DNA of 64,000 nt, from NCBI GenBank assembly GCA_021083345.1, contig JAJGRE010000004.1, positions 1 to 64,000 of the forward strand. The letters run 5' to 3'. Below are positions 1-64,000 of this stretch, piece after piece. Positions within the stretch are counted from its first letter, which is position 1; each line of letters starts with the position of its first letter. Under the pieces are notes generated by a model that was not told where the DNA came from, did not search any database, and was given only the letters and a program-made list of their open reading frames with translations. Source of the stretch: Calditrichales bacterium MX18-03 (lineage in GTDB: Bacteria > Bacillota > Clostridia > Lutisporales > Lutisporaceae). Both the position numbers and the translations under genes were made by a program.

Positions 1-80
1 TATTGATGAAATCAAAACCAGGGGATAAACCGCGACCCTCCTTTTGCATTAATATTCTAAATTTTCTATACTGATAATAA

Positions 81-95
81 GCACGAACCATGCCA
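81..95 (-). promoter_or_regulatory. probable sigma-54 (-24/-12) promoter facing left
   Basis: Read on the minus strand the site is TGGCATGGTTCGTGC, with GG and GC ten bases apart as in the sigma-54 consensus TGGCAC-N5-TTGC. About 36 bases downstream lies a strong ribosome binding site (AAAAGGAGGG, complement of 36-45), so the promoter should serve a leftward gene beginning at or beyond the window edge. No convincing start codon is visible before the edge. An enhancer-binding regulator gene lies directly upstream, which supports the call. Confidence 0.6.
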
Positions 96-112
96 GTTGC
101 CTCTCTGTTAAT

Positions 113-147
113 GGAAAAAAAGAAGAACCTTGGAATTCCAAGGTTCT
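113..147 (-). terminator. terminator after the sigma-54 regulator gene
   Basis: A perfect 24-base palindrome at 124-147 (arms AGAACCTTGGAA and TTCCAAGGTTCT) is followed on the minus strand by a T-rich tract. It lies about 150 bases after the stop codon of the regulator gene and ahead of the putative sigma-54 promoter, so it would separate the two transcripts. Confidence 0.7.
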
Positions 148-245
148 CCATCGATCCTCCCAGGCTGTATGCCAGTGCTTCTCCCTGTCAGCCCGATTAA
201 AATGCAATAGAACAATGCATGCTGAGTGTACGGTGATGTTCAAAT

Positions 246-285
246 GCTGCAATATTTCATTGCATATGCAATCATTCGTTGCAGC
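246..285. promoter_or_regulatory. tandem enhancer (UAS) for a sigma-54 activator
   Basis: Two copies of TGCAA-N7-TTGCA lie side by side (248-264 and 267-283), 19 bp centre to centre, and together form one symmetrical 40-bp structure with GCTGCAA/TTGCAGC ends and TTGCATATGCAA in the middle. It lies about 170-190 bp upstream of the -24/-12 promoter, a usual distance for enhancer sites, and just after the regulator gene. Binding by the adjacent regulator is inferred. Confidence 0.6.
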
Positions 286-295
286 TTGCCGCCGG

Positions 296-2023
296 CTAAA
301 TTTCAGTCTCTTCCAAGCCATTCAGGTTGATATTGTAGCGCTTCATCCGGTACTGCAGCGCCTGCCTGAAGATACCCAACTCCTTGGCTGTCTGCGATAT
401 GTTCCCTTTGTTTTTCTGCAGGGAGCGGATGATGGTTCTTTTCTCCACGTCCTGCAGGATCTCGTTTAAGAGGCCCGGTGAATTTTCTATCTGCTGGATG
501 TGGTTTAGCTGACCCGTAAAGCGTTTGCGGAGGTTGACTGCAAGATGCTCCATCTGGAGCGTCTTCTCCTCCTCTACCATATTGAAGGCACTTTCTATCA
601 CATGCTCCAGCTCTCTTACATTGCCCGGCCATGAATATTTGTCGAAGGCCTCCTGCAGCTGGGGCGAAATGCCCGTTACACCGGTTCCGAACTGCTTGTT
701 GTATTTTTTGATGAAATAGTCTACCAAAGCCTGAACATCCTCAATACGCTCCGTTAAAGGCGGAATAAAAAGCGTCACGGCCGCCAGGCGGTAATACAGG
801 TCCTTCCGGATCTGCTGATCATTGACGGCGCTCTGGGGCTCCTTATTGGTAGAGCTGATGATCCTGCAATTGACATTTCTCTGAACACTGTCTCCGATCC
901 GCCTCATGGACTTTTCCTGTATGACGCGCAGAAGCTTAGCCTGCAAATGGAGTCCCATGGAGTTGATCTCATCCAAGTACAGAGTTCCGTTCTCCGCCTG
1001 TTCAAAAAGGCCTTGTGACTCCACCGCGCCGGTAAAGGCACCTTTCACCGTCCCGAAAAGCAGGCTTTCCAGCAGCGTCTCGGGAATAGCCGCGCAGTTT
1101 ATGGCGATAAAGGGCCCCCGGGCGTTGAGGCTGGCATTGTGGATGCTCTGGGCGAACAGTTCCTTGCCGGTGCCTGTTTCACCATAGATCAGCACCGAGG
1201 AATTGTTCAGCGCAATTTTCCTGGCCGACGCCACTACATCCTTGATGGCCTTGCTGGTACCGATAATATCGTCAAAGGTATAATAGGCGCTGTTGCCGCC
1301 GGCCTTACCCTTGTCCCCGGTGCTTAAACGCCTTTGCAGCTCAATAGTTTTGGAAAGGAACTCCTTCATCTTGGTGACATCCCGGTTAATGGAATAGACA
1401 TAAGCCACCTCTTTCCCGGCGAAGTAAGGCAGTGTGCTGGCTACCACCTCTACCTGGTGCCCGTCACAGGTATGATACCGGTGCTGCCTTTCAACAATCC
1501 CCTTTCCTGTCCTGTAAACGCTTCGATGAACACTGGTCTCCTCTGTCACATCATATACATCGATTATTTTTTTACCGATGACATCTTCTTTCTTCATCCC
1601 TTCAAAGCGCTCGCACGCTTTATTGTATAGCACGGTTACACCCTTTTCATCGCTGATCTGAACACCTTCATGGATTGCATCCAGAACGGTCTTCAGCAAG
1701 TCATTCTCTTCCGCCAAATAGGTCTGTCGGCTGATATCCTCAATAAACACCGCTTTGTAGCTTCCCCCAGCTGCTGCTGTAACTTTATAGGTGCTCCTGC
1801 CCTCGCCGGTTCTGAACACAGCTTCTTTTCTAAGCTTTCCATCCCGATAAATGCCGGGGCAAGCTTCTTCCAGCCTGATATATTTGACGGCAGTCTTGTT
1901 CAGGGATAACATTGCAGCGGCCTGCGGGTTGAAATGAACCATATAGCCTGCATCATCCGTTACCACGACGCCAACAGGAATCATATCAATAAATTCCAAT
2001 ACTGTAGAATTGAAAGTTTCCAT
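296..2023 (-). CDS. sigma-54-dependent PAS/AAA+ transcriptional activator
   Basis: Enhancer-binding protein of the RocR/AcoR type, about 575 residues. Two PAS-like sensor domains (about 5-65 and 110-220) precede a complete AAA+ domain: Walker A GETGTGKE near residue 282, the sigma-54 contact loop GAFTGA, and Walker B GTLYLDEIN. A Fis-type helix-turn-helix (NISQTAKELGIFRQALQ) ends the protein. The domain set shows that it opens sigma-54 promoters in response to a small ligand; the ligand is unknown. The start is one of two adjacent ATG codons after GGTGAT; upstream in-frame GTG codons lack a better site. It follows the aminotransferase gene by 57 bases, probably co-transcribed. A tandem enhancer and a -24/-12 promoter directly downstream suggest its target is the leftward gene outside the window. 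Confidence 0.9.
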   Translation of the reverse strand: METFNSTVLEFIDMIPVGVVVTDDAGYMVHFNPQAAAMLSLNKTAVKYIRLEEACPGIYRDGKLRKEAVFRTGEGRSTYKVTAAAGGSYKAVFIEDISRQTYLAEENDLLKTVLDAIHEGVQISDEKGVTVLYNKACERFEGMKKEDVIGKKIIDVYDVTEETSVHRSVYRTGKGIVERQHRYHTCDGHQVEVVASTLPYFAGKEVAYVYSINRDVTKMKEFLSKTIELQRRLSTGDKGKAGGNSAYYTFDDIIGTSKAIKDVVASARKIALNNSSVLIYGETGTGKELFAQSIHNASLNARGPFIAINCAAIPETLLESLLFGTVKGAFTGAVESQGLFEQAENGTLYLDEINSMGLHLQAKLLRVIQEKSMRRIGDSVQRNVNCRIISSTNKEPQSAVNDQQIRKDLYYRLAAVTLFIPPLTERIEDVQALVDYFIKKYNKQFGTGVTGISPQLQEAFDKYSWPGNVRELEHVIESAFNMVEEEKTLQMEHLAVNLRKRFTGQLNHIQQIENSPGLLNEILQDVEKRTIIRSLQKNKGNISQTAKELGIFRQALQYRMKRYNINLNGLEETEI

Positions 2024-2080
2024 CATCGCAATCACCCACACGCTTCTTATGTTTGTATCTTTATATCATCATATCACACT

Positions 2081-3271
2081 TTATAGGTGGGCTAAAGCTT
2101 TTTGAATCCGCTCAAGCGCCATTTCAATCTGTTCCAGCGAAGTAGCGTAGGAAAACCTCAAGTGGCCTTCTCCGCAGCTGCCGAAGGAGGAGCCGCTGAG
2201 GACCGCCACCCCTGCATGGTTCAGCAGATAATCTGCCATCTGGTTGCTGGTCATGCCGGTACCGGTGATGTTAGGAAAGGCATAAAAAGCACCGCCGCTT
2301 TTTTTGCAGCTTATGCCCTTTATGCTGTTCAAACCGTTGACGATGACCTCCCTCCGCTTCCTGAAGGCTTCCACCATACTGTCTACATCCTCCTGGGGGC
2401 CTCTGATGGCTTCAATCCCTGCGATCTGCGTAAAGGTTGCCGTACAGGAGTTGGAATTGATCATCAAGTCCGTCACTTTTTTTGCCAGTTCCCTGTTCAT
2501 GATGCCGTAGCCAAGCCGCCAGCCCGTCATGGCATAAGTCTTGGAAAAACCGTCCAGGACGATGGTCCAGTCCTTCATGCCGGGAACCGCTGCAATGGAA
2601 TAAGCCGAGCCTTCATATACGATCCGTTCGTAAATTTCATCAGACAGGACAAAAATGCCCTTGCCCCTTACAGCCTCGGCAATCCCTTCCACATCCTCCC
2701 TGGTCAGCACGCCGCCGGTAGGATTTGCCGGTGAATTGAGGATCAGGAGCTTCGTTCTGGGTGTGATCCTGGACTTAAGCTCTTCCACGTTTAAACGGAA
2801 GTCGTTTTCCTCCAGAATTGAGACCGGGACCGGTGTCCCTCCTGCAAAGCGGATCAGGGATTCGTATATGGGAAAGCCAGGGTTGGGATAAATGACTTCA
2901 TCTCCCGGGTCCACCAATGCCATGATGGTATAGAACATCACCGGCTTGCCGCCGGGTACAGCAACGACCTCGTCCGCACCAGCCTGGAACTTCTTGTATT
3001 TTGCCGCATATTCCACTACAGCCTCCCTGAAAGGAAGATAGCCTTGGGCTGCCGTATAGTGCGTAAAGCCCTGGTCCAGGGCTTTTTTTGCCGCATCCAC
3101 AATGTTGCCGGGGGTATCAAAATCCGGTTCTCCGATTTCAAAGTGTATGATGCTTTTCCCCTCCGCCTCCAAGGCTTTGGCTTTGGAAAAGACCTGAAAT
3201 GCAGACTCGCTTCCCAGTCTTTGCAGCCGCTCTGCAAACCTGGATGACATTCTTTCCAATTCATTGGACAC
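2081..3271 (-). CDS. class I/II PLP-dependent aminotransferase
   Basis: Fold-type I aminotransferase of the aspartate/aromatic family (AspC/PatA-like), 396 residues, the usual length. Visible motifs are NSPANPTGG, the SDEIYE stretch that contacts the cofactor, and SKTYAMTGWRLGY with the Schiff-base lysine near residue 244. A GTG start is chosen because AAGGAGGG lies seven bases before it; an ATG seven codons later has no such site. The amino donor cannot be told from sequence. It is the first gene of a probable two-gene unit with the sigma-54 activator, so it may belong to amino-acid catabolism under that regulator. Confidence 0.88.
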   Translation of the reverse strand: MSNELERMSSRFAERLQRLGSESAFQVFSKAKALEAEGKSIIHFEIGEPDFDTPGNIVDAAKKALDQGFTHYTAAQGYLPFREAVVEYAAKYKKFQAGADEVVAVPGGKPVMFYTIMALVDPGDEVIYPNPGFPIYESLIRFAGGTPVPVSILEENDFRLNVEELKSRITPRTKLLILNSPANPTGGVLTREDVEGIAEAVRGKGIFVLSDEIYERIVYEGSAYSIAAVPGMKDWTIVLDGFSKTYAMTGWRLGYGIMNRELAKKVTDLMINSNSCTATFTQIAGIEAIRGPQEDVDSMVEAFRKRREVIVNGLNSIKGISCKKSGGAFYAFPNITGTGMTSNQMADYLLNHAGVAVLSGSSFGSCGEGHLRFSYATSLEQIEMALERIQKALAHL

Positions 3272-3399
3272 TTGTACACCCTCCTTTTTATTGCATGACC
3301 TTGTAACTCAATTATACCGTAATAACCAAAGCAATTCTTGTGCCAAAGCGGAGGATTTGCGGAGACCTTAAATCATACTTCGAAAATTTGAAAAAAATA

Positions 3400-3462
3400 T
3401 TGATATCCAAAAATTGACTGTGATATACTATAATTGTTCTATAATACAATACATCGTACGAT
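3400..3462 (+). promoter_or_regulatory. promoter and possible operator of the IclR regulator gene
   Basis: An AT-rich stretch offers TTGATA-N18-TATACT (-35 at 3400, -10 at 3424) and further TATAAT boxes at 3429 and 3440. The perfect palindrome ATCGTACGAT (3453-3462) follows at the expected transcription start, a natural place for autorepression by the IclR protein. Which -10 box is used cannot be decided. Confidence 0.4.
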
Positions 3463-3494
3463 AATATCGCACATTTCTGAGTGAGGATGAAGCA

Positions 3495-4256
3495 ATGGCG
3501 TTAAAAAGTGAAAAAAACATTCAGTCTGTCAGCAGAGCGGTACAAATCTTGCAATGTTTTGAAAACAATGAGGAGCTGGGTGTTACCGAAATCAGCAGGC
3601 TGCTGGGACTCCATAAAAGCACCGCTTTCGGCTTGATCACCACCCTTGAGGCCGATAAGCTGCTTGAAAAAAGTGAAGTCACCGGCAAATACCGGCTGGG
3701 GCTGGAACTCTTCCGGCTGGGGACCAAGGTCAATGCCAACCTGCGACGGATTGCAGTTCCTTATCTGGAGAGGCTGGTGAGCCTGTATCAGGAGACGGTG
3801 AACCTGGTGGTCCTGGATGATCTCTCTGTGGTTTATCTGGAGAAGGTAGACAGCACCCGTTCCATGTATATCAATACCGTCATAGGCGGCAAGCTGCCGC
3901 TTCACTGCACGGCAGTGGGCAAAGCCATCCTGTCGGGACTTCCTCCTGCTGAGCGGCAGGACAAAGTGGAACGCATGGATCTGTGCGGATTGACCAATAA
4001 TACCATACGGGATAAGGCAAAGCTGCTGGCGTATCTAGAAAGCGCCGCCCTTGACGGCTATGCCGAAGAAAGCGAGGAGCTGGAACTCGGACTGACCTGT
4101 GTGGCTGCACCCCTTTTCAACCATCTGGGCAAGGCTTTTGCGGCTGTCAGCGTATCGGGACCCACCTCCAGAATGAATGCGGCTTTCCGCCAGGAAATCT
4201 GCGAGACTTTGATTGTCATGACAAAAGAGATATCCAGAAAGCTGGGGCATGACTAA
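3495..4256 (+). CDS. IclR-family transcriptional regulator
   Basis: 253 residues: an N-terminal winged helix-turn-helix (about 8-65, with GVTEISRLLGLHKSTAFGLI) followed by the IclR effector domain (about 75-250), including the typical LPLHCTAVGKAIL stretch. IclR proteins sense small metabolites and usually control adjacent catabolic genes. The start has a GAGGA site nine bases upstream. It is divergent from the aminotransferase gene and 36 bases ahead of panB, with which it is probably co-transcribed. Confidence 0.88.
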   Translation: MALKSEKNIQSVSRAVQILQCFENNEELGVTEISRLLGLHKSTAFGLITTLEADKLLEKSEVTGKYRLGLELFRLGTKVNANLRRIAVPYLERLVSLYQETVNLVVLDDLSVVYLEKVDSTRSMYINTVIGGKLPLHCTAVGKAILSGLPPAERQDKVERMDLCGLTNNTIRDKAKLLAYLESAALDGYAEESEELELGLTCVAAPLFNHLGKAFAAVSVSGPTSRMNAAFRQEICETLIVMTKEISRKLGHD

Positions 4257-4292
4257 GTTTTCCCTAAATTAAAATAAATAGGAGGCGTTTGT

Positions 4293-5144
4293 ATGGCAAA
4301 AAAGAAATCCGTTATCGACTTAATGGAAATGAAGAAAAAGGGAGAAAAGGCAACCTGGATCACCGCGTATGACTTTCCCATGGGTTCCTTCGCCGAGCAG
4401 GCAGGCTTGGACATGATCCTGGTAGGCGATTCCCTCGGCATGGTTGTGCTGGGCTATCAGGGTACCGTTCCGGTCACCATGGACGACTGTATCTCCCACT
4501 GCAAGGCTGTCAGAAGAGGCGCACCCAACACTTTCGTTATCGGCGACATGCCTTTCGGATCCTATCAGATCTCAGATGCGGACGCTGTATACAATGCATG
4601 CCGTTTCCTCAAAGAAGCAGACATGGACGCCATCAAGCTGGAAGGCGGCATGAGAGTCATCAGCCGGATCAAAGCCATCAGTGATGCAGGCATCGTTGTA
4701 TTCGGCCATATCGGCCTGACCCCTCAGAGCTCGGGGCAGCTGGGCGGTTTCAAAGCCCAGGGCAGAGACGTCAATAGTGCAAGAGAGCTGATCAGGGATG
4801 CTATCGCAATCCAGGAAGCCGGAGCCAGAGCTCTGCTTCTGGAAGCAGTTCCACCGGAACTGACTGCCTACATAGCCAAGAAGCTGACCATTCCCGTATA
4901 CTCCATCGGTGCAGGGGTGCCCTGCGACGGCCAGCTCATCATCTGCGGCGACATGCTGGGCTTGTTCCAGGCTTTCACTCCCAAATTCGTCAAGAAATAT
5001 GCCAACGTGGCTGAAGTTATTGTCAATGCCTTTAAGGAATACGTCGATGATGTCAAAGGCGAAAAATTCCCCGAGGATAAGCACGTTTACCATGCTATCG
5101 ACAGCCCCGAAGCCTTTGAAGCGCTTTTCAAGGAATTTGAGTAA
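4293..5144 (+). CDS. panB: 3-methyl-2-oxobutanoate hydroxymethyltransferase (PanB)
   Basis: PanB transfers a hydroxymethyl group from methylene-tetrahydrofolate to 2-oxoisovalerate, giving ketopantoate for pantothenate and coenzyme A. 283 residues, normal length, a TIM-barrel of the PEP-mutase superfamily. Characteristic stretches are LVGDSLGMVVLGYQGT (Mg and substrate site), AVRRGAP, KLEGG, GHIGLTPQ and LLLEAVP. A TAGGAGG site precedes the ATG. The usual partners panC and panD are not in the window; instead the gene follows an IclR regulator, so it may serve a salvage or catabolic role with the upstream aminotransferase. Confidence 0.9.
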   Translation: MAKKKSVIDLMEMKKKGEKATWITAYDFPMGSFAEQAGLDMILVGDSLGMVVLGYQGTVPVTMDDCISHCKAVRRGAPNTFVIGDMPFGSYQISDADAVYNACRFLKEADMDAIKLEGGMRVISRIKAISDAGIVVFGHIGLTPQSSGQLGGFKAQGRDVNSARELIRDAIAIQEAGARALLLEAVPPELTAYIAKKLTIPVYSIGAGVPCDGQLIICGDMLGLFQAFTPKFVKKYANVAEVIVNAFKEYVDDVKGEKFPEDKHVYHAIDSPEAFEALFKEFE

Positions 5145-5174
5145 CCTGAGCTGACCCCCTAATCGGCTTGAAAA

Positions 5175-5209
5175 AGAATCAGGAGACTGCTCCACAGTCT
5201 CCTGATTCT
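5175..5209. terminator. bidirectional terminator between panB and arsM
   Basis: A 15-bp perfect stem (arms AGAATCAGGAGACTG and CAGTCTCCTGATTCT, loop CTCCA) is flanked by AAAAA on the left and TTTTATTTCT on the right. It sits between the stop codons of two converging genes and can end both transcripts. Confidence 0.85.
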
Positions 5210-5210
5210 T

Positions 5211-5996
5211 TTATTTCTCAGCTTCGATGATATAGGATGCGACGTAGTCCCCTAGGTTCCGGCCCTGCATCCATGAATTGACGATTTCCCTGCTGTTTTC
5301 CTTGGGATTCATCCGGATGTTCTTAAATCCCGCATCGGAAAGCATTCTCCTCAGGTCTTCCACATGCTCGGCTCCGCCTATACAACCGGCTATCATGTCC
5401 AGATCCTGCTTCATGTGCGGCGGCATCACCCTTGTGGCTACGACATCGGAAATGGATAGTCTGCCGCCGGGCTTCAGCACCCGGTATGCATCCCTGAAAA
5501 CCTGCTGCTTCTCTGGTGAAAGGTTTATGACGCAGTTGGATATGATGACGTCCACTGATCCATCCGGCACAGGCAGGTGTTCTATCTCTCCCAGCCTGAA
5601 ATCCACATTGTCATAACCGCTCTTATAGGCATTCTCTCTTGCCAGCTTCACCATGTCAGGCGTCATATCCACGCCTAACACATAACCGGTCTTGCCTACC
5701 CGTTTCCTGGCAAGAAAGCAGTCAAATCCACCGCCGCTGCCAAGATCCAATACGACTTCACCTTCTTTTAGTCCTGCAATGGCGATGGGATTTCCACAGC
5801 CCAAGCCCATATTTGCGCCTTCCGGCACGCCTTCCAGATCATTTTGGGAATAGCCGATACTGGCAGATGCACCCTTCACATCCGTCTGCCCCCCGCAGCA
5901 ATTGCTGCCGCTGCAGCAGCAGCCTCCCGACCCTTTTGCTGCGACAGCCGAATAGTTTTTGCGTACATAGTCTCTGATTCTTTCCTTATTATTCAA
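5211..5996 (-). CDS. arsM: arsenite S-adenosylmethionine methyltransferase
   Basis: ArsM methylates As(III) to mono- and dimethylated forms using S-adenosylmethionine. The 261-residue protein has a Cys-rich N-terminal segment (GGCCCSGSNCCGG) common in bacterial ArsM, the SAM-binding LDLGSGGGFDCF, and conserved cysteines in SNCVINL and AGCIGGAE. I chose a TTG start with GGAGG eight bases upstream because it gives the family's usual length; the longer open frame would overlap the preceding sigma-factor gene by about 60 bases. It lies downstream of the SigZ-like gene and ends at a strong bidirectional terminator. Confidence 0.9.
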   Translation of the reverse strand: MNNKERIRDYVRKNYSAVAAKGSGGCCCSGSNCCGGQTDVKGASASIGYSQNDLEGVPEGANMGLGCGNPIAIAGLKEGEVVLDLGSGGGFDCFLARKRVGKTGYVLGVDMTPDMVKLARENAYKSGYDNVDFRLGEIEHLPVPDGSVDVIISNCVINLSPEKQQVFRDAYRVLKPGGRLSISDVVATRVMPPHMKQDLDMIAGCIGGAEHVEDLRRMLSDAGFKNIRMNPKENSREIVNSWMQGRNLGDYVASYIIEAEK

Positions 5997-6060
5997 ATTT
6001 AGCAACCTCCAATAGTATCTTTTATTGGCTTCACTAATAAAGACGCAGTAAAAAGAAAAA

Positions 6061-6079
6061 GGACGCAAGTTTTGCGCCC
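6061..6079 (-). terminator. terminator after the SigZ-like gene
   Basis: On the minus strand GGGCGCAA and TTGCGTCC can form an eight-pair stem with one G-U pair, followed by TTTTTCTTTTT. It lies six bases after the sigma-factor stop codon and would make arsM expression depend on readthrough or on its own promoter. Confidence 0.65.
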
Positions 6080-6084
6080 ATTCT

Positions 6085-6648
6085 TTAGCAATATTTACAA
6101 TCGCATGCTTTATGCTTGTAGTCAATGATGTTGCCCATTCGATCAAATTCCAGCTGGCAGCAGTTCAGCAGCATTTCCTTCAGTTTCTCCCTTGCACGCT
6201 GTACCCTCGACTTTGCTCCCGATATGGAAATCCCCAGCCTTTCACTTAACTCCTTTTGAGTCAGGTTATGGAACTCCGTCAGCAAGATGGCTTCCCTATA
6301 TTTCTCCGGCAGATTGTTTATCATGGATTTCAAGCATGCAGCGATCTCTCCGTTAAAGATCAGGTCTTCATCGGTTTCAGCTGCCATATCCTCCGGAAAC
6401 TCGCCGGAAACAGCTGCATTTCCATATTTCCTATAATAGTCATTGATGGCATTCCGGGTGATCCGGTAGATCCACCCATGGATCCTGTTTTCATCCTTCA
6501 GGCTTTCAATGCTGCTGTGAATCTTTAAATAAACATCCTGGAGAATATCCTCAGTGTCCTGCTCATTTGAAACACGTCTTTTTATGAAATTTCTAAGCGG
6601 CATGCTGAACTCTTCCCAAACACTGCCTATACACACCGACAACTGCAA
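6085..6648 (-). CDS. sigZ: ECF sigma factor, SigZ-like, with a Cys-rich tail
   Basis: Region 2 (FIKRRVSNEQDTEDILQDVYLKI) and region 4 (LPEKYREAILLTEF, LTQKELSERLGISISGAKSR) are both clear. The C-terminal tail carries the FDRMGNIIDY stretch that I associate with the SigZ subgroup. About 187 residues from the TTG used here; nearby TTG and GTG codons are also possible, since the GGGTGA site allows several. The tail holds six cysteines (CC near 163 and CDCKYC at the end), a feature that could bind metal or arsenite. There is no anti-sigma gene next to it. Its neighbours are arsM and the redox operon, so a role in an arsenic or thiol-stress response is likely but inferred. Confidence 0.85.
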   Translation of the reverse strand: MQLSVCIGSVWEEFSMPLRNFIKRRVSNEQDTEDILQDVYLKIHSSIESLKDENRIHGWIYRITRNAINDYYRKYGNAAVSGEFPEDMAAETDEDLIFNGEIAACLKSMINNLPEKYREAILLTEFHNLTQKELSERLGISISGAKSRVQRAREKLKEMLLNCCQLEFDRMGNIIDYKHKACDCKYC

Positions 6649-6719
6649 TCACCCGTTTCTTTCAATTACTCAATGCTTGATCTCATGAAAAACACCTTCG
6701 ACTATAGTATATGTCAAAC

Positions 6720-6740
6720 ATGCCGTTTGGGAAACGGCAT
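6720..6740 (-). terminator. hairpin at the end of the redox operon
   Basis: ATGCCGTTT and AAACGGCAT form a nine-bp stem with a three-base loop, beginning at the stop codon of the mini-thioredoxin gene. The following T tract is short, so termination may be partial. A TTGACATATACT stretch just beyond it may be part of the sigZ promoter. Confidence 0.5.
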
Positions 6741-6967
6741 TACAGGTATTTTTTTACCTCTTCCACCGTCAATACTTTTCCCATGGACTTAACCTGCTCA
6801 TCCACAACCAAAGCCGGTGTCTTCATGACGCCGTATTTCATAATGTCCTTGAAATCTTCTACCTTTTCAACGGCTGCATCAATGCCAAGCTGCCTGACAG
6901 CTTCCTTTGCATTTGCTTCAAGCTTCTTGCAATTCGCGCAGCCTGTTCCTAGAATTTTTATTACCAT
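6740..6967 (-). CDS. small thioredoxin-fold protein with CANC active site
   Basis: A 75-residue protein of the redox-active disulfide protein 2 / MTH895 type: short thioredoxin fold with the active site GTGCANCKKL near residue 10 and the cis-proline loop MKTPALVVD. Proteins of this type are often encoded beside DUF318/ArsP-like permeases and probably act as cytoplasmic thiol-disulfide carriers. It is the last gene of the operon that starts with such a permease, 25 bases after the ProC-like gene. No signal peptide. Confidence 0.85.
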   Translation of the reverse strand: MVIKILGTGCANCKKLEANAKEAVRQLGIDAAVEKVEDFKDIMKYGVMKTPALVVDEQVKSMGKVLTVEEVKKYL

Positions 6968-6992
6968 ACTTTGTCCTCCTTATAATTATTGG

Positions 6993-7772
6993 TTAGCCTT
7001 TCAATTTCTTGTATAGCCCTTCCAAATTGCTTCTATACATATTCCTGATATTGGTTTCCTCATTACCTAAAGGCTTTACAGGAACCAGATCCATTACTTC
7101 CATAGGCTTAAGGCCTGCTTCCGACATTGCCTGCACAGCACCTGAAGCCATCTTTGCCACAGCTTCTGCCGACGCATGCTCAGACAATCCGAAGGACTTA
7201 CCGATCTCCTGAAGCTCATAAAACTGGAACCATAAATAAGTAGGCCCCATTGCACTAAGTATTGCATATGCCTCAAGATTTTCTTCAGGCACCTCAGGAC
7301 ATTCTCCTAAAACAGACAGCATGCTGAGAACGGCTTCTCTTTCCTCACCGGATAAAGATTCAGAAAAGGCAGCCGGGTTATACCCCGCTCCGATAACGGA
7401 TGGTGCGTTCGGTATCATCCGAATTATCTTATTGTGGCCTTTCAACCCCTCAGATAGCTTTGCCATGCTGTATTTTGGCGCTAGCGAAACTACAATCGCT
7501 TCTGTTCCTAAGCTTGGAGCGATCTCATCCAACAAATCCTTCATGACCGACGGATGGACCGCAATAAATACGATATCCTTTTCAGCTGCACTCTTGTTCC
7601 CTCCCAACTCGACTTTTACGCTGGGAAACGCTTTGTAAATTTTATCAAGCATATCGGAATTGACGTCACTGACTACGATTTCATCCGGGAGCTTATTCGC
7701 CTTTTTTAGACCCGCCAATATAATCCCTGTAACTCTTCCCCCACCGACAAAGCCTATTGATCTTCTACACAT
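6993..7772 (-). CDS. ProC-like NAD(P)-dependent oxidoreductase
   Basis: 259 residues with an N-terminal Rossmann motif (IGFVGGGRVTGIILAGL) and a pyrroline-5-carboxylate-reductase-type C-terminal helical domain. It differs from true ProC: the usual SGSGPAYVF-like substrate loop reads SAMGPTYLWFQF here, so proline synthesis is doubtful. It sits between the ferredoxin gene and the mini-thioredoxin gene in the arsenic-linked redox operon, 31 bases after the ferredoxin. The start follows a G-rich GGGGGG site. I infer an NAD(P)H-dependent reductase working with the redox proteins around it; the substrate is unknown. Confidence 0.7.
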   Translation of the reverse strand: MCRRSIGFVGGGRVTGIILAGLKKANKLPDEIVVSDVNSDMLDKIYKAFPSVKVELGGNKSAAEKDIVFIAVHPSVMKDLLDEIAPSLGTEAIVVSLAPKYSMAKLSEGLKGHNKIIRMIPNAPSVIGAGYNPAAFSESLSGEEREAVLSMLSVLGECPEVPEENLEAYAILSAMGPTYLWFQFYELQEIGKSFGLSEHASAEAVAKMASGAVQAMSEAGLKPMEVMDLVPVKPLGNEETNIRNMYRSNLEGLYKKLKG

Positions 7773-7803
7773 TTGTTTGTACCCCCCTACTCTAAATTAT
7801 TCT

Positions 7804-8046
7804 CTAGCAGCAGCCACTGCAGCTGCAGCCGCAATCACCGGCTTGACCTGCATCTCCGACATACTCGATGGAGTCTGTGGGACAGAGCTTCTGACAGCCC
7901 CTGCAGCCGTCAATGCAGCCTTCCGGATAAATGACCTTCGGCTTGCTTTCTTTTTTGTCGTAGACGCCGTGCGAGCACTTTTCAACACAAGCCCCACATT
8001 CAATACAGGTTTCATAATTGATGACCGGGTACCATTTCTTTGACAT
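7804..8046 (-). CDS. 2[4Fe-4S] ferredoxin-type protein with Cys-rich tail
   Basis: About 80 residues with two cluster motifs (CIECGACVEKC and CRGCQKLCP) and a tail GDCGCSCSGCC rich in cysteine. The start is the ATG seven bases after AGGAGG; the open frame continues upstream only into the previous gene. It should carry electrons in the cytoplasm. The repeated CXC and CC in the tail could bind arsenite or metal, which is inferred from composition. It follows the ccdA-like gene by 20 bases. Confidence 0.85.
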   Translation of the reverse strand: MSKKWYPVINYETCIECGACVEKCSHGVYDKKESKPKVIYPEGCIDGCRGCQKLCPTDSIEYVGDAGQAGDCGCSCSGCC

Positions 8047-8066
8047 TTTCATACCTCCTTTTATTC

Positions 8067-8729
8067 TTATGCTTTCCACACAAAGTAGAATGCCAGTAGA
8101 ACCAGAATGATTCCGCCTATGGTTTCGATTTTATGCTGATATTTCTCAAGCTGCTTCACATTCTTTAAGAGACCGGTAAAGGTACCGACCAACAAAATCG
8201 GTATACTGCGCCCAATCGCATATGTAAACATCAGCGTCATCCCGTAGACTGCGCTGCCCTTTGCAGCGGAATAAGCCAACACGGATGCAGTAATGGGCAG
8301 CGTGCAAGGTGAGGCAGCAATGCCAAAGGGTATCCCCAATATGAATGCGCCTATGGCACCACTGCCGCTTTTGGGTGACAGCCTCTTCATATCGAAGCCG
8401 GTATTGAAGTCAAAGATCTTGAGCATCCACAAGCCCATGACGCCAAGAATGGCCGCTACCAAGTAGTTCAAGAGCTTTGTGTTCTGCAATATCTTACCGA
8501 TGGCACCAGCGAAGGCACCCAAAATGGATAAAGTGAAGGCAATTCCCAATACAAAGAACAATGATAATATGAAACCCTTCATTCTGGAATTTTCCCGGTA
8601 ACCGCTCACATAGCCCACAACAAGAACAATCGTTGGCAGTGTACACGGGCTTAAGCCGCCTAGAAATCCGGTAGAAAAAATGATTGCCAGGGTTGTCAGC
8701 AGGTTTGCATCCAGATCCAAGCCCGTCAT
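8067..8729 (-). CDS. ccdA: CcdA/DsbD-type transmembrane thiol-electron carrier
   Basis: CcdA-family membrane protein (220 residues, about six helices) that moves reducing equivalents from cytoplasmic thioredoxin to extracytoplasmic thioredoxin-like proteins. The two redox cysteines lie in matching repeats, GGLSPCTLP near residue 29 and AASPCTLP in the second half. Its start codon overlaps the stop of the preceding thioredoxin-like gene (ATGA), so the two are translationally coupled. The partner substrates are probably the two anchored thioredoxin-like proteins encoded just upstream. No cytochrome c genes are nearby, so the role is not cytochrome maturation. Confidence 0.88.
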   Translation of the reverse strand: MTGLDLDANLLTTLAIIFSTGFLGGLSPCTLPTIVLVVGYVSGYRENSRMKGFILSLFFVLGIAFTLSILGAFAGAIGKILQNTKLLNYLVAAILGVMGLWMLKIFDFNTGFDMKRLSPKSGSGAIGAFILGIPFGIAASPCTLPITASVLAYSAAKGSAVYGMTLMFTYAIGRSIPILLVGTFTGLLKNVKQLEKYQHKIETIGGIILVLLAFYFVWKA

Positions 8730-9196
8730 TTCTTCACCATCCCGTCAATAATTTCATTGACATACTTCACGTCAATCACACCGTTGACTGTCTTCAAGAG
8801 CTCTCCTTCGGTATCAAGCAGTAAAACCGTAGGGTAAATATTGATCTTGTAATCCGCTGTCATTTCATAGACTGCCTTTGCTTGTTCTTCCGTCAGCTTT
8901 GTGGTATCAATATACAGTGTACCGGCTCGGCTTTTGTTCTCTTCCAGAAGCTGCATGGCTCTCTTTCTGTATTCTGAATAGTACTCAACAGAGCTGGCAC
9001 AGCATTCGGATTCATAGTACAAAACGATAATCGACGGTTTGCCGTCTTTTTTCAGCTGCTCCAGCATTTCTTTGACATTCATTTCCGCATCAAGCACAAC
9101 TGCCTCAACAGACTGGGGCTTTAAAACACTTTTTACCGCGAGCAGCATCATGACAGCCAGCACTATAGCTGCGACTCTGTATAGCTTTCTGTTCAA
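8726..9196 (-). CDS. membrane-anchored thioredoxin-like protein with CC motif
   Basis: 156 residues: one N-terminal membrane segment or signal anchor (about 7-22), then a thioredoxin-like domain outside the membrane. The redox site reads ESECCAS with cysteines 65 and 66, an adjacent CC pair in place of CxxC, and the cis-proline loop is IYPTVLLL. It is a paralogue of the next gene upstream: same length, same anchor (MNRK/MNRN, VKSVLKP/VKSMVKP), same motif position. The neighbour has UGA where this one has Cys66. Stop overlaps the ccdA start. It probably exchanges electrons with CcdA. Confidence 0.85.
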   Translation of the reverse strand: MNRKLYRVAAIVLAVMMLLAVKSVLKPQSVEAVVLDAEMNVKEMLEQLKKDGKPSIIVLYYESECCASSVEYYSEYRKRAMQLLEENKSRAGTLYIDTTKLTEEQAKAVYEMTADYKINIYPTVLLLDTEGELLKTVNGVIDVKYVNEIIDGMVKK

Positions 9197-9225
9197 CTCA
9201 TTTCCCCCTTTACAGCTTTCGGCTC

Positions 9226-9693
9226 TTATTGAACGATTTCCTTGATTGCTTTCTCTAACTCAGCATCATCAAACTTCCCTGCAATCACTTTGAAGGGCTC
9301 TCCTTTCCGGTTCAATAAAAGAACGGAGGGAAGATCCGTCACGTTGTTCTCACTTGCGATTTCGATAATGACATTCATTTCAGCCTTATTGGGTGTAGCT
9401 GCGTTTATAAAAAGAGTTGTCAATTGGTCTTTATGCCGCTCCATAAGCAGTCTGGCCTTAGCATTGTATTCTTCCAAGAATACTCGGGTAGACTCTCAGC
9501 AGTCACCATCATAGGAGAAAATGATCATTGCCGGTATGCCTGCATTCTTCAGCTCCATATATTGAACTTCCAAATCTGACTTTTGCATGGCTGCTGTCTT
9601 GTTATCGGCAGGCTTTACCATGGATTTCACGGAAATAAGGATAATCAGCACTGCAATAACGCCGATTACCAAAAAAAGCTTATTTCTATTCAC
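9226..9693 (-). CDS. thioredoxin-like selenoprotein with Cys-Sec site (UGA at codon 66)
   Basis: The frame has one internal TGA (9496-9498), directly after the Cys65 codon; ignoring it gives 155 residues, against 156 for the paralogue downstream. The two proteins align throughout: N-terminal anchor MNRNKLFLVIG, SVKSMVKP, then YDGDC-U-ES against YESEC-C-AS, then matching EEYNAKARLL / SEYRKRAMQLL and a cis-proline loop LPSVLLLN. UGA falls exactly on Cys66 of the paralogue. A hairpin of bacterial SECIS type begins 12 bases after the UGA. No good ribosome binding site precedes the second half, so two separate genes are unlikely. I read it as a CU redox-site selenoprotein facing outward and served by CcdA. 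A true nonsense mutation is the alternative. Confidence 0.85.
9466..9495 (-). other. SECIS-like hairpin after the selenocysteine UGA
   Basis: In the mRNA the 12 bases after UGA are followed by GUAUUCU-UGGA-AGAAUAC, a seven-bp perfect stem with a four-base loop that has G in its second position. The UGA-to-loop distance is 19 bases. Both features match the general rules for bacterial SECIS elements. The stem is AU-rich, so it is modest in stability. Confidence 0.65.
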
Positions 9694-9753
9694 CCCATCA
9701 CCTCCATCCGACTATTGTCTTCCACAGCTTGTTAAAAGCGTCTGTATAACAAT

Positions 9754-10062
9754 CTATTTGTCAAGCTTCTCGTTAAGTTCCCTGATGCTTTTGCGCACCA
9801 TTTCTTCTGCCAGATTAACGACTTGAACGATATCCGGGTTCTTGATGTAGTAGTTGATCCGCATGCCGTCTTTCTCGCAGTATACGATTCCTGCATCCCT
9901 AAGAATCTTAAGATGCTGGGACAGGTTGGACTGACTGAACTCCACATCTTCGCTCATTTCACAAACACAGTACATTTTCTCCGACAGCTTTTTGATAATC
10001 TTTAGCCGGATCGGGTGGGCCAGTGCTTTGAAAATGTTGACTTCCAAGTTTTCTATATCCAT
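9754..10062 (-). CDS. arsR: ArsR-family repressor of the permease/redox operon
   Basis: 102 residues with a winged helix-turn-helix (about 8-85; FSQSNLSQHLKILRDAGIV). The helix-3 stretch MYCVCEMSE has the CVC pair that binds As(III) in ArsR of the ELCVC type, so release from DNA by trivalent arsenic is expected. The start is the second of two ATG codons, six bases after AGGAGG. A half copy of the 59-bp inverted-repeat element lies just before its ribosome binding site. It follows the permease gene and probably binds the palindrome over that operon's promoter. Confidence 0.88.
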   Translation of the reverse strand: MDIENLEVNIFKALAHPIRLKIIKKLSEKMYCVCEMSEDVEFSQSNLSQHLKILRDAGIVYCEKDGMRINYYIKNPDIVQVVNLAEEMVRKSIRELNEKLDK

Positions 10063-10082
10063 CATTACCCTCCTATCAATGT

Positions 10083-10100
10083 AAAGGGACACACCTTGCT
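10083..10100 (-). repeat. half copy of the 59-bp inverted-repeat element
   Basis: AAAGGGACACACCTTGCT matches one end of the complete copies at 39227-39285 and 56978-57036. The match stops at the permease stop codon. As in the full copies, this end points toward a ribosome binding site, here that of arsR. Confidence 0.75.
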
Positions 10101-11115
10101 AAGTAAGTATGAGTGAGAATGCGTTGAACAGGTACCCGATTAGAATGATGCCAAAGGATACCAGCCCTATGAACAAACCCAGCAGCTTCGGCTTTACCAC
10201 CTTGCTCAGCATAATCATGGACGGCAGTGAAAGCGCCGTTACGGACATCATGAAAGCCAGGACCGTACCAACCCCGACACCCTTCCCAAATAACGCTTCT
10301 GCTATCGGTATTGTCCCGAATATGTCCGCATACATAGGTATGCCAACAGCCGCTGCAAGTATGACTGAGAAAGGATTATCGTTCCCTATGACGGTCTCAA
10401 CAACCGATTGCGGAATCCAGTTATGGATCGCAGCACCTATTCCTACTCCGATCAGTATATACAGCCACACCCTGTGGATTATTTCCTTCACCTGGTTCTT
10501 AGAATAGTCTATTCGCTCCCTGCGTGTCATATCGCTGATCTCTACGTCAACACGTTCTATCTCCATGACATAGCCTTCAACATATTTCTCCATTTTAAGC
10601 TTATCTATTATGGTACCGCCCGCTACCGCCAGGATCAATCCTACCACCACATAAGCCAGGGCAATCTTGAATCCGAAAAAGGACATCAGGATCAGAAACG
10701 AGGCCAGATCCACCAGAGGTGAAGATATTAAGAAGGAGAAAGTAACCCCCAGCGGAAGTCCTGCGGATGTAAAGCCTATGAACAAGGGTATGCTGGAGCA
10801 GCTGCAAAATGGTGTGACCGTTCCCAGTAATGCGCCGAACAGGTTCCCCCTGATTCCCCTGATGCCGCCAAGTATTTTCCTGGTCCTTTCCGGCGGGAAA
10901 TAACTCTGGATGTAGGATATGGCAAAAATCAGCACCGACAGCAAGATAAAGATCTTTATGGTATCGTATACAAAAAAGTGAATACTGCCGCCAAGACGCT
11001 CTCTTACCGGTAAGCCCAGCAAATTCTCCACAAGATAGCGAACAAGCTCCGAAAGCCAGGTCATTTTCAGCAGCTGATCGTTGATCCAACCAAACAGTTG
11101 CGCAAAGGTATTCAT
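10099..11115 (-). CDS. arsP: ArsP/DUF318-type permease (probable organoarsenical efflux)
   Basis: 338 residues, eight or more membrane helices in two halves separated by a charged cytoplasmic loop (about 170-205). It has the family signature TPFCSCSSIPLFIGF near residue 100 and the second-half counterpart VGIPMYADIFGTIPI. ArsP exports trivalent methyl- and aromatic arsenicals; other DUF318/YraQ members have unknown cargo. Neighbouring arsR, thiol-redox genes and the nearby arsM favour an arsenical substrate. It is the first gene of an operon running to the mini-thioredoxin gene, behind a good sigma-A promoter with an operator palindrome. Confidence 0.82.
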   Translation of the reverse strand: MNTFAQLFGWINDQLLKMTWLSELVRYLVENLLGLPVRERLGGSIHFFVYDTIKIFILLSVLIFAISYIQSYFPPERTRKILGGIRGIRGNLFGALLGTVTPFCSCSSIPLFIGFTSAGLPLGVTFSFLISSPLVDLASFLILMSFFGFKIALAYVVVGLILAVAGGTIIDKLKMEKYVEGYVMEIERVDVEISDMTRRERIDYSKNQVKEIIHRVWLYILIGVGIGAAIHNWIPQSVVETVIGNDNPFSVILAAAVGIPMYADIFGTIPIAEALFGKGVGVGTVLAFMMSVTALSLPSMIMLSKVVKPKLLGLFIGLVSFGIILIGYLFNAFSLILT

Positions 11116-11139
11116 GTGTTACACCGTCCTATTAATTTT

Positions 11140-11179
11140 CTATATTATTATATTAGAAATTTCTAATATAATAATATAG
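11140..11179. promoter_or_regulatory. perfect 40-bp palindrome, probable ArsR operator
   Basis: Two 20-base arms (left arm CTATATTATTATATTAGAAA) are perfectly complementary around a central AAATTT. It covers the -10 box and start region of the permease operon, so a dimeric repressor bound here would block transcription. Binding by the operon's own ArsR is inferred. As RNA it would also form a strong AU-rich hairpin in the leader. Confidence 0.75.
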
Positions 11180-11199
11180 CCACTATACTTATTTGTCAA
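11171..11199 (-). promoter_or_regulatory. sigma-A promoter of the permease/redox operon
   Basis: On the minus strand TTGACA (11199-11194) and TATTAT (11176-11171) are separated by exactly 17 bases. The -10 box lies inside the 40-bp palindrome. Confidence 0.8.
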
Positions 11200-11251
11200 T
11201 ACGAGTCAACGTTTTCCACAATATCTTTACTTAAAGTTAACATTAGATTAG

Positions 11252-11281
11252 TTCACATATCAGCATATCATGATATATAAT
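11252..11281 (+). promoter_or_regulatory. promoter of the small membrane protein gene with ATATCATGATAT operator
   Basis: TTCACA (11252) and TATAAT (11276) are 18 bases apart. The palindrome ATATCATGATAT (11265-11276) fills the space up to the -10 box. The same palindrome occurs in the pstS and pstC promoters and, with one mismatch, before the second arsR. Confidence 0.7.
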
Positions 11282-11343
11282 GGAATTGAAGAGAACTTAA
11301 AAGTATGACGCAGAACGAAATTCTTTTGAGAAGGAGTGATAAA

Positions 11344-11487
11344 ATGTTGTGGCTCATCATAGCAGCGATTATACTGGGAGGATACGGCTATTTATATCAT
11401 CAATATTCCGTCAAGAAAGGGAAGCAGCTTTTGGAAATGGTTCTGGAATCAGAAGATCGGAGTGCGAATAGTGATAACATTCAATAG
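11344..11487 (+). CDS. 47-residue single-pass membrane protein
   Basis: A short protein with one hydrophobic segment (LWLIIAAIILGGYGYLY, about 2-18) followed by a charged cytoplasmic tail. The ATG is chosen because AAGGAG lies eight bases upstream; a start 13 codons earlier has no such site. It has its own promoter with the same 12-bp operator as the pst genes and a terminator after it, which argues that it is a real gene. I do not recognise the family. A role as a small partner of the transporter is conceivable but unsupported. Confidence 0.6.
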   Translation: MLWLIIAAIILGGYGYLYHQYSVKKGKQLLEMVLESEDRSANSDNIQ

Positions 11488-11500
11488 ATATGGCTATTGA

Positions 11501-11531
11501 AAAAGACAATCCTTTTGAAAGATTGTCTTTT
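11501..11531. terminator. bidirectional terminator between small ORF and second arsR
   Basis: AAAAGACAATC and GATTGTCTTTT form an 11-bp stem with a nine-base loop, followed by further T residues on the plus strand and preceded by A on the other. It separates two converging genes. Confidence 0.8.
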
Positions 11532-11538
11532 TTGTGTG

Positions 11539-11874
11539 TTAGTATTTCATACAGTTGTATTTCTCTTCCGAGACATTTTCAATTATCTCTCTGGCTGTAT
11601 TGAGAATCAGCTTGATTCTTTCGTCGTATATGCTGTAGTAAATATATTTGCCGTCCTGCCTCACATTTACCAGATCGCTTTCCCTCAGGCATTTAAGATG
11701 GTTGGAAATCTTGGACTGGCTGAAGCCGGTAAAGTCAACGATCTCTGTAACCGTCTTTTCTCCCTCCATCAGGCTTTCAAAAATGCAGATCCTGCTATAG
11801 TCCGCAAATCCCTTGAAAAACTTGCTTACCAGCTTGATCCGCATGATATCCTCATTGTTTAGCGTTGCTTGCAT
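11539..11874 (-). CDS. ArsR-family regulator of the pst-like genes
   Basis: 111 residues, winged helix-turn-helix (FSQSKISNHLKCLRESDLV) of the ArsR/SmtB family. It lacks the ELCVC arsenic site; cysteines are in RICIF, KCLR and near the C-terminus (YNCMKY), so its inducer may bind elsewhere or not be arsenite. The ATG follows AAGGAAGG. Its own upstream region carries ATATCATGTTAT, and the exact palindrome ATATCATGATAT lies in the promoters of the divergent small gene, pstC and pstS. I infer that it represses all four. Confidence 0.85.
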   Translation of the reverse strand: MQATLNNEDIMRIKLVSKFFKGFADYSRICIFESLMEGEKTVTEIVDFTGFSQSKISNHLKCLRESDLVNVRQDGKYIYYSIYDERIKLILNTAREIIENVSEEKYNCMKY

Positions 11875-11904
11875 ATCCTTACCTTCCTTCGGCAGCATTA
11901 TTCA

Positions 11905-11927
11905 ATGATATCATAATATCATGTTAT
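11905..11927 (-). promoter_or_regulatory. operator region of the second arsR gene
   Basis: ATGATATCAT (11905-11914) is followed by ATATCATGTTAT (11916-11927), which matches ATATCATGATAT at 11 of 12 positions. On the minus strand TTACAA-N18-TATTAT can be read across it. Autoregulation is likely. Confidence 0.55.
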
Positions 11928-11979
11928 CTCCTATCATTGTAATGCACCTCATAACGGTTGGCAATGGGTGCGGAGAAAA

Positions 11980-12846
11980 TTACATGCGATTCTGGCATTT
12001 ATTACGAATGAGAACGGCAGTTGCGTTAATGGACAAAAGCAGCACCAGCAGAACGATAATCCCGGCCGAAGCAAGCTGGTGAAACTCAGCCTGTGGTCTG
12101 GAAGTCCAGTTAAAGATCTGGATGGGCAATGTGGTATAGGAGTCCATAATCCCATCCGGAAGAAACGCAACATATCCCATGGCACCGACCATAATAAGCG
12201 GGGCAGCCTCTCCTAGAGCCCTTGATATGGCAAGAATTGTTCCTGTCAGAATTCCCGGCATGGCTGTCGGCAGTACAATCGTCTTGACTACCTGCCATTT
12301 ACTTGCTCCCAGCGCATAAGCGCCGTGCTTCAGGGATTCGGGAACACTCTTGATTGCTTCCTGCGCTGCAACGATAATAACAGGCAGAATAAGCAATGCC
12401 AGGGTCATAGCACCTGCCAGAATACTTCTCCCGAAGTTCAGCATGCGCACAAATACCGTTAATCCTAATATACCGTATACAATGGACGGTACCCCGGCTA
12501 AATTGGAAATGTTAAGCTGGAGGAAGGTGTTATACCAGCTCTTTTTTGAGTACTCTTCCAAATAGACGGCAGTACCAACACCAATGGGGAATGCGAACAA
12601 GGCTGTCAAGCTTATGATCCAGACGCTGCCTACCAGGGCGGATTTGATACCCGCTTTTGCCGGGAATCTGGACGGAAAGTTGGTAAGAAAGTCATAGCTG
12701 AGGCTGCTTAAACCGGTTTTTAGTATGCTAGTCAGCAGAACTGCCAAAACTGCAATTCCAAACATGGTTGACGCAAATACCAGACCGTGAAATACCCTGT
12801 TTTTTATTTTTCTAATATTCAGGTTGTTTTTTACACTGGTTTGCAT
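11980..12846 (-). CDS. pstA: phosphate ABC transporter permease PstA
   Basis: 288 residues with six predicted helices and the binding-protein-dependent permease loop (AYALGASKWQVVKTIVLPTAMPGI, coupling helix near residue 175) plus the PstA-type GVPSIVYGILGL. It forms the membrane channel with PstC and takes up phosphate, and arsenate as a mimic. Start ATG overlaps the pstC stop by one base, with GGGAGG upstream. The gene for the ATPase PstB, normally next, is missing; the second arsR follows instead. Confidence 0.9.
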   Translation of the reverse strand: MQTSVKNNLNIRKIKNRVFHGLVFASTMFGIAVLAVLLTSILKTGLSSLSYDFLTNFPSRFPAKAGIKSALVGSVWIISLTALFAFPIGVGTAVYLEEYSKKSWYNTFLQLNISNLAGVPSIVYGILGLTVFVRMLNFGRSILAGAMTLALLILPVIIVAAQEAIKSVPESLKHGAYALGASKWQVVKTIVLPTAMPGILTGTILAISRALGEAAPLIMVGAMGYVAFLPDGIMDSYTTLPIQIFNWTSRPQAEFHQLASAGIIVLLVLLLSINATAVLIRNKCQNRM

Positions 12847-13748
12847 TATTGATACCTCCCGAATTTCCTTACTATCAATCTGGATAGGATATTCATCAGG
12901 AATGTAATGGCAAATAATAACGCTCCCACTGCAAATACCGTTTTATACTCAATGCTTCCATGCTGAATATCTCCAAGGCTTATATTGACCATAAACCCTG
13001 TCATCGTTTGGACGCTCTTCAACGGGTTAAACGTCAACTGAGAATTCGCGCCGGCTGCAATTGCTACAATCATTGTCTCTCCGATTGCGCGGGATATGGC
13101 TAACACAAATGCGGCAGCAATACTGGAAATGCTGCCGGGTACGACAACCTTGAGCGCTACTTCCATTCTTGTAGACCCGAGGGCGTAGGCCCCATGACGT
13201 ATCGAATCCGGTACGGCCATCATCGCATCCTCGCTTAAGGATGCCACCATCGGGATGATCATGATACCCACAGCTATACTGGCACTGGCAACATTAAAAA
13301 CCTCGGTCTGCGGCAACAGCTTCTGAATGAGAGGTGTGATGAAAGTCAATGCAAAGAAACCATAGACAATGGACGGTATACCTGCCAATATTTCCAGAGC
13401 CGGTTTAATCAGCTTCCTTGCCTTTTTGGGGGCAAATTCACTCAGGTAAATTGCGCTTCCCAGCCCCAACGGAAGAGAAATAACACTGGAACCCAAAGCG
13501 ATCATCATAGTACCTGTCAGTAAAGGCAAAATACCAAAATTTCTTGGTTCAAGAGTCGGTGTCCATTTGGTATTGGTGAAAAACTCAGCAACCGATACTT
13601 CTCTGAAAAATTGAAATGTTTCCTGTGCCAATGTCAGCACGATGCCTATTGTCGTCAATATTGAAACAAGCGCAATCATTTGAAGAAGCCTTGCAATGAT
13701 TTTCTCTTTGAAGATTTGGGCTTTGCGCGATTTGCTCATCTCTACCAT
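12846..13748 (-). CDS. pstC: phosphate ABC transporter permease PstC
   Basis: 300 residues, six helices, with the coupling loop AYALGSTRMEVALKVVVPGS and the PstC-type GIPSIVYGFFAL. Partner of PstA in the membrane. AGGAGG lies seven bases before the ATG. It has its own promoter with the ATATCATGATAT operator, although pstS and the chemoreceptor gene lie just upstream in the same direction. Confidence 0.9.
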   Translation of the reverse strand: MVEMSKSRKAQIFKEKIIARLLQMIALVSILTTIGIVLTLAQETFQFFREVSVAEFFTNTKWTPTLEPRNFGILPLLTGTMMIALGSSVISLPLGLGSAIYLSEFAPKKARKLIKPALEILAGIPSIVYGFFALTFITPLIQKLLPQTEVFNVASASIAVGIMIIPMVASLSEDAMMAVPDSIRHGAYALGSTRMEVALKVVVPGSISSIAAAFVLAISRAIGETMIVAIAAGANSQLTFNPLKSVQTMTGFMVNISLGDIQHGSIEYKTVFAVGALLFAITFLMNILSRLIVRKFGRYQ

Positions 13749-13812
13749 ACCGCATCCTCCTAACGGATTAAATAAGTCCTTCTGCCTAAGCGCAATTGCA
13801 ATCCTACAATCT

Positions 13813-13840
13813 ATTATATCATAATATCATGATATGTAAA
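13813..13840 (-). promoter_or_regulatory. pstC promoter with ATATCATGATAT operator
   Basis: On the minus strand TTTACA and TATAAT are 16 bases apart and the operator (13824-13835) fills the spacer. The layout is the same as in the pstS promoter, down to both boxes and the spacer length. Confidence 0.75.
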
Positions 13841-13853
13841 TCGTTAAAACTAA

Positions 13854-16061
13854 TTATTTGTTATTGAATGCAGTAAGGCAATGCTTTAAATTCTCTGCGA
13901 GCATACCCAAAGAATTCGCCTGCTGTTTCATTTGAAGGATCGCTTCGAATTGGAGCCTCGATGCGTCCAGCGCCGTTTCTGAAGTTCTGGCTGCATTCTC
14001 CGCAATTTCCGATATTCCTGAGACGCTTGTGATGATCTCTTGCTTTTGGGTGTTCATTTTTTCAATGGCATTTGTTATGTTCAAAACCCGGTTATTCATA
14101 TCTTCAATGGTGCCATAGATTGTTTCAAAGGCTTTTTGTGTATCCAGAACCATTTGCTTTTGTTCCTTGGCAAGACGGTCATTTTCTTCTACAACTTGAT
14201 GTACAAGTTCTGCTTTCAGACGCGTCTCGTTTATGATTCTCTGAATAAATGCCGTCTGATCCGATACCTGCTCGGCCAGCTTCCTGATTTCGCCTGCCAC
14301 AACCCCGAATCCCCTGCCTGCGTCCCCCGCTCTGGCAGATTCAATCGCTGCATTCAATGCCAGAAGATTCGTCTGCTTGGATATCCCGTTGATGGTATTG
14401 AGTATAAAGCCTATCTTTTCTATTTCAGAATTTAGACCGGTAACCTCCATTCTTACTTTGGCAGAAATCGCGTAGCTCTTGTCAGACCCATCATTCAGCA
14501 GCGCCACCTGTTTCATTCCGCCTTTTGCAATAGCACTTGTATTCTTAGAAGCGTGAATAATCGAATGGGTATACTCATTCACCGTTTCTATTGCACTTGC
14601 CAAAGTATTGATTTTGGAAACACCATTTTCAATGTGTTGTTCCTGTTCCAATGCTCCCGCTGAAATCTCACCAATCACATTTGAGACCTGTTCCGTATAT
14701 CCATAAGCGTTTGCAGATATACCGGTCAACTGTTGTGCTGCAGATGTTACTTCGCCTGAGGCTGCGGTTATATTTGATATAAGCATTTTCAGATCTGACA
14801 ACATTGTATTAAAGCTATCGTTTAGAATACCAATTTCCCTGCTGGTATGAAGCTCAGCCTTGACGTCCAGTTCTCCCTTAGCCACCTTTTCCATTAGGCC
14901 GGCCAGCCGGCTTATCGGTGTAGTCAGGTTCTGCGAATAGCGGTAAGAAACCGCGAGACATATTGCAACCAAACCTATAGTGATCAGCATGATAAAGCTT
15001 CTTATTGCTGTTATGCTTCTCATGTATTCTTTTTTGTCCATAACAGCAACGACTATCCAGTCCATATTGCTTGCCTTTTCGTATAATGCAATCTTTTTAT
15101 TGTTATTGAATACATATTCTCCTGAATTGCTCTTAAAGGCTTTATTGTTCTTCAGATTTTCGACTTCCTTGCTGATGAGTTCATTCTCAACCGGTTTAAG
15201 CAGCTTTTCCTTGTCCTTGTGGTAAATCGTTGTACCATGCTCATTGACGATGTAGACATAACCCGATTCACCGATCCTTATTTCTTTTACCGGCTGAGTA
15301 AACTTCTCTAAGTCAAACATAATGACCATAACGCCGACAGAACCTGCAAGATTGTCTATCGACAAGGCTACAGGAATGATATGATGCCCTGTTGCCTTTG
15401 AGATATCCGGATTTCCGACGACAAATTTTTCGCCGCCTTTAAGCTTTTTATAATAATCAGTGCCCGAAATGTTCATTCGCATGTACTGTTCCTTATAAGC
15501 CGAACCGTCTGCAATAACATTTCCCTTCAGGTCACTTACAAAAATAGTCTCATAAAGTTTTTCCGAGCTCTTAACTGCATTTTTAAGTGATAGCAGCACA
15601 TTATTTAGACGTATGGGTGTTTCCAGAATACCGTCGTTATTTAAATCTTCAAGTAATACCGCAAGGTCCGATTGTGATGACAAGCTTTTAAGAATGTTGT
15701 TTGCACTGCTGACAGTCAAGTCAATTGAACTTTTTGCGCCTTTCGAATAGGCAGACAGCATATTATTTTGCGTGTTGGATATCTGGTTATGTACCCGGTT
15801 ATAGATGATTGTCCCCATCAACAGAATCGGAACAATGGAAATCAGAATAAATACCATGATCAACTGGTTTTTTAAAGACATATCGGAGGCTTTGAGCTGA
15901 TTGACTGTACCCTTACCGGCAATCCTTAGGATATGCTCACGCAATACAGCAGTAATTTTATTGCGGTTGATCCATTCAAGATTCATCTTTCTTACTGTAT
16001 GCTTTATACCGCGTGCTGCTTTGAGGAGAATACTATTCAGTTTTCCTATTACTTTCTTCAT
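13854..16061 (-). CDS. methyl-accepting chemotaxis protein between pstS and pstC
   Basis: 735 residues. After a long N-terminal cytoplasmic stretch, a first membrane helix (about 68-88) leads to a large extracellular dCache-type sensor (about 90-350), a second helix (about 355-375), HAMP, and a signalling domain with the conserved hairpin tip ([17 protein letters not shown] near residue 570). It feeds a CheA/CheW array. Its place inside a pst operon suggests that it senses phosphate, arsenate or the PstS-ligand complex, which is an inference from context. A terminator-like hairpin separates it from pstS. Confidence 0.9.
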
Positions 16062-16096
16062 CCTAACCTCACTTCTCCTTGACCCCTTCGATTATT

Positions 16097-16123
16097 AAAG
16101 CGCCTTCTGTTCGAAGGCGCTTT
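16097..16123 (-). terminator. hairpin between pstS and the chemoreceptor gene
   Basis: AAAGCGCCTTC and GAAGGCGCTTT pair perfectly (11 bp, five-base loop). It lies 15 bases after the pstS stop and is followed by only a weak T tract on the minus strand, so it may reduce rather than stop readthrough, keeping pstS mRNA more abundant. Confidence 0.6.
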
Positions 16124-16138
16124 ATCTGATGCTGCTGT

Positions 16139-17113
16139 CTACTGAATAATAGATAATCCTTTTGTATACTCTTCATCAGGAAGTGCAACATAGCCTACCT
16201 GCGGCACGATTTCTTTTGCTTTTGTCAAATAGAATGTTACAAATTCCTTAACCTCAGGTCTTCCAAAAGCAGCTTTGTTTACATAGATGAAGATCGGTCT
16301 GGACAGCGGTGCGTACTCTCCGCTTTTGATCGTTTCGAAGTTCGGCTCTACTGCACCCTTGCCGTTGTCAATCTTTACAATTTTGAGCTTATCCTTGTTT
16401 TCTTCATAGTATGCATATCCGAAGAAGGCAATTGAATTCTTGTCGCCGGCTACGCCCTGTACCAGGACGTTATCATCTTCACTAGGTGTAAAGTCCGGTC
16501 GGATTGCACCGCTCTTGCCATTAATTTCTTCAGTAAAGTAGTCGAATGTACCGGAGTCTGTGCCAGGTGCATAATACTTGATAGGTTCTGCCGGCCATTC
16601 AGCCCGGACATCCTTCCAAGTCTTGACCATGCTTTCCGGCCCCCATATCTTCTTGAGTTCCTCTACAGTAAGGCTGTCTACCCAAGTATTTTCTTTGTTC
16701 ACGACAACAGATAAACCATCATACGCTACCGTCAATTCAACATATTCAACACCATTCTGCTTTGCAGCTTCTGCCTCAGCATCCTTGATGGGTCTGGAAG
16801 CGTCACTGATATCAATTTCTTTGGCCGCAAACTTCTTGAATCCGCCGCCTGTACCGGAAACACCTACAGGTATCTTCACATCCGGATTAAGCGCTGTAAA
16901 CTCTTCTGCCATTGCTTCAGTGATGGGGAATACCGTGGATGATCCGTCGATTCTGATTTCACCTGACAGTTTTACCTGCTCTGCCGGCTGCTCTGCCGGC
17001 TGCTCCTGTGACGGCTGTGCTGCATTCTGCTGGCTGCCACACCCTGTCAGTGTCAGCATGGCCAGAATCAACATTACGGATACGGTTATCAGTGCTTTTT
17101 TCCTAAATCTCAT
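16139..17113 (-). CDS. pstS: phosphate-binding lipoprotein PstS
   Basis: 324 residues with a lipoprotein signal (lipobox LTGC near residue 25), a Gln/Pro/Glu-rich linker, and a type II binding fold. Phosphate-site stretches are DGSSTVFPI, GVSGTGGGF, DISDASRPI and APGTDSGTFDYF. The ATG is chosen because GGAAGGAAG lies upstream; an in-frame ATG nine codons earlier has no site. It delivers phosphate to PstCA. Whether this ArsR-linked copy is selective against or for arsenate cannot be read from sequence. Confidence 0.92.
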   Translation of the reverse strand: MRFRKKALITVSVMLILAMLTLTGCGSQQNAAQPSQEQPAEQPAEQVKLSGEIRIDGSSTVFPITEAMAEEFTALNPDVKIPVGVSGTGGGFKKFAAKEIDISDASRPIKDAEAEAAKQNGVEYVELTVAYDGLSVVVNKENTWVDSLTVEELKKIWGPESMVKTWKDVRAEWPAEPIKYYAPGTDSGTFDYFTEEINGKSGAIRPDFTPSEDDNVLVQGVAGDKNSIAFFGYAYYEENKDKLKIVKIDNGKGAVEPNFETIKSGEYAPLSRPIFIYVNKAAFGRPEVKEFVTFYLTKAKEIVPQVGYVALPDEEYTKGLSIIQ

Positions 17114-17282
17114 TTTTAAATCTTCCTTCCTTATTCTCATTTATCAACTATCCATATTACATCAACGCATTCTGCGATGATTATGGATTAGTATCATTAA
17201 AAAGTTCTCTATAGGCCCTACAATGCTCTTAGCAGAGCCTATAGAATCAATAGTGAGTTAGGAATTATCATTTCATGATTTT

Positions 17283-17310
17283 ATTATATCATGATATGTT
17301 GATATGTAAA
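17283..17310 (-). promoter_or_regulatory. pstS promoter with ATATCATGATAT operator
   Basis: TTTACA-N16-TATAAT on the minus strand, with the operator (17286-17297) overlapping the -10 box. A related TTCATGA sequence lies just downstream. The leader to pstS is about 160 bases. Confidence 0.75.
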
Positions 17311-17351
17311 TGAAATTCAGGTTAACTCTATGTTAAATGCGTATCACTTTT

Positions 17352-18077
17352 TTATACGGTACGTCCCTTGCGCAGTGATTCTGCAAAGACATTCAGCAGT
17401 TCGGATTCTTCAATTTCTTTAGCTACTTTTTCAACATCATAGCGCACACGAACAAATTCTGCTTTTACGGTATCCAAATCCAGAATACAATAACATGCCC
17501 TATTATCACCATCTTTGGGCTTCCCCACGCTGCCTACATTTATAAACATTTTGCCTCCAACCGATTTGTAATAAGGAAGATGCGTGTGCCCAAAAATGAC
17601 GATGTCTTCGTCATTTTCTGAAGCTATTTCCTTTTGCAGTTCCAAATCGTTTTCGAATACATACTCATTGATTGCGAAAGGGCTGGCATGGGTCAGAAGG
17701 ATACGCCGCCCCGTTAATTCAAGGGATATCTGCTCCTCCAATTCCCTAAGATATTCCTTATGATCATCGCTTGTATGATTTGCTGTCCACGCCAAAGAAT
17801 TCTGTGTTCTTAATTTCTCATTTTCAGAATTGATATTGCAGCCGCAGTTGGGCAAGTAAAAACCTACTGCTTCATCGTAGTTGCCCAGGACAGAAACAAT
17901 GCCGCACTGCCTCAACAAAGCCAAGGTTTCGTTGGGTCTGGGACCATAACCCACCAAGTCCCCGAGGCAATAAACATCGGCTAATGAATAACCTTTTTGG
18001 GATATATCCGCCAAAACGGCCTTCAACGCTTCTACATTACTGTGTATATCGGATATAAACACTAGCTTTTTACTCAT
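17352..18077 (-). CDS. calcineurin-like metallophosphoesterase with CGC insert (copy 1)
   Basis: 241 residues of the MJ0936/YfcE phosphodiesterase family, with the metal ligands in order: SDIHSN, GDLVGYG, GNYDE, THAS and GHTH. Seven residues after GNYDEAVG comes NCGCN, a cysteine pair that is also present in the copy at 20578 and is not part of the general family core. AAAGGGG precedes the ATG; the longer frame upstream has no site. It lies after the terminator of the ars operon and so has its own transcript. Probable phosphatase or phosphodiesterase; the link to arsenic comes from location and the shared CGC. Confidence 0.82.
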   Translation of the reverse strand: MSKKLVFISDIHSNVEALKAVLADISQKGYSLADVYCLGDLVGYGPRPNETLALLRQCGIVSVLGNYDEAVGFYLPNCGCNINSENEKLRTQNSLAWTANHTSDDHKEYLRELEEQISLELTGRRILLTHASPFAINEYVFENDLELQKEIASENDEDIVIFGHTHLPYYKSVGGKMFINVGSVGKPKDGDNRACYCILDLDTVKAEFVRVRYDVEKVAKEIEESELLNVFAESLRKGRTV

Positions 18078-18143
18078 TGAAAACACCCCTTTAAAGAAGA
18101 TTTCTACTTGAGTCAACCTGTACAATAGGTCTGGTTATAAAAA

Positions 18144-18170
18144 CAAGGCAGTCAACAATCAACTGCCTTG
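18144..18170 (-). terminator. terminator of the ars operon
   Basis: CAAGGCAGT and ACTGCCTTG form a nine-bp stem, followed on the minus strand by TTTTTAT. It lies six bases after the arsA stop codon. Confidence 0.8.
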
Positions 18171-18175
18171 CAATT

Positions 18176-19066
18176 TTAGCCGAATATCTCATTAGCCGCC
18201 CGCTTCAATACTTCAAGTCCTTTGATCTCCGTCTCATACATCGGTACGGTGACCAGTTCAGCATCCTTGAACCGGTCTCTGATCTCGTCGATATATTTAA
18301 GCTGCATGGCCCTTCTCTTCATGAAGAAGGGCGTTGCCGCCTGCTCCTCCGGAATAACCAGGTTTGCAACTGCCAGGTGCGTCCTGATGCCTAATGTACC
18401 CAGCTCTTCCGATGCCCTGTGGGCTTCGACTATGGGCGTCTTTTCGGGATACATGACAAAGGCAAAAGTGGATATCTCCGGATCCTTCATCCTGTCAATG
18501 ACCCGGTCAAACCGCTCCTTCTGGCGCTTGTCTTCCTCGCTGATCTCCGTTGCCACGCCGGCCTTAAGCTCCAGCTGCCTGCTCCAATCCATGGGCAGCT
18601 CCAGAAGGCGCAGCGTATGCCCGGTGGGTGCTGTATCAAATACGATCACCTCGTATTCATCCTCGGAAGCGAAGGCTACGAATTTCTGAAAAGCAGCCAT
18701 CTCTTCCGTACAAGGGGAATTCAGCTCCTCCTCCATGGCCATGACGGTTTCAGAATTGAACTTTTTCCTTGCATCCTCCAAAATATGGTGCTTATATTCC
18801 TCTGTGGCTCTTTTTTGATCGATCTTAGCAGCATAAAGGTTTGGAATCTCCAGTATAGCCGAAGCCTCATCCGTCACAGGCTTTTCCAGAACATTGCCGA
18901 TGTGGGCCGCCGGGTCGGTGGTCAGGAGCAGCGTCCTGTATCCCGCCGAAGCCGTCTTGACAGCGATGATGCAGGCCATGGAGGTCTTCCCTACGCCGCC
19001 TTTTCCTGAGAAGAAAATATGCCTGCTGCTTTTTCCGGGATAGATAAGTTTTTCAATACTATTCAT
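18176..19066 (-). CDS. arsA: arsenical pump ATPase ArsA, second half-size gene
   Basis: 296 residues, equivalent to the A2 half of the double ArsA ATPase. Nucleotide-site motifs are FSGKGGVGKTSMA, TTDPAAHIG and DTAPTGHTLRLL; LNSPCTEEM carries the cysteine that corresponds to the As(III)-binding residue. It energises arsenite efflux by Acr3. The start overlaps the stop of the first arsA gene by eight bases, with AAGGAAGTGA as binding site; the frame extends further upstream but without a better start. The pair of half genes replaces the fused form known from plasmid R773. Confidence 0.9.
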   Translation of the reverse strand: MNSIEKLIYPGKSSRHIFFSGKGGVGKTSMACIIAVKTASAGYRTLLLTTDPAAHIGNVLEKPVTDEASAILEIPNLYAAKIDQKRATEEYKHHILEDARKKFNSETVMAMEEELNSPCTEEMAAFQKFVAFASEDEYEVIVFDTAPTGHTLRLLELPMDWSRQLELKAGVATEISEEDKRQKERFDRVIDRMKDPEISTFAFVMYPEKTPIVEAHRASEELGTLGIRTHLAVANLVIPEEQAATPFFMKRRAMQLKYIDEIRDRFKDAELVTVPMYETEIKGLEVLKRAANEIFG

Positions 19067-19946
19067 CGCCGTCACTTCCTTCAAATAGAACCTTACCCAC
19101 CTGTCTGAACATGTCAATCCCCTTCAGCTCGGTGTCAAAAAGCGGCATTTCTTTCATGGGTGTACCTGCAAATATTTCCTGTGCTTTGCTCACATACCCC
19201 TTCTGCATCTGAAGCCGTTGCCTGAAAAAAGCATTGACAGCCTCCGCTTCAGGTATCAGCCCGTTTATGATGATCCGGTCGGTGGTGATGCCCAGCCTTT
19301 GAAGCTCCTTGGCGGAACGCGCTGTTTCATCCAGGGAGGTCTGCTCCGGCTGCATGACGAAGATGAATTGCGTCTGTTCCCGGTTCCTCAGCATATTGAC
19401 AGCCTGGTCATATTTCTTTTTGCTGTCCTGAATCAGGGCAACAGGCCCCATGCAGGTCTGGCCGCTGCCCTTTGCACTTTCTTCTATGTGTCTGCTCCAG
19501 TCCACCGGCAGCTCCAGCAAGCGGATGGTATGGCCTGTGGGTGCGGTATCGAATACGACGATATCATATTCATCCTGCTGCATGAAGTCGATGAATTTGT
19601 CAAAGGAAGCCATCTCCTCGGTACAGGGTCCGCTGAGCTGCTCCTCCGCTATCTTCACCAGCTCATCATCGAAAAGATCCCTCATAGGTGCCAGCGCTCT
19701 TTCTTTATATTCCGTCGTAGCGGCATCCGGATCGATCTCCATGGCATCCAGGTTTTCCATCCCATTGATTTTTGTAACACGGTGCCCGATCTGCTGCTCG
19801 AAGACATCGGATAAATTAGCTGCCGGATCTGTCGTCACAATCAGGGTTCTGCAGCCCTTATCCGCATACTGAACAGCCGTGGTGCAGGCCATAGAGGTTT
19901 TCCCTACGCCGCCCTTACCGGAGAAAAAGATGAACCTAGTTCCCAT
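19059..19946 (-). CDS. arsA: arsenical pump ATPase ArsA, first half-size gene
   Basis: 295 residues, equivalent to the A1 half. It has FSGKGGVGKTSMA, TTDPAANLSD, DTAPTGHTIRLL and LSGPCTEEM, with a further cysteine in GQTCMGP near the place of the third arsenite ligand. About 45 percent of its residues appear to match the second half gene by eye. Its start overlaps the end of arsD by 11 bases. The two products probably form a heterodimer, or two homodimers, that takes As(III) from ArsD and drives Acr3. Confidence 0.9.
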   Translation of the reverse strand: MGTRFIFFSGKGGVGKTSMACTTAVQYADKGCRTLIVTTDPAANLSDVFEQQIGHRVTKINGMENLDAMEIDPDAATTEYKERALAPMRDLFDDELVKIAEEQLSGPCTEEMASFDKFIDFMQQDEYDIVVFDTAPTGHTIRLLELPVDWSRHIEESAKGSGQTCMGPVALIQDSKKKYDQAVNMLRNREQTQFIFVMQPEQTSLDETARSAKELQRLGITTDRIIINGLIPEAEAVNAFFRQRLQMQKGYVSKAQEIFAGTPMKEMPLFDTELKGIDMFRQVGKVLFEGSDGDE

Positions 19947-20259
19947 TGATAATTTCTCCTATCCTGGCTTCCAGCTCCTCCAGCGTGGGATATCGATATG
20001 CTTTCAGCACCTTGCCGTTAACGGCGGTGATGGGAAGTGACTTTCTACTTTCCGTTTTCACCAGGCCGTATACCTCCGGATTTTCACGGAATTTGGCCGG
20101 CTGCTGCGAGATCTGATAGCGCTCGATTTCAATACCGGCATATTTGTTTTTCAGGGCTTGAATTGCTTCACTGATCCGGACCAGGCTCTCATCCACACTG
20201 GGTCCGCAGATTCCTGTAGAGCAGCACATGGGTGGCTCAAATAGTTCAACTTTTATCAT
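19936..20259 (-). CDS. arsD: arsenic metallochaperone ArsD
   Basis: 107 residues with a thioredoxin-like fold. The essential Cys12-Cys13 pair and Cys18 are present (PPMCCSTGICGP), which bind As(III) and pass it to ArsA. It is translationally coupled on both sides: its start overlaps the small upstream gene by four bases and its end overlaps arsA. The vicinal CC pairs near the C-terminus of R773 ArsD are absent, as in most chromosomal forms. Confidence 0.92.
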   Translation of the reverse strand: MIKVELFEPPMCCSTGICGPSVDESLVRISEAIQALKNKYAGIEIERYQISQQPAKFRENPEVYGLVKTESRKSLPITAVNGKVLKAYRYPTLEELEARIGEIINGN

Positions 20260-20459
20260 TCTGATGCTTCCTCCGAATTTAAGATTTCAAAATTATACTT
20301 CCCATAGCCTTCTATGTTTATCAATAGTTTGTTCTCTTTCAAGTACTCCAAGAGCACATTACGGTGGATGTGCACCTGAATGTCCTCCACTTTGAAGGTC
20401 TCAAATTTCATCATATCTTCCGGCTGTCCCATCAAACCTGATGGTGTCTTATAGGCCAT
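20256..20459 (-). CDS. 67-residue hypothetical protein coupled to arsD
   Basis: Short acidic protein with an internal stretch FKVEDIQVHIHRNVLLEYL and no cysteine. I do not recognise it. The start follows a moderate AGGGTGA site, and an ATG pair 15 codons later is an alternative. Its stop overlaps the arsD start by four bases, which supports it as a real gene of the ars operon. Confidence 0.6.
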   Translation of the reverse strand: MAYKTPSGLMGQPEDMMKFETFKVEDIQVHIHRNVLLEYLKENKLLINIEGYGKYNFEILNSEEASE

Positions 20460-20577
20460 TCATCACCCTGCGATTGTCGTACGCAGCGTAACATTCAGTT
20501 CCGTCCCTCTATCGTATATATACCTGTACAACCAGGGTGAAATCCTCGCATGCTTCACAGCAATACCCCCTTTTCAA

Positions 20578-21291
20578 TTAGGCTTTCCCTGTACGGAGGA
20601 TGACTGCGAATTCCTTGGGCAGTCCCGCATCCTCAGTAGCCTTTGCAGTCTTTTCATAATCATAGGGTACCTCAACGGTTTCTACGGATGCACCATCTGC
20701 TGCGACGGTTAGAATCACGTAGTTGGCGTCAGGGTTCCCTGTCTTGGGTTTCCCTGCACTGCCCGCATTCACCAGCAGCTTTTCTCCATACAGCTTATGA
20801 TATGGCTTATGGGTATGGCCGCACACCAATACGTCTTCCTCAAAGTCGGCCATTACCTCAGATGCTTCCTTTGAGTTTTCCTTGAGGTATTCAGTAATTT
20901 TCCTAGGGCTTCCGTGCACGAACCGAACCTTCTTGTTCTCAAATACCATCGTCATTTCTTTCGGCAGGCTGCGCAGGTAAGCCTTGTTTTCGTCATTCGT
21001 CTCATCAATGGTCCAATTCAGTGAAATTGCCGCATTCTCCATATCCCTGGGATCGGGATAATCGCAGCCGCAGGCCATCAGTTCATTTCCCACTGCATCA
21101 TCATAATTGCCCATGATGGAGAGGATGTTCTTCCTGCGGATCAGATCAATCACTTCATTGGGATAGGGATAGTACCCTACCATATCTCCCATGCATAGGG
21201 TCAGGTCAACATTCCGCTGTTCAATATCGCTCAGCACCTTTTCCAGTGCATGGATGTTACTGTGTATATCCGCTATAACCGCAATTTTCAT
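20578..21291 (-). CDS. calcineurin-like metallophosphoesterase with CGC insert (copy 2)
   Basis: 237 residues, paralogue of the gene at 17352. Metal ligands: ADIHSN, GDMVGYY, GNYDD, HGSP and GHTH. The insert ACGCD follows GNYDDAVG at the same distance as in copy 1. It lies 11 bases after acr3, so it is part of the ars operon, and 118 bases before the small gene upstream of arsD. Function is a likely phosphatase or phosphodiesterase; a role with arsenic is inferred from the operon. Confidence 0.85.
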   Translation of the reverse strand: MKIAVIADIHSNIHALEKVLSDIEQRNVDLTLCMGDMVGYYPYPNEVIDLIRRKNILSIMGNYDDAVGNELMACGCDYPDPRDMENAAISLNWTIDETNDENKAYLRSLPKEMTMVFENKKVRFVHGSPRKITEYLKENSKEASEVMADFEEDVLVCGHTHKPYHKLYGEKLLVNAGSAGKPKTGNPDANYVILTVAADGASVETVEVPYDYEKTAKATEDAGLPKEFAVILRTGKA

Positions 21292-21302
21292 ATACTTTCC
21301 TC

Positions 21303-22382
21303 CTAATACATGTCTGTTTTTTCAGGGAACCAGTGTCTTGTCTGGTTTGCAATTCTTACGAGAGCCAACATGACCGGAACCTCTACAAGCACGCCTACGA
21401 CGGTGGCCAAGGTTGCACCGGACTCCAATCCGAATAGGGATATCGCTACTGCAACTGCCAACTCGAAGAAATTACTGGCCCCGATCATACCGGCCGGTGC
21501 TGCGATGGCATGGGGCAGCTTCCAGGCTCTGGCCCACCCGTATGCAATGGCGAAAATCAGGAAAGTCTGGATGGTCAAAGGGATTGCAATCAGTGCTATA
21601 TGCACCGGATTCTTCAGGATGATTTCTCCCTGGAAGGAGAATATGATGACCAGTGTCAGCAGCAGGCCTATAATGGTGATATTATCGAACTTCTTTAAAA
21701 ATACATTTTCAAAGTATTCCAGCCCCTTATGCCGGATGACGTATTTCCTGGTCAGATAGCCGCCTGTAAGCGGGATAACAACGAAAAGTATAGTGGAAAT
21801 AATCAGTGTATCATAAGGCACAAGAACGTTGCTTACACCCAACAGGAATGCAACGATAGGCGTAAAGGCAAAAAGTATGATCAGGTCATTGACGGCAACC
21901 TGCACCAGGGTATAGGCAGGCTCGCCCTTCGTCAGATGGCTCCATACAAAAACCATGGCTGTACATGGTGCCGCCCCCAATAGCACTGCACCTGCAAGAT
22001 ACTGTGTTGCAAGGGCATCGGTGATAAACATTTTGAATACGACTTTGAAGAAAAATGCCGCAATCAGATACATGGTAAAGGGCTTGATCAACCAGTTGGT
22101 CACACAGGTAACAACCAACCCCTTGGGCTTTTTTGTGGCATTGACGATACTTGAAAAGTCGATTTTCAGCATCATGGGATAGATCATAAGCCATATCAGT
22201 ATGGCAACAGGTATCGAAACCTGAGCATACTCAAATTTGCTCAGCGTCTCGGGGAAAGCCGGTACGACCTGCCCGATAACGACACCCACTACGATGCAGA
22301 TAGCGACCCAAACGGTCAGATATTTTGCGAAAAAGCCCAGACCTTGGTCCTGCTCCGCCGTATGTTGCTTGCTTTTACTCAT
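21303..22382 (-). CDS. acr3: arsenite efflux permease Acr3
   Basis: 359 residues, about ten helices, of the ACR3/BASS superfamily. The catalytic cysteine lies in GAAPCTAMVFVWSHL near residue 138, and the broken-helix stretch GASNFFELAVAV in the second half is typical. It expels As(III), alone or with ArsA. It follows arsR by 11 bases. Confidence 0.93.
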   Translation of the reverse strand: MSKSKQHTAEQDQGLGFFAKYLTVWVAICIVVGVVIGQVVPAFPETLSKFEYAQVSIPVAILIWLMIYPMMLKIDFSSIVNATKKPKGLVVTCVTNWLIKPFTMYLIAAFFFKVVFKMFITDALATQYLAGAVLLGAAPCTAMVFVWSHLTKGEPAYTLVQVAVNDLIILFAFTPIVAFLLGVSNVLVPYDTLIISTILFVVIPLTGGYLTRKYVIRHKGLEYFENVFLKKFDNITIIGLLLTLVIIFSFQGEIILKNPVHIALIAIPLTIQTFLIFAIAYGWARAWKLPHAIAAPAGMIGASNFFELAVAVAISLFGLESGATLATVVGVLVEVPVMLALVRIANQTRHWFPEKTDMY

Positions 22383-22393
22383 TTAATACCCTC

Positions 22394-22768
22394 CTATTTT
22401 TTATCAAAACATAATTTACCTTGTTTCAAGTCTTCACAAGTGATTCCGCTTTCCCGATACATCTTCAGACGTTTATTGTCCATTTCACATTTTCGAATTT
22501 TGACGAGTTCCGCTCCGATTAACTGCCTGATAAAAGGATAGGTCTCCATCAGCTCATCGTTTAGCTGGTAATACACATACAATGCCCTTTTTTCAAAAAA
22601 AATCATGCCTGCTGTCGTCAGCTTATTCAGATGTCTGGATGCATTGGACTGGTTTATATCCAGAATCTGCTCCAGCTCACATACACACAGTTCTCCTTGT
22701 CCCAATAGGTTCAGAATCCTCAGCCTCGTCTCATCCGCCAGTGCTTTCATCACTTGTACCAGGTCCAT
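22394..22768 (-). CDS. arsR: ArsR arsenic-responsive repressor of the acr3 operon
   Basis: 124 residues with the classic As(III) site ELCVCELE in the DNA-reading helix region and INQSNASRHLNKL as recognition helix. Two more cysteines lie in the C-terminal tail. The ATG seven to eight bases after AAGGAGGT is the start; an earlier in-frame GTG lies inside the binding site. First gene of the ars operon, behind a good promoter, so autoregulation is expected. Confidence 0.92.
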   Translation of the reverse strand: MDLVQVMKALADETRLRILNLLGQGELCVCELEQILDINQSNASRHLNKLTTAGMIFFEKRALYVYYQLNDELMETYPFIRQLIGAELVKIRKCEMDNKRLKMYRESGITCEDLKQGKLCFDKK

Positions 22769-22827
22769 CCCGCTCACCTCCTTAAAGTATTCTTCCAGTA
22801 TAAATTACTATATTCGTTTATACTCAT

Positions 22828-22856
22828 ATAGTATGCAAAAAGAAAACAGAAGTCAA
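22828..22856 (-). promoter_or_regulatory. promoter of the arsR-acr3 operon
   Basis: TTGACT (22856-22851) and TACTAT (22833-22828) are 17 bases apart on the minus strand. An imperfect inverted repeat, TATATGAGTATA-AACGAATATAG, follows over the start point and is the likely ArsR operator. Confidence 0.75.
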
Positions 22857-22872
22857 TTACTTAACATAAATT

Positions 22873-23439
22873 TTACATATCCCAGATTGCCTTATTGCTT
22901 GTGGATACACCAACCGCCCCGGCTTTCAGCACATTAATGACATCCTCCTTGTCGGCTATCAGCCCCCCGGCTATTAACGGTATGCTGGTTTGATGATGGA
23001 TCAGCCCGATAACCTTTGGCATGACACCCGGCATGATTTCTATGGCATCCGGTTTTACCGAACGAATCGACTTGATTCCCGTTTCCATTGAAAGTGAATC
23101 CAATATGAAAAGCCGCTGAATGGCAAAGATGTCAAGCTCCTTGGCTGCTTTAACCAGGCTGCTCTTGGTCGTGATGATCCCATCGGGCCGGATCTTCTCA
23201 TGGATATATCTCAGCGCCACCGCATCCTTCGAGAAGCCCTCCAGCAGGTCGATATGCACCAATATGCACTTGTCTTGGGCTTTGCAGCGGTCCACCATTT
23301 CCTTCAGGTTAAATATGCTGCCCGACAATAGGAAAATGACGTCGCAGGGTGATTGGACCGCCGGGTCCAGCATTTCCTCTCCGCTCACCGCTGCAATAAC
23401 CGGGTTGTTCATAATTCTATCCAAAAACTGACTGTCCAA
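22873..23439 (-). CDS. glpP: GlpP, glycerol-3-phosphate responsive antiterminator
   Basis: 188 residues of the GlpP family, a TIM-barrel-like RNA-binding protein that allows readthrough of leader terminators before glp genes when glycerol-3-phosphate is present. Typical stretches are FLLSGSIFNLKEMV, ILVHIDLLEG, GIITTKSSL, PDAIEIMPGVMPKV and PLIAGGLI. A TTG start seven bases after AGGAGGG gives the family's usual length. The glpF, glpK and glpD targets are not in the window. Confidence 0.9.
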   Translation of the reverse strand: MDSQFLDRIMNNPVIAAVSGEEMLDPAVQSPCDVIFLLSGSIFNLKEMVDRCKAQDKCILVHIDLLEGFSKDAVALRYIHEKIRPDGIITTKSSLVKAAKELDIFAIQRLFILDSLSMETGIKSIRSVKPDAIEIMPGVMPKVIGLIHHQTSIPLIAGGLIADKEDVINVLKAGAVGVSTSNKAIWDM

Positions 23440-23710
23440 ATTGCATCCCTCCTGCCTTTTATTCAAGCAAGTAATATGCCAATCGGACAATTTGATACTT
23501 TGCGCCTGATTTTAAAAGACATATCAGCTTGCATATGCTATCATAAGAATACATCTTTTTGCCAATATTAATCCTATAATGGTCAGAACAAGTGTATATA
23601 GATGGTATGTACACCTTTACTGTCCGCATAAAATATTATATAGTTGAATAGGAATCCCATTTTAATCCTGCATGAAGGATTTATACCTTATTCAACTTGG
23701 AGGGTTACAG

Positions 23711-24478
23711 ATGCATATCGGTTTTTTTGATTCCGGAATAGGCGGATTGTCTGTACTAAAAGAAGCATTGCAGCTCCTGCCTTCGGAGAATTATTTATAC
23801 TATGCCGATACCCGGCATGTTCCTTATGGTCCAAAGTCCCGGGAAGAGGTTCGAGGGTATGTTTTTGAGGCGGTTGATTTTTTGGTGCAGCAAGGAATAA
23901 AGGCCCTGGTAATCGCTTGCAATACAGCAACCATCGTCACTGTCAGTGACCTGAGAAAAAAGTACGGTTTTCCCATCATCGGAATGGAGCCTGCCGTCAA
24001 GCCGGCTGTTGAAAAGAATAAGAAAAACCATAAGCGGGTTCTGGTACTGGCTACCGAGCTGGCGCTTAAGGGAGAAAAATACCGCAGCCTGGTGGCCAAG
24101 GTGGAGGGCAGGCATATCGTGGATTCACTGCCGCTTCCGGAGTTGGTTGAGTTCGCCGAGAGCTATGTTTTTGACGAAAGCATTGTTGTCCCCTGCCTGA
24201 AGGAAAAACTGTCGGGCTTTGATCTGGAGCAATACGGCACGGTTGTGCTGGGCTGCACACACTTTCCTCTTTTCAAGGCGCATTTTAATAAGATTCTTCC
24301 CCCGCATATCGATCTTATAGACGGGAGCCTTGGCACTGTGCGCCATTTGAAGAATCTGCTGGAGGAAAAAGGGCTACTGGAAATGACTGGTGATGGTGGT
24401 AAAGTCAGCTTCTATGCTTCCGGCATTCTTGAGACAGACACCGAAAAACTGAATAAGCTGCATGCACTGCTGCGTTGA
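23711..24478 (+). CDS. murI: glutamate racemase
   Basis: MurI converts L- to D-glutamate for peptidoglycan. 255 residues; both catalytic cysteines are present, in VIACNTATI near residue 70 and LGCTHFPL near 180, with FFDSGIGGLSV at the N-terminus. GGAGGG seven bases before the ATG fixes the start; the frame extends 13 codons upstream without a site. It stands alone, with a terminator after it. The roughly 270 bases before it show no other gene. Confidence 0.93.
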   Translation: MHIGFFDSGIGGLSVLKEALQLLPSENYLYYADTRHVPYGPKSREEVRGYVFEAVDFLVQQGIKALVIACNTATIVTVSDLRKKYGFPIIGMEPAVKPAVEKNKKNHKRVLVLATELALKGEKYRSLVAKVEGRHIVDSLPLPELVEFAESYVFDESIVVPCLKEKLSGFDLEQYGTVVLGCTHFPLFKAHFNKILPPHIDLIDGSLGTVRHLKNLLEEKGLLEMTGDGGKVSFYASGILETDTEKLNKLHALLR

Positions 24479-24489
24479 AGAAGATGCAA

Positions 24490-24521
24490 AAAGCCTTGGA
24501 ATCTTTCATTTCCGAGGCTTT
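24490..24521. terminator. terminator between murI and the CDF pump gene
   Basis: AAAGCCTTGGAA and TTCCGAGGCTTT form a 12-pair stem with one G-U pair and a seven to eight base loop, flanked by A residues and TCTTATTT. It serves two converging genes. Confidence 0.75.
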
Positions 24522-24526
24522 CTTAT

Positions 24527-25708
24527 TTATCTGATGATGGAGTAGGCTCTGTCAATACTGATGACCGCATCATAGTTGGGATACTTCTCCTTAATAGCTC
24601 TCGTCACTTCATGGCATAGCAGTTTGCCCTTCTTATCACTGCACTCATGCGGGATGACCATATCGAATATGACATTCTTGTGCTGCTCACCGCCCACCAC
24701 TCTGAAGTCATGAATGGACAAATCGGCGTCAAAATCCTTAATGACCCCAATAATCTCCTGCTGTGTCTGCTGAACCGTCATATCATCGGTGTTGATGGGA
24801 TCCATATGCATCACCAGATGGACATCCATGGCATCCGAAATCTCTTTTTCTGCTTTGTCAATCAGATCATGGGCATCCATGATATCCATGGTGCCCGGCA
24901 GCTCCGCATGCAGCGAGACGACACACCGTCCCGGTCCGTAATTATGTACGATAATGTCATGCACGCCTATAATCCCCTCAAAGCTCAACGTTTTCTCGGT
25001 AAGCTCCCTGGTCAGCTCCGGCTCCGGCGCTTCTCCCAAAAGGGGATTCAGCGTTTCCCTGGTCAGCGAAATGCCATTATAGATGATAAAGGCCGCAACA
25101 GCCAGACCGATATACCCGTCGATGGGAAAGGCAATCCAGCGGGATGTCAACAGTGAGACCGCAACCACCGCTGTGCTGATGACATCGCTCAGACTATCAA
25201 CAGCAGTTGCTTCCATCGTATGGCTGCCGATCAAACCGCCGATCCGCTTGTAAAAGCGGCTGATCCACACCTTAATGCCGATGGACAGCAGCAGGATCCC
25301 GAACACCGTCAAGTCAAACTTCAGCTCCTCCGGGTTCCGGATCCTGTCATAGGAGCTCTTGAGAAACTCAATGCCGACCAATATGACCATAAAGGATACA
25401 ACCAGAGCGGAAATATACTCAATTCTGCCGTGTCCGAAGGGGTGCTCCCGGTCCGCAGGCTTGTTAGTTATCTTGAAGCCTATCAGCGTGATAATGGAAG
25501 AAGCCGCATCGGAAAGGTTGTTGAAGGCATCTGCCGTTATGGCGATGCTGTTGGACGCCAAGCCTACTGTCAGTTTCACAGCAAACAGCACACCGTTAGC
25601 GGCGATTCCCACAAAGCCCCCCAGGAAGCCATATGCCTGCCTGACATTCTTATCCTTCACGTTCTTATGGTCGCGGACAAAGGTTTTTACCATCCATTCC
25701 GTCAGCAA
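24527..25708 (-). CDS. cation diffusion facilitator family efflux protein
   Basis: 393 residues: six membrane helices (about 25-215) and a long cytoplasmic domain, the last part of which (about 300-390) is an extra domain found in the longer MamM/FieF-like CDF proteins. The metal-site signatures are ADAFNNLSDA in helix 2 and HPFGHGRIEY after it, and AVDSLSDVIS in helix 5. It exports divalent metals such as Zn, Fe or Mn by proton exchange. The start is a TTG with GAGGTG five bases before it. It probably shares a transcript with the GntR regulator, 60 bases upstream. Confidence 0.88.
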   Translation of the reverse strand: MLTEWMVKTFVRDHKNVKDKNVRQAYGFLGGFVGIAANGVLFAVKLTVGLASNSIAITADAFNNLSDAASSIITLIGFKITNKPADREHPFGHGRIEYISALVVSFMVILVGIEFLKSSYDRIRNPEELKFDLTVFGILLLSIGIKVWISRFYKRIGGLIGSHTMEATAVDSLSDVISTAVVAVSLLTSRWIAFPIDGYIGLAVAAFIIYNGISLTRETLNPLLGEAPEPELTRELTEKTLSFEGIIGVHDIIVHNYGPGRCVVSLHAELPGTMDIMDAHDLIDKAEKEISDAMDVHLVMHMDPINTDDMTVQQTQQEIIGVIKDFDADLSIHDFRVVGGEQHKNVIFDMVIPHECSDKKGKLLCHEVTRAIKEKYPNYDAVISIDRAYSIIR

Positions 25709-25768
25709 TATAACACCTCAAATTTAAATGTTGTACATATATTATACCAAAATCCCCTGTACAATACC

Positions 25769-26143
25769 CTATGCTTCCCTGTACATGACTTCCATCATCA
25801 TCTTAAGCCCCTGCAGTCCGATATTGAGTATCCGGCCCTCATTGATGATCTCCATCATTTTGCTTTCCAATATGCTGAGCTTTTTTTCCCTCAGAAATTC
25901 CTTGTTGTCTTTGGATACAAAGCTTCCCTTGCCGGCTACCGATTCGATATAGCCTTCCTTTTCCAGTTCCTCATAAGCTCTCTTGGTGGTAATGACGCTG
26001 ATGCCCAACGCCTTGGCAAGGCTGCGGATGGAGGGAAGGCAATCCCCTGGCTGCAGCGCCTGGCTGAGAATCAGTTTCTTATACTGCTCCGCAATCTGCT
26101 CGTAAATCGGATTCTGGGAAGCATTACTCACTGTTATGTTCAT
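25769..26143 (-). CDS. GntR-family regulator, YtrA type
   Basis: 124 residues: an N-terminal winged helix-turn-helix (LPSIRSLAKALGISVITTKRAYEELEKEGYI) and a short C-terminal helical tail, as in the YtrA subfamily. These usually repress their own operon, often with ABC transporter genes; here a CDF pump follows. AGGGTG precedes the ATG. Its upstream region is rich in TATATAC palindromic motifs. Confidence 0.88.
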   Translation of the reverse strand: MNITVSNASQNPIYEQIAEQYKKLILSQALQPGDCLPSIRSLAKALGISVITTKRAYEELEKEGYIESVAGKGSFVSKDNKEFLREKKLSILESKMMEIINEGRILNIGLQGLKMMMEVMYREA

Positions 26144-26445
26144 CTATATACACCCTCTCCCTATGCTTTTCGCATCCTCAAAAACACTCCGACTGTATAT
26201 AAATAGCATACACAGCCTCTATCTTTTACTGCCATCGACAGCCAAAATCGTGTATACCGTATATATCGTTACTACCATATATGCACAGTATATACAAGTT
26301 TGGCGTATCTTGTCAATGGCGCTCTTTTTCTGTCGGTCCTTGCATTTTCCCCTCAAATCCTGCTCCGTTTTATTTGCCTTACAATCGCTCAAAAAGAGCC
26401 TGGCAATATTAAACCCTGTCTGCAAAAATACCGCTTAAAACAGGC
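26144..26445 (-). other. GntR upstream region with repeated TATATAC motifs
   Basis: About 300 bases without a gene. Near 26250-26305 several alternating AT motifs occur (GTATATATCG, CATATATGC, AGTATATACAAG and GTGTATACCGTATATA). Such TATATAC-like palindromes are plausible GntR/YtrA operators around the regulator's promoter. No other signal is clear. Confidence 0.4.
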
Positions 26446-26852
26446 TTGATCAGAAAAAGGTGCATCGCCTTAGTGTTGTGCTTAAGCCTGCTGCTCGGCA
26501 ATGGAAGTCTTCTGAGATGGGAACGGATCGTGCAGGACTACAGCTACCGTTTCCCGCGTCCGGTGGATACCCGGATCGTTATGGTCACGGTGGATGACAC
26601 AAGCTTGGAGACGCTGGGCCAATGGCCGTGGCCCCGCAGTTATCATGCCGAGCTCATTAACCGACTGTCGGAGGGAAAACCTGCCGTCATTGCCTTTGAT
26701 TTTCTCTTCACGGAAAATGGGGATCCCGAAGAGGATGCACTACTGGTGGAGGCGGCAAAAAACAGGTACGACTCAGAAAGCTGATAGAGGACATGGGTTA
26801 CCGGATCCAGTGGATACCGGACTTCAGAGCCGTTTCCATCACAACGCAATAA
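26446..26852 (+). pseudogene. remnant: CHASE2 N-terminus joined out of frame to a stalk-domain C-terminus
   Basis: The first 105 codons encode a signal anchor and the start of a CHASE2 sensor domain (FPRPVDTRIVMVTVDDTSLE, GQWPWPRSYHAELI, AVIAFDFLF), a domain that normally runs for some 250 residues. Around 26755-26765 the sequence switches: in the next frame VRLRKLIEDMGYRIQWIP and RAVSITTQ followed by a stop read as the end of a copper-amine-oxidase-like (stalk) repeat. The original frame stops at TGA-TAG. I interpret this as the scar of a deletion that joined two genes, both now dead. Confidence 0.65.
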
Positions 26853-26943
26853 TGAATTTTGCTGTATGTTTCATTTTCCGTCTGCTGCATATACTATATT
26901 ATATGCCCTAATTCAGTTAGGTTTTGAAAGGATACGACTGAGA

Positions 26944-28329
26944 ATGAAGATCCAAAACCGCAGCAAGCTTTACATCACTATCATTGCACTTACGGCTTTA
27001 TATCTTCGGGTAAAGCACGTCCTGATCGTTCCCTTTGAATTCAAGATCGATGCCTGGAGCATGTACCACTATGCCATGAATGTTGCCAACGGGCATTATT
27101 ACGGTGCCGCTTTCGGCGACTTCTGGGCGAGATATGCGTATTGGCCGCCTCTTTATATTTTTCTTTCCGGTTTTATATATAGATTCTTCGGTACAGGACA
27201 GGATTTCCTGGTGATGAGGCTGATTCAAGCGGCTTTCTCGACTGCATCCTGCTTATTGGCCTACCTGATTGCCTGTGAAGCCATTAAAAGCTACAGCCGG
27301 TTTGACAGGCTCGCCGGTTTGACAGCCGGTCTGCTCATGGCATTCAACCCCAGGATGGTTCTATACACCAATCACTTATATGTGGAAACCGTCTTCATTA
27401 CCTTATATCTCCTGACAGCCTATTGGGGGCTTCGGTATTTCAAGGAAGAATTCCAGCTCAAGCTGGCTTCCCGGGCTGGATACATACAGCTCAAGCATAT
27501 CCTTCTCTTTTCCTTCTTCCTGGGGCTCTCCTGCCTCACGAGGCCTGTTCTTCTGCTATTGCCGGGCGTATTGGCCGTCACGGCAATGCTGTATTCCAAA
27601 ACAACCCGCAGCGGCCTTAAGCAAGCCCTGGCGGTCCTTATCCCGGATTGTACCTTGATCGTGCTGATCATGATGGTCACCTTCCTGCCCTGGATCGTCC
27701 GGAATCTGAATGTGACAGGGAAGTTCATTCTGATTGATACCAACGGTCCCATCAACTTTTATATTGCCCATAACCCACTGGCAAATGGGGAATGGGTGGA
27801 CGTAAAACCCCACACCGATATCAACAGGCTGTATGAAACAGGCTATAAGGAAGGTTTCCGCTACATGCTGTCCCACGGAAGCAAAGAGCTGACGCTTCTC
27901 TCTGTCAAGCAGAAGCACTATGCTTACAAGACAGATCCCCATGAAACTGAAATAGCCGCTTATATGGATCGCATATACAGACCGCCGCTTTTTCTGACCC
28001 TTCGAAACTCCCGGCTTTTCTCCAATAACCGATCCGTGCTGATGTTTATGGACCGGTATATTCGATTCCCCCGTTTGAACTTTGAGTTGCTTTGGAAGTT
28101 GACCTTGCTGCTGCTGCTTGCGTTTACGGTGAAGCTGGTGCTTTATCAGACCATTCATATTCTGTTCAGTGAACCTGCATGGATCATCGGCAATGTGCTT
28201 TACACCAACTTAATCATTCAATTATTCTATTTCGCACCCCGGTACCGCATCATAGCAGAGCCCTTCCTCTGCATTGCCATCGGCATCCTGCTGACCGGCC
28301 TGGCATCACTGGAGAAAGGGCACTATTAG
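26944..28329 (+). CDS. GT-C type membrane glycosyltransferase (family 39-like)
   Basis: 461 residues and about ten to twelve membrane helices. The first loop has FKIDAWSMYHYA and GDFWARYAYWPPLYIFL, where the acidic pair fits the GT-C catalytic loop of mannosyl- and arabinosyl-type transferases that use polyprenyl-phosphate sugars. The start at MKIQNR is preceded by GAAAGGA at about 11 bases; the open frame extends upstream but there it overlaps nothing recognisable. It converges on the UbiA gene with seven bases between stops. Probable cell-envelope glycosylation. Confidence 0.75.
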   Translation: MKIQNRSKLYITIIALTALYLRVKHVLIVPFEFKIDAWSMYHYAMNVANGHYYGAAFGDFWARYAYWPPLYIFLSGFIYRFFGTGQDFLVMRLIQAAFSTASCLLAYLIACEAIKSYSRFDRLAGLTAGLLMAFNPRMVLYTNHLYVETVFITLYLLTAYWGLRYFKEEFQLKLASRAGYIQLKHILLFSFFLGLSCLTRPVLLLLPGVLAVTAMLYSKTTRSGLKQALAVLIPDCTLIVLIMMVTFLPWIVRNLNVTGKFILIDTNGPINFYIAHNPLANGEWVDVKPHTDINRLYETGYKEGFRYMLSHGSKELTLLSVKQKHYAYKTDPHETEIAAYMDRIYRPPLFLTLRNSRLFSNNRSVLMFMDRYIRFPRLNFELLWKLTLLLLLAFTVKLVLYQTIHILFSEPAWIIGNVLYTNLIIQLFYFAPRYRIIAEPFLCIAIGILLTGLASLEKGHY

Positions 28330-28336
28330 ATTGCTG

Positions 28337-29230
28337 CTAGATCAAATAAAGGATCACCATGCTGGCTACGACCCATAGTACGATATTAATCAGCAGCGGC
28401 TTGTCGGACAGCACGACTTCCTCCGGACTATCCCCCTGGTTTTTATTGTACATGACATACTGATACCGGAAAATCCCATACAGGACAAACAGAATCGTGA
28501 CCATCAGATATCTGTCTTCGCTTTCGATAATGGTGTACAGGCTGTAAGAAAGCAGCGTCGATGCGGTAACAATGGACAGCATGTTGTCGATGAACTCAAG
28601 TGAATAATGCTGCAGGATCTGGCGGTGATGCCGGGCTTCCGCCTGAAGCACCAGCAGCTCGGTCCTGCGCTTGGTGAATCCCAGGAAAAGTGACAGAAGC
28701 AAGGTGCACAACAGCAGCCAGGGTGAGATGTAGACCCTGATCGCTACGGCTCCGCCTGCAACCCTCAGAATGAAGCCCAATGCAATGGACATGACATCCA
28801 ATATGACCAGGTTCTTCAAATAAAGCGTGTACAGGAGATTGTTGATCAGATAAAGCGATATGACGGCACCAAAGCCTATGCTGAGGCTAAAGCCATAAAT
28901 CAGGCTTGTTGGAAGCATGATCAGCAGGATGCCTAAGGCCTCCCCTTTTCCGACGATGCCGGCTGCCAGTGGGCGCTTTATTTTTTTCGGATGATTCCTA
29001 TCCTTCTCAACATCCTTGATGTCATTGAAAATATAGACTGTAGAAGCAGCAAGACAAAAGCATATAAAGGCATTGGCGGCTATGGTAAAGTATTCCAGAC
29101 TGCTGATGTTGTAGGAAAACAGGACGGCCGCAAATACAAACAGGTTCTTTATCCAGTGCTTTGGCCTTAAAAGCTGCAAATAGGCCTCGGCTTTTGTGAC
29201 GGTCAGCGGTTTTAAAGAAATGTCCTTCAT
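28337..29230 (-). CDS. UbiA-family prenyltransferase (decaprenyl-phosphate phosphoribosyltransferase type)
   Basis: 297 residues, about nine helices. LLRPKHWIKNLFVFAAVLFS at the N-terminus and the first Asp-rich motif NDIKDVEKDRNHPKKIKRPLA are typical of the subgroup that transfers phosphoribose from PRPP to polyprenyl phosphate. The product would be a lipid-linked pentose donor for cell-wall sugars. It is preceded at 17 bases by a small multidrug-resistance-fold gene and faces a GT-C gene; together these match donor synthesis, flipping and transfer. Confidence 0.83.
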   Translation of the reverse strand: MKDISLKPLTVTKAEAYLQLLRPKHWIKNLFVFAAVLFSYNISSLEYFTIAANAFICFCLAASTVYIFNDIKDVEKDRNHPKKIKRPLAAGIVGKGEALGILLIMLPTSLIYGFSLSIGFGAVISLYLINNLLYTLYLKNLVILDVMSIALGFILRVAGGAVAIRVYISPWLLLCTLLLSLFLGFTKRRTELLVLQAEARHHRQILQHYSLEFIDNMLSIVTASTLLSYSLYTIIESEDRYLMVTILFVLYGIFRYQYVMYNKNQGDSPEEVVLSDKPLLINIVLWVVASMVILYLI

Positions 29231-29247
29231 TGTACGGAGCCTCCTCC

Positions 29248-29592
29248 CTAACGAACGAGTACAACCACGCCTGCAATGATCAGTAAAAGCCCTGCAATCT
29301 GATTCCCGGAGATTTTCTCATCCAGAAAAAGCACGGCTAAAACAGAAGTAAAAATATAGCCCAAACTGGCCAAAGGATAGGCAATGCTCAGTTTCATCCT
29401 GTTCAGTACATAAATCCATAAGACGGCACTGGCGGCATAACCGGACAGGCCGAGAAGAATATTAAGATTGGTAAAAAGCTTCATAACTGAAGCAAAATCA
29501 AAGCCGGCAGCCTGTGCCGCCCCTTTCTTCAGCAGGAGCTGGGCCACAGAGCTTAATGAGATGCTGAGAAGTGTTACTATATATTTATTCAT
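29248..29592 (-). CDS. four-helix EamA/SMR-fold membrane protein
   Basis: 114 residues with four membrane helices (SISLSSVAQLLLKKGA, SAVLWIYVLNRM, AYPLASLGYIFTSVLAVLFLDE, IAGLLLIIAGVVVLVR). The sequence resembles ArnE/ArnF-type undecaprenyl-phosphate-sugar flippases more than EmrE drug pumps. It directly precedes the UbiA gene, so flipping the lipid-linked sugar is a fair inference. Confidence 0.78.
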   Translation of the reverse strand: MNKYIVTLLSISLSSVAQLLLKKGAAQAAGFDFASVMKLFTNLNILLGLSGYAASAVLWIYVLNRMKLSIAYPLASLGYIFTSVLAVLFLDEKISGNQIAGLLLIIAGVVVLVR

Positions 29593-29727
29593 TTGCCACC
29601 CCTCAAATTATGGCTTACAAGCCCATCAGGCGGGTTTTTTTTCATATTCTGCACCTGCTTCTTATTTTTGCCCGCCCGAGGAAATACATGAAAGGTATAT
29701 TATAGTCCGCCCCCCAAAAAAAAGAAA

Positions 29728-29750
29728 AACACACCTGCGTCGGATGTGTT
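29728..29750 (-). terminator. terminator after aspartate kinase
   Basis: On the minus strand AACACATC and GGTGTGTT pair (eight bp with one G-U pair, seven-base loop), followed by TTTTCTTTTTTTT. It lies 16 bases after the stop codon. Confidence 0.8.
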
Positions 29751-29766
29751 CAACTTAATGACAAAC

Positions 29767-31023
29767 TTATCTTATAACCACTTCATGATCTCCTTCATTG
29801 GAAAGGGCAAACTTGTCATGCACGGCTTGCATCGCCCTGTAGATGGCGCTCCTGGCTACCAGGCAGGAAATCTTCAGCTCCGATGTACTGATGGCCTGGA
29901 TATTGATATTGCTCTCCGCCAGCGCTCCGAACATTTGTGCAGCAACCCCCGGCGTACTTGCAACACCGGCACCTACAATGGATATCTTGGCTACATCGGC
30001 ATCATCGATGACCCCTTTGGCACCGATCTCCAGAACTATTTTTTCCAGTATCCGTCTGGCGCGGTTCAAGTCGTCCTTATTGATGGTAAAGAGAATATCA
30101 TTGAAATTATCTGAGTTGACGCTCTGAATGATCATATCCACATTGATCCCCTCCTGGGACAGGGAATCAAATACCTTGAAGGCAACGCCGGGAGTATCCG
30201 GAACCTTCATGATGGCAATCTTCGCTACATTCTCATCCTTGGCAACCCCTCTGACCACAACTTTCTTTTCCATTTTCAAACCCTCCCTGACATAAGTTCC
30301 TTCAACTCTGTTGAAGCTGGACAATACGCACAGATCCACGCCGTTCAGCTTGGCGCATTCCACGGAGCGCGGCTGCAATACACCTGCGCCCATGCTGGCC
30401 AGCTCCAGCATTTCATCATAGGTAATCTCATCCAGTTTCCTGGCATTGACGACACATCTGGGATCTGCCGTATAAACACCATCCACATCGGTATATATTT
30501 CGCAGAGCTCCGCACCAAGGGCTGCCGCAACCGCAACCGCAGTGGTATCCGATCCGCCCCGGCCCAGGGTGGTGATGTCATTCTGCCCATTGACCCCTTG
30601 GAAGCCGGCTACCACAACGATATTGCCCTTTCCCAGCTCACTCTTGATTCTGTCCTGATCGATATCAACGATTTTTGCCTTTGTGTGCATGCTGTCCGTA
30701 ATGATGCCAACCTGCTGACCTGTCAGCGATATTGCCGGCTGGCCCTGTTCCATAATCGCCATAGCCAGGAGTGCACTGGATACCTGCTCCCCTGTGGACA
30801 ACAGCATGTCCATCTCCCGACGCGGGGGCAGGCTGCTGATTTCATGGGCCAGCTCAACCAGATGGTCTGTGGTATCGCCCATTGCGGATACGACCACCAC
30901 CACGTCCTTCCCTTTTTTCCTGGTCTCTGCAACAATCCCTGCCACATTCCGGATCCTTGCCACATTGGCCACCGAACTTCCGCCAAACTTCTGTACTACA
31001 ATTCCCAATTCCTTTTCCTCCAT
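29767..31023 (-). CDS. lysC: aspartate kinase
   Basis: Phosphorylates aspartate, the first step to lysine, threonine and methionine. 418 residues from the chosen ATG. The kinase domain has [16 protein letters not shown] at the start and [23 protein letters not shown] for substrate and ATP; two ACT domains follow (about 265-410), the feedback sites. This is the single-function form. The start is supported by the family's usual beginning just before VQKFGGSS; the ribosome binding site is weak. The 200 bases upstream show no lysine riboswitch or T-box that I can recognise. Confidence 0.9.
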
Positions 31024-31240
31024 TTTATCCGGCCCACCCCCATGCAGTCTGTGCATATCCTATGCGTTCATGTGCACATACAATACAATTTGTACTCAAT
31101 ACACGGATATATGTACCTAATTTGAAGACATTTTACCAAAAAAATATCGGAATAGCAAGAAACCTGCCGCCGCCTATTGGTTATATAGCCTAGGCATATC
31201 CCTGCATATCCGATTTACAGCCTTTTCCTCGCTAATGCTA

Positions 31241-32260
31241 CTACTTCAGATAGACCATTTCCTGACTTATATCATCCAGTGCAGCCGCTCCAGTCATCAT
31301 CATGGCATCACGCAACTCACTGCCTATTTTTTCTGTATATAACGCAACTCCTTCAGAGCCGCCTCCATATGCAGCAACGGCATAAGGTCTTCCGATCAGT
31401 ACGGCGTCTGCACCCAGAGCCAATGCCTTGAATACATCCAGTCCGCTCCGGATACCGCCGTCTATGAATATCTTCAGCCTTCCGCCTACCGCAGCTGCAA
31501 TTTCCGGCAGTACTTCAATCGTCGCCGGTGTATGATCCAGCACCCTGCCGCCATGGTTGGAGACCACGATGCCATAGGCTCCTGCTTCGGCAGCCTTTAA
31601 CGCACTCTTGGCCGTCATGATGCCTTTTATAATAAAGGGCAGTCCGGTGCTTCCCACTATTTGCTTCAGCTCCGCCACCGGTTTGGGCTTCACCGGCTTG
31701 CCTGCTGCAGCCAGGACGGTCAGGCCTGCCGCATCCACGTCCATTGCCACCGCCAGCACCCCTGCCTTCTCGGCTTTCGCCACATTTTCCAGCACTTCCG
31801 CCAGGCCCCAGGGTTTGATGGTGGGAATGCCGCAGCCTCCCGCTTCTTCAATGACCTTTAGCGGTACCTCATAGTTCTCCGCTTTGACGCCGTCTCCGGT
31901 GAAACCCGCGACACCAGCCTGTTTGCAGCCTTCAATGATAGCCCGGGAATAGGTTTCATCATTCAGCTTGTCGCTGTAATGCAAACCCAATGCACCTATG
32001 GGTGCTGCAAAAACGGGGTATTTGAACCTTTTTCCGAAAAGTGCTACGGATGTGTCCAGTTCCTTGAAGGCATACAGGGTATCCATATTTAGTTTGATCT
32101 CTTCCAGTTTCTCATAGTTTCTGACGAAGACACTTCCGGTACCCTTCCCCCCCGGACCCGGGATCTCCCCCCGGCAGGCGATTCCGTTGCATGCCTTGCA
32201 CACCTTGCACTTGGGGTTGATGATTTCCCTGGCATTTTGCAAGACCTCTTGATAGTTCAT
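31241..32260 (-). CDS. FMN-dependent alpha-hydroxy-acid oxidase-like protein with N-terminal Cys cluster
   Basis: 339 residues of the lactate/glycolate oxidase TIM-barrel family: AAPIGALGLHYSD, GVKAEN, TIKPWG, FIIKGIMTAKSALKAAEAGA, VVSNHGGR with the catalytic histidine, and IDGGIRSGLDVFKALALGADAV in the flavin phosphate site. It lacks the full-length membrane-binding segment. The N-terminus has CKVCKACNGIACRG (C-x2-C-x2-C-x4-C), which resembles an iron-sulphur or metal site and is not part of classical lactate oxidases. In an anaerobe an electron carrier rather than oxygen is the probable acceptor. Confidence 0.83.
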   Translation of the reverse strand: MNYQEVLQNAREIINPKCKVCKACNGIACRGEIPGPGGKGTGSVFVRNYEKLEEIKLNMDTLYAFKELDTSVALFGKRFKYPVFAAPIGALGLHYSDKLNDETYSRAIIEGCKQAGVAGFTGDGVKAENYEVPLKVIEEAGGCGIPTIKPWGLAEVLENVAKAEKAGVLAVAMDVDAAGLTVLAAAGKPVKPKPVAELKQIVGSTGLPFIIKGIMTAKSALKAAEAGAYGIVVSNHGGRVLDHTPATIEVLPEIAAAVGGRLKIFIDGGIRSGLDVFKALALGADAVLIGRPYAVAAYGGGSEGVALYTEKIGSELRDAMMMTGAAALDDISQEMVYLK

Positions 32261-32349
32261 ATTTTGTCTCCTTTCTGATATGGATTATTCTTTCAAATTC
32301 ATGTAAGATTTTCATATTTTTTGCATAAAATGTATATGAGGTGATTATG

Positions 32350-32640
32350 ATGCCAGAAAACCTGCACAGCCACAGCTTCAACGGCAAAACCGCCATGAAC
32401 CATGAGCACCGCCACGGTTTGACGGGTGTAACCAATGAAATCCCGAATCTAACGGAGCATGTGCACCACATTACCGGCTACATTACCTTTAACCACGGTC
32501 ATGAGCACTATTTCAGTTTTTCTACAGGACCCGCCCTCGTAGTGGAAAGCGGCCATATCCATTACTATCATGGAATAAGCGCAGCAAGTCATGAGCATGT
32601 CCATTTCATTCACGGCTATACCGCCATATTCCTGGATTGA
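32350..32640 (+). CDS. ymaF: YmaF family His-rich protein
   Basis: 96 residues made of repeated His-containing strands (LHSHSF, NHEHRHGLTG, EHVHHITGYI, HGHEHYFSF, GHIHYYHGIS, SHEHVHFIHGYTA). This pattern is that of YmaF, whose function is unknown; the histidines suggest metal binding. The start is the second ATG after GAGGTG. It meets the next gene stop to stop. Confidence 0.8.
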   Translation: MPENLHSHSFNGKTAMNHEHRHGLTGVTNEIPNLTEHVHHITGYITFNHGHEHYFSFSTGPALVVESGHIHYYHGISAASHEHVHFIHGYTAIFLD

Positions 32641-33663
32641 TTACTCCTCCCTCTGGAAAACAAGGTCATCATCCGGCTGTTTCCAGCATGACGCCAGCGG
32701 CACTTTGCCATCCGTGTCATACACATAACCGGTGATCAAGCATTCCCGAAAGGCTGCCTCAATATCTGCGGTAATCTTCCCCATCAAGTTCTTCACGCGG
32801 CTGTCCGAAGTTGCTTCCCATTTTGCCTTATATTTTTCGTAGGGTATGTGGATTTCAAAAACCGGATTGGTTTCGTTGCCAAGAAGCTTGACGCCAATGC
32901 ACATATCCGCCAGGTAATTCCTGTACTCGTCGTTGAACATATCCTCCAACGTACTGATGGTACTGTAGTTTTTATAGGTACCAAACCGCATGTCTCCTGT
33001 CGGTGAGCTGTTAAAGGTCATAAGCCGGCGGGAGTCTTTCATGTCTATTGCATAACCCTTGATGCGGGCTTCGGGATAATACGTCGTTATGGCATCGCCA
33101 AGCTCTTGCAGATACTCCAGCTTCTCGCTGCTGCTCAACCGGTTCCATGCCTTCTGATCTTCTTTCAGGTCGGTATAGAGCTTCACCCGGACTTCATTTT
33201 CATTACCGGACAACAGAATAAGGAAGGATACCCCCGCATGGGTTCCTAAGGCTTCCCTTATTTCTTCTTCCACATCATCTATATTCATGTTCTGCCCTGC
33301 TGCCTGCTTTTCCATCAGCTTGATTTTTTCATCCAGCTCCTTCACCTTCAGATCCTTTTTGACCATTTCCTCCTTGAGTATGCCTATCAGAGGATCCGTC
33401 CTGTCTGCCATGTCGATGCTGTTGGTCCGGGCATCCCATTGAATGGCTTTGTTGAAAAGGTCAGCCAGGACCCTGAGGGGAAGGTAGGTGGATCCGTTCA
33501 CAACCAGTGGCGGCTTCTCCAGCCTGACCGGATTTCCATTGTAATAGATACTCATCCTTCCTTCTAACGCCTCAATAATCAATTTGGCATCGTCTCCCCA
33601 TGCAAAAACCTTGACTGTCAGAAGCAATATCATCGTAAAGCATGCCACATAACGGAATTTCAT
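32641..33663 (-). CDS. secreted protein with copper-amine-oxidase-like (stalk) N-terminal domain
   Basis: 340 residues: signal peptide (about 1-20), then one stalk-type repeat (LEGRMSIYYNGNPVRLEKPP, NGSTYLPLRVLADLF, DARTNSIDM; about 25-85), a short coiled coil (about 95-120) and a C-terminal region of about 210 residues that I do not recognise. Proteins of this kind are common on clostridial surfaces and are not amine oxidases. The second ATG after GGAGG (seven-base spacing) is the start. Confidence 0.75.
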   Translation of the reverse strand: MKFRYVACFTMILLLTVKVFAWGDDAKLIIEALEGRMSIYYNGNPVRLEKPPLVVNGSTYLPLRVLADLFNKAIQWDARTNSIDMADRTDPLIGILKEEMVKKDLKVKELDEKIKLMEKQAAGQNMNIDDVEEEIREALGTHAGVSFLILLSGNENEVRVKLYTDLKEDQKAWNRLSSSEKLEYLQELGDAITTYYPEARIKGYAIDMKDSRRLMTFNSSPTGDMRFGTYKNYSTISTLEDMFNDEYRNYLADMCIGVKLLGNETNPVFEIHIPYEKYKAKWEATSDSRVKNLMGKITADIEAAFRECLITGYVYDTDGKVPLASCWKQPDDDLVFQREE

Positions 33664-33829
33664 CTTCATACCTCCAATGCACCCGGTTTTGTGCATTATC
33701 TACTGGTCTTCCACTTGATGCATTAGCCTAAGTATACCAGTTTGACGGTTGTCTTTCAATTATCACAATACTATCAACGATCCGTATGGACTTATTGCAG
33801 GCATCGCGTTTGCTGCTGCCGGGATAAGC

Positions 33830-33864
33830 AAAAGGTACTATCGCTGAACAGGATAGTACCTTTT
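33830..33864 (-). terminator. terminator after the decayed modC
   Basis: AAAAGGTACTATC and GATAGTACCTTTT form a 13-bp stem with a nine-base loop, with a run of T on either strand. It lies 65 bases after the modC remnant. Confidence 0.75.
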
Positions 33865-33928
33865 GTGTGTCTTCAGCAGAAAAGCCGCCAAAGCCGGAGC
33901 AGTCACCGGTCTTTGGCGCATCAGGCTC

Positions 33929-34337
33929 TCACAGCCTGATGATGCGGTCTCCCAGCAGCCTGGCTTCATCATCATTATGGGTAACCAGAACGACATCGAT
34001 ATCCCATATTTTTTTAAAATCCAGAAACTCTTTGTGTACCGTCTGCCTGGTACTGCTGTCCAAGGCCGAAAAGGGCTCATCCAAAAGCAGCAGCTGAGGC
34101 TCTGTGGCCAAAGCCCGTGCCAAAGCCACCCGCTGTTTTTCGCCTCCCGAGATCCTGCCCGGCAGCTTGCCCTCCAGATGCTTGATGCCAAACACCTGCT
34201 CAGGCGGTCCGCATACCCGAAATCCTTCATGCCTCTGCTGCGGATGCACCCTGGATGACAAGCACTTCCCGGTCTGTCTGGAAACTGATGCGCAGGTCGG
34301 CATATTGAAGCTTCTTAAATACATCTACATGGATCAT
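33929..34337 (-). pseudogene. modC: decayed molybdate ABC transporter ATPase gene
   Basis: The gene begins normally ([20 protein letters not shown]) but breaks inside Walker A: VIQGAS is followed by AAEA and a stop at 34227-34229, where family members continue with GKST. In another frame the second half is well kept: [21 protein letters not shown], the signature RVALARALA, and Walker [13 protein letters not shown], ending at GDRIIRL. About 70 codons including the P-loop lysine and Q-loop are gone, so the product cannot hydrolyse ATP. Confidence 0.8.
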
Positions 34338-34351
34338 GCTTTTCTCCTGTA

Positions 34352-34936
34352 TTATCCGTAATGCTTTCTTCTAACCCAATAGTTCAAGCTGTAGATCAGA
34401 ACGAAGCTGAACACCACCACCACAGCCATCAGTGTATTGGCCGTTTTGATGTCGCTGCTTTCTACCGCAAAGTATATGGCAAGGGGAATGGTTTCGGTCT
34501 TTCCCGATATGTTGCCCGCCACCATCAGGGTGGCGCCAAACTCGCCCAGGGACCTGGCAAAGGACAGAACGATACCGCTTGCGATTCCGGGCCACGCCAT
34601 GGGCAGGGTTATCCGCCAGAAAATCCGCTTTTCTCCGGCGCCAAGGGTCCTTGCCGCATGCTCATAGAGGTGGTTTATATTCAGGAAGGCCGCTTTGCAG
34701 CTCTGGTACATCAGCGGTATGGACACCGGTCCCCGCTTCCCGATGATGATCAGCAGGCCGTAACCGATTACCGAAGGCGGCAGGACCATAGGCAGCGTAA
34801 TCAGAACCTCAAGGAACTGTTTTCCTTTGAATTCATGCCTGGTAAACATGAAAGCCAGGTACAGGCCTGTCACCAAAGTAAGCAAGGTGGCTGCTGAAGC
34901 CACTTTGAGTGAAATCAGTATCGGGCTTAAATCCAT
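34352..34936 (-). pseudogene. modB: molybdate ABC permease ModB with an internal in-frame deletion
   Basis: An open frame of 194 codons with the ModB hallmarks LPMVLPPSVIGYGLLIIIGKRGP, FPLMYQS-type stretch (here SIPLMYQSCKAAF), AARTLGAGEKRIFWRITLP and the C-terminal helices. Between GKRGPV and SIPLMYQS about 30 residues are missing, including most of one membrane helix; intact members are about 225 residues. Since modA and modC beside it are also broken, it is probably not functional even though the frame is open. Confidence 0.65.
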
Positions 34937-34944
34937 ACGCCTAC

Positions 34945-35130
34945 CTACTCTGCCAGGACATCAACGCCGTATTTTTCAAATACCTGTCCGGCGCTTTCAG
35001 TGCCCAGGAAATCCAGGAATGCTTTTGCCGCATCTTTTTGCTGGCTGGCTGCTACCACGGCTGCCGGATAGACGATGGGTTTGTGGGACTGTGGGGGAAA
35101 TGCCTGAACCACCGCACTGCTTTTAATCAC
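34945..35130 (-). pseudogene. modA: C-terminal fragment of molybdate-binding protein ModA
   Basis: Only the last 61 residues remain (HKPIVYPAAVVAASQQKDAAKAFLDFLGTESAG and the final VFEKYGVDVLAE), typical of the end of ModA of about 260 residues. The signal peptide and most of the binding fold are absent; the fragment begins at the stop codon of the NAPRT-like gene. Confidence 0.75.
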
Positions 35131-36473
35131 CGTACCCTGACCAGGTTGGCGTTGCTGCTGGACTGCCTTCCCACTTTGGCTATATGGTGCCAGTGGTTGT
35201 CAATGCTCACTTGCACAATATCTGCCGTATAGTCGTTGTTGGTATTGTTGTCGCTGCTGTTATCCAGCAGTGATGAGCCGACGCCGTATATGTCCACCGG
35301 AACTCCCAGCTCCTCAAACTGCTTGATCCTCTGTATATTGAAGCCTCCGGTAGCGATAATTTTCACATCGCTGCACCACTGTTTGGCCAGCGCCGTGTCG
35401 GCTTCCTTCAGCTCCCAATCCAGGTATGCCGAGTCCATCGCCTTTCGGAGCTGCCATACCAGTCTTGGGTTGACGCCGCAATCCAACCGCTTGTCACCGA
35501 TGGGCTCAACCGATACATCCCGCATATTTCCGGAGGTGTCGGGCCGTGCGCCGAAAAGCTTGTAACGCCTGGCTTCCTCCAGCATACCTTCACGGTATAG
35601 CGATAAGTATTTCTCAAACATCCGGCTCATGACCTTCCGGACTTCCCCTATACAGTCGTTGTGGTAATCCACAAGGACAATTCTGGGCACTTCCATTGGC
35701 ATGATCCTGGAAAACTGCATCATGGTCTCAGCGGTATCCCCTAAAAAACATGCGATGGAAGCATGGGCGATGGTGCCGCCGCCTTTACCGCCCCACCAGC
35801 CGCCCTGGTCGTCTGTGGAGACAAAAATGCGGGAGTTTTTGTCGTGTTTCTGGTTGTAGGCCTGAACCGCCAAAGAATAGGCATAACCGTGCATCGCCTG
35901 CAGCTTGTAATGGGCAAAGCGGGCCGGGAAAAAGAGAATATCCTTTCCGGCAGCAGCTACCAGGGTATTGTACACATTGGTGGCTACTCTGGTGGCATCC
36001 GTCAATACACCAAGGATGGGCGTCTCCAGCAGGGCAAAATCCCTGTAGCGTCCCCGGATCTTGAGCACCGGCTGCACCTCCAGCGGATTGCCCTCATAGG
36101 CTGCAAAAGTGCCGTCATGGACCGCCTCAATCTCAAGCTGGTCAAAGGTATTGACAAACTCGCCCTGCTGATCATAATAACCGGAACACTCCTCAAGAAT
36201 GGCCAAGGCTTCATCTACACCTGCGATCAGGCTGACAGGCTTCCTCCTGGTAAAGAACTGCATCTCGACGATGATATCTCCGTTGTTGACGTGGCTGCAG
36301 TCTATTGCTTTCAAATCGCTGGCGCCATTGAATCGGTAGCCTTCGTCTGCCAGCTTTTCCAGTATTCTGACGGTATTGATAAAATAGGCATCGGAATACC
36401 AGCCTCTCCGCATTCTTTCAGAGTCGATCTTGAAAGTATCCTTCGGCAGTCGGCTGCCATTAAAAATGCTCAT
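35127..36473 (-). CDS. nicotinate phosphoribosyltransferase-like protein
   Basis: 448 residues of the NAPRTase family, which makes nicotinate mononucleotide from nicotinate and PRPP in NAD salvage. Family stretches include RRGWYSDAYFINTVRIL, VHDGTFAAYEGNPLEVQPVL, ARFAHYKLQAMHGYAYS, VSTDDQGGWWGGKGGGTIAH and IATGGFNIQRIKQFEELGVPVDIYGVGSSLL. AGAGGAG precedes the ATG. It follows an NrtR-type Nudix regulator by 36 bases, the classic pairing for NAD metabolism. Its last codons abut the modA fragment. Confidence 0.88.
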   Translation of the reverse strand: MSIFNGSRLPKDTFKIDSERMRRGWYSDAYFINTVRILEKLADEGYRFNGASDLKAIDCSHVNNGDIIVEMQFFTRRKPVSLIAGVDEALAILEECSGYYDQQGEFVNTFDQLEIEAVHDGTFAAYEGNPLEVQPVLKIRGRYRDFALLETPILGVLTDATRVATNVYNTLVAAAGKDILFFPARFAHYKLQAMHGYAYSLAVQAYNQKHDKNSRIFVSTDDQGGWWGGKGGGTIAHASIACFLGDTAETMMQFSRIMPMEVPRIVLVDYHNDCIGEVRKVMSRMFEKYLSLYREGMLEEARRYKLFGARPDTSGNMRDVSVEPIGDKRLDCGVNPRLVWQLRKAMDSAYLDWELKEADTALAKQWCSDVKIIATGGFNIQRIKQFEELGVPVDIYGVGSSLLDNSSDNNTNNDYTADIVQVSIDNHWHHIAKVGRQSSSNANLVRVR

Positions 36474-36509
36474 CTTTCTGCTCCTCTCATCTTTGCATAC
36501 GTTATCTTT

Positions 36510-37424
36510 CTATTCAAAGCCCATGCTTTTCCAGCCGGTGTTGTAACGGTACAGCTTTGAGGGCCTATGTCCCGCATCTCTTGTATAGTCGCCGGTCTCC
36601 GATACCATTCCGGCAATTTTTCTTCTGAAATTGGCCTTCAACAGCGGTTTATCCATAATCACCTCATAGACCTGCTGCAGCTCGGTCAGCGTGAAACGCT
36701 CCGGCATCAGGTTGAAGGCAATATCCGTGTACTGGATCTTATTTCTCAGGCGCTCAATGCCATACTCTATGATCCTGGCGTGATCAAAGGCAATTCCGTT
36801 GGACGCCACAAGCTCGCGATCCGTCCGGGTCACATTTCCAGCCACCTGCTTCGTTATTTTTATACACGCAGTCAGAACATCCTCCCGCCCTCTGAGTGTG
36901 AGATCGACCCATTCCTGCAAAATATAACCCTCTGCCGTCACGGCTTTTTGCTGTTCCACGAGCCGGGTCTTTACCGTAAACCACTCGGCAGCTTCAGCGT
37001 CGTCTCCGGCCCTCACATCCAGTATGCTCTCATCCACCAAGGCCATATAGGAGCAGCCGATGACTCTTGTTCTGGGATCCCGTTCTACATCACCCCAGGT
37101 GTAAAGCTGTTCCATGTATATATTTTCAATGTTGGTCTCTTCCTTCAGCTCCCGCTGTGCCGCCTGATCCAAGCTTTCCCTTACATCCGCAAAGCCTCCG
37201 GGAAGCGCCCAGCAGCCCATAAAAGGGTGGTCACCCCTTTTGATCATGAGCAGCTTCAGGACCTTTTCAGGCAGCTTCCGATAGCTCTCTTTTTCCTTGT
37301 TCATGACGGCAAAAAGCAGCATATCCACGGTCACGGAGGGTCTTTCGTATTTTCCGGCATCGTAAGCCTTTAGAAAGGCTGCCTCTGTCAGACCCTGCCT
37401 GTTTCTTAGTTCCTTTCTGTCCAT
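36510..37424 (-). CDS. nrtR: NrtR-type Nudix regulator of NAD metabolism
   Basis: 304 residues: a Nudix domain (about 25-170) with box GGFADVRESLDQAAQRELKE and a C-terminal winged helix (about 215-300; FNLMPERFTLTELQQVYEVI, LLKANFRRKIA), which is the NrtR layout. NrtR binds ADP-ribose and represses NAD biosynthesis genes. The box ends EETN where active hydrolases have EEXG, fitting a sensor rather than an enzyme. It heads a unit with the NAPRTase gene. An ATAAT-GTT-ATTAT inverted repeat (37466-37478) in its upstream region is a possible operator. Confidence 0.85.
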   Translation of the reverse strand: MDRKELRNRQGLTEAAFLKAYDAGKYERPSVTVDMLLFAVMNKEKESYRKLPEKVLKLLMIKRGDHPFMGCWALPGGFADVRESLDQAAQRELKEETNIENIYMEQLYTWGDVERDPRTRVIGCSYMALVDESILDVRAGDDAEAAEWFTVKTRLVEQQKAVTAEGYILQEWVDLTLRGREDVLTACIKITKQVAGNVTRTDRELVASNGIAFDHARIIEYGIERLRNKIQYTDIAFNLMPERFTLTELQQVYEVIMDKPLLKANFRRKIAGMVSETGDYTRDAGHRPSKLYRYNTGWKSMGFE

Positions 37425-37534
37425 TTCCCGTCTCCTTTCATTCTTGACTGTCCTTTCATATTATCATAATGTTATTATCATTTTAGTGTTATGCTTGATT
37501 CTTGTCAACCATTGTCACGGACTTAACAAATTCA

Positions 37535-37566
37535 AAGCTCCAACAGGTTTGACCCCGTTGGAGCTT
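37535..37566 (-). terminator. terminator after the SEC-C gene
   Basis: AAGCTCCAAC and GTTGGAGCTT form a ten-bp stem with a 12-base loop, followed by a broken T tract (TTGAATTTGTT) on the minus strand. It lies 25 bases after the stop codon. Confidence 0.6.
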
Positions 37567-37591
37567 CTCATATGCTTCTTCTCGTTTCTGA

Positions 37592-38092
37592 TTATGACGC
37601 GCAGCACTTCTTGTACTTTTTTCCGCTGCCGCAAGGACAGGGATCATTACGTCCAGGTTTCTCTTCCTTTACCACCGTTCCTGAGAGCCTCTGCTCTTTG
37701 GTTATTTCTTTTCTTCTTTCAGGCGTCAGGATACTGTCCCAAGCGGGCAGCTCATAAAGCCAGTGGGCTTTTGCCGCCAACATGTTGTAATACAGCTTCT
37801 CCAGATCGGTTTCCAGCCTGACGGTGCTTTCCTCTTCCAGCTCATCCAGCTTGTTGGGCGTCACCAGGCTGTCGTTGATGCCGTCCAAAAAGCCCGTAAA
37901 AAGCTCAATGCTGGTACCGAAGCGCTCAGCCAGTTCCTTTACCGTCCCTTCAACCACAACGCCGGGTTCGGCAAGCAGCTTTTCGTAAATACCCTTTTCC
38001 ACTTCAAAATAGTCTGCCCAGAACTTCTTCTGCGCATTTTCGTCCTTTTCGCTTTCGTAAGCCGTGTTTCTCCAGTTTTCCAGTAAACCCAT
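37592..38092 (-). CDS. SEC-C motif protein
   Basis: 166 residues. The first 130 are helical and acidic without a motif I recognise; the C-terminus is a clear SEC-C zinc motif ([19 protein letters not shown]), as found at the end of SecA and in many unrelated proteins. Function unknown; such proteins may bind ribosomes or nucleic acid. Confidence 0.8.
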
Positions 38093-38185
38093 CCTATTAC
38101 TCCCTTATATAAGAATTTTCCGCTCTAATTATATTATAATATGTCACAATTTGCAATGATTATAGCTGACAGACTCAACCTTACC

Positions 38186-39205
38186 TTAGATATCAAGCAC
38201 AATCAGCTTGTTTTCCTTGAAGGATTCGGTAGCGATATAGGCAATCTCGGTGGATTTGGTGCCGTCATATACCGTAACTGCAGGCTTGCGGTTCTCCAGT
38301 ATGCAGCTGATGAACTCCTGCTTCTCGATCAGATAGGCCTCGGAAAAACGCTCGGGGAAGCCGGATACACATTCCTTTACCGCGCCATGCTCGTTCAGGA
38401 TGGTAACCAGGTTCTTCTGGGGAACCGTCCCGATCTTCAGTGTTCCTTTGGTACCGATGATCTCGGTCTCGATATGGTAGCCGTGAGGCGCTGTCCTTCC
38501 GGCATGCAGCTGTGCCATGGAGCCGTCGGCAAACTGCATCAGGGCGCAGACATTGTCTCCGTCTCCGAATTGACTGAATTCTGGATGCAGGTAACTGCCC
38601 CCCGCTGCATAGACGCTCTTCAGCTCGCTGCCCAGGAACCAACGAGCCAGATCGATGTCGTGCACTGCCATATCCAGGAACATCCCACCGCTGGTTGCCG
38701 CGAACTTGATGCAGCCCTCTATGTTCTTTTCGGGATCAATACTGGCCGCTTTAATGATATAAGGCTTTCCAATGGCACCCTCCTCGATCTTCTGCTTCGC
38801 ATAAGCATAGGAGGGGTCATAGCGCCGCATGAAGCCCAGCATGAAAACCTTGTCCGGATGCCTTTCTACGGCTTTCTCCGCCTGTTTGCACTCTTCTATG
38901 GTAACCCCCAGCGGTTTTTCACTGAAAACATGCAAGCCCGCATCCAGGGCAGCAACGATCTGGCTGCAATGCTCGGAGGAGGTGGAGCAAATGATGACTG
39001 CTTCCAGCTCGGGGTTGTGAATCATTTCGCTGTAATCACTATAAACATGCTTGATGCCCCAATGGGTTTGGACATAATCCAATTCCTCTTTCCGGATGCT
39101 GCACGCTGCTATCAGCTCGGCATTGGGAATTCTGAAGGCCATATCCTCGGCATGCTTCATTCCCAATCTGCCCAAGCCCACGATACCTGCTTTTATTTTT
39201 CTCAT
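38186..39205 (-). CDS. Gfo/Idh/MocA family dehydrogenase (inositol dehydrogenase-like)
   Basis: 339 residues: N-terminal Rossmann domain (KAGIVGLGRLGMKHAED), the EKPLGVT motif with the catalytic-region lysine near residue 95, and the C-terminal beta-sheet domain with GGMFLDMAVHDIDLARW. Closely related to inositol 2-dehydrogenase and to the iolG in this window. It sits 3' of the lacI gene with its own upstream region, which holds a LacI-type operator and a full 59-bp inverted-repeat element just before AGGAGG. A second inositol isomer or related cyclitol is a fair guess for substrate. Confidence 0.83.
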   Translation of the reverse strand: MRKIKAGIVGLGRLGMKHAEDMAFRIPNAELIAACSIRKEELDYVQTHWGIKHVYSDYSEMIHNPELEAVIICSTSSEHCSQIVAALDAGLHVFSEKPLGVTIEECKQAEKAVERHPDKVFMLGFMRRYDPSYAYAKQKIEEGAIGKPYIIKAASIDPEKNIEGCIKFAATSGGMFLDMAVHDIDLARWFLGSELKSVYAAGGSYLHPEFSQFGDGDNVCALMQFADGSMAQLHAGRTAPHGYHIETEIIGTKGTLKIGTVPQKNLVTILNEHGAVKECVSGFPERFSEAYLIEKQEFISCILENRKPAVTVYDGTKSTEIAYIATESFKENKLIVLDI

Positions 39206-39226
39206 TTCATTTCCTCCTATTAATGT

Positions 39227-39285
39227 AAAGGGACACACCTTGCTCGAGTAACATGTATTTCTTTTACGTTAAGGAATGTCCCTTT
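39227..39285 (-). repeat. 59-bp inverted-repeat element, copy before Gfo/Idh gene
   Basis: Ends AAAGGGACACACCTT and AAGGAATGTCCCTTT are inverted repeats matching at 13 of 15 positions; the middle 29 bases include CTCGAG. By eye 53 of 59 bases match the copy at 56978. The GGTGTGTCCCTTT end faces the ribosome binding site of the downstream gene, as in the other copies. Confidence 0.8.
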
Positions 39286-39351
39286 TTGATAATGAAGTTA
39301 ATCTTCTCAACCAGTACTGAAAATTCATGAAATCTCAGCTGTTATCTCAAC

Positions 39352-39363
39352 GAAAACGTTTGC
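39352..39363. promoter_or_regulatory. LacI-type operator GAAAACGTTTGC
   Basis: Near-perfect palindrome of the G-N-AAACGTTT-N-C type in the intergenic region between lacI and the Gfo/Idh gene. One of five such sites in the inositol region. Confidence 0.65.
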
Positions 39364-39377
39364 GTAACCCTTGAATG

Positions 39378-39407
39378 AAAACCTGCACGATAAATCTTGC
39401 AGGTTTT
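39378..39407 (-). terminator. terminator after lacI
   Basis: AAAACCTGCA and TGCAGGTTTT form a ten-bp stem with a ten-base loop. It lies 30 bases after the lacI stop codon. Confidence 0.7.
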
Positions 39408-39437
39408 ATACTTGATTCATATCACAGCCTGCGCCGG

Positions 39438-40445
39438 CTACCAGGACTGGAGTCCTCTGGTGGTTTTCCGCTCGATCAGCTCCGGATCCAAAATGATCCT
39501 TTTCACCTCTTTTTTTGCCTTGTTCTTTATTTCGTTCAGAAGAATCTCAACAGCATATTTGCCCATCAGGTACTTGGGCTGGGCAATGGTGGTCAGCTGA
39601 ATCTGAGGCAGATCTGCGTGGGGGATATCGTCAAAGCCCACGATTCCCAGATCGTTGGGAACATCCAAGCCATGCTCCTTAGCACTCTGCAATACACCGA
39701 AGGCGATAACGTCGTTTCCGGCAAACACGCCGTCAGGCAAATTCCCTGACTCGATCAGCCGGGTCATGGTCTCATATCCGCTTTGCGTTTTGAAGCTGCC
39801 GTTTATGATCAAAGATTCGTCAATTTTGTATTTGTAGCGCTGAAGCGCCAGCTTGTAGCCCTCCATCCGCTGGGTATTAGAAAAGGAGTCCGGCTTGCCG
39901 CCGATAAAGGCAATCTTCTTGTATCCTGCCTCTATCATATGCTTGGTTGCCAAAAATCCGCCGCGCTCATTGTCAATTTCAATGCAGCTGTACTTGCTGT
40001 CATTCAGTATCTTGTTGAACAGCACGACGGGTACGGTGATATGTCCGAGATTATCTTCTTCAGAGTCGGAGGCGGGCTTGATGATGATGCCGTCAACCCG
40101 CTTTTCCTGGAGCGCTTTGAGGTAGATCTGCTCTTTCTTTATGTCCCAGTTGGTATTGCATAAGAATGTATTGTAGCCGTATTCGCTGGCTATTTCTTCA
40201 ACACCTCTGGCAATCTCCGGAAAAAACGGATTGGTGATATCGGGAATAACCAGGGCGATGGTGTGGGTATGCTTCATCACCAGACCCCGTGCAATGGCAT
40301 TGGGCTGATAACCCATCTTCTTGGCTTCTGCCATAATCATTTCCTTGGTCTCTGCATTGACGCCTGCCCGGTCATTCAGTGCACGGGATACCGTCGCATA
40401 GGATACGCCGATTTTTTTCGCGATGTCTTTAATCGTTACTTCCAT
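39438..40445 (-). CDS. LacI-family regulator of the inositol region
   Basis: 335 residues: DNA-binding domain TIKDIAKKIGVSYATVSRAL at the N-terminus with hinge GYQPNAIARGL, followed by the periplasmic-binding-protein-like effector domain (HTIALVIPDITNPFF, GIVGFDDIPHADL). AGGAGAG precedes the ATG. It is the last gene of the run iolG-iolI-iolB-iolD-iolE-MCP-lacI. LacI proteins bind sites like the G-N-AAACGTTT-N-C palindromes found here, so it is the probable inositol repressor in place of the DeoR-type IolR of Bacillus. Confidence 0.88.
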   Translation of the reverse strand: MEVTIKDIAKKIGVSYATVSRALNDRAGVNAETKEMIMAEAKKMGYQPNAIARGLVMKHTHTIALVIPDITNPFFPEIARGVEEIASEYGYNTFLCNTNWDIKKEQIYLKALQEKRVDGIIIKPASDSEEDNLGHITVPVVLFNKILNDSKYSCIEIDNERGGFLATKHMIEAGYKKIAFIGGKPDSFSNTQRMEGYKLALQRYKYKIDESLIINGSFKTQSGYETMTRLIESGNLPDGVFAGNDVIAFGVLQSAKEHGLDVPNDLGIVGFDDIPHADLPQIQLTTIAQPKYLMGKYAVEILLNEIKNKAKKEVKRIILDPELIERKTTRGLQSW

Positions 40446-40511
40446 ACTACTCTCCTACACTTACAATTTAGCCTAATGACATTATAGGATATACCCGTAT
40501 TACCCGTACAA

Positions 40512-42293
40512 CTAAATATTGAACCGGTTAACCTCGGCCTGCATTTCCCTGGTTAGCTCATTCAAGAGCTGTGCCGTTGATGCCACCTCTTCCGAAGCCG
40601 CATTGATCTGCTGGCTGGAGGAGGATATCTGCTGAGCGGTTTCTGAGGTATGTCCGGCAACCTTGGAAACCGATAGGACCTTTTCGATTATTTCTGTCTT
40701 ATCCGTGTGGATGGTGGCAATCAGGTCATTGACCTTTTCTATTCTGGGTAAAATGACGGAAATCGCAGAGACCATATCCCAGAAGTATGCGGTGGTATTG
40801 TCTATGACACCCACCTGCTGCTCCAGGCCGCCAATAACTGACTTGGTGGTCTTTACGGCATCGCCGCTTTCAGCGGATATCTTCTCTACCAGTTGATTGA
40901 TCTCCGAAGCTGAGGCTTTGGACTGCTCCGCCAGCTTTCTAATCTCATCGGATACCACTGCAAAGCCTCTTCCTGCTTCCCCTGCCCTCGCCGCTTCAAT
41001 AGCGGCATTCAGCGCAAGCAGGTTGGTCTGATCCGCTATATTGTTGATCATATCCGTAATGTCTTTAATCTTGTAAATACTGTGTCCCAGCTGTTCAATC
41101 CGTCCGCTGACTTCATTGAAAGCGGAATTCATTTCTTTTGAGGAGGTCACCAGGTTTTCCAGGAGTTGGCTGCTCTTCTGGGCCATTCCGTCAGTCTTTC
41201 TCACACTGTTGTCCACTTCGCCCACTGATTCTATGATATGGTTCAGCTTCTTCCCGAAGGAATCCACGATCAGGCCGGCCTGGTTCAAGTCCTCTGCCTG
41301 CTCTGCAGCACCGTTTGCCATAAACAGGATGGACTCCGTCACCTCCTGGGAGGATGCGCTCATTTCCTGAGATATGGATGCCAGGCTTTCCGAGCTTACA
41401 CCGATCTTGGCCGACTCTTCCTTGATCCTGCCGAGCATCCGGGCCACATCCTTCAGCGTTTTGTCCAGCATTCTCCGGATATTTCCGAACTCATTCCTTC
41501 CATTGGCATCGATGCTGACTGTGAAATCACCGCTGGAAACCTTTCCGAAAATGTCTCCCAGTTCCTTCAACCCTCTGCGCACGGTATTGGCAATAGCTGC
41601 CGATATGAACAGCAGCACCAGCAGTGCGAAAGAAAAAACAGCTGCGATAGTTATGTTGTTTTTGCGGGCAATGGTTTGACTGTCTTGTCTGATTGCATCC
41701 GCAGCCTCTTTGTTGTAGTTTATCAGCTCTTCCAAATAAAACTGCATTTGATCGCCTATATACTGCATCTGTCGCTTTTCTTCATCAGTGACCTCTGCTT
41801 CCATGACCAGATGGGATTTGATCTGATTCCAGGTATTCAGATAATCATCGTAGTTTTTCTTGAAGCCTTCAAAATTCTGCAGCTCCTTGGCAGGCATCTG
41901 ATGTGTCCCGTACTCCTCAATCAGCTGGCGTACTTCAGTGTCCAGCTTTTCGATGGCCATAACGTTGGTTCCGTTATAGCCTTTATCCAGGTTTGAGGCG
42001 ACATTGAGACGGATGCTCATCATCCTGTCCATCAGGTCTCCACATTTAATAATGGGTGTCAGGCTTTTGGTGTAGATTGTATTGACGTGTTCGTTTACGA
42101 CACTTGTGCTGTAGAATCCCGTCCAACCTATTAATGCAATAAAAACAAGTCCCAGGACGGCAATCAGGATGATTCCTCTGACCACTTTGATTTCATTAAA
42201 ACTGAACAACTTTCTACTGCGCTTTTTCTCCCTTTTGCTGCGTATAAGCTTCGACAATATCTGCACCTCTTTTCCCCAATTATTCATCACCAT
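40512..42293 (-). CDS. methyl-accepting chemotaxis protein of the inositol region
   Basis: 593 residues: cytoplasmic N-terminus, membrane helix (about 38-60), four-helix-bundle sensor (about 62-205), second helix (about 208-230), HAMP, and signalling domain with [17 protein letters not shown] near 425. It lies 87 bases after iolE and 66 bases before lacI, which suggests a role in taxis to inositol or a related sugar alcohol, possibly through the binding protein of the importer. Confidence 0.9.
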
Positions 42294-42380
42294 TATACAC
42301 TATTCCCGGTGACGTTTGCACCATTTTTTGCAACGGACCAATTTATGAACAATCGACGTTGATGAAAAGAGGAATTCCAC

Positions 42381-43277
42381 TTACAACCCTGTTTTTTCAC
42401 TGATATATTTTCTTGCCCTGATTGCATATTCCAAGGGGTTAGCCTTAGCCGGATCCTGCTCTGCTTCCACTACGAACCAGCCCATGTAATTGTTTTCGCC
42501 AAGAATGTCAAACAAAGGCTCAAAGTCGATCATGCCGTCTCCTGGAATGGTAAAGGCGCCTTCCTTAACGGCCTGCAAAAAGCTCAGCTTTTCATTTTTG
42601 ACCCTTTCCAGCACGTCTTTTCTAACATCCTTCAAATGTACATGCTGGATCCTTTTAATATACTTTTTCAGTACTTCCTCAGGGTTTTCCCCGGAGAAGG
42701 TCAAATGTCCGCTGTCAAAAAGGAGGTAAACCAGGTTGGGATCCGTCATGGTCATCAGGCGGTCGATCTCTTCCAAAGTCTGCACGCCCGTACCCATATG
42801 ATGGTGGTATGCGACTACCATATCTTTTTCTGCTGCCAGGCGTCCCAAAACCTCCAGCCCTTTAGCCAATCTATCCCACTCTTCAGCGGTAAAGGAAGGC
42901 TTCATGTCAAATACCGGTACATCCATCATTCCCTGAATGCTGTGACCTTGCTCGCAGGCACCGATAACCTTTGCACCCATAGCATGCAGGAAGTCCCGAT
43001 GCTTTATAAAGGCTTCCACCGTTTCCTCCAGGGGCTTTGTGGTCAGAAATGCGCTGAACCACGCATTGCAGATTCGGATACCCCTCAGGTCCAATGCTTT
43101 CTTCAATACAGCCGGATCCTTTGGATACTTATTTCCAATCTCACTGCCTGTGAATCCTGCCAACGCCATTTCACTGACGCACTGCTCAAAGGTGTTTTCT
43201 CCGCCCAGCTCCGGCATATCGTCATTTGTCCAGGCAATGGGTGCGATCCCCAGCTTTACATTATTCTTGTCAATCAT
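42381..43277 (-). CDS. iolE: inosose dehydratase IolE
   Basis: Dehydrates 2-keto-myo-inositol to 3D-trihydroxycyclohexane-1,2-dione. 298 residues, TIM barrel of the sugar isomerase/epimerase family, with the IolE start [18 protein letters not shown] and metal ligands in [24 protein letters not shown] and VVEAEQDP. It follows iolD by 18 bases, so the two steps are made together. Confidence 0.92.
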
Positions 43278-43295
43278 ACTTGCTTCCCCCTATAA

Positions 43296-45230
43296 TTAGT
43301 ACTTTCTTGCCTTCTCAATATTGCTCTTCATTTCATGATAGGCTGCCATGCCCTTTTCACAGGCGGACAACTCGGCAACCCCTGCACGCCACCAGGACTC
43401 GTAGCCGTTGGTCATGGTTTTGGGCAGTACTTTTATGTCGATCAAGGTGGATACGGTTTGCTTTCTGGAATCCTCCACGGCAGCTTTCAGCTCCGCTTCA
43501 TTCCGTACAGTGTAGGCTTTGCAGCCGTAGCTTTCGGCATTCTTGGCAAAATCGATGGGTACCAGCGTGCCGTCCAGCTTGCCGGACTCAGGGTTGCGGA
43601 AACGGAATTCTGTACCGAAGCTTCCCATTCCATTGCCCATCTGGAGGTTGTTGATGCAGCCGAAGGCCATGTTGTCAAACAGCACCACATTGATTTTCTG
43701 CCGCTCTTGTATAGAGGTAACCAGCTCTGAATGGAGCATCATGTAGGATCCGTCCCCTACCATGGAATAGACCTCCTTATCCGGTCTGGCCAGTTTCGCA
43801 CCCAGGGCGGCACTGACTTCGTAGCCCATGCAGGAGTAGCCGTATTCCATATGGTAGGTGTTGGGCCTCTTTGCCCGCCAGACCCTCTGCATGTCGCCCG
43901 GCAAGCTTCCGGATGCCCCTACTACGATGGCGTCCTCATCCAGCATTTCATCCAATATACCCAAAGCTCTGGTCTGCGTGAGGCAGGACCCGGTCTGCTT
44001 GTAGAATTCTTCCAATACGTGGTCGATATGGCCTGCCACCTCCGGCTTGAAGCCTTCGCCGGTATATTCCAGCGTGTACAGGCGCTGCAGCTCGTTTGAC
44101 CACTTCTCCCTGGCAGCCTTGATCTCGGTTATATAGCCCGACTTGTAGCCAACCTGGTCCAGCGCTTCCATCAGCGCTTCCAGCGCAGCCTTTGCATCCG
44201 CAACCACTTTCACCGCATCCAACTTGTATGCGTCGAACTCAGCGACGTTGATATTGATAAACTCTACCTCCGGATTCTGGAACAGCCACTTGGAAGCAGT
44301 TGTAAAGTCGGTATACCGGGTGCCTATGCCGATGACCAGATCCGCATCTTTTGCAATAATGTTGGCTGAAAGGTTGCCGGTGGTGCCGATACCGCCCAGA
44401 TTGAGCTCATGGCTCCATTCAATGGCGCTTTTTCCTGCCTGAGTCTCGCCAAAGGGGATATTGTATTTTTCGGCGAAGCGCTTGAAGGCTTCTGCTGCTT
44501 CGGAGTACCTTACGCCGCCGCCGCAAATCAGCAAGGGCTTTTTCTTTGTTTTGATCAGCCTTACCGCGTCCTTGATCATTTCTTTTGTTGCCGGCCTTCT
44601 TTCGATACGGTGCACCCGCTTCTTGAAAAAGTCCGCTGGATAGTCATAAGCCTCTCCTTCCACATCCTGCGGTAATGCGATGGTGACGGCTCCCGTATCG
44701 GCGGGATCGGTCAATACACGCATGGCATGGATCATGGCTGTCATCAGCTGCTCAGGACGATTCACTCGGTCCCAATACCGGCTGACGGCACGGAAGGCAT
44801 CGTTGGTGGTAACGGTGTAGTCATGGAAGCTGTCAATCTGCTGCAGTACGGGATCCGGCTGTCTGGATGCATAGGTGTCTCCAGGCAGGATCAGCACCGG
44901 AATGCGGTTGGCGCTTGCTGTTGCAGCAGCCGTTACCATATTGGCCGCACCGGGGCCCACGGAAGAGGTGCAGGCATAAATCTGCTTCCGGTGCATTTGT
45001 TTGGCATAGCCGATAGCCGTATGGGCCATCCCTTGCTCATTCCGCCCCTGATGCACCACAAGGTCTCCTGCATCCTGCTCCAGTGCTTGACCTAGTCCCA
45101 ACACATTCCCGTGGCCGAAAATAGTAAAGACCCCCTTGACGAACTTGTTTTCCTTACCGTCAAACTCTATATACTGGTTATCCAGAAACTTAACCAGTGC
45201 TTGTGCCATGGTCAGTCTTATCGTCTTCAT
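43296..45230 (-). CDS. iolD: 3D-trihydroxycyclohexane-1,2-dione hydrolase IolD
   Basis: Thiamine-diphosphate enzyme that opens the cyclohexanedione ring to 5-deoxy-glucuronate. 644 residues, normal for the family: the pyrimidine-binding domain with [15 protein letters not shown], the central domain, and the diphosphate-binding domain with the motif from [10 protein letters not shown] to the [12 protein letters not shown] stretch. The ATG follows GAGGGG; the frame is open for another 67 codons upstream without a start site. It lies between iolB and iolE. Confidence 0.92.
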
Positions 45231-45309
45231 TTTTATCCCCTCTTTATTCTTTATAAAGTTTATCCTCAAACAGCCGCCAAAGAGAAGCTTTTTGAGGATG
45301 ATCTGCTCT

Positions 45310-46101
45310 TTATTTATCAGGCCAGATCCTGGCATTCGGTTCTGCAACCCATAGATGCTCGGGCAGGAATGTCGGTACGATATAGGGGTTGCCTTCCAAG
45401 TGCCGTATGACCCACAAATAGTACATGGCATATCCCGGCGCTGTCGCCTGCGGATGTGTCAGCCCATCCCCAATCAGAACCGTATCGTTATGTCTGACCT
45501 TCAGCACCTCTTCGCCCAATTCCGCGTATCCGAAGCCCATTTCCGGATTGAACCTGTAGAAATATATTTCCGGCTGAGGATGATGATGCGGCGGATAGCT
45601 GGACCATTTTCCCGGATGGTCGATGACTTCTCCCAGAACCAGATTGGCATCCGGTGCATTGGATTTGTCAAAAATCGTCCTGACAGTCCTGGTCGACGTC
45701 TCCTTCATGGTTCCCTGGCCTCTCTGCTCGCTTCTGCATTCCTCCTGGGTATACAGTCTGGGGGCAAAAACCTTATCGTTTGTGGTAGCTTGCACGATAA
45801 CTTCCGACACCTCTGCAAGTCCTGTAATCCTTACCTCAATATCGTTGGGCACGTGCAGGCACCATGGGTTTTCATCAAAACAGGACTCCCTTTTTGCCTG
45901 TACTGCATTGCCTTCCCATTCCAGGAGCACCTCGCCCTGTAGCAAGAGGTATGCCCTCTCCTTATGCCCGCTGTCTTCCATTTTCTGGCCTTTGCCCAGC
46001 CGGAGCATTCCGAAATCCATCATCATATCGCTATGCTTGCCGGCTTGCTCGGTAATGCTGGTGTAGCCGCAGTCAAAGCCTTTTTCCTGTCTGATTCGCA
46101 T
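45310..46101 (-). CDS. iolB: 5-deoxy-glucuronate isomerase IolB
   Basis: Isomerises 5-deoxy-glucuronate to 2-deoxy-5-keto-gluconate. 263 residues, double cupin. Zinc ligands are in [18 protein letters not shown], and [20 protein letters not shown] is typical. The ATG follows AGGAG by nine bases. It lies between iolI and iolD; the next enzymes, kinase IolC and aldolase IolJ, are not in the window. Confidence 0.92.
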
Positions 46102-46141
46102 TCCTACCAACTCCTATACAAAAATCTGCTTCAGACATATT

Positions 46142-46978
46142 TTACTCTATTTCAAAATATTTTCCTACAACTGCCTCTGTTTTTTCCTTGCCTACCTGAA
46201 TGGTCTTTTCAATGTCCCAATCCCAATACTCCGGTCTGAAAAGCTCTACCGACACCATTTCACTATAGCCGATTTCCTTCAGCGCGGACAGGATCCCATC
46301 CAAGTCCACTGCACCCTCTCCAGGCCACAAACGCTTATCATCCCTTGCTGCCCCCACCGGCAGGTCTTCGGAGTCATCGATGTGGAAGATAAATATCTTA
46401 CCGGCATCCGCTTTCTTAAGGTCCTCCAGGCATGACCCCATGGCATGGAAATGGAAGCAGTCCAGGACCATTCCTACGTTTTCCCTATCTACAGCCTTGA
46501 TGATGTCATAGGTCTGTCCGAAAGTGTTGACGGAGCAGTTGGGATAGCCTACAAATTCGTAAGCAAGCTTGACGCCGTACTTCTCAGCAATGTCGGCCAA
46601 TTCGTTTAATACTCTGACAGACTCATTCTTAATTTCCGTCTTTGTATAGCCGCCGATGTCAAAGGTGGGAACAACAACAATCTTCTTGCAGCCGATCTTT
46701 TCGCCAGCTTCGCAGAGGAAAACCAGATCGTCCTTGATCTGCTTGTAGCCCGCTTCATCTCTAAAGGTGATGAACTCAAGGGCATTAAAAGCATAGGGTT
46801 TGATTCTACTTTTTGCAAAGAATGCTGCAAGATCCTCCATCGTATTGGTTTTCAGGTAGTCTCTCAGCTTATCCAGGCGGATCTCGATGAGTTCATAGCC
46901 GTGTTTTTCGCAGAGCACCAGATCCATTGCCAAAGTAGAGTTCTTCATGGTTGTTGCCTGATTAAAGCATACTTTCAT
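46142..46978 (-). CDS. iolI: inosose isomerase-like protein IolI
   Basis: 278 residues, the same length as Bacillus IolI, a TIM barrel of the sugar isomerase/epimerase family. Metal ligands are in LAYEFVGYPNCSV, MVLDCFHFHAMG, FHIDDSED and SVELFRPEYW. IolI interconverts inososes, allowing D-chiro-inositol use. GGAGG precedes the ATG. It lies second in the operon after iolG, behind a strong intercistronic hairpin. Confidence 0.85.
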   Translation of the reverse strand: MKVCFNQATTMKNSTLAMDLVLCEKHGYELIEIRLDKLRDYLKTNTMEDLAAFFAKSRIKPYAFNALEFITFRDEAGYKQIKDDLVFLCEAGEKIGCKKIVVVPTFDIGGYTKTEIKNESVRVLNELADIAEKYGVKLAYEFVGYPNCSVNTFGQTYDIIKAVDRENVGMVLDCFHFHAMGSCLEDLKKADAGKIFIFHIDDSEDLPVGAARDDKRLWPGEGAVDLDGILSALKEIGYSEMVSVELFRPEYWDWDIEKTIQVGKEKTEAVVGKYFEIE

Positions 46979-47008
46979 TTTTATTCCTCCAATTTTATAA
47001 AGACTCAT

Positions 47009-47036
47009 GGAGTAGTGCGGCAAGCCACACTACTCC
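47009..47036 (-). other. strong hairpin between iolG and iolI
   Basis: GGAGTAGTG and CACTACTCC pair over nine bases and the inner TGGC/GCCG bases extend the stem. No T tract follows, so it looks like an RNA processing or stability element that sets the ratio of iolG to downstream messages rather than a terminator. Confidence 0.5.
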
Positions 47037-47068
47037 TCTATGGGTCATCTGTTCTTTCTTCAGGTCTC

Positions 47069-48082
47069 TTATTCTACTTCACTCAGCTTGACCGGTCTGC
47101 CTTCTTTCCAGGACTTGATCGCTGCGAGACCGATCAGTACCGGCTTCAAGCCGTCTATTGCCGTAACCGGCGTCTCGGTATTGTTGGCAATAGCGCTGAA
47201 GAAATCCTTCATCTCATCCACAAAGGATTGCTTATACCTTTCCAGGAAGAAGTACAGCGGCTTATCGCTCATGACGCCGTCAACGGTACTAAGGACCGTA
47301 TTTGTGGGTGTATCGTTGGAAGCTGCTGCGCTTCCCTTGGAGCCGAAAACTTCCACTCTCTGGTCATAGCCGTATGCAGCTTTTCTGCTGTTGTCGATAA
47401 CGCCTAACGCACCATTTGCAAACTTCAATGTAATGATGGCCGTATCCACATCGCCGGCTTCACCGATTGCCGGGTCTACCAGAACAGCCGCCTGAACATA
47501 GACCTCTTCTACTTCGCTGCCGGACTGGTATCTTGCCATGTCAAAATCATGGATGGTCATGTCCATGAAGATGCCCCCTGATACCTTGACATATTCAGCT
47601 GGTGGCGGTGCTGGGTCCCTGGAGGTAATCTTGATGATATGGGGTTCGCCGATTTTGCCTTCCAGTACCAAATCCCTGACTTTTTTGAAATTGTGATCAA
47701 AACGTCTGTTGAAACCAACCTGAAGCTTGACGCCTGCTTTCTCAACTGCATTGATGGCTGCTTTGATTTTCTCAATATTGAGATCGATGGGCTTTTCACA
47801 GAAAATGTGCTTGCCTGCATTAGCCGCTTCAACTGTGATCTGAGCATGAGTATTGGTGGAGGAACATATAAGTACTGCCTCAATTTCCGGATCGTTGAGG
47901 ATGTCATGATAGTCCGTGTAGACATTCTCTATGCCCAAGCTGTGCGCCCATTCCCTGGCGCTGTCGGCGTAAATGTCGGCTACAGCCTTGATTTCAGCCT
48001 GCGGGATGTTGTAGGCGATGTTTTCGGCGTGTAATTTGCCGATTCTGCCTGTACCGATTATACCAACTTTGATCTTCTTCAT
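47069..48082 (-). CDS. iolG: inositol 2-dehydrogenase IolG
   Basis: Oxidises myo-inositol to 2-keto-myo-inositol with NAD. 337 residues: Rossmann start KVGIIGTGRIGKLHAENIA, EKPIDLN with the conserved lysine, GFNRRFDHNF, and GGIFMDMTIHDFDMARYQ with the catalytic Asp-His pair. First gene of the iol operon; a perfect LacI-type operator lies 25 bases before its start codon. Confidence 0.9.
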   Translation of the reverse strand: MKKIKVGIIGTGRIGKLHAENIAYNIPQAEIKAVADIYADSAREWAHSLGIENVYTDYHDILNDPEIEAVLICSSTNTHAQITVEAANAGKHIFCEKPIDLNIEKIKAAINAVEKAGVKLQVGFNRRFDHNFKKVRDLVLEGKIGEPHIIKITSRDPAPPPAEYVKVSGGIFMDMTIHDFDMARYQSGSEVEEVYVQAAVLVDPAIGEAGDVDTAIITLKFANGALGVIDNSRKAAYGYDQRVEVFGSKGSAAASNDTPTNTVLSTVDGVMSDKPLYFFLERYKQSFVDEMKDFFSAIANNTETPVTAIDGLKPVLIGLAAIKSWKEGRPVKLSEVE

Positions 48083-48106
48083 TATAAACTCCCCTTTACA
48101 TGTATT

Positions 48107-48118
48107 GTAAACGTTTAC
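48107..48118. promoter_or_regulatory. LacI-type operator GTAAACGTTTAC
   Basis: Perfect 12-bp palindrome between the importer permease gene and iolG, placed where it would block the iol operon promoter or its start. The best-conserved of the five sites. Confidence 0.75.
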
Positions 48119-48173
48119 GCGGTTTCACTTTTATTTAGTTTGTCTATTAGATTCTGTTTGGGTTGCCAAGTTC

Positions 48174-49175
48174 CTATTTAGAACGGTTCTTTCTTTCATC
48201 CAACAGAACGGCACCTACAATGATGGCACCCTTTACTATGGGCTGCCAATAGGGATTGATGCCCAGAAGGTCAAAGCCATTGTTCAGGACCCCGATGATC
48301 AGAGCACCGACGATGGTTCCGGGAATGGTTCCGATTCCGCCGTTCAAGCTTGTTCCCCCGATAACAGCAGAGGCAATGGCATCCAATTCGAAGCCCTGTC
48401 CCGCACCCGGCTGACCGGAGCTGATTCTTGAGGTCATGATGATGCTTGCCAGTGCAGACAATAATCCCGCATAAGTAAAGAGCATGATTTTGACCTTGTC
48501 GACATTGACACCGGATACGACTGCAGCATTCTCATTGCCGCCTATTGCATAAATGTACTTTCCGAATTTAGTGCTGCTTAAAAGAATATGAGTCAAGATA
48601 ATAACGCCGATCAATATCAGGATAGGCACCGGCACATTGAGAAAATGACCGCCGCCGATGTACTCAAATTCCTTTGAGAAATCACCGATGGGCTTACCGT
48701 CGCTGATGAGGAGCGCTGCGCCTCTGGCTGCCGTCATCATACCCAAAGTTGCAATAAACGGCGGAATCTTGCCCTTTGCGACGATGGTTCCGCTGATCAT
48801 TCCTGTAAAAGAGCCGATTGCAAGGCCTACAAGAACCGGAACAAAGACAGGATAGGTGTTGGGATGTGCAAACTTGGCTGTCATGACGGAAACAAGTGCG
48901 ATAACAGAGCCGGAAGCCAAGTCAATACCACCTGTTATGATGACCATGGTGACACCCATCGCAACGATGGCGATGATGGATATTTGTCTGACAACGATGG
49001 TCAGGTTTCTGATCTTCAAGAATGACGGGGAAAGCATTGACAGGACAATACACATGGCAATGAATATCAGAAATATTCCATACTTCCTGATGATATTCAT
49101 AGCCAGGTCCTTGTATTTTTTCTGTGCTTGCGCCCCTAAGGCTTTGTTCTCCTGCACTGACTTATTAACGTCCAT
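48174..49175 (-). CDS. sugar/inositol ABC importer permease (RbsC family)
   Basis: 333 residues, about ten helices, of the RbsC/AraH/IatP family: [21 protein letters not shown], a typical coupling segment near [18 protein letters not shown], and [19 protein letters not shown]. It follows the ATPase gene by 64 bases. Standing upstream of the iol operon, it most probably imports inositol. The ATG after GGGAGG is the start; an earlier in-frame codon lies before that site. Confidence 0.9.
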
Positions 49176-49239
49176 ACTTTTTTCCTCCCGATACAACTGA
49201 TTTTTTACTGTTCAACCATTGCCTCCCGCAAGGCGCTCA

Positions 49240-50736
49240 CTAGTTGACCATTCCGGTTGCGTATTTCATGATCTTCTCCTGGGTGGCTTCTTCTCTATCC
49301 AATATGCCAATTTGTTTTCCCTCGCTCATAACGAGAATCCTGTCGCTCATTCCCATGATTTCCGGCAGCTCTGACGATATCATAATGATTGCCTTCCCTT
49401 GTGCCGCCAAACCTGACATCAGCTTGTGAATCTCCGCCTTGGCACCGACATCGATTCCCCTTGTCGGTTCATCCAGTATCAGGATGTCCGGATGGGTCAG
49501 CAGCCATCTGGAAATAAGCACCTTCTGCTGGTTGCCGCCGCTGAGGAATTTGATCCGCTGGTCCATGCTGGGTGTCTTGATGTCCAGCTTGCCCTTCTCA
49601 TTTTCGCAGGTTCTGTTGATCCCCCGCTTGTCGAGCAGGAATCCCTTTGCATAATCATTGATGCTTGCCATAACCATATTATCTCGAACCGGTAGAACCA
49701 GGAAACAGCCGGTTAATTTTCTATCTTCTGTCAATAAAGCCATCTTGTGTTTGATGGAATCTCTGGGAGACTTGATTTTTACCTGCTTGCCGTTGATATA
49801 AATCTCACCGGATGTTGCTTTTGTGATTCCGAACAAGCACTCCATCACTTCCGTCCTACCTGCTCCCATCAAGCCTGATATACCGAGTATTTCGCCTTTT
49901 CTCAAATCAAAACTCACATTCTCGAACTCGCCTTCCCTGGAAAGACCCTTTACGGACAGAATAACGTCACCGATTTCGGCCGGCTGCTTGAAAAATACAT
50001 TCTTCAGTTCTCTGCCGACCATCATTTCAATCAGCTTATCCTTTGTCATATTGGCCGATGCTTCCGTGCCTACGAATTTTCCATCTCTGAATACAGTTAC
50101 ATCATCTGCTATCTTAAATACTTCATCCATCTTATGGGTTATATAGATGATGGATACCCCTGTTGCTTTGAGACCCCTAATAATCTTGAAAAGATGCTCT
50201 ACTTCTTTGTCAGTAATGGCTGAGGTGGGTTCGTCCATGATGATCAAATCCGCGTTAAAGGAGATGGCCTTCGCTATTTCTACCATCTGCATATTGGCGA
50301 TGCTAAGATCCTTCATCTTTGCCCTGGGATTGATTTTAATCTCCAACCGCTCCAGGAGTTCCCTTGTGTTGTTTTCCATTTCCTTCATTTTGACCAGACC
50401 GCTCTTATATAAAGGCTCCCTGCCCAGGTAGACATTTTCCGCCACAGTCATATAGGGTACATTGGTCAACTCCTGGTGAATCATGGATATGCCGCTTTGC
50501 AGTGCCTGATGGATATTCTGCACCTCCAGCTTTTCGCCTTTGAAGGTGATGGTGCCGCTGTCCGGTCGGTATATCCCGAGCAACACCTTCATCAAAGTAG
50601 ACTTCCCTGCACCGTTTTCTCCCATCAGGGCATGTACGGTACCTTTTCCTACTTTCAGCTGCACATTATCCAAAGCCTGCACACCGGGGAACGCCTTAGA
50701 AACATTTTCAATGACCAAAATGTTTTCTCTTTCCAT
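49240..50736 (-). CDS. sugar/inositol ABC importer ATPase (RbsA family, two ATPase domains)
   Basis: 498 residues with two ABC domains in tandem. The first has [32 protein letters not shown] and [11 protein letters not shown]; the second has the shortened P-loop [31 protein letters not shown] and [14 protein letters not shown]. This double layout is that of RbsA/MglA/IatA. GAGGT lies seven bases before the ATG. It powers the neighbouring permease. Confidence 0.92.
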
Positions 50737-50757
50737 TGTCACTACCTCATCTTTTAT

Positions 50758-50788
50758 AAAGGATACCGACAGACTGTCGGTATCCTTT
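50758..50788 (-). other. hairpin between binding-protein and ATPase genes
   Basis: AAAGGATACCGACAG and CTGTCGGTATCCTTT pair perfectly over 15 bases. No long T tract follows. As in many importer operons, it probably stabilises the binding-protein message and lowers readthrough into the ATPase gene. Confidence 0.65.
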
Positions 50789-50841
50789 ATGCAAATTTTA
50801 TCGATTTACTTTATTGAAAATGATCCCTTTTTCTAATTCTA

Positions 50842-51822
50842 TTATTGCCACTTAGCAATGTATTTGTCAACATCTTCCGGTTTTACCAATTCGTAAGGAA
50901 TCCAAACGATAGGCTCAACCTTTTCACCCTTTGCTGCAGCAACAGCTGTCTTGATTGCGCCAACACCCTGGCCAGCTGCATCTTGGAATACTGTTACATT
51001 GAGCTTGCCGGCCTTCATGTATTCAAGTGCGTCGGGAGTCGCATCTACACCACCAACAAGGATTGTACCGAGCTTACCAGCAGCTTCGATAGCCTTCAAT
51101 GCGCCGATTGCCATTTCGTCGTTGTTGGAAGCAACTGCGTCGATCTTAAGGTCGGACTGCAGCCAGTTCTCCATGATGGACATACCCTTGTCTCTCTGCC
51201 ACATGCCGATCTGTTCTGCAACGATCTTGATATCCGGGTACTTCTTTATAACTTCTTTGAAGCCTTCTGTTCTTTTGATAGCTGCTTCGTTTCCGGGGTC
51301 ACCAACGAGTATTGCTACATTTCCCTTGCCGCCCATTTTCTCAGCCAAGTATTCCATTTCCATGATACCGGCTTTTATGGACTCAGATCCTACATAGGAA
51401 GTAGCTTCATCCTGGTTCTTGAAAAGCCTGTTTACGCTGATGAGCGGAACACCGGCTTCTTTAGCAGCTTTTGTCATCGGCTCAGTTGCGTCAGTGTTTA
51501 CGGGATTAACGACGATGGCATTGCAGCCCTGTGCGATGAAGGTCTCAACCTGACCCAACTGCGTATTTACGTCAGCTTTACCGTCAACATAGATGACTTC
51601 TACATCGGTCAAGCCCTTGGAATATTCCTGCATAGAATCCAACATGTAGGACAGCCACTTGTCGTTGAACTGTGACATTGCTACACCGATCTTGAGCTTT
51701 TCAGGTGCTTTTGTGGGTTCAGCTGCCGGAGTTGCTGCCGGTTCTGCCGCCTTCGGTGCACAGCCTGCGAAGAGTGAAGCGCACATTACCAGTACCAATG
51801 CTACTGCTAGAAGTTTTTTCAT
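50842..51822 (-). CDS. sugar/inositol-binding lipoprotein of the ABC importer
   Basis: 326 residues: lipoprotein signal with lipobox FAGC (Cys about 20), a Pro/Ala/Glu linker, and a type I binding fold of the RbsB/IbpA group (LKIGVAMSQFNDKWLSYML, GCNAIVVNPVNTDA, GNVAILVGDPGN, ASNNDEMAIGALKAIE, VGGVDATPDALEYMKAG). AGGGGG precedes the ATG. Inositol as ligand is inferred from the adjoining iol operon. Confidence 0.9.
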   Translation of the reverse strand: MKKLLAVALVLVMCASLFAGCAPKAAEPAATPAAEPTKAPEKLKIGVAMSQFNDKWLSYMLDSMQEYSKGLTDVEVIYVDGKADVNTQLGQVETFIAQGCNAIVVNPVNTDATEPMTKAAKEAGVPLISVNRLFKNQDEATSYVGSESIKAGIMEMEYLAEKMGGKGNVAILVGDPGNEAAIKRTEGFKEVIKKYPDIKIVAEQIGMWQRDKGMSIMENWLQSDLKIDAVASNNDEMAIGALKAIEAAGKLGTILVGGVDATPDALEYMKAGKLNVTVFQDAAGQGVGAIKTAVAAAKGEKVEPIVWIPYELVKPEDVDKYIAKWQ

Positions 51823-51967
51823 TTAGTTTTCCCCCTTATTTTTATTGATTATATAAGCTCACACTCCGTTCCCTTTCGGAGGCGAGGTTATAACGGATCC
51901 TTCTTTTCTTGATAAGGGTCTGTCGAAGCTTTTCACTGCAGGGTGGATTCGGCCGGTTGGCCGATAT

Positions 51968-51997
51968 ATAGTACAGATTAACATAATATGCATTCAA
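51968..51997 (-). promoter_or_regulatory. promoter of the importer operon
   Basis: On the minus strand TTGAAT (51997-51992) and TACTAT (51973-51968) are 18 bases apart, which would give a leader of about 140 bases. Other promoters further upstream are possible. Confidence 0.55.
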
Positions 51998-52071
51998 ATG
52001 AAACCACATTGCCAAGGCTGGCTAAAATTGAACTTCTGTGAAAGGAGCTAATCGCTGCCTGACAGCGCATC

Positions 52072-52083
52072 GTAAACGTTAGT
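52072..52083. promoter_or_regulatory. LacI-type operator GTAAACGTTAGT (imperfect)
   Basis: Matches the conserved AAACGTT core and left half of the perfect site at 48107; the right half differs. About 110 bp upstream of the predicted start of transcription. Confidence 0.45.
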
Positions 52084-52163
52084 AATCATTGCCGTGCCTG
52101 TGTCAAACAAGCTGTTGGACGGCAATCGGCTGCACTCCGCATGCAGTCCGGCATGATGGACCC

Positions 52164-52232
52164 CTTTTCAATTCCGCACAGCTACTGGGTTTCCACCCTC
52201 TTGGGATGGGTTTGGCGGCTCCAATTGAAAAG
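52164..52232 (-). ncRNA. candidate structured leader RNA or recognition element
   Basis: A closing stem CTTTTCAATT/AATTGAAAAG (ten bp, perfect) encloses GC-rich sequence that can form CCGC/GCGG and CCA-U-CCC-AAGA-GGG-UGG with a bulged U. It resembles a riboswitch-like fold in outline, but I could not match it to a known class. It would be transcribed only if a promoter near 52260 is used; otherwise it may be a DNA element. Confidence 0.3.
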
Positions 52233-52246
52233 ACATGATTTATTAT

Positions 52247-52258
52247 GGAAACGTTTAC
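52247..52258. promoter_or_regulatory. LacI-type operator GGAAACGTTTAC
   Basis: Matches the perfect site at 48107 in 11 of 12 positions. It lies just upstream of the candidate structured segment. Confidence 0.6.
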
Positions 52259-52507
52259 GTTAATAGCTTAACTCCATACTACATCAATCGCTCCCCCTCT
52301 GTCAATACACAGCAGGTCAATAACATTGATAACTTATTGTCAATAGTCAAGTAAATTTCCTGTAACATTTACGACTTTTTTATGAGAGATCAGCTAAAAT
52401 CAATGGTTAATACGCTCTTTTTTTCAGAATATATTGTCATTTTTATGCTTTGGGACAGCCATTTTTACCTCAATCAACTGTTTTTGCTGTGCAATGTGAC
52501 AAAAATT

Positions 52508-52519
52508 GCAAACGTTTGT
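52508..52519. promoter_or_regulatory. LacI-type operator GCAAACGTTTGT
   Basis: Palindromic except for the last base, same AAACGTTT core. It is the farthest upstream of the importer sites, about 85 bases from the terminator of the RACE gene, and may act through looping with the others. Confidence 0.6.
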
Positions 52520-52604
52520 GAATTTATTGTTTAACTTCATAAAGCCTTGAAATTACTTGTTTCTCTGATTCTCAAGCCTACTTTACCTTATTTGATGAAT
52601 AAAA

Positions 52605-52651
52605 AATACTGCTGCATAAAACTGTCTTCCTGCGTTCTATGCAGCAGTATT
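52605..52651 (-). terminator. terminator after the RACE gene
   Basis: AATACTGCTGCATA and TATGCAGCAGTATT form a 14-bp stem with a 19-base loop, followed on the minus strand by TTTTATTCATC. It begins 13 bases after the stop codon. Confidence 0.75.
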
Positions 52652-52663
52652 AATCCTTTTGTG

Positions 52664-54499
52664 CTACTCGGGAAACATCATTTCATCTATGTAAAAGTCG
52701 TTGAAACCTTTATCTGCCGAAAGTTCTACATATCCGATCCGTTTTTTGATATTCTCCGCCTCTCTGAGTGCCCTTCCTGATGTCAGCACCATCATGGCAC
52801 CGACCCCTGCCGCATTTCCGACGGATTCAAGCCTGCCTGTGAGTTCCGGTGGTATCAACCCTATATTGAGCGCGCTTTGCGGGTTGATGTAGGTACCAAA
52901 TCCACCGGCCAGGTAAACGCTTTCGATATCCCTGAAGCTGATCCCCGCCCGCTTGACCAGTACTCGGATTCCTGCAGCGATGGCCGCTTTTGCATTCTGG
53001 AGCTCCCGGATATCCTTCTGCGTCATGACGATTTCTTTTCCATGCTTTGTCTCATCTGCGCCTGCAATCACAAACGCGGACATTCCATCAATCTTTGCAA
53101 GCCGACCCACCAGTAGATTGCTATCTTCCCGCAGTCCATCCGGATCTGTTTCCAGCCTGCCGGTTTCATCGATTATGCCTGCCCGATACAGCTCCGACAC
53201 GATGTCTACAACGCCCGTTCCGCATATGCCGACAGGTCTTTCTCCTTCTATCGTTGTATAGCTGGAACCTTCTTCCGCACTGAAGCGGTCAATGGCACCT
53301 CTGATTCCGCCGACACCGCAGCGTATGTTGGCCCCTTCAAAGGCCGGGCCTGCTGCTGCGGAACATGCCATCAGCCATTCACTGTTGCCCAGGGCAATCT
53401 CTCCATTGGTGCCGAAGTCCACCAACAGCGATACTTTCTTCTTCTTTTGCATCCCTGTTGCCAATATCGCGGAAACCGTGTCCGCACCGATATATGCTGC
53501 CACAGAGGGGACGACCACTACCACACCATTCCCATTCATATCTATTCCCAGCTCTGCGGCCCTGATCTCCAACGTCTGAGTAGCAGCAGGTATAAAGGGT
53601 GCTGCAGCTATATTCTTTGCCGAAAGCTTCAGTAAAAAATGCATCATGGTGGTATTGCCTACAAACACAATCTGCCATACGTCGTTTTTGTCGATGCCGG
53701 CACGGTGCGTCAACTCGCTTATGGCCTCGTTGATACCGCCAATGATGACGGTGTGCATTTCATCCAGTCCTTCAGCTTCGTCCATGGTATGTTTTATCCT
53801 GGATATGACGTCAGCGCCAAATTTTCTCTGGGGGTTCAGCGCGGAACAGGTAGATAACCGTACTCCGGTGTTTAAATCGATAAGATACGCGGCGAGGGTG
53901 GTGGTTCCGATATCGATGGCAATGCCATAAAGCCTATTTGTAGTGTCTCCCGATTCAACACCAACAGGGGTTTTCCCGTATGAAATCAGAGTCGTATGAT
54001 ACTGATCCCCGCGCAGGGCTTCCGGCAGCTGCCTCAGTACTGACAGGGACTTCAATTCCTTTCCCAGGGAAAGAGCCTCTGCAAGGCGCCGGCTATCCGA
54101 GCGTTGATCATCAAGATTGGGCACAGGGAGGTGGATGTGTTTCTTAGAAATCATGGGTGAAAGCCTGGTGCTTTTCTGTGTGCCCTCTGTCAGAACCTTG
54201 GCACTGAAATCGGTATTGTCCAGATAAACCGTCAGGTCACAGCCGATAGTCGTGCGGCATGCCAGCCGGAAGCCCTCCTTCACCGCCTTCTCACCCAGCA
54301 GCCGCGCTTCGCCGGCTGACGGAGCCGACACCTGATCCCCGCCCAGCTTGACGCTGCACTTGCCGCAGGTTCCCTGTCCGTTGCAGGGGGAATGCATCTC
54401 ATAGCTGTTCTGCCTCAGAAAAGCCAGAAGGTTCGTTCCTTCATTCACTCTATATTCACTGCACTGCCCGTGCTTATGTATCTTAACTTTATACGCCAT
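52664..54499 (-). CDS. reductive activator of corrinoid-dependent enzymes (RACE, DUF4445)
   Basis: 611 residues: an N-terminal [2Fe-2S] ferredoxin domain (SPCNGQGTCGKCSVKLGG plus a later RLACRTTIGCDL), a linker, and a C-terminal ASKHA-fold ATPase domain (YGIAIDIGTTTLAAYLIDL, FVGNTTMMHFLL, LLVDFGTNGEIALG, GICGTGVVDIVSELY, YLAGGFGTYINP). RACE proteins use ATP to drive reduction of Co(II) to Co(I) in corrinoid proteins of O- and N-demethylases. It follows the DUF1638 gene by 23 bases. Its presence strongly implies a corrinoid protein in the same pathway, but none is seen in the window. Confidence 0.9.
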   Translation of the reverse strand: MAYKVKIHKHGQCSEYRVNEGTNLLAFLRQNSYEMHSPCNGQGTCGKCSVKLGGDQVSAPSAGEARLLGEKAVKEGFRLACRTTIGCDLTVYLDNTDFSAKVLTEGTQKSTRLSPMISKKHIHLPVPNLDDQRSDSRRLAEALSLGKELKSLSVLRQLPEALRGDQYHTTLISYGKTPVGVESGDTTNRLYGIAIDIGTTTLAAYLIDLNTGVRLSTCSALNPQRKFGADVISRIKHTMDEAEGLDEMHTVIIGGINEAISELTHRAGIDKNDVWQIVFVGNTTMMHFLLKLSAKNIAAAPFIPAATQTLEIRAAELGIDMNGNGVVVVVPSVAAYIGADTVSAILATGMQKKKKVSLLVDFGTNGEIALGNSEWLMACSAAAGPAFEGANIRCGVGGIRGAIDRFSAEEGSSYTTIEGERPVGICGTGVVDIVSELYRAGIIDETGRLETDPDGLREDSNLLVGRLAKIDGMSAFVIAGADETKHGKEIVMTQKDIRELQNAKAAIAAGIRVLVKRAGISFRDIESVYLAGGFGTYINPQSALNIGLIPPELTGRLESVGNAAGVGAMMVLTSGRALREAENIKKRIGYVELSADKGFNDFYIDEMMFPE

Positions 54500-54522
54500 C
54501 GTGCTCTCCTTCCATATCGCCG

Positions 54523-55281
54523 CTATTCATAACGGATAATCCTCTCGTCGAAGCTCTGTACGACCTTCTTTCCCGGCGGTACCACCAGAACCTCTGCCTC
54601 TCTGAACACTCCGTTCAGAATCCGGCTCAACAGCCCCTGGTCGCCTTCATACTCAAGATAATTCCAGTTGAGATATGCCGCACTATCCTGTGTAAAGCTG
54701 CGGTAGTACGCGGTATTAGCCAAGTTCTCCCAACGAATAAAGGCTGCATTCTTATAGTCCTTCATCCAGCCTTGCTCCATTTCCATCAGATACTCCGCAT
54801 TATCTTCTCCATACTTTTCCAAATATTCACGGAGCAGCACGGTATGTCTTTTTTCGCTGGGCTGCCAGCCACGCTCGATCCATCCTGCCGAATACCAATA
54901 GGTACCGGGATTGGCGTGGAAACGTTCATGGTATGCCTCCTTTGAGCCCAATAGCAGCGTGATGCAGTCATGACCCCTGGGTACCACCATGGGAATCCTG
55001 CTGCTGCTGATTCCTGCAGCACCGTTGCTGCAGAGGCCATAGCCTATGATAATATAATCATAATCGGGAGCCGTATTGTAGTAGTTATAGGGAAAACCGC
55101 CGTTGGCCCTGTCGATTTCCTGCTGCAGGGAAGCCCTCAGCTTATCCGGGGTATCATGCAGCCCCTGATGCATGAATGTTACATCCACGTGGCATCCGGA
55201 CCGGCTGCTCAAGTATGAGATTTCCCTGTTCAGAACGTCGCAGGCGATGACCTTCAGTCTCAGCATCCTGTTGCCTTCCAT
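54523..55281 (-). CDS. DUF1638 domain protein
   Basis: 252 residues with DUF1638 features: an N-terminal VIACDVLNREISYL, DYDYIIIGYGLCSNGAAGI and a central PMVVPRGHDCITLLLGS. The family has no firmly assigned activity that I can cite, but its genes often occur with corrinoid methyltransferase and RACE genes, as here. Cys/His in RGHDCI and YGLCSN may bind a metal. The ATG follows GAGGAG by nine bases. First gene of a two-gene unit with RACE. Confidence 0.8.
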   Translation of the reverse strand: MEGNRMLRLKVIACDVLNREISYLSSRSGCHVDVTFMHQGLHDTPDKLRASLQQEIDRANGGFPYNYYNTAPDYDYIIIGYGLCSNGAAGISSSRIPMVVPRGHDCITLLLGSKEAYHERFHANPGTYWYSAGWIERGWQPSEKRHTVLLREYLEKYGEDNAEYLMEMEQGWMKDYKNAAFIRWENLANTAYYRSFTQDSAAYLNWNYLEYEGDQGLLSRILNGVFREAEVLVVPPGKKVVQSFDERIIRYE

Positions 55282-55397
55282 CCCAATCAACTCCTCTGTT
55301 TCTTCTCTATTTTCATTATAGCAATATTGTTTTTTTATCCTATTGTAATTTCATGACTTTTTTATAAATTAATCGTGGTGCTTTCATGAAGGAAGCA

Positions 55398-55433
55398 AAA
55401 ATACCGGATAAGCGGCTCCGCTTCCCGGTATTT
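55398..55433 (-). terminator. terminator after the PocR-AraC regulator gene
   Basis: AAAATACCGG and CCGGTATTT enclose a further GC-rich stretch (AGCGG/CCGCT), giving a long two-part stem, with T-rich sequence on the minus strand. It lies 19 bases after the stop codon. Confidence 0.7.
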
Positions 55434-55451
55434 CTTTGTTATGTCATCCGA

Positions 55452-56744
55452 TTACTGCTTTCCGCGGGACTCCCTGAACTTTCCGGGGGTCACGCCGGTA
55501 GCCTTCTTGAAAACCTTTGTGAAATAGCTTTGATCCTCAAAGCCGACAAGATTTGAAACCTCTGTCAAGGGAATGGATGCATCCAGCAGCAGGTTCTTGC
55601 TGGCGCTGATTCTGATCTTGTTGATGTAGGATACGAAAGTGCACTTCATTTCACTCTTGAATATCTTGCTGAAGTAGGAAGGGTTCAGATAAACATGCTT
55701 GGCGACCTCTTCAAGGGTGATCCGCTCCATGTAGTTCCGCTTGATATAGTCCACTGCTTTGAAGATGGTATCCTTGTGGCGCACATCCGCCAGGTTGAAA
55801 ACACAATCGGTAAACCTGGCCATGATTTTGGAAAGCCAGAAGGTCAGCTCCTCTACGGTCTTGAAATGATGAATATCCGAAAGATACTTGTAGTTCAAAC
55901 CGAAAATCTCCGTGGAGTCGGCACCGCCTTCAACCGCAGATCTGGACAGCAGCACCACCAGCTCCAGTATCCTTGCCTTTATCACTTCAAAATCCTTGCC
56001 TGAGGAGAAAAATACATAGCCCAATAACTCGTTCAGTATTTTCTGGGAAGCCTGCTTATCACCGATGGCGATTTTGGACAGCAGCTCTTTTTCCTTTTCA
56101 AAAGGATAGTTGTTGATCTCAATCTTCTTATCCGTTACAAGCTTCATCTGATGAACCGACTCCGAAATCTGCGCCTGTACTTCATAGTATTTCCTCTGGT
56201 CATCGTGCTTGGAGGCCTTATCCTGTGAAATTCCGCAGGCCACCAGATAAAGCAATTCTGAAAGGCTGTTGACGATCTCCGGCTGTATGACCGGAACTCT
56301 TTGAATATACTCATTCAGCTCGTGAAGCTGGACCTCATTGATGCCGCTCTGCCTGATGAGATCCTCCAGCAAAAACTCTTCCGGATCCACCATCAGGACA
56401 GGTCCGCCGATCAAAGCCCCCTGTATGGCGTTATTCACCGTGATGGGTGATGCCCAATGAACGAGACCGATAGGACAGAAGTACACATACTTTCCGCCGA
56501 ACCGCTCTGCCTGATAGCTGCCGTACAGGTGAACACTGGCGCAGCCTGGCTGATTGCCGCTGCCGGACTGGATGCTGTTGCAGAATTGGCACAGATGGCT
56601 GCTGTATAAAGATGCATAGAGAAGCACGCCTTTGGAGTCAATGATCGAGCACTCCATACCAGTTGAGCGGCTGTAGGCATGTACACTTTTTTTTGCTTTT
56701 ACAAGCTCAAAGCCCAGTTCATTGATTTCGAGAGCCACTGCCAT
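55452..56744 (-). CDS. AraC-family regulator with PocR sensory domain
   Basis: 430 residues. The N-terminal PocR domain (about 8-170) has the cysteines HLCQFCNSIQ, GCASVHLYG and YFCPIGLVHWASPI that are usual in this family; PocR-type sensors bind hydrocarbon derivatives such as diols or methylated compounds. A middle helical part leads to an AraC DNA-binding domain (about 325-428) with two helix-turn-helix units (ITLEEVAKHVYLNPSYFSKIFK, LTEVSNLVGFEDQSYFTKVFKK). It is divergent from the first UROD-like gene and probably activates it. Confidence 0.9.
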   Translation of the reverse strand: MAVALEINELGFELVKAKKSVHAYSRSTGMECSIIDSKGVLLYASLYSSHLCQFCNSIQSGSGNQPGCASVHLYGSYQAERFGGKYVYFCPIGLVHWASPITVNNAIQGALIGGPVLMVDPEEFLLEDLIRQSGINEVQLHELNEYIQRVPVIQPEIVNSLSELLYLVACGISQDKASKHDDQRKYYEVQAQISESVHQMKLVTDKKIEINNYPFEKEKELLSKIAIGDKQASQKILNELLGYVFFSSGKDFEVIKARILELVVLLSRSAVEGGADSTEIFGLNYKYLSDIHHFKTVEELTFWLSKIMARFTDCVFNLADVRHKDTIFKAVDYIKRNYMERITLEEVAKHVYLNPSYFSKIFKSEMKCTFVSYINKIRISASKNLLLDASIPLTEVSNLVGFEDQSYFTKVFKKATGVTPGKFRESRGKQ

Positions 56745-56879
56745 ATCATCACTCTTTTCTTTTGAGATTGCCTTGTCATCATCGTATGATTCAATTTTAC
56801 AGTATTACGGCTTATCAAAACATTGTAGATTATTTTCTTTTATTGTAGTATTTTTGTCTGATTACGTCAAAAACAAAAT

Positions 56880-56912
56880 TTGTTATAGAAAGTAATGATT
56901 CTTTATAGAAAC
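56880..56912 (+). promoter_or_regulatory. promoter region and direct repeats before the first UROD-like gene
   Basis: TTGTTA (56880) and TATAGA (56904) are 18 bases apart. The repeat TTATAGAAA occurs at 56883 and 56904, exactly 21 bp apart, and CATAGAAA follows near 56940. Two helical turns between direct repeats is typical of AraC-family binding; the divergent PocR-AraC protein is the obvious candidate. Confidence 0.45.
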
Positions 56913-56977
56913 CAACTTTCAATTTTTATAACATGAATCCATAGAAATACCAAATTCAAGCAGCCGATCGTAATCAA

Positions 56978-57036
56978 AAAGGGACATTCCTTAACGCAAA
57001 AGGATTACTCATTACTCGAGCAAGGTGTGTCCCTTT
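56978..57036 (+). repeat. 59-bp inverted-repeat element, copy before the first UROD-like gene
   Basis: Ends AAAGGGACATTCCTT and AAGGTGTGTCCCTTT, middle with CTCGAG. Same length as the copy at 39227 and opposite in orientation on the map, but the same with respect to the downstream gene: the GTGTCCCTTT end is a few bases from AAGGAGG. Confidence 0.8.
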
Positions 57037-57057
57037 ACCTTAAAGGAGGACTATAAA

Positions 57058-58089
57058 ATGAGAAGGAACATGAGCCAGTGGATGAGAGAGCTGATCCAGT
57101 CCCAGGAACGGACAGCGCTTCCCATTATGACGTACCCCGGCTTGAATATCGTCAATCTGAACGTCATGGATATTATTTCAGACGGCCACAATCAATACCT
57201 GTGCATCGAAGCCCTTGCAAAAAAGTATGATACCGTTGCAGCGGTCACAACGATGGACTTGTCCGTCGAAGCAGAGCTGTTCGGAAGCAGAATCAGGTAT
57301 TCCAATGATGAGGTCCCTACAGTGGTAGGAAAAATCATCGAGGATATGGACGGCGCAGAAAGACTTCAGGTGCCCCAAGTGGGTGCAGGCCGGACCAAGA
57401 CTTATCTGGATGCGGCAAAACATGCTGCAAAGAACATCAAGGATAAACCCACCTTCGGCGGCATCATCGGACCTTTCTCCTTGGCAGGCCGCCTGATGGA
57501 TATGACCGAAATCATGATTGCCATGATGGAGGAACCGGAGATTGTCCATACTGTACTGGAAAAGTGCACACAGTTTCTTGTTGAATATGCGAAAGCCTTC
57601 AAGCAAAGCGGTGCTCACGGCATCATCATTGCGGAGCCTGCTCCCGGTTTGCTGCCTCCCGCAAAATGCCATACGTTTTCTTCCGAATATGTCAGGCGTA
57701 TTGTTGATGCCGTGCAGGATGAAAGCTTCCTGGTCGTTCTGCACAACTGCGGCAATACGGTAAAGCTGGTCGACACACTGCTTTCAACCGGTGCTAAAGC
57801 CTTCCACTTCGGAAACGCAGTAGATATGAAGGATATCATGCCGCAAATACCTTCGGACCGGATTGCTTTCGGAAATATCGATCCTGCCCGTGTCATCAGG
57901 AACGGCTCAATACAGGACATTAAGGAAAAAGTGACGGCGCTGCTCTTGGCCATGGAAGCTTACCCCAACTTCGTCCTCTCCTCCGGCTGTGACATCCCGC
58001 CGGGAACGACCCTTGAAAATATAGATGCCTTTTTCCAGGCCCTCGACGAATACAACCGTCTAAACCATGAGGACTTGAAATCAGCGTAA
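57058..58089 (+). CDS. UROD/MtaA-family methyltransferase (first copy)
   Basis: 343 residues of the uroporphyrinogen decarboxylase superfamily, in the MtaA/MtbA/CmuA branch that moves methyl groups between corrinoid proteins and thiols or other acceptors. Zinc ligands typical of this branch are visible: VLHNCGNTVK near residue 230 and SSGCDIPPGTT near 310. It lacks the arginine-rich porphyrin site of true HemE. AAGGAGG lies eight bases before the ATG. It is divergent from the PocR-AraC gene and ends at a shared terminator with the methyltetrahydrofolate-type methyltransferase gene. Confidence 0.83.
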   Translation: MRRNMSQWMRELIQSQERTALPIMTYPGLNIVNLNVMDIISDGHNQYLCIEALAKKYDTVAAVTTMDLSVEAELFGSRIRYSNDEVPTVVGKIIEDMDGAERLQVPQVGAGRTKTYLDAAKHAAKNIKDKPTFGGIIGPFSLAGRLMDMTEIMIAMMEEPEIVHTVLEKCTQFLVEYAKAFKQSGAHGIIIAEPAPGLLPPAKCHTFSSEYVRRIVDAVQDESFLVVLHNCGNTVKLVDTLLSTGAKAFHFGNAVDMKDIMPQIPSDRIAFGNIDPARVIRNGSIQDIKEKVTALLLAMEAYPNFVLSSGCDIPPGTTLENIDAFFQALDEYNRLNHEDLKSA

Positions 58090-58096
58090 TGAGTAT

Positions 58097-58135
58097 AAAA
58101 TGACCGGAAGTCTTCGATGGGCTTCCGGTCATTTT
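58097..58135. terminator. bidirectional terminator
   Basis: AAAATGACCGGAAG and CTTCCGGTCATTTT form a 14-bp stem with an 11-base loop between two converging genes, followed by ATATT. Confidence 0.85.
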
Positions 58136-58148
58136 ATATTAGGGGGTA

Positions 58149-58949
58149 TTACATTTCAAGTTCGCCTTCTCTATACTTCGTTAAATATTCTACACAGAAA
58201 TCATCCAGACCGAATAGTGCTTCAGCTGCATAGACAAAGGACATCAGCTTCTTGTCCAGGGGATCCATGATAGCGCCATCCATTCCGGCACCCATTGCTG
58301 CAACGAGGAACGCCTGGTTCATCAGCTTCCTGCAGGGTATTCCGAAGGATATGTTGCTCAAGCCACAGGCAATATGCACTTCCGGGAACTCCGCCTTGAC
58401 CTGGCGGATGGTCTCGATTGCCACGGTGCCGTAATGGGATCCGGTTCCGACCGGCCTTACAAGCGGGTCAATATAGATATCATCCAGTTTTACGCCTTCC
58501 TTAGTCAGTTTTCCGATCAGACGCTGAGCGATGGTAAGCCTGTCCTTGATGGTTTCCGGCATGCCGGTATCATCCATGCAAAGTGCGACAACGCCTGTCT
58601 TGAATTCTGCAACCAGGGGCATAACGGCGTTGAACCGTTTGCTTTCATCGGAAATGGAATTAATCAGGGGCTTGGTGTTCTTGTTTGCTTCAAGCGCTCT
58701 GCGCAGCGCTACAGGATTGGGTGAATCTATGGCAAGGGGTGCCGATACTGTTTCCTGAACCGTTTTGACAAGCCACTCCAATCTTTCGGGCTCATCGTTG
58801 ATGAACATGCCTGCATTGACATCTATGTAGGTAGCGCCGGCTTCATACTGCCGCTTCGCCAGATCCTTGATGGCATCGGCATCATAATTCTCCATGGCAG
58901 GACGTATGGCTTTCAGGGTACTGTTGATTTTCTCACCGATAATAATCAT
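58149..58949 (-). CDS. methyltetrahydrofolate:corrinoid methyltransferase (pterin-binding)
   Basis: 266 residues, a TIM barrel of the DHPS/AcsE/MtvA family. Pterin-binding stretches: IIIGEKINSTLKAI, GATYIDVNAG, PLAIDSPNPVALRRAL, PLINSISDES and HIACGLSNISFGIPCR. It moves a methyl group between a corrinoid protein and tetrahydrofolate, which would feed demethylated C1 units into the Wood-Ljungdahl pathway. AGGAGG precedes the ATG. It belongs with the RACE and UROD-like genes around it. Confidence 0.9.
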   Translation of the reverse strand: MIIIGEKINSTLKAIRPAMENYDADAIKDLAKRQYEAGATYIDVNAGMFINDEPERLEWLVKTVQETVSAPLAIDSPNPVALRRALEANKNTKPLINSISDESKRFNAVMPLVAEFKTGVVALCMDDTGMPETIKDRLTIAQRLIGKLTKEGVKLDDIYIDPLVRPVGTGSHYGTVAIETIRQVKAEFPEVHIACGLSNISFGIPCRKLMNQAFLVAAMGAGMDGAIMDPLDKKLMSFVYAAEALFGLDDFCVEYLTKYREGELEM

Positions 58950-59085
58950 GATTACACCTCCTATATAACTGGTTCCATTTTACTGTCTTCCATTATATCA
59001 CTGCTGCAAATAAGCCCTTTAAAACTTTCTTGTTATTTTTTGTATTTTCAATGGCGTTTTGAAAAACAAATGCCGTCAGACCGTA

Positions 59086-59114
59086 TTGACACTGCTTCTG
59101 GTTGGGATTATAAT
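59086..59114 (+). promoter_or_regulatory. consensus sigma-A promoter of the second lacI gene
   Basis: TTGACA-N17-TATAAT, a perfect match in both boxes and spacing. The operator begins 10 bases after the -10 box, over the start point. Confidence 0.9.
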
Positions 59115-59124
59115 GAAAATGACA

Positions 59125-59140
59125 ACGTGCCCGAGCACGT
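59125..59140. promoter_or_regulatory. operator ACGTGCCCGAGCACGT, copy 1
   Basis: Inverted repeat ACGTGC-CCGA-GCACGT at the start of transcription of the lacI-type gene. The identical 16 bases recur at 60218-60233, so the site is the probable target of that regulator and autorepression is likely. Confidence 0.8.
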
Positions 59141-59159
59141 AACCATGAAGGAGAAGCAT

Positions 59160-60188
59160 ATGACTGCTACCATCCGATCCATCGCTGAAGCTGCAAACGT
59201 ATCCAGAGGAACTGTCGACAAGGTTCTGAATGACCGCCCGGGTGTCAGCACAGAGGTGCGCGAACGGGTGAGACGGATTGCTGAAGAGCTGGGCTACAAG
59301 CCCAATTTGGCGGGAAAGTCCCTGGCACTCCAGAAGAAGCCTGTCAAAATAGGCGTCGTCATCCTAAGCATGGAGGATCCCTTTTTCCTTGAGGTGTATG
59401 AAGGGGTTCAGAAAGCAGCCTTGGAGCTGAAGGGCTTCGGCATCGAAGTGGAATGCTGCGAAATGGAAAGCATCAATGCGGTTGAACAATTGCGATGCAT
59501 TGAGACCTTGTGCAAAAAGAACATTTCCGCCTTGGCTTTGTCGCCTTTGGACGAGGTGTCAGTGAAACATGCGCTGAATAAGCTGACTGAGGAAGGGATC
59601 AAGGTCATCACCTTCAATACGGACATCCCCGGTATTGACAGGATGTGCTTTGTAGGACAAAATCTGAAAAAAAGCGGCCGGGTTGCGGGGGATCTTATGG
59701 GAAAGCTGCTTCACGGCGGTGGTGACGTGCTGATCATAACCGGTCCTGAGCGGATCAAGGCATTGGAAGAGCGGGTTGCAGGCTTCAAGGAAATGCTTGA
59801 AAAGGCGTACAACGGCATCAGCATTGCTGCAGAATTACAAAATGTAAATGATAATGAATCTGCCTATCTCCAAACCGCTGCCGCTCTGAAAAAACAACCT
59901 TATATCAATGCGGTCTTCATAACCGGGAGGGGTATCGGCGGTGCCGCCAAAGCCATCCGGGAGCTTAACCTGCATGACATCCGGTTCGTCTGTTTTGATA
60001 AAATATCTGAGACCATCGAATTGCTCAAAAGCGGCGCAGTGGATTTTACCATTACTCAGGAGCCGCTGATGCAAGGCTACCTGCCTATCAAGCTATTTTT
60101 TGAATACTTCTTCCACGGCAAACATCCTGCAGAAGCGCAGATCTTCACCAAACTGGAAATCATAACGAAAGAAAATTTAGAGCCCTAA
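59160..60188 (+). CDS. LacI-family regulator with sugar-binding-type sensor domain
   Basis: 342 residues from the ATG after AAGGAG: helix-turn-helix TIRSIAEAANVSRGTVDKVLNDRPGV, hinge GYKPNLAGKSLALQ, and an effector domain of the RbsB type (KIGVVILSMEDPFFLEVYEG, ALALSPLDEVSVKHAL, ITFNTDI, VFITGRGIGGAAKAI). The reading frame is open upstream through the promoter, which rules out earlier starts. It is followed by a copy of its own probable operator and the second UROD-like gene. Confidence 0.9.
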   Translation: MTATIRSIAEAANVSRGTVDKVLNDRPGVSTEVRERVRRIAEELGYKPNLAGKSLALQKKPVKIGVVILSMEDPFFLEVYEGVQKAALELKGFGIEVECCEMESINAVEQLRCIETLCKKNISALALSPLDEVSVKHALNKLTEEGIKVITFNTDIPGIDRMCFVGQNLKKSGRVAGDLMGKLLHGGGDVLIITGPERIKALEERVAGFKEMLEKAYNGISIAAELQNVNDNESAYLQTAAALKKQPYINAVFITGRGIGGAAKAIRELNLHDIRFVCFDKISETIELLKSGAVDFTITQEPLMQGYLPIKLFFEYFFHGKHPAEAQIFTKLEIITKENLEP

Positions 60189-60216
60189 ACACTGCTCAAG
60201 TCATTTTTTTGTACTT

Positions 60217-60234
60217 CACGTGCCCGAGCACGTG
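60217..60234. promoter_or_regulatory. operator CACGTGCCCGAGCACGTG, copy 2
   Basis: Same core as the site at 59125, extended by one base at each end. It lies in the 68-base gap between the regulator gene and the second UROD-like gene, 13 bases before that gene's AGGAGG, so it could control a second promoter or block elongation. Confidence 0.8.
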
Positions 60235-60256
60235 CTATAAATCAGGAGGTATTATC

Positions 60257-61555
60257 ATGTTTGAACAATTAAACTTCAGAGTGAATTTCAATGCTGCAGA
60301 TTTTTCTGACCTCTCCTTTACAGCTGAAGAGAAAACGATACTGCAGGAACTGGCGCGGCAAGTGGCGGAAATCGCAGACAGACCGGTCATGGGTGACCGC
60401 AAGAAGCTGTGGATCAGTCATAACAAGCTGGAAAGAACCCGGCCCGTAGTGCTTTGTGATCCGGAAAACGGCTGGAATGAGCTGATTACGGAAAACCAGA
60501 TCCAATGCAGGAACAGTGTCGCCAGATATTGGGAAAACCATTTGAGAAAGCAGATCTTCTGGGGCAACGAAATGCATGACGACTACGTGGTGGAGCCCTA
60601 TTTCAACTTGCCTTACGTATACAGTGAGAAGCCATGGAGCGTGGCCAACGCCACGAAAGTGCAGACCATGAAGAAAACAGCTGAGCAAGGAAAGGCTTAT
60701 CACATAGAAACGGTTTTGGAGGACTATAGCCAGATCAAAGACATCACCAAGTCCGAGCTGTCCATCGATCATAAGACCACTGAACAACTTCTGGCATTAG
60801 CTCATGAAGTCTTTGACGGCATCCTTGAAGTGCGGCTCAATACAGTATGGTTCTGGTCCTTTGGGCTTACCGATGACCTGGTGTTCCTGCGGGGCATGGA
60901 AAAGCTCATGTTTGATTTCTATGATGAACCGGAGTGTGTTCATGAAGTCATGACACTGCTCTGTAACGGTACGATGGAAAGACTGGATTTCCTTGAGAAC
61001 AGCAGCCTGCTGTGCCTCAATAACGACGGCTCCTTTGTAGGCTCCGGCGGCATGGGCTTCATTGATACGCTGCCGGCTGCGGATTTCGCCGGCAAAGTGA
61101 GGACCAAAGACATGTGGGGGCTGGGAGAAAGCCAGGTCACAGTGGGAATATCCCCGGCTATGTTTGAAGAGTTCATATTCCCTTACCACAAGAAGCTGAT
61201 GGAGAGATTCGGCCTGACCTGCTATGCCTGCTGCGAACCCATGGATCACCGGTTTGACATCGTAAAGGCCGTTCCCAATCTGAGACGCGTATCGGTATCG
61301 CCTTGGGCCAACAAGCAGCTGATGGCTGACAAGTTGAAGCATGATTTCATCTACTCCATGAAACCCTCTCCCTCCCACCTGGCTGTACCGAAAATGGATG
61401 AGACCGTTGTCAGAAACGAGATCCGGGAAGCACTCCGGATTACCCGGGATAACTGTGTGGAGCTTGTCATGAAGGACAATCACACCCTGGGCAACAATCC
61501 TGAGAACATAAAGAACTGGGTCAGGATCGTCAGGGAAGAAATCGAAGCCATCTAG
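60257..61555 (+). CDS. UROD/MetE-like methyltransferase (second copy, divergent)
   Basis: 432 residues, a distant member of the UROD/cobalamin-independent methionine synthase superfamily. The N-terminal 100 residues (WISHNKLERTRPVVLCDPEN) are an extension absent in MtaA. The probable zinc site is CYACCEPMDHRFD with a further SVSPWAN and the final ELVMKDNHTLGNNPEN. AGGAGG precedes the ATG. It follows the LacI gene and its operator, and ends three bases from the converging AraC gene. The methyl donor is unknown. Confidence 0.78.
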   Translation: MFEQLNFRVNFNAADFSDLSFTAEEKTILQELARQVAEIADRPVMGDRKKLWISHNKLERTRPVVLCDPENGWNELITENQIQCRNSVARYWENHLRKQIFWGNEMHDDYVVEPYFNLPYVYSEKPWSVANATKVQTMKKTAEQGKAYHIETVLEDYSQIKDITKSELSIDHKTTEQLLALAHEVFDGILEVRLNTVWFWSFGLTDDLVFLRGMEKLMFDFYDEPECVHEVMTLLCNGTMERLDFLENSSLLCLNNDGSFVGSGGMGFIDTLPAADFAGKVRTKDMWGLGESQVTVGISPAMFEEFIFPYHKKLMERFGLTCYACCEPMDHRFDIVKAVPNLRRVSVSPWANKQLMADKLKHDFIYSMKPSPSHLAVPKMDETVVRNEIREALRITRDNCVELVMKDNHTLGNNPENIKNWVRIVREEIEAI

Positions 61556-61558
61556 GGG

Positions 61559-62482
61559 TTAGAGGCCTGTATTCTGGTTTCTTCTGCCAAATTCCTTGAC
61601 CCTGGCAATGTAGTTTTTCTGATAGCTTTTGGGGTTGATCCCCATATGCTTTTTGAATAGCCTTGTAAGCTGTGTGGCGCTGTTTAAGCCGATCTGAGCT
61701 GCAGTCTCGCTGACACTGAACTGCTTGGTGAGATAGTGCGCCGCCAGCTTCATTTTCTTTTCGTTTATATAAGTTACAATAGTTTTATTAAAATGCTTTT
61801 TAAAAAGGTATTCCAAATTGCGTGCCGTTACACAAGCGCTTCCGGCTATTTCCCTGACGGTCAGATTGTTATTCAGGTTTTGGTCGATATAATCCAACGC
61901 CAGTTCAAGTACATTTGATGCCTGAGCCCTTTCTTTTCCCAAACCCCCGCCTCTCTCAGACAATGCATCCAAGCTTTCAAGGATCAGGTTCTTTAGTGCC
62001 TGCTTTATTCCATATTGACCGCTTCTGTTTGATGTCATATATTCTTTTATGAAAGACAAATAGGCCAGTAAATGCTGCTGCGAGCCGGCAATTGCTTTGT
62101 GTCCGATTAAGAATGAATGGACTGCGTTATCCTGTGCCGTTTTGGGCACTGTCGATCCATCCTCTCTGATTTCAATAAAAAAATAGATCAGCTGCAGATC
62201 CTGAGTGCTATTCACACGGATTTCATGGACAACGCCAGGGTCTGCCATAAAGATATCGCCCTTCTGGATACTGAAGGTCTTGTCACCATATAGAAACTTG
62301 CCTTCACCCATGGTAACCACGCACAATTCATAGCAGTTGTGAAAATGGGGCTGGTTTGACAGCTGAATCAGGTTAAAATGACAGAAATACCCTACCTTGC
62401 ATGTAATACTATATTTCCCCAGGCTTTCTTCCAGCTGCATGCCCGCCAAATGAGCGGATTCAGAAACAAGGCTCAAGTTCAT
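61559..62482 (-). CDS. AraC-family regulator with cupin sensor domain
   Basis: 307 residues: N-terminal cupin-like ligand domain (about 30-120; HFHNCYELCVVTMGEGKFLYG, GDIFMADPGVVHEI) and C-terminal AraC domain (about 195-300; LTVREIAGSACVTARNLEYLFKK, VSETAAQIGLNSATQLTRLFKK). Such proteins are usually activators responding to a small compound. It is divergent from the third UROD-like gene, 137 bases away, and probably controls it. Confidence 0.88.
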   Translation of the reverse strand: MNLSLVSESAHLAGMQLEESLGKYSITCKVGYFCHFNLIQLSNQPHFHNCYELCVVTMGEGKFLYGDKTFSIQKGDIFMADPGVVHEIRVNSTQDLQLIYFFIEIREDGSTVPKTAQDNAVHSFLIGHKAIAGSQQHLLAYLSFIKEYMTSNRSGQYGIKQALKNLILESLDALSERGGGLGKERAQASNVLELALDYIDQNLNNNLTVREIAGSACVTARNLEYLFKKHFNKTIVTYINEKKMKLAAHYLTKQFSVSETAAQIGLNSATQLTRLFKKHMGINPKSYQKNYIARVKEFGRRNQNTGL

Positions 62483-62619
62483 CGGAACACCCCCCCATCA
62501 ATTGCTTCAATCATAGTACGGTTTTCGTTTTTTGTCAATTTAATTTCGGTTTTTGTTATATTTTTCGCCATCACTTGTTTTATACTGCTGTTATAAACTA
62601 ATTTTGGGGAGGTCATGGT

Positions 62620-63855
62620 ATGAACTATCGTGAAAGGGTACTGGCAAGCATCCGACATGAGGAGCCGGATCATGTTGCTGTCGATCTTAGCGCAACAACC
62701 AGTTCGGGAATATCAGCAATCGCCTATAGCAATCTGACCAGGCACCTGAACCTGCCATTGAGTCGAAACCTTGTTTATGATGTGGTCCAACAGGTATCTC
62801 AGCCGGATATACTGGTGCTGGATCTGTTTAAAGCGGGCGTTCTGGATATGGGAAGAATGTTCAATTCAGAGGACACCGACTGGTATGATGTAATACTGCA
62901 AAACGGCGCTAAGGCTCAGTACCCTGTTTGGTTTCGACCGGCACTGCAGCTGGACGGAAGCTTTCATGCCTACGACAGCCAGGGAGACCTGCTTGCAAAA
63001 ATGCCTGTAGGCGCTACTTTTTTTGATCAAACACTTTTCCCCTATATTGATGGATATCCGGAGGATTTCAAGGGTCTTGCTGCAGCAATGAAAAAGGTGC
63101 ATTGGTCTGCCTTTGCACATAGCCCGTGGGATCATGCAGATGAAGCGGATTTTTGGAAGAAGCTTAGGGAAAAGGCGCTTTACCTGAGAGAAAACACCGA
63201 CCGCGCCATTATGATTGCGCCAGGCTGCAATCTTTTTGAGTGGGGCACCTATCTGAGGCGCATCGACAATTTCCTGATGGACTTGGCCTTGGAGCCTGAG
63301 AGTGTCGAGGGTTTGTTGGACGCATTGATGGAAATACACCTTTCCACGTTGGAGAAAGTGTGCAATGCGGTTGGCGACATTGTAGACATTGTCCGTTTAT
63401 GCGATGACCTGGGAACCGATAACGGTCCCTTTATGTCGCCGGCTATCTATAGAAGCCTCTTTAAGCCACGGCATAAAATGCTGTGCGACTACATTAAGAA
63501 ACACAGCAGGATGCATACCTTCCTGCATTCCTGCGGCTCCATCTATAAGGTCATTCCTGATTTGATCGATGCAGGCTTTGATATCGTCAATCCTGTACAG
63601 ACTGTTTGCCGGGATATGGACCCGGTGCGCCTGAAGCAGGAGTTCGGCAAGGATATCACCTTCTGGGGTGGCGGCTGCGATACCCGGTCAATCTTGAACA
63701 GGGGTACCCCTCAGCAGGTAAAGGAAAACGTTAAGAGAAATATTGAGACCTTTGCCCCCGGTGGCGGATTCGTCTTCAATACCATTCATAACATCATGCC
63801 CGATGTCCCGCCGGAAAACATTGTAGCGATGTTTGAAACCGTTAATCAGTATTGA
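62620..63855 (+). CDS. UROD/MtaA-family methyltransferase (third copy)
   Basis: 411 residues with the family's typical start MNYRERVLASIRHEEPDHVAVD, the central DDLGTDNGPFMSPAIYRSLFKPRHKML, and zinc-type ligands FLHSCGSIYKVIPDLIDAG and WGGGCDTRSIL. It resembles the long UROD-domain proteins that accompany corrinoid methyltransferases. GGGGAGG lies seven bases before the ATG. It is divergent from the AraC-cupin gene. Confidence 0.83.
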   Translation: MNYRERVLASIRHEEPDHVAVDLSATTSSGISAIAYSNLTRHLNLPLSRNLVYDVVQQVSQPDILVLDLFKAGVLDMGRMFNSEDTDWYDVILQNGAKAQYPVWFRPALQLDGSFHAYDSQGDLLAKMPVGATFFDQTLFPYIDGYPEDFKGLAAAMKKVHWSAFAHSPWDHADEADFWKKLREKALYLRENTDRAIMIAPGCNLFEWGTYLRRIDNFLMDLALEPESVEGLLDALMEIHLSTLEKVCNAVGDIVDIVRLCDDLGTDNGPFMSPAIYRSLFKPRHKMLCDYIKKHSRMHTFLHSCGSIYKVIPDLIDAGFDIVNPVQTVCRDMDPVRLKQEFGKDITFWGGGCDTRSILNRGTPQQVKENVKRNIETFAPGGGFVFNTIHNIMPDVPPENIVAMFETVNQY

Positions 63856-64000
63856 TTCTTCTGTTAAAGTACAAAGGCAGCCTTGAGCTGCATTTGAAGC
63901 CCATGTACCATTTTCGAGTTTGTGAGAAAATACTGGTACGGGCAGTTAAATCAAGGTTTTTTATAGTGTAGAAAAGTATAACTTTTCTACACTATAAAAA
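63856..64000 (+). terminator. hairpins after the third UROD-like gene, running to the window edge
   Basis: GCAGC-CTTGA-GCTGC (63877-63891) is a weak first hairpin. GTACCA and TGGTAC (63905-63937) flank a longer inverted repeat. At the edge, TTTTTATAGTGTAGAAAAGT and its exact complement, around ATA, form a 20-bp palindromic stem (63958-64000). The last could be a terminator or the end of a mobile element that lies outside. Confidence 0.5.

Follow-up and report, generated by a model that had tools for sequence, protein, structure and literature searches.

Several described systems resemble the locus analysed here. A thioredoxin, CcdA and redox-active disulfide protein 2 were reported together in ars operons in 2010 (PMC2963123); CcdA was discussed there as a possible transmembrane electron carrier, and the trio was tied to ArsC. 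The C-terminal (gamma) domain of DsbD and the ResA partner of CcdA are outward-facing thioredoxin folds, each paired with a DsbD-type membrane protein. Among selenoproteins, a 2026 review tabulates 119 prokaryotic families or subfamilies (PMC13188914, Table 1), including thiol:disulfide interchange selenoproteins of PF13098 with a UxxC motif. It also covers the SAO/Tso systems of Haft and co-workers, in which several selenoproteins occur together, handling of metals or metalloids is implicated and some proteins (SaoL, SaoC and SaoB) have CU motifs. Lastly, our operon shares with the ArsEFG nitro-arsenical system a thioredoxin of the ArsE family and a protein of the DsbD type.

The locus lies in a window of 64,000 nucleotides, by which we mean the whole stretch of DNA analysed. 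Like the 2010 trio, it combines the same three gene types within an ars operon; in contrast, the passages of that article compared here name no CC or CU site, its main text contains no word beginning with 'seleno', and there was no ArsC among the window proteins scanned. The thioredoxin-like protein of interest differs from DsbD gamma and ResA in being a separate, apparently anchored polypeptide with a C-[CU]-x-x-T site instead of CxxC. The SAO/Tso systems are made of other protein families, and window proteins score far below cut-off with the models for TsoB and SaoT: the TsoB model (NF045694, a rhodanese/DsbD fusion) gave 24 bits for the Cys paralogue and 97 for CcdA against a cut-off of 805 and was not among the matches of the Sec protein, and membership of SaoT was rejected likewise. 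The ArsEFG assignment was also discarded, as CcdA reached 50 bits versus 200 for the ArsG model, and the ArsF model was matched by neither paralogue at an E-value of 0.1 (ten window proteins scanned).

A thioredoxin-like gene with an in-frame UGA

The features of the locus are listed in Table 1. The window gene at 9226-9693 starts with GTG, with GGAGGTGAT a few bases 5' of it, and ends with TAA. Its translation reads VNRNK...YDGDC-stop-ESTR...EIVQ-stop, and the sole internal stop, a TGA at 9498-9496, directly follows Cys65, as the original prediction had it. Beyond this codon the frame stays open for 89 codons, with seven and eight stops in the other two frames, and 48 of 20,000 base shuffles left this stretch free of stops. 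However, the window holds 40 TGA-bridged frames, this one included, with about 45 codons or more on each side. An open frame beyond a TGA is thus not rare by itself, and it is homology that carries the evidence. A frame at 33728-34324 on the minus strand looks by eye like an ABC ATPase. It contains a TGA at 33931 that is followed by 66 open codons; this TGA is probably just the end of the gene.

Homology does run on past the UGA, both in the adjacent paralogue and in more distant relatives. The paralogue has Cys at the position of the UGA and is 30% identical over 144 aligned columns (BLASTP E-value 2e-24), which bears out the proposed kinship of the two genes. Its own TGA stop overlaps the start of ccdA, so TGA acts as a normal stop in this genome, and genome-wide recoding of TGA was ruled out. 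A separate downstream gene starting from TTG (ORF 9226-9477) was likewise rejected: it would split the thioredoxin fold, and no relative inspected has such a split.

Table 1. Features of the ars locus and of the putative selenoprotein gene (window coordinates)
Position	Strand	Feature	Basis
9226..9693	-	Putative selenoprotein gene; thioredoxin-fold protein with predicted membrane anchor, 155 aa, C65-U66-x-x-T69 site	Translation, paralogue, predicted model
9496..9498	-	Proposed selenocysteine codon, in-frame UGA, codon 66	Translation; UGA/Cys exchange at this column
9466..9483	-	Hairpin GUAUUCU-UGGA-AGAAUAC, a SECIS candidate, spanning nt 13-30 past the UGA	Hairpin scoring; weak alone
8726..9196	-	Cys-Cys paralogue, 156 aa, anchored, thioredoxin-like; TGA stop overlaps ccdA start	Translation, BLASTP
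8067..8729	-	CcdA/DsbD-type transmembrane protein, two PCTLP motifs	DsbD_TM, E 2.6e-24
9754..10092	-	ArsR-type repressor	HTH_metalloreg, above cut-off
10099..11115	-	ArsP_1-type permease	PF03773, E 7e-70
7804..8079	-	2x[4Fe-4S] ferredoxin, Cys-rich tail ending in CC	Domain scan
6993..7772	-	Pyrroline-5-carboxylate-reductase-like (P5C-reductase-like) dehydrogenase inside the ars operon	Domain scan
6740..6967	-	CANC thioredoxin of the ArsE/MTH895 type (redox-active disulfide protein 2), cytosolic	TIGR00412, above cut-off
5211..6146	-	Arsenite methyltransferase ArsM	NF008823, above cut-off

On the minus strand, the genes follow each other in the order ArsP-type permease, ArsR, the window gene, the Cys-Cys paralogue, CcdA, ferredoxin, P5C-reductase-like protein and ArsE-type thioredoxin. 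ArsM comes beyond the latter, behind an ORF whose sequence alone suggests a sigma factor. Further upstream, at 18176-20259, are two tandem genes for single-domain ArsA-type ATPases (one of which was scanned), near acr3. Next to them is an arsD-like gene, named from its sequence and motif. The ferredoxin shows weak similarity, below cut-off, to the mercury-methylation ferredoxin HgcB.

The genes needed for insertion of selenocysteine were all found in the host: selA (634 bits) and selB (372 bits) form an adjacent pair with selD (390 bits) beside it, and a tRNA-Sec was detected with 70 bits, to which ARAGORN assigns the anticodon tca. Judged on this gene content, the host should decode selenocysteine. 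The host selD gene (C7:1184060-1184980) itself contains an in-frame TGA, and SelD is thus probably a selenoprotein.

Search for relatives

Searches of 148 genomes and of 22 members of the order, the host genome included, yielded no homologue outside that genome at the limits set. A scan of genome contigs with the single protein returned 79 pattern stretches, none of them a relative, and tblastn of plasmids and searches of viral contigs gave no lead. A two-row profile retrieved one clear homologue and three weak partial matches (E-values of 7e-5 to 2e-4) from 391 genomes of the class. The family obtained by growing this profile is called group A. Two profile rounds each covered 398 genomes of the phylum, largely or wholly the same ones, and their counts are thus not additive.

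Group A comprises 22 scorable genes, the window pair included, with a fragment devoid of the motif (L083) scored nowhere. Eight of them, in six genomes, have UGA at the column of codon 66, and 14, in as many genomes, have a Cys codon. The original prediction would have been undermined if the frame were generally interrupted elsewhere in homologues; such damage was found in three of the 22, namely L049 (Cys, with an in-frame TAA in the linker), L076 (UGA, with a frameshift near the end) and L085 (UGA, truncated at its 5' end). The last two both come from G820, a poor assembly that is 72% complete and has selA in pieces. With these two set aside, six UGA genes in five genomes are otherwise intact. 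Desulforamulus aeronauticus DSM 10349 carries two copies of the UGA form, and Desulfoscipio geothermicus DSM 3669 carries a Cys form (L049). In D. aeronauticus, the ars/Sec-thioredoxin block occurs twice, in opposite orientations, on one contig of 110 kb (L089 and L090).

Group B, a sister family, consists of anchored thioredoxins whose motif is UxxC or CxxC and which are often encoded near ccdA. A selA gene was detected above cut-off in 35 of the 36 tested genomes with group A or group B members, including the genomes of the scored UGA genes; the exception, G336, has a Cys gene. Most Cys homologues also occur in selA-bearing genomes, and machinery and Sec hardly co-vary.

Exchange of Cys and Sec at codon 66

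We built trees with column 66 masked. The tree of 21 rows (without L067) needs two Sec/Cys changes, and its starred branches force two. The window gene joins the Cys genes of G336 and G879 in it with weak support (81/49), and its own paralogue (L044) is on a long branch. In a tree of 18 rows, from which L044, L076 and L085 were also removed, the window gene groups with the same two genes (98/94). The remaining UGA genes fall into one clade (97/95) next to the Cys gene L049, and two changes are again forced. The exchange of UGA and Cys looked for at this codon was thus found: Cys and Sec appear to have been exchanged at least twice, and the trees place Cys genes between the UGA of the window gene and those of the Desulforamulus type.

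For four Desulforamulus-type UGA genes (six pairs), the dN/dS ratios are 0.11-0.23 after the UGA compared with 0.10-0.22 before it, which points to purifying selection on the part beyond the UGA. No close UGA orthologue of the window gene was found, so these ratios apply to the Desulforamulus-type genes.

Candidate SECIS hairpins

A published model of the bacterial SECIS has a G within the first two loop positions, a loop of 3-9 nt, a spacing of 16-37 nt and an energy of -7.5 kcal/mol or lower (PMC13188914). For each gene, our script selected the best simple hairpin that had a G among the first two bases of its loop and whose loop lay 16-37 nt past the codon; the family comparison used a cut-off of -4.6 kcal/mol or better. 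The small hairpin with a UGGA loop that had been proposed for the window gene does exist, its loop 19 nt after the UGA, and it fits the model in loop, G and spacing. The bare hairpin, at -4.6 kcal/mol, misses the -7.5 limit, which is reached only when lower stems within the 50-nt fold are included; the resulting -10.2 kcal/mol is itself unexceptional (z -1.12). The hairpin is ordinary for this window: across 50 long ORFs, an equal or better one lies behind 2355 of 17,539 codons, among them 28 of the 220 Cys codons, and comparison with synonymous recoding gives p=0.058. Taken alone, it is weak evidence.

The family comparison covered 36 genes of groups A and B, 18 with UGA and 18 with Cys; L081 and L082 (motif unmatched by the pattern), L067 (protein identical to that of L047), L057, L062, L041, L042 and L043 were left out. 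A G-loop hairpin at the cut-off was present in all 18 UGA genes versus one of the Cys genes (group A, seven of seven UGA and one of 12 Cys genes; group B, 11 of 11 and none of six), in counts that are not independent, as the UGA genes are mutually related. The lone Cys exception, L077 of group A, has a hairpin of -12.0 kcal/mol, which exceeds in strength those found in UGA genes of its group. Among the six group A UGA genes other than the window gene, five have hairpins at -8.5 or lower, and that of L076 is at -6.8. The stem-loop ACC-GGUC-GGU is found at the same place in six group A UGA genes. The group B UGA genes tested were L051, L053, L054, L055, L056, L058, L063, L064, L065, L068 and L084; nine of these 11 have a GAGCC...GGCUC stem.

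Taken together, the host machinery, the UGA/Cys exchange and the hairpins of the family support the reading of UGA66 as selenocysteine, which is very probably inserted at this codon.

Predicted fold and active site

An AlphaFold2 model based on the 18-row alignment (mean pLDDT of 86) has an N-terminal helix, predicted with low to middling confidence, followed by a thioredoxin domain. The top Foldseek match of the model is the C-terminal domain of DsbD (E-value 5e-6), and VIA-align Z scores reach 12.9 against thioredoxins. The N-terminal stretch of the protein is hydrophobic in sequence. Five relatives (L078-L082) have, as judged by eye against the lipobox consensus, lipoprotein-like signals ending in Cys, which argues for a domain outside the cytoplasm. 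The product is thus predicted to be an N-terminally anchored thioredoxin fold on the outer face of the membrane.

Four positions never vary in the 18 aligned rows: a Pro, a Tyr, Cys65 and position 66, which is either Cys or Sec. Thr69, Asp97 and Gly139 are present in at least 90% of the rows. The CxxC redox motif is absent, and the site reads C-[C/U]-x-x-T. When the two groups were compared with hhalign (99.6% probability), U66 fell on the U of the UxxC motif of group B and T69 on its resolving Cys. Two alignments with PDB sequences differ in placing the first Cys of CxxC at Cys65 or at residue 66; because they disagree, the register is uncertain by one residue.

Genetic neighbourhoods of the relatives

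We compared the regions around the relatives, which span 6 to 18 kb. With the window excluded, ccdA adjoins the group A gene in 19 of 20 regions, the exception being that of the truncated L085. One genome contributes two copies to these 20 regions, and a further two regions are near-identical, leaving about 18 independent ones. For group B, ccdA was found in 12 of 19 regions; these include that of L126, whose gene is unresolved, and ccdA was sought with the window CcdA only, so divergent ones may be missed. Core ars genes, counted without arsR and by our own score limits, are present in 17 of 20 group A regions versus five of 19 for group B.

Proposed function and alternative explanations

Our best explanation, which very probably holds, is that the window gene codes for a selenoprotein with UGA66 read as Sec and that this protein is the partner of CcdA in a split DsbD. 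UGA66 would be decoded by the SelABCD proteins of the host, and the anchored domain would form the split DsbD with the adjacent CcdA. Partnership with CcdA on the outer face is, taken by itself, likely. A cytosolic thioredoxin, for which the ArsE-like CANC protein encoded in the operon is the probable candidate, would feed electrons to the two membrane cysteines of CcdA and through them to the outer domain. Sec66 would occupy the position of the attacking Cys in the CxxC of the sister family, with Thr in place of the resolving Cys, and the vicinal Cys65 may take over resolution by forming a Cys-Sec selenenylsulfide. The GCUG tail of mammalian thioredoxin reductase forms such a vicinal selenenylsulfide. 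By this analogy, the Cys-Sec pair in place of CxxC suggests that a vicinal selenenylsulfide may be the resting form.

The substrate would most likely be an arsenical, or a thiol blocked by arsenic or oxidised, outside the cytoplasm. To our knowledge, no protein of this family has been characterised biochemically with arsenic. We lean towards an arsenic-related substrate, with reduction likelier than pure binding. We tentatively put forward a further possibility, an arsenic redox device that depends on selenium and faces outward from the membrane, in which the CcdA-driven Cys-Sec domain reduces or transfers arsenicals outside the cytoplasm and, in this genome, the Cys-Cys paralogue acts as a relay.

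The alternative that survives best, though we find it rather unlikely, is a metalloid-binding chaperone, in which the Cys-Sec pair would bind extracellular As(III) or methylarsenite and CcdA would merely keep the pair reduced. ArsD binds As(III) inside the cell with a CC pair. The invariance of the vicinal C-C/U without a resolving Cys and the denser ars linkage of group A compared with the CxxC/UxxC sister family speak for such a role, and two of the 18 members touch the NCBIfam model of ArsD-related vicinal-Cys proteins (best E-value 0.003; one scored 17 bits against a cut-off of 90). However, homology with ArsD was rejected, as the comparison with an ArsD profile, itself of two rows only, gave a probability of 3.6% and left the CC pairs unaligned. 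In addition, the listed fold matches are redox domains of the thioredoxin and DsbD types, and the constant presence of ccdA suggests turnover rather than static binding.

Repair of oxidants by a Sec-dependent protein of the peroxidase or peroxiredoxin type, with the ars linkage reflecting shared stress only, is improbable. The U66-x-x-T69 spacing does resemble the UxxT listed for GPX-like proteins (PMC13188914, Table 1), but Pfam mainly detects Thioredoxin_2 (14 of 18 members at an E-value of 0.01) and AhpC-TSA in one of 18, and the association with ars genes is strong.

Least probable of all is an ordinary Cys66 gene, dead or mis-sequenced, in which TGC or TGT became TGA by a single base change: the nearest homologues (its own paralogue and those of G336 and G879) do carry Cys, the window hairpin is insignificant by itself and three family genes are damaged, yet just one in 54 of the possible single-base nonsense changes (one in nine counting TGA only) hits codon 66, no damage is seen in the remaining frame, the ribosome-binding site or the operon, and an independent UGA occurs at the same column in other genomes, with selection downstream, in addition to a host equipped for Sec.

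Relation to catalogued families and significance

The 2026 review does record CU motifs in other families, but its Table 1 has no row for a thioredoxin that is linked to CcdA and has a C-U-x-x-T site (PMC13188914). Its PF13098 UxxC type is possibly our group B, which is made of anchored thioredoxin folds often encoded near CcdA and has Sec at the homologous column; it differs from group A by the presence of the resolving Cys and by its weaker ars linkage. A survey of 2006 gives eight selenoproteins for Desulfotomaculum reducens, with no such protein by name (PMC1794560). For eight group A members scored against NCBIfam cut-offs, the window pair and six others, no family came near its cut-off, and the best NCBIfam E-value across 18 members was 6.8e-7. 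No description of group A was found in titles and abstract openings among the literature matches listed, and a prior mention is possible. The suggestion that a CC/CU pair in tandem with ccdA in an ars operon is no standard system stands in part: the gene trio has been known since 2010 (PMC2963123), and the tandem of CC and CU forms was found only in this genome among those searched. According to the sources compared, the Sec-bearing subfamily is apparently new within known kinds, namely thioredoxin-fold selenoproteins and CcdA-linked outer thioredoxins.

The finding extends the known selenoproteins by a subfamily that is apparently uncatalogued, is tied to ars operons and has an unusual vicinal Cys-Sec thioredoxin site. 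Such genes look broken in annotations that treat the UGA as a stop. As Cys/Cys and Cys/Sec forms are closely related and even lie side by side in one operon, they would allow a direct test of the benefit of selenium to a metalloid-linked thiol enzyme.
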